Positions 1 to 21,508 of a stretch of 21,508 nt of DNA are shown here, piece after piece (position 1 is the first letter of the stretch; every line of letters starts with the position of its first letter). The position numbers were made by a program, and so were the translations under genes. The notes below the pieces were generated by a model that was not told the origin of the DNA, did not search any database, and saw nothing but the letters and a program-made list of their open reading frames with translations. Source of the stretch: a virus; IMG/VR virus record IMGVR_UViG_3300042556_000803, positions 1 to 21,508 of that record. The stretch is one strand, 5' to 3'.

Positions 1-2713
1 CACGCTGCTTTGGCGTAACCGTGACTGGCTTGCCGTCGGGCAGGGTTGCGCCCTCATCGGCAAGGGCAACCTGATTGACCAGTGCCAGAATCTCCTCGCT
101 ACCGATTCCGCCGAAGGAGTCCGGGCGATTTGCGGCGGCATCCTCCTGCTCTATCTCCATGATCGCAAGGTCGATCGCGGCGATAGCATCGAGATATCCC
201 TGCTTCCCAAGTTGGGAAACAGCGCGACTCATCGCGGCCTTCGACTCCGGCGTGACCGGGCCGATGATGTTGCGGACGGTCAGTCTTTCCGGCTGGGCAG
301 GCGCTGGAGCCGGAGCCGCAGCCGGAGCAGGAGCAGGCGCGGGAGCCGGAGCAGGGGCCGGGGCTGGCGCAGGTTGACCAGCAGCCGGGGCCGGAGCCGG
401 AGCCGCAGGTGTTGCGGCAGCAGGCGCAGGCGCGGGCTGAGGGGTGGGCGTCGCAGTGGACGCGGGGGCCGGCTGGGCCGGTTGCGGCTGGGACATGGCC
501 GCCTCCCGTGCGGCACGCATGACCTCAAGGCCACGCTGCGCGGCCTCGATCGTGAACCCGAACTTGCCCGGGGTGTACGCCTTGTTGTTCTTGGCCGCCT
601 CTTGTAGGCCACGGTACAACTTGAGCGCACTCATCGCCGAACGACCACGGACGCCAGCGCGAATCAGCATCTGGTTGAACCAGCCGGGTACGGCGTCGCC
701 ACGGAAGAGCGCCTCGGTGCCGTTCTGGATCAACTGGGCAACACCCTCGACCTCGGCCATCGTGCCGGCCATTCGCTGCTCGATCGCGCCAACCGCGTCG
801 GTTGATCCCGCCTTGCCCTGCGACTGAGCAATGATCTCGGCGATCGAACGCCGGACGACCGGGTCGATGCCGGCCTGCTGCGACCAGTAGTTGGCCGCCG
901 CCTCCAGCATTGACTTGTCGTCCACCGTGCTGCGAAGGGCAGCCCACAGGCCACTGTCGCTGAACTGCGCCCAGTGCGTGATCTCATGGAACGCGAGGCC
1001 CATGATGCCAGCGAACGTGCTGTTGCCATCGGCGCGAAGGAACACGGTGTCTGGTGTCTGCCCGCTGAAGAATGCAGGCTGCGATTCGGCAGCACCGTCG
1101 TACCACTGGACCTTGAATCCAAACTTCTCGATCTGAGCCTGTGCTGCCTTCTGCTGCTTGGTCGAAGCCGAAGCCGGCTGGTAGTTCATTCCCGCAAGGA
1201 TGTCGGTCGCAGACATCTGGGTCGTCGGGCGGGCGCTCGACGCAATACTCGCAGCACTGAGATAGTTCAGTTGCGACGCTGAGTAATCGGCAGCCGTTGT
1301 CGCGGCAACCCGCCGCGCATTCTCCAGTGCTGCTTCCAGCGTAGATACTTCGCCCTCAATAGCCTGAGTGCGCTGCTGATCCTTGCCTCGGCGTGATCGT
1401 TCCAGTTCCTTGCGCTTCTGTGCAACCTCGGCGCTGGCATTGGCTACTGCCTCCTTGGACCGGGCGAGATCCGCGCCGGCCTGCATCAAAGCCTGCTGGG
1501 ATCGCTGTTCTTCTACGAGGCGTTCCTGCGGCGTCATCGCGTCGAGAGCCGCTGCACGCTGCGGGAGGATTTCGCGGATGTATGCAGGATCGGCGTACTT
1601 GCTGCCGGCCTCGCGAAGCAGACGATTGGTCTCGCGACGCTTGGACAGTTCGACCGGGATGTTGATTGCGCCAGCGCCGAAGCCGCCGAACCCGCCGTAG
1701 AGAGCGTCCGTCGCAGCCTGCGAGAACACGTCGCCCCACGACTCGACCTCCATACCGGTGATCCCGGTCGCCTTCACACCGGCCTGCAAGACAGGCACGA
1801 GACCTTCCTCAAGGAAGTTAGCCCCGTACATCCCACCAACAGTCTTGACGATTCCCCTCGCACCCGGCTGTGCGAACCACTGAGCGACCCCGGTCTTGGC
1901 AAGTTTCTGGGCAACCCCAGCGCCAATCCACTCGGTCACGCCTTCGATCGCCGCGCTGGTAAGGCCAGCCGTCACCTTCTGAAACTGGCTGTAGTCGCCG
2001 GTCGTCAGGCCGGCAGCGAACGCCTGCTCGTACTCGTCAATGCCGCCGCCGTAGCCCTGCAAGCCCATCGCTGCAATGCCAACATACGGGCTGGCCGCGA
2101 ACGCAACCGCGCTGTACGCGCCGCTGCCGACCGCCATACCGATGTTGCCGGCGATGCTGCCCTCGGGGATCGCCTTGGCAGACTCGCGCTGCGCTCCACT
2201 CCAGAATGCGTCCGGCCCATACGGCATCAGATTGCTGGCACCGCGAATCGTGCTGATAACGCCCTGCGTCACGCCAGCCTTGATGCCCTCGCCGAACATT
2301 CCGACGACGCCGGTATCGGCCATCTCGGCCTCGCGAGCCACATCCTGCTGTTCCGACTCGCGCTGAATCAACTTGTCAAGGAAGCCGATCTGTTGCTGCT
2401 TCAGATCCGCCTCTTGCGGGGTGAGGATGCCAGACGCAAGTTCCTCTTCCAGTTCGTTGCGCGTGTAGATCGTCTTGGCCCGGTCGATGAACTTCGTCAC
2501 ATCGCCGAACTCTTCAACCACCCCGCCAATCGACAGCAGATTCGTGGGGTCAATGCTGCCGGCCATGTCGGCGAACGCACGACCAAGGTCCATGAACTTC
2601 CGGTCCTCGGTGGATCGCTGACCAAGAGCCTTCTTGCTCCTCCGGTACTGATCCAGCGACTCGGCCAGTGGGTCAGTGCCGTCAGGCTGCGGGAAGAACG
2701 AGAATTGGCTCAT
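1..2713 (-). CDS. Giant internal virion (ejection) protein with HExxH zincin motif, C-terminus cut off by window edge
   Basis: The frame is open from ATG 2713 to the left edge: 904 codons with no stop. ATG follows the previous stop by 2 nt. Residues about 175-260 and 335-350 are Gly/Ala-rich and hydrophobic, which could suit membrane insertion. About 400-475 look coiled-coil. Residues 576-580 read HEITH inside GLAFHEITHWAQF, the zinc-binding helix of gluzincin-type metallopeptidases; E654 or E656 (MAEVEGVAQL) are candidate third ligands. Residues about 740-808 are a Pro/Ala linker, followed by a further helical region. As the last and largest gene after the nozzle and three smaller ejection candidates, it sits where T7 keeps gp16, but I see no lytic transglycosylase motif in the visible part. 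The peptidase is therefore inferred to help DNA passage through the envelope or to mature virion proteins. Frame and motif are certain; ejection role and activity are inference. Confidence 0.8.
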   Translation of the reverse strand, partial: MSQFSFFPQPDGTDPLAESLDQYRRSKKALGQRSTEDRKFMDLGRAFADMAGSIDPTNLLSIGGVVEEFGDVTKFIDRAKTIYTRNELEEELASGILTPQEADLKQQQIGFLDKLIQRESEQQDVAREAEMADTGVVGMFGEGIKAGVTQGVISTIRGASNLMPYGPDAFWSGAQRESAKAIPEGSIAGNIGMAVGSGAYSAVAFAASPYVGIAAMGLQGYGGGIDEYEQAFAAGLTTGDYSQFQKVTAGLTSAAIEGVTEWIGAGVAQKLAKTGVAQWFAQPGARGIVKTVGGMYGANFLEEGLVPVLQAGVKATGITGMEVESWGDVFSQAATDALYGGFGGFGAGAINIPVELSKRRETNRLLREAGSKYADPAYIREILPQRAAALDAMTPQERLVEEQRSQQALMQAGADLARSKEAVANASAEVAQKRKELERSRRGKDQQRTQAIEGEVSTLEAALENARRVAATTAADYSASQLNYLSAASIASSARPTTQMSATDILAGMNYQPASASTKQQKAAQAQIEKFGFKVQWYDGAAESQPAFFSGQTPDTVFLRADGNSTFAGIMGLAFHEITHWAQFSDSGLWAALRSTVDDKSMLEAAANYWSQQAGIDPVVRRSIAEIIAQSQGKAGSTDAVGAIEQRMAGTMAEVEGVAQLIQNGTEALFRGDAVPGWFNQMLIRAGVRGRSAMSALKLYRGLQEAAKNNKAYTPGKFGFTIEAAQRGLEVMRAAREAAMSQPQPAQPAPASTATPTPQPAPAPAAATPAAPAPAPAAGQPAPAPAPAPAPAPAPAPAAAPAPAPAQPERLTVRNIIGPVTPESKAAMSRAVSQLGKQGYLDAIAAIDLAIMEIEQEDAAANRPDSFGGIGSEEILALVNQVALADEGATLPDGKPVTVTPKQR
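290..496 (-). repeat. Pro/Ala-rich low-complexity linker encoded by hexamer-like repeats
   Basis: Inside the giant ejection protein, residues about 740-808 are almost only Pro and Ala with a few Gln, Thr and Gly. The DNA is a degenerate repeat of units like GGAGCC, GGAGCA and GGGGCC (plus strand). Such linkers are extended and flexible, and they separate the zincin-containing part from the C-terminal region. The repeat can change length by slippage. Confidence 0.85.
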
Positions 2714-2715
2714 GT

Positions 2716-4083
2716 TCAGTTTCCAGAGATTGCCGCGTATGCCTCTTCGATCAGTGCAGGATCGACGCCGTACTTCCCAAGATGCTCAGGCCCGTTCGCC
2801 TGCATCTCATTGTATAGACGTTCGATCATCTTGAACGCCGTTGCGCGTTCATTCTGGTCGCTGCTGCGAAGACGTGAGAAGTACGGATTCTGGGCAATCA
2901 CTTCCAGCGCATTGCGACTGCGGCTCGACAGTCCGCGCACGTCAGCGGGGGCTGGCTGCGACGGCTTGCCGCTCGATGTCTTGGCCGAAGCAGTCGGAGC
3001 AACAACCTGCTGGTCGATCATCAGGCCACCACGCACGCGAGCGATGGCATCCATGATGACCTCGACATCCTGCTCACCAGCCGGCCCCCAGCCCATCGCG
3101 CCGGAGACCTCGTTGAACCGCTGCATGAACTGCTGGAACGTGTTCGCATCAGTAGAACCGTTGGTGACAGATGGCAGCGCAACCGGGCGAGTCATGCCCG
3201 GGAGCAAGCCCTGACGCATCGCATCGACGACCATCGCCAAAGCCATCGGATTCTGCTGCTGCATGGCCCACATTGGCATAGTCATCGTGCGCGGCGTGAT
3301 CCGGTCGCCCTTGGGCCGCATCATCGACATCGCCATATTCACGGCGTTGGCCGCGTTCTGGTTGCCCTGCTCTGACAAGGCAGCAGCGTGCCTTCCAAAG
3401 GTCATGGTTCGACCATCAGCCTGAGCGTCGTCGAGGGCAGACATGGCCTCGGCAAACGACGACGGCACTTCCTGACCACGGTAGACGGTGTAGTCCTCGC
3501 GCCCGGCGCGTGCCTTGATGAACGATTGCAGTCCGCTCATAGCCATGCCGGGGTCCATGTCGTACAGAAGGGTCAGGTATTCGCCGACGATCGGATCCTG
3601 ACTTTCAGACACACGCGACGAGAGTGCGCGGAACTGGCCGGCGAAAGCCTGCTTCTTGGCATCGAGTTCGCGCTGCTGTCGCAACTGGGCGCGAGCGTCG
3701 TCGCGGCTCTGGATCATACCCATCCACTGCGGAAACGTCACCTTGATGACCTGCTCCTGACCGTCCTCGTCCATGAAGGACACGGCTGGCGTACCGCGCA
3801 CGGTGCCGAACCGAAGCATCTCAAGACCCTGAACGTCGCCCTGCTCGATGCCGGCAACCGCCTTGCCGAACGACGGCTGGCCCGCAATGGCCGGATCACC
3901 GACAGCCCAACTCGGGTTGCGGTTCATCCGCTCAAGGACGGAATCAATCTCACCCAAGAACTGACGGTCGCGTTGCTCGCTGGACGCCATCGGGCGAGAC
4001 TGCTCAGGAGCGCCGGATCCGGCCTGAACCGGGAACCCGTCAAGATCCTGCATCATCGATGAGCCAAGGGGTTGTTGCGGCAT
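2716..4083 (-). CDS. Putative internal virion protein, 455 aa, unknown function
   Basis: I do not recognise a family. ATG 4083 is preceded by GAGG with 5-6 nt spacing, and the gene lies 7 nt after the previous stop and 2 nt before the giant ejection protein. The protein is soluble-looking, mostly helical, and rich in Met, Gln and Ala, with the low-complexity start MPQQPLGSSMMQDL. Around residues 255-300 there is an unusual Met-rich stretch (AMSMMRPKG, TMTMPMWAMQQQNP). A Ser/Pro/Ala-rich spacer near residues 360-385 precedes a compact C-terminal helical region. No signal peptide or catalytic motif is visible. Position among the genes after the tail nozzle suggests a virion ejection protein, analogous in place to T7 gp15, but this rests on gene order only. 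Confidence 0.8.
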   Translation of the reverse strand: MPQQPLGSSMMQDLDGFPVQAGSGAPEQSRPMASSEQRDRQFLGEIDSVLERMNRNPSWAVGDPAIAGQPSFGKAVAGIEQGDVQGLEMLRFGTVRGTPAVSFMDEDGQEQVIKVTFPQWMGMIQSRDDARAQLRQQRELDAKKQAFAGQFRALSSRVSESQDPIVGEYLTLLYDMDPGMAMSGLQSFIKARAGREDYTVYRGQEVPSSFAEAMSALDDAQADGRTMTFGRHAAALSEQGNQNAANAVNMAMSMMRPKGDRITPRTMTMPMWAMQQQNPMALAMVVDAMRQGLLPGMTRPVALPSVTNGSTDANTFQQFMQRFNEVSGAMGWGPAGEQDVEVIMDAIARVRGGLMIDQQVVAPTASAKTSSGKPSQPAPADVRGLSSRSRNALEVIAQNPYFSRLRSSDQNERATAFKMIERLYNEMQANGPEHLGKYGVDPALIEEAYAAISGN

Positions 4084-4090
4084 GTGTACC

Positions 4091-4714
4091 TCAGTATGAG
4101 ATGCGGAGTGCTGCCGTGAGCCGCTGGCGGAGATCGTCGTCCATACGCTGGCGCTCGACCGCGCTGAACGGATTGGCTGCGGTGTAGGCCATCAGGCCCT
4201 TGCTGACAGAGTCGGTCGGGACACCCATGCGGAATCCCTCCATCTCGCGCAGCGCACGGAACGCATCCTTGTCGTCCTCGTACTTGATCTTCTCGTATTG
4301 GACTTCCGACTTGGCGACGGCGGCAGCCTCCTCTGGCATCAGACTCATCTTGCGACGAGCCTCGCGAGTCTGCTCGCCTCGCTGCATCGTCGCGGCCATC
4401 GCTTCGCCGACACCGCTGAGTGGCCGGCTGGGATCGCCCTGATAGGACGCAAGACCAGCGGCGATGCCACGGAACATGTCTGGAGCGACCTTGTTCCACG
4501 CATCGCCAAGTTCCGACATGAACGACGGAGATGTCGCACCCGGTGACGGCTGAGATGATGCGCGTGCTGAAACGCGATCGCTGGGGTTGCCCTCGCGATC
4601 CTCTGGAAGGAGGAAGTCTTGGTATGGGACTTGAGTCAGTTGAGATTGGAACCGCTTGCCGGTCATGGCAGACGAAGCCATCTTGCTGATCATGTTCGGA
4701 TTGAGGTATGCCAT
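4091..4714 (-). CDS. Putative internal virion protein, 207 aa, unknown function
   Basis: The reading frame opens further upstream, but the ATG at 4714 (MAYLNPNMISKMASS) is chosen. It has AAGGAG about 7 nt upstream, and the longer form would overlap the previous gene with an implausible Trp/Val-rich leader. The first 35 residues are Met/Ser-rich, 50-75 are a Ser/Pro-rich spacer, and about 80-207 are helical and charged. The segment around QRGEQTREARRKMSLMPEEA looks like an amphipathic or coiled-coil helix. No known domain is recognised. The gene lies 19 nt after the 322-aa protein and 7 nt before the 455-aa protein, within the run of ejection-protein candidates. Function is inferred from position only. 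Confidence 0.75.
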   Translation of the reverse strand: MAYLNPNMISKMASSAMTGKRFQSQLTQVPYQDFLLPEDREGNPSDRVSARASSQPSPGATSPSFMSELGDAWNKVAPDMFRGIAAGLASYQGDPSRPLSGVGEAMAATMQRGEQTREARRKMSLMPEEAAAVAKSEVQYEKIKYEDDKDAFRALREMEGFRMGVPTDSVSKGLMAYTAANPFSAVERQRMDDDLRQRLTAALRISY

Positions 4715-4733
4715 GTTCTTCTCCTTGTTCTTG

Positions 4734-5702
4734 TCAACCGCCACCGCCGCCCATACCACCCATGCCGCCGAAACCACCACCCAGCATTCCCATGCCAGCA
4801 CCCATCAGGGCATTGCCCATCTGTGAATGGAATGCGCCACGGTTCTGGGCAATGTTCATCTGGGCGTTGAACGGCATGGTCAGTGCCGCCTCCTGATACT
4901 CAAACGGCGAGAGCAATTCGCTCTGTCGGTATCCCATGAGGTTGGATTGCATCGACGACATGAGGCCAAGCCGCTGACCGGCGAATCCTTGCTGCATACC
5001 GGCCAGCGCACTTGCGTATGACGTACCCATCTCCGCCAGTCCAGTTGTCATTCTCTGCCGTAGATCGCTAAGTCCACCTGCCTGCGCCTGCGCCAGCGAT
5101 GTTTCACCAGTGGCTTGCGCCTGACGGATGGCGGCCAACTGGCTGGCATACTGCTCTTGGATCACGCCGCGCTGGCGTGCGCCTTCGGCCTGACGAGCAG
5201 CAACAACGCCCTGACCGAAGGTGGTCAGACCAAGACCGCTAAAGGCATTGGCAGCCTGCTGGCGGGCGACGTTCTGCTGCGTGGCAAGATCGACGCTCTC
5301 AAGCATCGCCTGACGGCCAGACGCAGCCTCGCCGTACACGCGCTCCATGCCGGCTGCGTACTGCTGCCGGATGGTGTCGTAGGCGCTCTGGAACTGTGAA
5401 ATGTTCTGCTCGTACCCCTGTCGGTACTGGTCGGTGTTGGCCTGCCGTTCAGCGATGAACCGATTGAGGATCTGGTCGCTCGACTGCTGCTGGTAGTCGA
5501 GGAGCGGCTGGTACAGGCCGGCGGTCTCCCGACCAAGGGTTCCGTAGGCTTTGCCAACTTGCGTACCAATATCGCGAAGACCAGATTGCAACTGCCTGAT
5601 CTGCGACTCCATCGCCTTGCGGGACTTTTTTTGGCCCGCATACGACAGAGCGCCACCACCGCCGATTCCAATGCCAGCCGCGATTGCTTGGAAGATTCCC
5701 AT
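4734..5702 (-). CDS. Putative internal virion/ejection protein, coiled coil with Gly/Met-rich termini, 322 aa
   Basis: ATG 5702 overlaps the nozzle stop (TGATG). The N-terminus (FQAIAAGIGIGGGGALSYAG) is a Gly/Ala-rich hydrophobic segment of the kind seen at the start of many podovirus ejection proteins such as T7 gp14. Residues about 27-215 are Gln/Ala-rich and strongly helical, with long coiled-coil stretches. The C-terminal 35 residues end in Gly/Met repeats (GMLGGGFGGMGGMGGGGG). The combination suggests a protein that travels with the DNA and inserts into the envelope. It also contains A AAA AAG in frame at 5631-5625 (codons 24-26), a classical -1 slippery heptamer, without evidence that it is used. 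Ejection role is inferred from architecture and place after the nozzle gene. Confidence 0.8.
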   Translation of the reverse strand: MGIFQAIAAGIGIGGGGALSYAGQKKSRKAMESQIRQLQSGLRDIGTQVGKAYGTLGRETAGLYQPLLDYQQQSSDQILNRFIAERQANTDQYRQGYEQNISQFQSAYDTIRQQYAAGMERVYGEAASGRQAMLESVDLATQQNVARQQAANAFSGLGLTTFGQGVVAARQAEGARQRGVIQEQYASQLAAIRQAQATGETSLAQAQAGGLSDLRQRMTTGLAEMGTSYASALAGMQQGFAGQRLGLMSSMQSNLMGYRQSELLSPFEYQEAALTMPFNAQMNIAQNRGAFHSQMGNALMGAGMGMLGGGFGGMGGMGGGGG

Positions 5703-7855
5703 CAGGTCACCTCTCGCACGTTTCGCCTCATGCCAACAGCGTCAACCAACACGGACGCACGTTCCAGCGCCCACGGGTAGCCCTGACTGGCAATCTGCAT
5801 GTAGAGCGCACCGGCACGCACGCGGCACCGGAAATGGTTGTTGTTGCCCTCGTACAGTTCACCTAGCGCAAGGTTCTCGGCCTCGATCAGCACGCCAGCA
5901 ATGGTGGCCGTGTCGTCGGACTGGAGTCCTGCTGCGGTCGTAACTCCGTTTGGCACGAAGAAATACTCACCGACCGTCGGGTCTTTACTGTACACCGCGT
6001 TGATCGCCTGCTGCGCGTAGATCAGGTTGTTTGTGTCGGTGTGGTAGATCAGCCAACGCTGGGCGCTGTCAAAGGTGTCACGCTTCAGGTAGTACTCGGT
6101 GTCAGGCGAAACACCGTCGTACACCCGGTTCTCGGGGTCAACGAACGTGCTGCGGGCTTCGTACAACCCGAACTCGGACGGGGCGTAGGCACCGTCCATG
6201 TAGTCCGTGATCGACGCAGGCGTGGCGTCGTCGCCGTCAACCGTCGAGGCGAACGACGAGGTGGAAGCCGCGCCGCCGTCCACGATCGGCTCGTCGCCAA
6301 GGACCACCCGGACGGTCGTCAGGCTGGCAGCGATCGCCTTCTCAGCCGTGTCGCCATAACTCAGGGCAAGCGTCGGGCGGGGCAGATTGCCCTTTACGTC
6401 CAAGTCTGGCAGGTGTTCTTCGCTGTTCAACTCGACCAGAACGTCCCTGACCATGACCCGGGTGCCAAGGTCGCCAATGACCGGACCCAGCGTCAGGTTG
6501 GACAGCACTCGGCGATCAACCGACTGGGCAGCCGTCGGAGGGGTGTAGGTGCCACCTTCGTTGCTGTTGTATCCGCTGGCTGGGTAGCCGTCGATGCCGG
6601 AGATGATCCGGTAGTCAAAGTACCCAATCTTCCCCTCGGCGCTGCCCATCAGGGCCACGGGCGTGCGACCGTCGGACACGACCGCCTGACACGTCGTAAG
6701 TGCGCCGTAGAACGCCGGCTCGTACAGACGCTGCGGGAAGAACCCGCCGGTCTGCTCGCTGTAGAACAGGTGGACGCTGACCGACGGCTGGTCGCGACGG
6801 GTCAGCCAAATCCAGACACCGCGCAACTCAACGTCATACGTCAGCAGGACATCCAGATCCTCCCACTGGGTCTTGCTGAAGAAGGCATCCAGCACGTTCA
6901 GGCTGATCAACTGCGCCCGGTCGAGGCTGAAGTCGTTTGGCGTAACCCGGTACAGCCCCTCGTACCCAAGGATGTAGGCGATCTTCTCAGGCCCGTAGCA
7001 GAACGCACGCGGGCCAACGATGCCGATGTTCCTCGACAACGTGATGATCTGCGGGTCGCCAAGCGCAGGGTCAACCGTCAGGTAGGACATCGACCGCTGG
7101 CCGGCGAACAGGAGGCCAGTATTGCCAAGCGGGATCAGCGCCACGATCCGGTCGCCAAGAGTGCCGTAGTCTGAACCGCCGCCAGCGATAGCATCCGTGA
7201 CGCTGCCAGAAGTTGGATTCCAGTCTTCTGGGTTGTCGATGTGCGACATGAACCAGTTGGTTTCTGCGTCAGCCACGCCGGCCAACACGATGCGTGCTCC
7301 ATACCTCGCTACTAGAGTGGCGTAGTTACTGGTGCCGCTGACCGTGACCTTGATGTGGTCGTACGGATCGGACCACTTCTGAACCTGCGGCACCGTCAGG
7401 CTGATGTCAACCTTGACGTAGTTGATGCCGTCGCATAGGTAGACGTAGTCGTTGAACTGCACTCCCTCGACCGTGCGAACGCTCGCATTCAGCGCCGGCG
7501 TGTGAACTGGTGCCGATGCACCGCCGGCGATCGAGCAGACCGTCGGCACGCCGCCCTTCTCAAGGTAGTACACCACGCCAGCCTTGACGACGATCGTGCG
7601 GTCCTTGATCACCGTCTTGAGTGCGCCAGACGCGCCCGTGTACGCAACACAGCGCACCATGCATTGGACCGGTCCGGCGGTTTCAAATGCGTAGATCGGG
7701 TTGAAGCCAGCGCGTGACGAGAGCCGCATCCTCCGACGCCCTTGGTCCACGGGCATCACATTGAGGATGTCCTGCGAGAACCCCGGAGGGACGGACGAGA
7801 ACTGAGTGTCAGTCGTCCAGCCCTTGTACGGGAGGTTGGCTCCGATGTAGGGCAT
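5702..7855 (-). CDS. Tail nozzle / tail tubular protein B-like (P22 gp10 / T7 gp12 type), 717 aa
   Basis: This large beta-rich protein begins MPYIGANLPYKGW with VPPGFSQDILNVMPVDQG soon after. That layout resembles the opening of podovirus nozzle proteins, which first position the protein on the adaptor ring and then form a beta-propeller. Repeated segments such as FAGQRSMSYLTV, IAYILGYEGLYRVT and VWIWLTRRDQPSV look like propeller blades. In this family the protein forms the hexameric distal tube of the short tail and binds fibres. The start overlaps the fibre stop (TGATG), and the stop overlaps the start of the first ejection candidate. Assignment rests on size, fold impression and position before the ejection proteins; exact family membership is not proven. 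Confidence 0.7.
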   Translation of the reverse strand: MPYIGANLPYKGWTTDTQFSSVPPGFSQDILNVMPVDQGRRRMRLSSRAGFNPIYAFETAGPVQCMVRCVAYTGASGALKTVIKDRTIVVKAGVVYYLEKGGVPTVCSIAGGASAPVHTPALNASVRTVEGVQFNDYVYLCDGINYVKVDISLTVPQVQKWSDPYDHIKVTVSGTSNYATLVARYGARIVLAGVADAETNWFMSHIDNPEDWNPTSGSVTDAIAGGGSDYGTLGDRIVALIPLGNTGLLFAGQRSMSYLTVDPALGDPQIITLSRNIGIVGPRAFCYGPEKIAYILGYEGLYRVTPNDFSLDRAQLISLNVLDAFFSKTQWEDLDVLLTYDVELRGVWIWLTRRDQPSVSVHLFYSEQTGGFFPQRLYEPAFYGALTTCQAVVSDGRTPVALMGSAEGKIGYFDYRIISGIDGYPASGYNSNEGGTYTPPTAAQSVDRRVLSNLTLGPVIGDLGTRVMVRDVLVELNSEEHLPDLDVKGNLPRPTLALSYGDTAEKAIAASLTTVRVVLGDEPIVDGGAASTSSFASTVDGDDATPASITDYMDGAYAPSEFGLYEARSTFVDPENRVYDGVSPDTEYYLKRDTFDSAQRWLIYHTDTNNLIYAQQAINAVYSKDPTVGEYFFVPNGVTTAAGLQSDDTATIAGVLIEAENLALGELYEGNNNHFRCRVRAGALYMQIASQGYPWALERASVLVDAVGMRRNVREVT

Positions 7856-9414
7856 CAGTTAGCGACCTCGACGATTGCATAGATGACGCCGGGGGTTAGA
7901 AGTTCGGGGGTTGCAAGAGTTACGGTTAGCGTCGCGGTGATGGTGTAATTTCGCGCACCAACGGCGTTGTTTGATTGCATAATTACCGGCGCAATGGAAA
8001 AACCGGCAGCGATTGATTGGTTGGTTGTGATAGTTGCGTTTACGCTTGCTGCCCCGATTAGCGATACCGATCCGCCGGTACTTGCTGACGCAGTAATAGT
8101 AAGAGTTGCACCTTGAGTACCGTTTGCATTGATATACGATGCATAACTACGAGCCCATGATGGTTGAGTATTGTGGTTGTCCGCTCCCACCACTGCGGAA
8201 TACGAAATGGTTTCTGCGCTACTGTTATAAACACCGTGACTTGAAAGCGGGATGATGTAAATCGTACTGTTGTTTGAAACTGCGGTATATGAAATAACTC
8301 TTGACTGAGGGCTTGTGGTTACTGTCCCTTTGGCCGAATTACCCAATACGACATTGAGCAAAGAGCCAGAAGCCATGTTCAGGCGTGCTAGTTGTGTCGC
8401 AAGACCTCCGGTCAGAGTCGTTTGACCAGTGACTGCCAACGTCCCGCCGACCGTCATGTCCTTCCCTACAGCAACCGTGCCACCATCAGCATCGCCGATG
8501 TTGACGTTCGTCGTGGAACCAACAGCACCGCCAGTGCCGATGTTGATCGTCTTGGTTGCTCCGGTCCCGGTCGCCCCAGTACCGATGTCGATCGTCTGAG
8601 CAGCAGTTGCGTTGTCTGCAATGCACACCGTCGTAGCCGCTCGGCCAAGCGTGACAGTAGTGGCATTGGTTTCAAACACGTTGCCGGTTCCGCTGGTGGT
8701 CGTGATGTCGCCGCCGTTGACCGCAAGAGTTCCGCCGACCGTCGCGGCACCAGTGATCGCTGTCGTGGCATTGCGAATCGTCGCCGTGCCAGTAGTAGCG
8801 CCGATGCTGACCGTAGTCGCAGCCTGACCAACATTGAGCGTGGTCGCGTTGGCGTTGAACACCGACGCTGTCGTCTGGTTCGTCGTGATGTCGCCACCGC
8901 TGACGGCGAGGTCGCCGGCAATCGTCACGTCGCCAGTCGCGGGGTCGGCGCGGATCGCCTCGTACCAAGACGACCACGAACCGTTGTACGTCCTGTAGAA
9001 GAACCGACCGGTCGTCAGCGTCTGGAGCGTCATTAGGAAACGCTCGTTTGCTGAGCCGCTAGCGCCGGTGTAGTCGAACTTGGCAACCGTCACCATCAAC
9101 TGGCCGTCGGTCCCCGTAGTCAGCCCGGACGGCCCGTTCGACACGCTGCCGGCACCAAGGATCAGGTACTTGCTGTTGCCGTTGTTGCGAAGAGCAGCAG
9201 CGTCAAGATCAGTGACCGACGTGCCGCTAGGGTTGTTTCGGATCGGCTCGGTCCCGCCCGCGTACTCAAGGTTCGTCCAAGTCTGGGAGCCATCACCAAT
9301 CTTGAACAGCAGCGTGTCGGTCTCAAAGCCGATCTCGCCAGCCGCAAGCGTGGTCGAGCCTGACGTGGTCCAGTTTGCTGCGGTGTCTCGACGTACTTGA
9401 ATACGGGTTGCCAT
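7855..9414 (-). CDS. Modular tail fibre / receptor-binding protein with Mtd_N-like N-terminus, 519 aa
   Basis: ATG 9414 has AGGAG 6 nt upstream. Residues 1-52 (IQVRRDTAANWT, AAGEIGFETDT, FKIGDGSQTWTNL) match the N-terminal domain of major tropism determinant-like fibres, the virion-attachment part. Residues about 65-155 end in GRFFYRTYNGSWSSWYEAI, typical of a pyocin-knob domain. Residues about 158-340 are Thr/Gly/Ala-rich repeats, probably a triple beta-helix or beta-spiral shaft, with a duplicated block around GGDITT...NATT..G.AATTV. Residues about 345-519 form a different Ser/Asn/Thr-rich C-terminal domain, probably the receptor-binding tip. The DNA encoding it has about 47% GC (counted by hand over 7921-8340) against about 60% elsewhere, suggesting modular exchange. 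It lies between the lysis cassette and the nozzle gene. Confidence 0.85.
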   Translation of the reverse strand: MATRIQVRRDTAANWTTSGSTTLAAGEIGFETDTLLFKIGDGSQTWTNLEYAGGTEPIRNNPSGTSVTDLDAAALRNNGNSKYLILGAGSVSNGPSGLTTGTDGQLMVTVAKFDYTGASGSANERFLMTLQTLTTGRFFYRTYNGSWSSWYEAIRADPATGDVTIAGDLAVSGGDITTNQTTASVFNANATTLNVGQAATTVSIGATTGTATIRNATTAITGAATVGGTLAVNGGDITTTSGTGNVFETNATTVTLGRAATTVCIADNATAAQTIDIGTGATGTGATKTINIGTGGAVGSTTNVNIGDADGGTVAVGKDMTVGGTLAVTGQTTLTGGLATQLARLNMASGSLLNVVLGNSAKGTVTTSPQSRVISYTAVSNNSTIYIIPLSSHGVYNSSAETISYSAVVGADNHNTQPSWARSYASYINANGTQGATLTITASASTGGSVSLIGAASVNATITTNQSIAAGFSIAPVIMQSNNAVGARNYTITATLTVTLATPELLTPGVIYAIVEVAN

Positions 9415-9425
9415 GCCTATCTCCT

Positions 9426-9477
9426 AGAACCCCGCTCACCCCCGGGTACGGGGGGAGCAGGGCAGAACGGGGGTTCT
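9426..9477 (-). terminator. Long two-tier GC hairpin before the tail-fibre gene
   Basis: On the transcript, 9477-9470 (AGAACCCC) pairs with 9433-9426 (GGGGTTCT). Inside it, 9457-9450 and 9443-9435 form CTC/GAG plus CCCCC/GGGGG around a 6-nt loop. The outer arm begins at the last base of the 39-aa gene's stop codon, and the fibre Shine-Dalgarno follows directly. There is no U-run, so it may be a weak terminator, an attenuator, or an mRNA-stabilising or processing structure. Confidence 0.5.
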
Positions 9478-9596
9478 CACTTCTTCTTGAACGCGCTGAC
9501 CGGCCAGATGTGCGCCAGCAGATAGCCGGCACAGAACGTCAAGCCTGCGAACCAGATTGAGCCAAGAAGGCTCTCGATGCTGCCAAGGATCATCAT
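9477..9596 (-). CDS. Small single-TM protein, holin candidate, 39 aa
   Basis: This reading frame starts at ATG 9596, overlapping the stop of the upstream spanin candidate (TGATG). The product starts MMILGSIESLLGSIWF, continues with a hydrophobic helix to about residue 33 and ends in three lysines (SAFKKK). One transmembrane helix with a short basic tail is the shape of small phage holins and pinholins. The neighbourhood (coiled-coil TM protein, then lipoprotein/TM spanin candidate) fits a lysis cassette. The sequence is too short for family assignment. It could equally be an accessory membrane peptide; the tight coupling argues it is translated. Confidence 0.6.
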   Translation of the reverse strand: MMILGSIESLLGSIWFAGLTFCAGYLLAHIWPVSAFKKK

Positions 9597-10081
9597 CACT
9601 TGCTCCTACGCTTCGGGATCAGACTCCTGAGCAACGCGCCCAGAGATGCTCCGATCCCCGTATGCACCAGCATAAACGCGGCAAGGGCCATCAGCCCCAA
9701 ACCGACTACAAGACTGATCAGACTTGCCCACCAAGGCGTGGTGTCCTTCACGGACGGCAGGCTGCCAACGATGTCCGTGGTCTCGGCGTGGATCTCGCTG
9801 GACAACACCATGATCTCGTCCGCCTTGCCGGCGACATCAGACACCACCACACGGGACGCCTCGATGCGCTCGACGGCCTTGCCCGGATCCTGCTGCTCGC
9901 CGGCCAAGTAGCCGTGTGCGGCGGCCAGATTCTCGTCGATCTGTCCGGCCAAGACGGTCAGTTCGCGGGCCTTGTCGGTGATCGACTGAGCCTGACTGCT
10001 GATTGCCGACGCGCTGTCTGCGATCTCCTGCGTCCCGCTGGAGCAGGAACAGAGCAGGAGTGCCAGAAGTAGGAACCTCAC
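9596..10081 (-). CDS. Unimolecular spanin (u-spanin) candidate: lipoprotein signal plus C-terminal TM, 161 aa
   Basis: Start is GTG 10081, overlapping the previous stop as GTGA, with GGAGGA about 7 nt upstream. The N-terminus MRFLLLALLLCSCSS is a short lipoprotein signal; the likely acylated cysteine is C13 (L-C-S-C), with C11 an alternative. Residues about 16-112 are a polar, Ala-rich, mostly helical region. Residues about 117-140 (WWASLISLVVGLGLMALAAF) are a transmembrane helix, and the tail ends in basic KRRSK. One protein anchored by a lipid in the outer membrane and by a C-terminal helix in the inner membrane is the definition of a u-spanin, as in phage T1 gp11, which fuses the two membranes at the end of lysis. 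No sequence similarity to T1 gp11 is claimed; the T1 ectodomain is described as beta-rich, this one looks helical. Confidence 0.7.
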   Translation of the reverse strand: MRFLLLALLLCSCSSGTQEIADSASAISSQAQSITDKARELTVLAGQIDENLAAAHGYLAGEQQDPGKAVERIEASRVVVSDVAGKADEIMVLSSEIHAETTDIVGSLPSVKDTTPWWASLISLVVGLGLMALAAFMLVHTGIGASLGALLRSLIPKRRSK

Positions 10082-10347
10082 TGGCGCTCCTCCAGACGGT
10101 CGATCCTCTCTCGGAGTTCTGCGATCTTCTCGGCGTGGTGGAGGCTCGTCTGGGCGCTGGCAGCAACCGTCTTGGCGAGATCACCGGTGATCTGCCGCAA
10201 CTCGACGATGTCAGACTGCGCCCGGGAAAACGATTCGTCACGCCGGCCAAGCATGACGCACACGCTGGCAAAGCCGGTGACCAGCGTGGCAATCATGCTG
10301 TAGAACCGAATGTCAGTAGCCAACGGAACTCTTGTAGTGCCACCCAT
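10078..10347 (-). CDS. Small membrane protein with coiled coil (holin-like or spanin partner), 89 aa
   Basis: ATG 10347 has GAGGT 5 nt upstream, overlapping the region of the previous stop. Residues about 14-34 (RFYSMIATLVTGFASVCVML) form one transmembrane helix. Residues about 40-89 are charged and heptad-like (SDIVELRQITGDLAKTV, EKIAELRERIDRLEERQ), a coiled coil. Its stop overlaps the GTG of the spanin candidate. Small phage membrane proteins of this shape are often annotated as holin or XhlA-like, though in XhlA the helix is C-terminal. It could also be an inner-membrane spanin-type protein or a holin regulator. Membership in a lysis cassette is supported by its two neighbours; the exact role is open. 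Confidence 0.7.
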   Translation of the reverse strand: MGGTTRVPLATDIRFYSMIATLVTGFASVCVMLGRRDESFSRAQSDIVELRQITGDLAKTVAASAQTSLHHAEKIAELRERIDRLEERQ

Positions 10348-10354
10348 TTGAACC

Positions 10355-11797
10355 TCACGTCTTGGACATCAACGACATCATCACGCTTCCGGCAACTGCG
10401 TCGTAACCATTTGCCTGAGTGTTGGTTGCGAACGTCAGGTGCGCCTGTTGTTCTGCCTCTGTGCCGCCGATCGACGAATACAAGCGTCCAGCCGGCTGTG
10501 ATCCGTTGAGCAACTTGTATGCGGGGTAGGCGACAGCGATGTCAACAACGGAAATGTTCGACGATGTCCTCGTCTGGGCGTATTGGTTTGCGTTCGTCGC
10601 CAGAGCAGGACGCGCACTCAGCCACGGGTCAACAGTGTTGGGATGGCTGATGCTGAACACAAATGCCAGATTTGACCGGCTGCCACCACCGGAAACCCAC
10701 CGCTCGGTGATGCGATTCACGATGCGGTCAGCGGCAGCAGTCCACTGGGCAGCAGTTTCCGGCTGATTGATTCCACTGTTGACGTAGACCAGAAGGCGTC
10801 CACTTCCGCCATGAGCCTTCTGCCGCTCATAGAGTTCCTTGAGGTACGAATCAAGCAGGTTACCCATCCCCTCGATTCGATCTGCAAGTTCACCAGTCTT
10901 CTTGCCGCCGTCATAGATCAGTGGGTTGACCGCGTATCCCTTGAATGACCTGCGGACAACGCTGTGCCACAAGCACGCAAACGGACCAGTCGTCGATGCC
11001 GACTGAGCCAAACCATCCCACCCGCACCGGTTCTCAACAACTGGGCTGCGAGAGGCAAAGTCAAGTGTCGTTGTCCCGTACCAATTACCGGCTGAACCTC
11101 CGGCAGTCGAAACGAACGAAGAAGCAACGGTCGATCCTGAACTCGACCAGACGACCGGCTTGAACTGCCCTCCGGTAGTCGTGAACTTTGCATACACAAC
11201 ACGGTACTGGCAGTTGGTCGAGCCGGATCCCGTACCAATGTTGATCAGATTGGTCGATCCAAGACCAATGTAGTTTTGGTTTGCAGGCGACGTGTAGGTC
11301 ACGCCAGACGCAACGAACCCAGCATCCCAATTCAAGCCGGCGAACTTCGGAAGGATAGAGGTATCGATAGAGAGATTGCTGATCACTGCCGCTGCGTTGG
11401 CATCTGGAACAGCAGCAGCGGTAACCAGCAAACGGACGGTTCCTGTGCTTCCAGCCTGACCATCAGAAGGTGTCGTATACGTTAGACCAGCACCGAACAT
11501 AGCACTGGTCCACGCGCCAGTGCTGGCAACGGCTCCGGGAAACAGCGGAGTTGCATAGGCATTGACGCCACCGAATGAACTCAGGTATCGATGAATACCA
11601 GCAGTATGTCCGTATGAGGTAGTAACACCTGCATCTGAGTAGCCCATGTTGCTATCGCCGATGGTGACGATGTCAAGGCTGTCAGTCGAGTTCAGAAGAT
11701 CGCGCAACATCGAACCTGCGGTCGTGCTGCCATACAAGGCAGGACCAGTAGCAGTCTGTTGCGCGACCTGAAGAGGTCTATCCCTGATTGTTCGCAT
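10355..11797 (-). CDS. SGNH/GDSL hydrolase-like virion-associated esterase candidate, 480 aa
   Basis: ATG 11797 has a strong GAGGAG 5 nt upstream. Near the N-terminus, LDIVTIGDSNMGY (S49) is the block I GDS motif with the catalytic serine. VYVNSGINQ (N344) fits block III, and H453 in EQQAHLTF fits the catalytic histidine of block V, although the usual acidic residue three positions before the His is not clear. A beta-rich insertion of about 250 residues separates blocks I and III and could bind carbohydrate. SGNH enzymes remove acyl groups from polysaccharides and lipids; in phage particles they de-O-acetylate capsule or O-antigen. Its place between three surface-like proteins and the lysis genes supports a virion-attached depolymerase-type role. 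Enzyme family is well supported, substrate unknown. Confidence 0.75.
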   Translation of the reverse strand: MRTIRDRPLQVAQQTATGPALYGSTTAGSMLRDLLNSTDSLDIVTIGDSNMGYSDAGVTTSYGHTAGIHRYLSSFGGVNAYATPLFPGAVASTGAWTSAMFGAGLTYTTPSDGQAGSTGTVRLLVTAAAVPDANAAAVISNLSIDTSILPKFAGLNWDAGFVASGVTYTSPANQNYIGLGSTNLINIGTGSGSTNCQYRVVYAKFTTTGGQFKPVVWSSSGSTVASSFVSTAGGSAGNWYGTTTLDFASRSPVVENRCGWDGLAQSASTTGPFACLWHSVVRRSFKGYAVNPLIYDGGKKTGELADRIEGMGNLLDSYLKELYERQKAHGGSGRLLVYVNSGINQPETAAQWTAAADRIVNRITERWVSGGGSRSNLAFVFSISHPNTVDPWLSARPALATNANQYAQTRTSSNISVVDIAVAYPAYKLLNGSQPAGRLYSSIGGTEAEQQAHLTFATNTQANGYDAVAGSVMMSLMSKT

Positions 11798-11806
11798 GAT
11801 GTCTCC

Positions 11807-12382
11807 TCAGATGGTGTACCAGAGGCAACCCATGTTGCTGCTTCCGCTTGACTTGAATTGAAGCATCACGATCTCACTGCCCATCGTGTCGATGACGGCG
11901 TGCGCCGGAGCCGTGTTGGCCGCAGAAGCAACCCCGGGGCTGTACAGGCTAACCGTGGGCGTTCCGCCAGCAGCAGTCATGGCCGAATAGAAGTACGCGG
12001 TCGATGCCGTACCGTCGAAGTTTGCATAGGACGGAATGCTCCCGACGGTCGTGTTGTAATCCGGAGTCAGATCAGCCAGAAGAGTTGCGGTCCACAGAGT
12101 GAGGCCACCGGACTGACCGTATGAGTTCCACCCAATCACACGAACGCCCTGACCGGTTGCGTTGTTGGCGAAGTGGAATGGAACGATCTTCAGCAACGAC
12201 GGACACGCTGCTGTTTCGGTGTAGATGACAACGGACTGGCCGGTCGTTGTTGGGCGAGTTTCGGTCAACGACGCCGCCGGGTAATTGGCAGACGCAATGG
12301 TGACCTGAGCCTTGGAGTTGCGACCTTGCAACGTGCAGGAGAACGAGGATGAAGCAACTGCTTTTTGTGGGTGTAGTGCCAT
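11807..12382 (-). CDS. Third paralogue of a tandem beta-rich structural protein family, 191 aa
   Basis: ATG 12382 has TAGGT upstream, the TAG being the stop of the previous gene. The protein is Ala/Ser/Thr-rich, probably all beta, with no signal or TM segment. It is a diverged relative of the two preceding genes: the central VRVIGWNSYGQSGG matches their QVLGWSYS / QLIGWNWS, and its C-terminus (IVMLQFKSSGSSNMGCLWYTI) lines up with their last 30 residues. It lacks the PLPxxYEILPVEGL motif found in both siblings. Tandem copies between head-tail adaptor and esterase suggest virion surface or tail accessory proteins. No known family is recognised, so function is inferred from position. Confidence 0.75.
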   Translation of the reverse strand: MALHPQKAVASSSFSCTLQGRNSKAQVTIASANYPAASLTETRPTTTGQSVVIYTETAACPSLLKIVPFHFANNATGQGVRVIGWNSYGQSGGLTLWTATLLADLTPDYNTTVGSIPSYANFDGTASTAYFYSAMTAAGGTPTVSLYSPGVASAANTAPAHAVIDTMGSEIVMLQFKSSGSSNMGCLWYTI

Positions 12383-12391
12383 TGTTGTGAC

Positions 12392-13078
12392 CTATTGGAA
12401 GACGCCGGACTCTCGCTTGTACATACACATGACGTTGACGTTGGTACTGACCGACAGGCCAACGACAAAGTGAAGGCTGATCTTTGTCCAGCCGTAGTTT
12501 TTCACCACGATCGTGCAGGCTGAAGCGTGTGACGTGGTCGCTGACGACAACAGACCTTCGACCGGCAGAATCTCGTACTGCTTCGGCAGCGGGATAATCC
12601 CGACGCCGCCGTCGGCGTCCGCAGCGGTCGTTACGCCGATGCGCTCCATCGGCTTGTACAGAGTCGCTCCGGTTGATGGATGCGTGATGCCCGTTCCTGC
12701 TGACATTACAGCCATTCCCGTACGAGCCGTTTGAAAGTGCGTGATAGCCGTTCCGATCCACCTCTGGGCAGAGACGCTCCAGTTCCATCCAATCAACTGG
12801 AACTTGAGATCAGTTACAAAGCCTGTTGTGTTTAGGCACGGAATGATCAGCAGACGGTTCTGGTCAAACGTGTCAAATACGATTGACGGTCTGAATGGGA
12901 ACGTGACCCCGTCATCACCTTTGACGACGATGTTATTGAACTGGGTGTCGGTCAGTGCAAACGACGGCGGGATCAGGGACAGCGACGCGGCAGTGCCAAC
13001 GAACGATGTCATCACCGTCGGATGGAAATCCCATCCGTTGTCAGTGCGGGCCGCTTCTGGTGTGATCGACAGTCCCAT
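12392..13078 (-). CDS. Second paralogue of a tandem beta-rich structural protein family, 228 aa
   Basis: ATG 13078 has AGGTGA upstream, overlapping the TGA of its sibling. Shared features with the preceding 219-aa protein, in the same order: N-terminal MG(V/L)..TP.A, W.(V/F)HPTV, FALT..QF, a GW(S/N)(Y/W)S motif mid-protein, GVTT followed by a Gly/Asp-rich turn, PLP..YEILPVEGL, and NYGW before a C-terminal beta segment ending near CLYTN / CMYKRES. Overall identity looks low, so the duplication is old. No known domain is recognised. The sequence is consistent with a beta-sandwich virion component. The likely location is the head or tail surface, from its place between the adaptor and the esterase genes. 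Confidence 0.78.
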   Translation of the reverse strand: MGLSITPEAARTDNGWDFHPTVMTSFVGTAASLSLIPPSFALTDTQFNNIVVKGDDGVTFPFRPSIVFDTFDQNRLLIIPCLNTTGFVTDLKFQLIGWNWSVSAQRWIGTAITHFQTARTGMAVMSAGTGITHPSTGATLYKPMERIGVTTAADADGGVGIIPLPKQYEILPVEGLLSSATTSHASACTIVVKNYGWTKISLHFVVGLSVSTNVNVMCMYKRESGVFQ

Positions 13079-13081
13079 GTG

Positions 13082-13741
13082 TCACCTGAAGATCTGGCCC
13101 GTGTTGGTGTACAGGCACCTGAAGTTGCAGGTGTACGCCGTCGTGGCAGTCTGGCGCAGATGAATCGTCAGGTAGCGCCAGCCGTAGTTGTTGACCTGAA
13201 TGATGGCGCTCGACGCTGCAAGCGTCGCAGCGTTAGCAGCGCGAAGACCCTCGACGGGGAGTATTTCATAATGCGCCGGCAGTGGAACCACGCCACCGTC
13301 GCCGTCATTGCCTGAAGTCGTGGTCACGCCAAGAAGGCCGAACGCACGGTAGGTCACGCCGCCAAGGACAAGACCAGTCCCTGAGTCAGCCGTGTTGCTG
13401 GCATTCACTGCCGTCGGGCTGTGCGTCACCGCTTGGCAGATCCACGACGCGGCAGGACGGCTGTAGGACCAGCCAAGCACCTGAAACTGGAACGTGGCCG
13501 ACCCGGTGAACTGCACCAGCGGCATGATGAGCGTGCGGCCAGCGTTCTCGCAGTCGATGCGGATCGTCGGCTGAAGTCCTCCGTTTCCATTGATCAGCGA
13601 GTCGAACTGCGCCTGAGTCAGAGCGAAGTTCGACACGGCCTGCCCAATCACGGCAGCAACGGAACCAGACTGGGTGACGACGGTCGGGTGGACCTGCCAC
13701 TCGATCTGTTGCGCCGCTGATGGTGTGACTGCTACGCCCAC
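13082..13741 (-). CDS. First paralogue of a tandem beta-rich structural protein family, 219 aa
   Basis: The start is GTG 13741 (MGVAVTPSAAQQ), supported by GAGGT 5 nt upstream, which itself overlaps the stop of the adaptor gene. The product is rich in Thr, Ala, Gly and Val and appears all-beta. Motifs shared with the next gene are HPTVVT (residues 18-23), LTQAQFDSLI (41-50), QVLGWSYS (about 87-94), PLPAHYEILPVEGL and NNYGWRYL. No signal peptide, TM helix or catalytic motif is visible. This is the best-preserved pair member of the three-gene tandem family. I do not recognise the family; a virion decoration, whisker or tail accessory role is inferred only from context. Confidence 0.78.
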   Translation of the reverse strand: MGVAVTPSAAQQIEWQVHPTVVTQSGSVAAVIGQAVSNFALTQAQFDSLINGNGGLQPTIRIDCENAGRTLIMPLVQFTGSATFQFQVLGWSYSRPAASWICQAVTHSPTAVNASNTADSGTGLVLGGVTYRAFGLLGVTTTSGNDGDGGVVPLPAHYEILPVEGLRAANAATLAASSAIIQVNNYGWRYLTIHLRQTATTAYTCNFRCLYTNTGQIFR

Positions 13742-13749
13742 TGGTTACC

Positions 13750-14484
13750 TCAAGACGGGTTCTGGGTGAACCTCGGGATGATGCTCACCCCGTAGCCGAT
13801 CTCGTAGGACGGACGCAGGCGACCGATGTCTCGCTGGAGGATCCCGTCCTTGGTCAGCGCACCGGCCAAGATCGGGCCGGCGTCGATCTCAACCAGACGC
13901 TGCGACAGTCCCTCGTCTTCATACGCCATGCCGAAGGCGCGGCAGTACTGGATGAAGAGCGAGTCGCAGTACTTGGGGATCGGGATCTCGTACGAGTCGG
14001 CAGCGCCGCTGGCAATCTCCACCCATCCGGCGCGGTAACGCACGGCGAGAGCGTCGGTTGCGGCGGCAGTCGGGGTCGGGAAGAGTTCAAGGCGTGCCGG
14101 GTTCAGGGCAGAACCGGCAGCGTTGGCTACACGGGACAGACACGCATAGGTGACGCCGTGGCCCCCGCTGTCGATGCTGATCTCGCGCAGGTTCTGGAGA
14201 TGGTCCGGCGTGACCAACTCGATGTTGAACCCGATGTTCTCGCGGTTGATCAGGCTGATGATCTCCTCCACATCGGACGGGAGGGACACATAGTCCTGAC
14301 TGGCGACGAGGCTGATGAACGCGCTGGTCCGCTCCCTGAACCGCCACGGGCGCTGGAACAGGTACTGGCCGGCTTGGTTGACGACTTCTGCCAGACGTTC
14401 GGCGTTGGTCTGACCAGCAGCAAGGCTGGGGTACCCGCCGACGGCGAGCAGGACGTGACGCTTGACCTGTGCGAAGGTGGGCAT
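13750..14484 (-). CDS. Head-tail adaptor (T7 gp11 / P22 gp4-like), 244 aa
   Basis: The protein begins MPTFAQVKRHVLLAVGGYPS and continues with a helical N-terminal half (NAERLAEVVNQAGQYLF, PWRFRERTSAFISL, VSLPSDVEEIISL). Podovirus adaptor proteins have this pattern: helices that dock under the portal plus a beta segment for the tail. The C-terminal part includes a beta segment (ALAVRYRAGWVEI) and YCDSLFIQYCRAFGMAYEDEG, then a tail that could dock into the portal. It lies after portal, scaffold, capsid and decoration genes, where the adaptor is expected. Adaptors form a 12-mer ring joining the portal to the nozzle. Assignment is by pattern and order, not by search. Confidence 0.7.
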   Translation of the reverse strand: MPTFAQVKRHVLLAVGGYPSLAAGQTNAERLAEVVNQAGQYLFQRPWRFRERTSAFISLVASQDYVSLPSDVEEIISLINRENIGFNIELVTPDHLQNLREISIDSGGHGVTYACLSRVANAAGSALNPARLELFPTPTAAATDALAVRYRAGWVEIASGAADSYEIPIPKYCDSLFIQYCRAFGMAYEDEGLSQRLVEIDAGPILAGALTKDGILQRDIGRLRPSYEIGYGVSIIPRFTQNPS

Positions 14485-14492
14485 AGGAATGA

Positions 14493-14518
14493 GCCGGCAG
14501 GGTTTTCACCCTGCCGAC
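14493..14518 (-). terminator. GC hairpin between decoration and adaptor genes
   Basis: CGGCAGGG (14495-14502) and CCCTGCCG (14509-14516) pair perfectly, with a 6-nt loop read TGAAAA on the transcript. A G-U and a G-C pair extend the stem to 14493-14518. It ends 8 nt before the adaptor ATG, so it lies almost on the ribosome site. There is no U-run. It could be a partial terminator, an mRNA-stabilising end for the decoration message, or a translational brake on the adaptor. Confidence 0.5.
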
Positions 14519-14537
14519 CCTGAGTTGTTGTCGAGGA

Positions 14538-15071
14538 TCACTCGTAGTTGGCGACATTGCCGCCGCCGACGAGGACGACCCAGATCAGGCCGGCGGAGGC
14601 GGCGGTCTTGGACTCCAGAGCAATCGCGGCGAGGGTGTCGGGACTAGTCGATCCACCCGCGTTGGTGAACTGACCAGCAGTGTCAGACACGAACAACTTG
14701 GTGCCGATGACGGCGTTGTTCGTGCTGGGATTGACGCTGGCCTTGCAGACGCCGCTGATCTGGACCACGACCTCAGTGTTGTCAGCACCGCTGTACGAGC
14801 CAAGATCAACGACAACACCAAGGATGCCGCAGTTGGCATGAGCGCCGTTGTCGCTGGAGCCGTTGACATCGCCCTCGGCCTTCTTCACGCACGCGAAAGG
14901 CGAAAGGTACGCCTCGGCGGTCGTGGTGGCGGGGTACACCGAACTGGTGTGGTTGAACGACGTGATGACCACATCGCCGATGGCAAGAGCGCCGCCGCTC
15001 TTGTTCACCATGCGAGCCACGGAAGCGTGGGGCTGAACGCCGATCTGAGGAGCAGTGGGAGCAAGAAACAT
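14538..15071 (-). CDS. Putative head decoration protein, 177 aa
   Basis: ATG 15071 has AAGGA about 10 nt upstream. The product is small, beta-rich and neutral: MFLAPTAPQIGVQPHASVAR, then ALAIGDVVITSF, ILGVVVDLGSYSG, VVVQISGVCKASVN, VIGTKLFVSDTAG, LAAIALESKTAASAGLIWVVL. The arrangement 'ALAIGDVV ... GVV ... VQISGVCKA ... GTKLFVSDTAGQ ... A.AL' is characteristic of DUF2190-like decoration or stabilisation proteins that bind the outside of HK97-type capsids. It is the gene directly after the major capsid gene, separated by a strong hairpin, and followed by another hairpin, as expected for an abundantly made virion protein. Family assignment is by pattern only. Confidence 0.65.
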   Translation of the reverse strand: MFLAPTAPQIGVQPHASVARMVNKSGGALAIGDVVITSFNHTSSVYPATTTAEAYLSPFACVKKAEGDVNGSSDNGAHANCGILGVVVDLGSYSGADNTEVVVQISGVCKASVNPSTNNAVIGTKLFVSDTAGQFTNAGGSTSPDTLAAIALESKTAASAGLIWVVLVGGGNVANYE

Positions 15072-15103
15072 GTGTATGGATTCCTTACGTTGGAGTTGTG
15101 TTT

Positions 15104-15145
15104 GAAACTGGGGGGCTGGTTTCCCAGCCCCCCTTCGTGGGTTTC
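15104..15145 (-). terminator. Strong hairpin after the major capsid gene
   Basis: On the transcript, GGGGGGCTGG (15133-15124) and CCAGCCCCCC (15119-15110) form a perfect 10-bp stem closed by a GAAA tetraloop of the stable GNRA class. An outer GAAAC/GTTTC pair (15145-15141 with 15108-15104) can enclose it. The following bases are AGTTTC, not a U-run, so termination would be partial. The position directly after the capsid stop matches T7, where terminator T-phi follows gene 10 and sets capsid over-expression. Confidence 0.65.
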
Positions 15146-15149
15146 AGGA

Positions 15150-16442
15150 TCAGGAGAGGTTGATCGGGGCGACGATGCCCTGACGCTGACGGCTGTTGCA
15201 GAACAGGTTCCACCAGCAGTCCACCACCTGAACGTAGGTGAACGGCTGGTTGGGGTGACGCAGCACTTCGTGCTTCTCAAAGTAGCGGCGGCTGTGGAAG
15301 ATCGGCGTCAGGTAGTTGCCGTTGACCCACCAGTAACGCGCTCCGCTGTCGATGACCGACGCACCTTCCTCGGTGGCACCGGTCGTCGTGCTTGCGGCAG
15401 CGATGTCGGTGCTGTGGTTGACACGGGCGGTTGCACCGCTGGGGTAGATCGCAGCGGTGTCGAGGTTGGAGCAGTACATCAGTTCGATGCCGCTGTAGGT
15501 CGGCGCGTTGTACGCCGGATCCTGATACGACACCAGCGTGTCATTGCTGGCACGCAGAGCCTGCTTGTAGTTGTTGATCCCGATGCGCGAGCAGAGGATC
15601 ATCTGGCGGTTCATCGAGGGCTTCTCAAAGTACTCGGCGCGGGTGCTGGGAGTACGGAAGTCCAACTTCAGGAACATCTCGTCGAAGGCCGGCAGCAGGC
15701 CGCCGATGCGGGCGCTGTAGGTCGTCGAACCGTCACGGACGTTCTCGATGCCCGTCTTGGTCACGGGGGCGAGGTTGGGGTCCGTTGCACCCGGGTCGTA
15801 GTACGAGATCTGGTTCGACCAGCGGTTCTCGCTGGTGGGGTCCAGATTCATCACGTTGGTCCAGCCCAGCGGAGCGCCGCCACGGGGATCGCCGAAGACG
15901 CTGGTGAGCAGCGGGGCTTCGGTGATGAACGAGGCGAGCGAGAACGGCAGGCTGCCGGCGTTGCCCTCCATGTTGGAGTAGTTGCCGAACGGAGTCGCCC
16001 ACAGGTCGTTCTCAAACCCGTTGGTCAGCGAGGTCCACATGCGCTGTTCCTTGATCCGCTTCAGACGCTTGTACTGCGCCTTGACGTAATCGCGGGTCGA
16101 GCCGGAGCCGCTGTTGAGTTCCACTTCGTGATCGGTCCACGCCATGTGGTCGATCGAGAAGCGCCACGGCGCACGCACCGTGTCGGTCACGTTGGCGTTG
16201 CGCCAAGTGAACGTGTCGTTGGGAAGGTAGTGATCGTAGGTCGATGCGTCATCGAACATGATCACGTCGCGGATCTCGTTGCCGCCCTGCACCGTGGCTT
16301 CGCTGGTCTTCTCCTTGAGAAGGCGGCTGAAGGCGTAGGTGTTCTTGACGGCCTCGTTGATCACCTGATCGGCGCTGGTCAGGTAGGTGGGACCAGTCGC
16401 ATTCATGAAGTCGTTGAAGGTCTGAATCGGGGTTCCGGGCAT
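15150..16442 (-). CDS. Major capsid protein, 430 aa
   Basis: ATG 16442 lies 7 nt after the scaffold stop with GTGAG upstream. The protein starts MPGTPIQTFNDFMNATGP and has a helical, charged N-terminal part (KNTYAFSRLLKEKTSEA), a basic helix (YVKAQYKRLKRIKEQRMW), long beta-rich and loop regions, and a conserved-looking aromatic C-terminus (FTYVQVVDCWWNLFCNSRQRQG). About 430 residues is normal for a podovirus coat protein, and the order portal - scaffold - this gene - strong hairpin is the standard head module. An HK97 fold is expected from the gene order. It has no recognisable T7 gp10 similarity, and the exact family is not identified. Confidence 0.85.
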   Translation of the reverse strand: MPGTPIQTFNDFMNATGPTYLTSADQVINEAVKNTYAFSRLLKEKTSEATVQGGNEIRDVIMFDDASTYDHYLPNDTFTWRNANVTDTVRAPWRFSIDHMAWTDHEVELNSGSGSTRDYVKAQYKRLKRIKEQRMWTSLTNGFENDLWATPFGNYSNMEGNAGSLPFSLASFITEAPLLTSVFGDPRGGAPLGWTNVMNLDPTSENRWSNQISYYDPGATDPNLAPVTKTGIENVRDGSTTYSARIGGLLPAFDEMFLKLDFRTPSTRAEYFEKPSMNRQMILCSRIGINNYKQALRASNDTLVSYQDPAYNAPTYSGIELMYCSNLDTAAIYPSGATARVNHSTDIAAASTTTGATEEGASVIDSGARYWWVNGNYLTPIFHSRRYFEKHEVLRHPNQPFTYVQVVDCWWNLFCNSRQRQGIVAPINLS

Positions 16443-16449
16443 TACTTGC

Positions 16450-17352
16450 TCACTTTCGTGTCAGTCGCTTGGCTTCGGAAAGGCTTCGCCCTTCAAGCAG
16501 TGCTTCCAGAACTGCGTCCTCGGCGTCGGCGGGCGTCGTGGGACGCTCGTTCCTGCCTACGGTCGGTCGTGCTGTCGGCTGTCCTACGCGCCGGGGATCC
16601 CGGGCCGGACCTGCAATGTTGGCGAAAGCCTCCTGCGCCAAGTGAATCATGGTTGGGTAGGTACCGGGCTTGCTTCGCCCAAGACGATCCATTTCGGCCA
16701 GCACCGCGTTTGCGTCAACCGGGTTCCCGTATTGACCCTGAACGAACGTGATGGCCTGCTCGACTTGGGTTTGCAGCCCACGCAACTGCTGCTCCTGCTG
16801 TTGCAGGCGCAACTTTGAGACCTCTTCGGACAGCGCCGTGTAGCGCGGATCCTTGGAGTCCTCGTCCGATCCTGCGTCGTCGTCGTCCGTATCCGGCTTG
16901 CCACGCGGGTTGTCGGATTCCTCATCGAAGGATTCCAACTCCTCGTCGCCAGCCTTGCGCCCGGACTTCAACTGGGCATTCTCGGCTTCAAGCGCCTTCA
17001 TCCTCTTGCCGTACCCATCCACGTCTGTCTGACGCTTGCCGGCCTTGCCGGCCCACGCCATCAGAGTGTCCTTGGACACGGACTTGAGGATGTCATCAGG
17101 CACACCATCGCGCTTGAGAATCTGGTATGCCCGATCGAGATCAGCATCTGGCTTGACCGGAGCAGGTTCCTCCTTCTGCTCCGACTCGCCCAACAGTCGA
17201 TCCAAGACCTCGTCGTCTGCGTCCCTACCAAGGGGTTCGCTCGTCACGGGATCAGCAACAGGCTCTTCCGCCGCTGCCTCGACTGGATTCTCGATCTCTG
17301 CCTCGACCTTCGGCTCTTCTGCCTCGGTCACGCCGTCCTTGGGTTCAGCCAC
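16450..17352 (-). CDS. Capsid scaffolding protein, 300 aa
   Basis: The start is GTG 17352 (VAEPKDGVTEAEEP by codons, Met in the protein), with AGGA 4 nt upstream embedded after the TAG of the previous gene. The sequence is highly charged and helical. Residues 1-70 are an acidic Glu/Pro/Ala-rich arm. Residues about 110-135 (KRMKALEAENAQLKSGRK) and 172-200 (LSEEVSKLRLQQQEQQL) are coiled coils, separated by an acidic Asp/Glu/Ser stretch. The C-terminus is basic (EAKRLTRK). Acidic helical bodies with a basic coat-binding end are typical of tailed-phage scaffolds, which template procapsid assembly and then leave. The position immediately before the capsid gene is the usual one. Confidence 0.85.
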   Translation of the reverse strand: MAEPKDGVTEAEEPKVEAEIENPVEAAAEEPVADPVTSEPLGRDADDEVLDRLLGESEQKEEPAPVKPDADLDRAYQILKRDGVPDDILKSVSKDTLMAWAGKAGKRQTDVDGYGKRMKALEAENAQLKSGRKAGDEELESFDEESDNPRGKPDTDDDDAGSDEDSKDPRYTALSEEVSKLRLQQQEQQLRGLQTQVEQAITFVQGQYGNPVDANAVLAEMDRLGRSKPGTYPTMIHLAQEAFANIAGPARDPRRVGQPTARPTVGRNERPTTPADAEDAVLEALLEGRSLSEAKRLTRK

Positions 17353-17358
17353 GCTGTC

Positions 17359-17655
17359 CTACTCCTTCGCATACCCGTGCCTCGACATCACCTCACGTTC
17401 ATGCCTACGAGACATGATCACTGGCTTGCCTTGGCTGTTCGTCGTGCATCCCTCAAGGTTGCGAGGTAGCGACGACGACACATACGGGTACTGGGAGCGG
17501 TTCGTGGCTGGGTCGATCTGGTAGTCAGCGACCACCCTCGTCAACACACGGCCATCCACCTCGACGGTTGTGCCAATGCTGGGAGCCTCAGACATCGAGT
17601 ACATCAACTCGACAGTCTCGCCATTGGCCTCGTCGATGAAAGGGTACAGGGGCAT
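17359..17655 (-). CDS. FmdB-like small protein lacking zinc cysteines, 98 aa
   Basis: ATG 17655 overlaps the portal stop (TGATG). The N-terminus MPLYPFIDEANGETVELMYS followed by MSEAPSIGTTVEVDG has the outline of the FmdB zinc-ribbon family (MPLYEY..C..C..FE...M...P......C..CG), but the four zinc cysteines are absent; the only Cys is in GCTTNSQGKPV. The second half contains YPYVSSSLPRNLEG and a basic C-terminus (MSRRHEREVMSRHGYAKE), a pattern I recall from small phage proteins next to portal genes. Function is unknown. A structural or assembly role is possible from its place between portal and scaffold. Confidence 0.7.
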   Translation of the reverse strand: MPLYPFIDEANGETVELMYSMSEAPSIGTTVEVDGRVLTRVVADYQIDPATNRSQYPYVSSSLPRNLEGCTTNSQGKPVIMSRRHEREVMSRHGYAKE

Positions 17656-19397
17656 CAGCGCCGGCCCTCAACTTCTGAAATAATTTCTTGCATGGACCGG
17701 GGTTGCGCCATGCCGGCCTGAGCGCCGGCGGCGGCCTGCTGGGCCTGACCCCGCATCTGCTGGACGGCACGCATGTCGATCATGTCGCCCAGATTGGGCA
17801 TATTCATCGCGTTGCCGACCACCGACAGCACCTGCTTCCAGTCCACATGCGGCGCAGCCACCACCGCCTGACTGATGTTGCCGATGACCTGAAGCAACTC
17901 GACCGACCGGCGCTGGAGCAGACCCTCGCTGACCCGCTCCATGCTGTACGCCTCCACGTCGATGTCGAGGTCGTCAAACACCCCAACCATCGCCATCGCG
18001 GAGAAGATCGGCTCCGGCTCGCCCATGATGGCAATCCCGTCCTCGCCAACCGGGAACACCACCTTGTCGTCGTAGAACATGAACCAGCCCACCGACCGCA
18101 GGCAACGGTTCACCGACTCCTGAAACTGACGCTTCAGGTGGCTGATCCGAAGGCCGCTGGAACTCTCCGCCACCTGCACCTCGGTCGCCGTGGCGTTGCC
18201 GCTCACATTGCCGCGCATGGCGTCGTGGATGCCAGACACCCGGTCCAGACGGTCCTGAGCCATCGCCGCGTACTGGACCTGCTGCGCCGTGATCCCGCCG
18301 ACCTCGATCGTGCGGAGCGCGTCAGGGTCAAGGTTGTCAGCCAGCACCACATACAGATCCTCGCGGTCGCGGATGTCCTGCGCCATCTTGGCGTTGCGTG
18401 CGTCCACCGCCAGCAGGCGCTTGTACGCGCTGGCGCTGTACCGCATGTTCCGAAGGTGCATGTTCACGTCGTCGATCTGCGGCATCAGAGCCATGATCGG
18501 AGACAGCGGGTACGGATCTTCAGGCACCGTATACACACCGAATACCGTATACGGCCCGGTCCTCGGCCCGTAGTACGGACGCGGCGCACGGGCCATACCC
18601 ATATTCGCCGGCTTGCCGCTCTCAGCCTGCCCCTTCACCACCGTGTAGATCGTGCCGTTGAACATCGCACGATCCGTCACGGAGTCGATCAACTCCGCAG
18701 CCTCGTCGTGCAGTTCAGGCACCCACACCTCGTACACCACCAACTCCTTGCGGTCGGGGATGTTGCGGTCGATGTCTACGTCGTCGCGGACATCGCTGAC
18801 CCCAGTGTTGGCAGCCACGCGCTCGATCACGTCGATGTCCCAAGTCTTGTCAGACTCGGCACTTGCGAGCAGGTCGTCGCGGTCAGAGATCCAGCAGTGG
18901 CCCATGTACCGGGCCTCGTCCAAGTGCGTAGCAGCCGGGTCGATGAAGAACCGGTCCGGGCTGATCCGGTACACCCGGGGCAGGTACGGATCCTCAGTCA
19001 GGCTCGTCACATAGCCCTTGCGCGGCTCGTTCACGGTCAGCGCCACCCCGTAGGCCAGCAGCATATCCGTCGCAATCCGCTCAAGGGTGTTCCGAATACC
19101 CACCATCTTGCACCACCGGTTGATGCCAACCTGCAACACGCCGGCAGCCTCCGACTGGCTGACCGGCCTCGCGCTCTTCACGCGCACCGTCGGGTTGTCA
19201 TGCACGATCCGGGGCAGCAACAGGGCGATGTACTCAAGGATGAAGTTCTCCGGGTCGTCCATTTGCTCCCTCGACTCGCGGTAGGACGGCCCGTGGAAAC
19301 GCTCGATCAGGCTCTTCCACTCCACAAGATGAGTGTCGCGGAACGATTCCGCGCTCTCGATCTCGCGCACCAGAGAAGCCAGATCGAACTTCATCAT
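17655..19397 (-). CDS. Portal protein, 580 aa
   Basis: The start is ATG 19397 or the adjacent ATG 19394; both overlap the preceding stop (ATGATGA). The sequence has the podovirus portal layout: a helical N-terminus (VREIESAESFRDTHLVEWKS), a region with LEYIALLLPRIVHDNP and VGINRWCKMVGIRNTLERIA, a wing segment with DPYLPRVYRISPDRFFIDP, a stem-like helix near LSPIMALMPQIDDVNMHLRN, and a Gln/Ala-rich C-terminal helical tail (MRGQAQQAAAGAQAGMAQPR) that would form the barrel. Portals are dodecamers at one capsid vertex, through which DNA is packaged and ejected. Length, position before scaffold and capsid genes, and composition all agree. Confidence 0.85.
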   Translation of the reverse strand: MMKFDLASLVREIESAESFRDTHLVEWKSLIERFHGPSYRESREQMDDPENFILEYIALLLPRIVHDNPTVRVKSARPVSQSEAAGVLQVGINRWCKMVGIRNTLERIATDMLLAYGVALTVNEPRKGYVTSLTEDPYLPRVYRISPDRFFIDPAATHLDEARYMGHCWISDRDDLLASAESDKTWDIDVIERVAANTGVSDVRDDVDIDRNIPDRKELVVYEVWVPELHDEAAELIDSVTDRAMFNGTIYTVVKGQAESGKPANMGMARAPRPYYGPRTGPYTVFGVYTVPEDPYPLSPIMALMPQIDDVNMHLRNMRYSASAYKRLLAVDARNAKMAQDIRDREDLYVVLADNLDPDALRTIEVGGITAQQVQYAAMAQDRLDRVSGIHDAMRGNVSGNATATEVQVAESSSGLRISHLKRQFQESVNRCLRSVGWFMFYDDKVVFPVGEDGIAIMGEPEPIFSAMAMVGVFDDLDIDVEAYSMERVSEGLLQRRSVELLQVIGNISQAVVAAPHVDWKQVLSVVGNAMNMPNLGDMIDMRAVQQMRGQAQQAAAGAQAGMAQPRSMQEIISEVEGRR

Positions 19398-19528
19398 CGC
19401 TTCTTCCCCTTCGGTCCACCCTTGCCGCCACCCTTGGCGCCGCCGTAACCGCCGCCCTTCGCGCCGTCACGACCGCCGCTCTTGCCACGACGGCTCGACG
19501 CGCATCCACCACTCTTCTTGCCGTACAT
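19394..19528 (-). CDS. Gly/Lys-rich basic microprotein, 44 aa
   Basis: ATG 19528 overlaps the previous stop, and the TGA at 19396-19394 overlaps the portal start. The product starts MYGKKSGGCASSRRGKSGGR and continues with GGGYGG and KGGPKGKKR: about 40% Gly, 13 Lys/Arg, a single Asp and one Cys. It must be disordered and is likely to bind nucleic acid or an acidic protein surface. Overlaps on both sides support real translation. No family is recognised. The position just before the portal gene is compatible with a minor virion or packaging-associated protein, but that is speculation. Confidence 0.7.
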   Translation of the reverse strand: MYGKKSGGCASSRRGKSGGRDGAKGGGYGGAKGGGKGGPKGKKR

Positions 19529-19746
19529 CACGACTTCCTCCTGCCCTTCACGGGCGCAAACTCCCTCGACTCTTCCACATGCTCACGCGGCATGAGGAGT
19601 TTCAACTGGTCAAGCACCGCATCGCGTTCAGCACCAGCGACCTCGTACGTCATGCCGCTCGCCCACACGACCAAGCGGTCACCACGGTCGTAGATGCGGT
19701 CGATCGCATCCACGGGAAAATAGTTGGCTCCGACGCGGACGATCAT
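19528..19746 (-). CDS. Small conserved-looking phage protein of unknown function, 72 aa
   Basis: The chosen start is ATG 19746, which overlaps the previous stop as TGATG; a GTG one codon earlier is the alternative. The first 45 residues alternate like a small beta domain (MIVRVGANYFPVDAIDRIYD, RGDRLVVWASGMTYEVAG), followed by one helix (AERDAVLDQLKLLM) and a basic disordered tail (KGRRKS). The pattern 'residue-binding strand - VDAIDRIYDRGDRLVV - helix' occurs in many short phage proteins that carry no experimentally known role. Neighbours are Lys-rich microproteins and the portal gene. Confidence 0.75.
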   Translation of the reverse strand: MIVRVGANYFPVDAIDRIYDRGDRLVVWASGMTYEVAGAERDAVLDQLKLLMPREHVEESREFAPVKGRRKS

Positions 19747-19853
19747 CACTTCTTCCGGGGCTTCATCGCTGCGACCTTCATGCCCGAAGCGGTCTTGGCA
19801 GTCGCAACCTTGCCAGCCATCTTCTTCACGTCAACATTCGTCTTCTTCTTCAT
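19746..19853 (-). CDS. Lys-rich basic microprotein, 35 aa
   Basis: ATG 19853 has AAGGA 5 nt upstream and the TGA overlaps the next ATG (TGATG). The product begins MKKKTNVDVKKMAGKVATAK and ends MKPRKK: 12 Lys/Arg against one Asp in 35 residues, and a helix-friendly Ala/Lys middle that resembles histone H1-like tails. No family is recognised. It may condense DNA or interact with nucleic acid during packaging; this is inference from composition. Good ribosome site and coupling support expression. Confidence 0.65.
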   Translation of the reverse strand: MKKKTNVDVKKMAGKVATAKTASGMKVAAMKPRKK

Positions 19854-19950
19854 CGCATTCCTTGCGCCGATTCCGTCGGCTTGCGGTCGCCCGTCTTGGG
19901 CCGAATCACTCTACAAACGACACGCCACGGACCCGTGCCGCAACATGGAT
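19854..19950 (-). promoter_or_regulatory. 97-bp intergenic gap with small hairpin, possible regulatory site
   Basis: This is the longest gap between confidently placed genes in the window, between the phosphoesterase stop and the 35-aa gene. It holds a 5-bp stem (GCCGA 19866-19870 with TCGGC 19876-19880, 5-nt loop) just before the AAGGA ribosome site, and a short CACGG/CCGTG inverted repeat. I see no convincing sigma-70 promoter, but phage or alternative promoters cannot be excluded. A transcription start for the head genes could lie here. Confidence 0.3.
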
Positions 19951-20844
19951 TTAGTTCGCCTCCGTGAACGTCGCGATCAGCCGCATCCCATCGTGCTTGG
20001 TGTCGGCCATCGTCAACTTCATCCACATCGCACCCTGCGGCTTCGGCGGCTTCCCGGTCTCGACGTGCCAGCCACCCCAGCCGTCATTCCACTCCTGCTT
20101 GTAGGAGGGCGTCCGAACATGGTGCTGCTCCGTCAGGCCAATCCGGTAGTCACCCTTGGTGGTGACCAATCGCTCCCTCATCAACTTGACGTGCCAGTGG
20201 TCGTGCGTGTGGCCGCTCACCACCACGTCGGCGTCAGGCAGCCACGACGCCATCCGCCGGGTCGTCAACACCCCGTGGCTCATCGGGCCACCACCCCCGC
20301 TGCCGTGGAACCAGCGCAGCCGCAGGTTCACCTCCGTCGTACCCCACACCCGCGCACGGAACACCACCCACCCGCCGTACCCGCTCGCTACCACAGGGAC
20401 GCCGCTGATCTGCGACATGGCACCGCACAGGCGCTCCGTCAGGTCCACCTCATGGCGCTTGGTGATCGCAGTCTCATGGTTGCCACGCCCGATGCACGCG
20501 AACTGCTTCGCATACGGCGCGTAGAACCGCGCAGCGTCGCGCACGATCGCATCGAGGTAGTCCGGGGCGAGCGCATATTCATCTCTGATCTCGCCTTTTG
20601 AACTTCTAGGATCCCAACGCCCACCCATGCAGTCGAACAGGTCACCACAGTCCAGCACCGTCGCGTTGCGCTCGACGGCCTGCTCAAGGTGCTTGCGCTC
20701 CAAATCCCAGTCCGCATGGGTCGAATCGTGGTGCCTGTCGCTCGACAGCAACACCCAATGCTCAAACTCCGACGGGCGGACGCCCTCGATCTCCACGACG
20801 TGGATGTTCCGGGTCTTGTGGTGGACCTTCCAGTCGTGGGGCAT
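19951..20844 (-). CDS. Calcineurin-like metallophosphoesterase, 297 aa
   Basis: The chosen start is ATG 20844 (MPHDWKVHH); a TTG two codons earlier is possible. The full metal-binding set of the calcineurin-like phosphoesterase superfamily is present in order: SSDRHHD (D36, H38), DCGDLFD (D68), GRGNHE (N122, H123), WFHG (H180) and SGHTHDH (H212, H214). These residues bind two metal ions such as Mn or Fe/Zn and hydrolyse phosphoester bonds. The substrate may be nucleic acid, nucleotide or protein phosphate. Phages often carry such enzymes near packaging or DNA metabolism genes. It follows the 26-aa hydrophobic peptide by 2 nt and precedes a 97-bp gap. The family is very secure, the substrate unknown. 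Confidence 0.9.
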   Translation of the reverse strand: MPHDWKVHHKTRNIHVVEIEGVRPSEFEHWVLLSSDRHHDSTHADWDLERKHLEQAVERNATVLDCGDLFDCMGGRWDPRSSKGEIRDEYALAPDYLDAIVRDAARFYAPYAKQFACIGRGNHETAITKRHEVDLTERLCGAMSQISGVPVVASGYGGWVVFRARVWGTTEVNLRLRWFHGSGGGGPMSHGVLTTRRMASWLPDADVVVSGHTHDHWHVKLMRERLVTTKGDYRIGLTEQHHVRTPSYKQEWNDGWGGWHVETGKPPKPQGAMWMKLTMADTKHDGMRLIATFTEAN

Positions 20845-20846
20845 CG

Positions 20847-20927
20847 TCAAATCTTTCGCATCTCGCGGATGATCATGCAGACCATCAGCAACTGGAAACC
20901 GATGATCGCCAGCACCGCAGCAATCAC
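20847..20927 (-). CDS. Hydrophobic micropeptide candidate, 26 aa
   Basis: This reading frame starts at GTG 20927 with GGAG 6 nt upstream and stops 2 nt before the phosphoesterase ATG. The product is nearly all one transmembrane helix (MIAAVLAIIGFQLLMVCMII) with a charged end (REMRKI). The frame is open back to the stop of the 36-aa gene, so a longer version from TTG 20966 with an acidic leader (AREEEAEQ) is also possible. It could be a real small membrane protein or only a leader that couples translation to the phosphoesterase. Without it, 128 bp here would be empty in a tightly packed genome. Confidence 0.4.
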   Translation of the reverse strand: MIAAVLAIIGFQLLMVCMIIREMRKI

Positions 20928-20972
20928 CGCTTGCTCCGCTTCTTCTTCACGGGCGATCGCTCTCAAAGGGCA

Positions 20973-21083
20973 TCAGTAGCCCTTCGTCTTCTTCACGGCC
21001 TTGCCAGTCTTCTTCGCGTAGGACGCAGCGGCCTTCTTGCCCTTCGCGGTGTACGGGAACTTCTTCTTTCCGACCTTCGGCAT
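20973..21083 (-). CDS. Lys-rich basic microprotein, 36 aa
   Basis: ATG 21083 overlaps the stop of the previous gene (TGATG). The product (MPKVGKKKFPYTAKGKKAAA ... AKKTGKAVKKTKGY) has 13 Lys and no acidic residue. The motif MPKVGKKKFPYTAKGKKAA is of a type I have seen in short proteins of many environmental tailed phages, always close to the packaging and portal genes, without known function. Repeated Lys/Ala/Tyr/Gly patterns suggest DNA binding in an extended state. Translational coupling supports that it is made. Confidence 0.7.
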   Translation of the reverse strand: MPKVGKKKFPYTAKGKKAAASYAKKTGKAVKKTKGY

Positions 21084-21211
21084 CACTTACCCTTCCAGCC
21101 GCGCTTCATGGCGGCGTATGACTTCGCGCTCACGGTTGACTTCGACTTGGGGCGCGATGTCCCAAGGCGCTTGCGACGGTTGATGTTCGCGACGAGTGAA
21201 CGCTTTGCCAT
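21083..21211 (-). CDS. Lys/Arg-rich basic microprotein, 42 aa
   Basis: ATG 21211 lies 1 nt after the stop of the 76-aa gene, and its TGA overlaps the next ATG. The sequence (MAKRSLVANINRRKRLGTSR, PKSKSTVSAKSYAAMKRGWKGK in part) has 14 Lys/Arg and no acid. The pattern 'ANINRRK..GTSR.K..STVS...Y..M..GW' recurs in small phage proteins of unknown function. The longer in-frame extension upstream is rejected because it overlaps the DUF6321 gene. A nucleic-acid-binding role is an inference from charge. Confidence 0.7.
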   Translation of the reverse strand: MAKRSLVANINRRKRLGTSRPKSKSTVSAKSYAAMKRGWKGK

Positions 21212-21212
21212 G

Positions 21213-21443
21213 TCAGCATCCCCACCTTCGACGGGCAGCCTTGCCACGCTCGCCAGTCCACGACCGACTCCGGGCGCAGAACGACTTGTGGCGCGGGTTG
21301 TCCTTGTCCTTCGTCGGTGCCTTGAGGTTGCTGCCCGTCGCACGGTTGTGCTTGGCGCGGCCCTTCGCCGTCAACCCGGCACCACGCGACGCGGGCAACT
21401 TCTCGCCGCGACCGACACTCAACTTGACCGACTTCTTCGCCAT
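21213..21443 (-). CDS. DUF6321-like basic phage protein, 76 aa
   Basis: ATG 21443 (MAKKSVKLSVGRGEKLPASR) is chosen over a GTG three codons upstream. The central motif GLTAKGRAKHNRATGSNLKA, followed by HKSFCAR and ending in ARRRWGC, is the hallmark of the DUF6321 family, which occurs in many tailed phages and has no established function. The two cysteines, in SFCAR and at the C-terminus, are kept. It carries 22 Lys/Arg against 4 acids. It is the first complete gene in the window and starts the run of basic microproteins upstream of the portal. Confidence 0.8.
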   Translation of the reverse strand: MAKKSVKLSVGRGEKLPASRGAGLTAKGRAKHNRATGSNLKAPTKDKDNPRHKSFCARSRSWTGERGKAARRRWGC

Positions 21444-21459
21444 GCACACCACCGTACCG

Positions 21460-21508
21460 TCACCACTCGCGCATCACGTCGTCGTGACGCAAGATTGACC
21501 CCAAAGTG
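21460..21508 (-). CDS. C-terminal fragment of an upstream gene (possibly terminase large subunit)
   Basis: One minus-strand frame is open from the right edge and ends with ...LGSILRHDDVMREW and TGA at 21462-21460, 16 nt before the DUF6321-like start. Only about 15 codons are visible, so identity cannot be determined. In head modules of this layout the gene upstream of the portal region is often the large terminase; that is a guess from order. Another frame is also open through this stretch, so even the reading frame is uncertain. Confidence 0.3.
   Translation of the reverse strand, partial: TLGSILRHDDVMREW

Follow-up and report, generated by a model that had tools for sequence, protein, structure and literature searches.

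The question raised by this locus is what a zinc-protease-type HExxH motif does in a very large protein encoded beside the virion genes of a phage. The window, a 21.5-kb IMG/VR virus record of 21,508 nucleotides, comes from a short-tailed-type freshwater phage. A preliminary description of the sequence had read the motif as the metal-binding helix of a capsid-borne protease, placed where T7 encodes gp16. The protein was studied here through its relatives, predicted structure and genomic setting, and the features are collected in Table 1.

Table 1. Features of the 21.5-kb window discussed in the text, with the evidence for each.
Feature	Position (nt)	Strand	Evidence
First 904 aa of a large polyvalent protein, gene cut by contig end	2..2713	-	relatives of 2,894-3,365 aa
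Constant N-terminal region, residues 1-480 (Gly/Ala-rich about 135-350, charged helical about 400-480)	1274..2713	-	no library match
Predicted zincin-like metallopeptidase domain, residues about 505-705	599..1201	-	AF2 models, alignment
HEITH, residues 576-580	974..988	-	translation, His count, alignment of relatives
E626, alternative third-ligand candidate	836..838	-	alignment of relatives
E654 and E656 (AEVEG), invariant third-ligand candidates	746..754	-	conservation in 12 sequences
Pro/Ala-rich linker behind the zincin domain, residues about 741-810	284..493	-	translation, relatives
Post-linker start, residues 811-904, just ahead of the modules exchanged in relatives	2..283	-	98-99% identity to L009 and L005
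455-aa gene immediately upstream (transcription order) of the giant gene	2716..4083	-	no family match
717-aa protein with a probable tail/stabilisation role, located upstream within the virion block	5702..7855	-	gene order only, against ctQRb9/ctEw122
SU10-type adaptor	13750-14484		Pfam/PHROG searches
Major head protein	15150-16442		Pfam/PHROG searches
Portal	17655-19397		PHROG head-tail adaptor and portal families

The HEITH Motif and Its Conservation

The ORF carrying the motif is open up to the contig end, and residues 572–584 of its translation read GLAFHEITHWAQF. The preliminary description had placed HEITH correctly. HEITH stands above chance: because the 904 readable residues contain only two histidines, both of them in the motif, the number of HE..H occurrences expected from the protein composition is 0.0003. 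The other structural proteins of the window are likewise His-poor (0–2%), the contrast made by the motif being strong, not unique.

For the conservation analysis, the window was aligned with 11 IMG/VR relatives (n = 12, identity down to 62%). These sequences form two clades with approximately 62% identity in the zincin region. Residues H576, E577, T579, H580, W581, Q583, F584, E654 and E656 were unvaried in all 12 sequences, while their codons varied silently at H576 (CAT/CAC) and at E577, E654 and E656 (GAG/GAA). The expectation that homologues would keep both His and the Glu residues was thus borne out. Within clades, dN/dS was 0.07–0.12 in the zincin region (residues 505–705) and 0.11–0.16 in the N-terminal scaffold. 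Over the first 940 aa, for which part of the relatives are fragments stopping before residue 940, the motif was the sole source of His in 10 of the 12 sequences; L009 and L022 each had one additional His.

A chance HExxH inside a helical structural protein would agree with the domain being unrecognised by family libraries. However, the low expected count, the motif holding the sole His residues and its invariance despite synonymous codon change bring this explanation close to refuted. The HExxH is intact and under selection, and the giant modular protein that contains it, encoded beside virion genes, bears it in a constant portion.

The third metal ligand is at the candidate level. In the polyvalent-protein MPTases (Iyer et al. 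2017), this ligand is a Glu carried by a second, C-terminal helix. E654 and E656, invariant in 12/12 sequences, are located on a predicted helix. E626 was also considered and was ruled out as an invariant ligand, as clade 2 has Q there. Clade 1 carries E626 and Q630, and clade 2 (relatives L010, L011 and L022) carries Q and E at these positions, so that the two residues trade places one turn of the helix apart, close to the putative active site. Of the "textbook gluzincin metal helix" of the preliminary description, a zincin-type HExxH helix under selection is supported; the label "textbook gluzincin" is not, with the Glu ligand represented by the candidates E654, E656 and E626.

Library Searches and Predicted Fold

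The zincin domain had no sequence match in Pfam, PHROG, NCBIfam or PDB, so that the profile search proposed for this region gave no family, and the curated cut-off of Pfam PF18818 (MPTase-PolyVal) was not reached. In the hmmscan control, PF18818 was also missing for P1 DdrB and N4 gp50. Because Pfam overlooks the HExxH domains of these two proteins as well, its silence is uninformative here, and the PF18818 miss leaves membership of the wider MPTase group possible. A tblastn search of annotated phages with the N-terminal 904 aa gave no homologues, only chance matches. In bacterial genomes, 27 pattern matches were obtained and none was confirmed as a relative.

Kinship to gut-phage-like giant-protein zincins was tried and rejected. 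The comparison set consisted of giant phage proteins bearing HE.THW.Q, themselves chosen by that motif; hhalign gave 91%, and this fell to 0.1% when the motif was masked. Column shuffles retaining only the motif gave 87–94%, similar to the unshuffled value. Since the 91% came from the selection motif alone, no claim of sequence kinship to the HE.THW.Q proteins is made. A profile match to the P1 DdrB zincins reached just 3% and was likewise set aside. As an observation in its own right, the HExTHWxQ pattern, searched at the DNA level (loci L057–L157), was found in many giant phage ORFs of up to 3,493 aa (e.g., L109 and L062). The same pattern marks a family of small proteins, widespread and bearing VHEMTHWLQQTTG. 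Both the giant ORFs and this family are candidate kin of the zincin domain only.

Two AF2 models were built for the domain. Overall confidence was low in both. Model 1 was based on a six-row family alignment (mean pLDDT 57.6) and included, in domain numbering, a helix (30–41), three strands (45–50, 58–61 and 64–71) and a second helix (78–96) bearing HEITH at 87–91. Its better part, up to the start of helix 78–96, had a pLDDT of 65–87 per ten-residue block, i.e., moderate confidence. Model 2, for which eight further giant-protein zincins were added to the alignment, showed the identical order of elements (mean pLDDT 61.8). At this moderate confidence, the HExxH helix follows an N-terminal helix and a three-stranded sheet and is succeeded by further helices, and the same order was reported for the MPTase core of polyvalent proteins (PMC5512222).

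A Foldseek search of viral models with model 1 returned two large polyvalent proteins at the top (probability 0.99 and 0.92, E-values 1.4e-3 and 0.016), and no zincin was found by it in PDB. With model 2, the PDB list included ArdC (rank 2), YfcM (rank 3), a serralysin-type alkaline protease (rank 4) and abylysin (rank 5). Three of the first five entries (ArdC, the alkaline protease and abylysin) are thus of zincin type. All these E-values were non-significant, and the caveat of motif-based selection extends to these matches, the extra rows of model 2 being HE.THW.Q proteins. The fold searches therefore back a zincin-like domain in a supporting, not decisive, way. Of the structural expectation in the preliminary description, the position of HEITH on a helix was recovered at moderate pLDDT.

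The HExxH signature also occurs in alphaKG-HExxH domains (cited in PMC12633501), and the domain might be a metal enzyme other than a peptidase. The candidate status of the third ligand and the appearance of YfcM in the model 2 list would suit such an enzyme, but the order of elements and the large polyvalent context point to the MPTase group, and we consider this alternative highly improbable. Very probably, the domain is zincin-like and belongs to a polyvalent protein.

Genomic Setting and Related Giant Proteins

In transcription order, the giant gene closes the virion block. Two other genes of the window are worth recording. A metallophosphatase/DNA repair exonuclease-like gene (19951–20850, minus strand; Pfam Metallophos, phrog_7339), located upstream of the portal gene, encodes a protein unusually rich in His (7%). 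A short ORF within the virion block (9596–10081, minus strand) begins with VRFLLLALLLCSCSSG, a lipoprotein-like signal, and has a membrane helix later on; it is possibly a lysis gene of the spanin type.

Zincin-like metallopeptidases were described as the most frequent domain of polyvalent proteins, with 12 clades of MPTase (Iyer et al. 2017, PMC5512222). The domain in the window resembles those of P1 DdrB, ArdC and TraC1, some of which belong to PF18818, in the HExxH helix after a three-stranded sheet, in its large multidomain late protein and in the fusion to ART-PolyVal seen in complete relatives. It differs from them in lacking a PF18818 match, in its motif context HE[IL]THW.QF and in a third ligand that is at the candidate level only. 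Metallopeptidase domains within giant ejected phage proteins are an already published theme (PMC5512222), and N4 vRNAP is a precedent (PMC12633501), so that a protease in such a protein is less of a surprise than the preliminary description had suggested.

The N4 vRNAP (gp50) is an ejected protein of 3,500 aa with a solved structure and an HExxH C1 domain (PMC12633501). Like the window protein, it is a giant protein encoded beside virion genes and bears an HExxH domain; ejection is a feature of N4. In contrast, the zincin of gp50 is C-terminal, whereas that of the window protein is N-terminal. The complete relatives had no vRNAP match in Pfam, while the N4 gp50 control matched four such families.

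The giant proteins of Limnohabitans phage DC33 and of the environmental phages ctQRb9 and ctEw122 (2,792–3,209 aa) occupy the equal genome position, contain ART-PolyVal and are 42–53% identical in their middle to those of the relatives. However, they have their own LHETAH zincin in mid-protein and an N-terminal LPD22, with no N-terminal domain of the HEITH type. It should be noted that DC33 (L023, PQ492659.1) is filed under Inoviridae, yet its genome has 39 kb and its 9.4-kb giant gene is like those of podovirus-type genomes, and the label looks wrong.

With respect to T7 gp16, the likeness is confined to gene order: in both phages, the final large gene in the virion block encodes the protein, and that of the window is possibly ejected. 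Homology was rejected, as there was no gp16 match, and no transglycosylase (SLT) domain was found by Pfam or PHROGs in the 904 aa or in the complete relatives. T7 gp16 has less than half the size of the complete relatives, whose domains (ART-PolyVal and DUF7178) place them among polyvalent proteins. The positional part of the earlier comparison with gp16 is thus retained, and the kinship is not.

Architecture of the Giant Protein and Module Exchange

The figure of more than 904 residues given earlier holds for a fragment. In six relatives, the gene is complete up to the stop codon and encodes 2,894, 3,080, 3,086, 3,095, 3,105 and 3,365 aa. These six proteins share an N-terminal part of 736 aa including the zincin domain, followed by the Pro/Ala linker that had been noted behind the HEITH region and is indeed present, an exchanged middle and a constant C-terminal part of approximately 1,040 aa. 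The exchanged span covers residues from about 940 to 2050, while the zincin domain and the N-terminus are constant. For example, the identity between L008 and L009 is 95% in residues 1–736 and 96% in the last 1,095 aa, whereas their middles of approximately 1,000 aa have nothing detectable in common except two short stretches.

ART-PolyVal was found in the middle of L004, L007, L009, L011 and L022 (E-values from 7e-11 to 3e-21), and DUF7178 in that of L004 and L009. Domains of disparate activity are combined in these complete relatives, as in polyvalent proteins; the window stops before them. The ART-PolyVal modules of the giant protein are probable effectors.

The sequence [FSYE]AR is frequent at module borders (e.g., VVSARQPA and SILYARD). 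It lay within 20 aa of 15 of the 45 border clusters against 5.5 expected; as the motif was picked post hoc and the borders are non-independent, this association is a lead only. In L009, an exact 22-nt direct repeat encoding SARQPAA (11127–11148 and 11811–11832) flanks a module of approximately 228 residues. This module is missing from L004, where one copy of the linker remains, and the pair cleanly illustrates how a module is gained or lost where a linker is repeated.

Proposed Role of the Zincin Domain

Based on gene position and precedent, we suggest that the giant protein would be packaged and then ejected with the DNA. The zincin domain may cut its own polypeptide in the linkers between modules, either in the head or after entry, and the cut would free cargo modules such as the ADP-ribosyltransferase. 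As a target of the protease, its own chain would be likelier than the cell wall. PMC5512222 bases its proposal of self-processing on P1 DdrB and weighs three moments for it, ahead of packaging (as for P1 DdrB), inside the head and after entry, alongside an effector role. The same survey notes that the N4 vRNAP with its HExxH domain is packaged uncut, which counts against self-processing. On the present analysis, we put the chance that self-processing would be the main task of the domain at about even.

Next to self-processing ranks a packaging or structural role, in which the zincin fold is retained for encapsidation or ejection assembly and cutting is unnecessary. The location of the domain in the constant, scaffold-like part agrees with this role. 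On the other hand, all 12 sequences preserve the catalytic Glu (E577) together with the two His of the motif against a nearly His-free background, which a purely structural function would not need, and we regard the packaging role as unlikely.

Less likely again is an effector protease, whose substrates after ejection would be host proteins of the envelope, of regulation or of defence. Polyvalent proteins carry effectors, this option is listed in the 2017 survey (PMC5512222), and the giant protein itself contains probable effectors in its ART-PolyVal modules. However, the arms-race-like modules are those exchanged in mid-protein, whereas the zincin domain stays with the constant N-terminus at a dN/dS of approximately 0.1. 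No target or link to defence was found, and PADLOC returned nothing. The cutting of host envelope or defence proteins proposed in the preliminary description gained no specific support here and is an unlikely role. Because a constant protease stands beside exchanged cargo, a housekeeping task on its own protein fits better than an arms-race target.

Taken together, the reading that we slightly favour is that of a divergent zincin-like metallopeptidase in a polyvalent protein of approximately 3,000 aa, which would be ejected and would cut itself. A more specific proposal, which we consider a long shot, is that the protease built into the giant ejected protein represents a new zincin clade and cuts at the recurring [FSYE]AR linkers, e.g., VVSARQPA, which would mark the module borders and serve both as cut sites and as DNA handles for module exchange.

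The domain very probably adds a member, invisible to the libraries, to the metallopeptidases of polyvalent proteins, a group whose domains are overlooked by standard profile libraries. For these metallopeptidases, the 2017 survey left undecided the choice between self-cutting, host targets and packaging. The present family is a favourable test of this choice, because His occurs in the N-terminal third only at the presumed active site, the protease part stays constant, near-identical phages have different cargo and a recognisable linker is present at the module borders.
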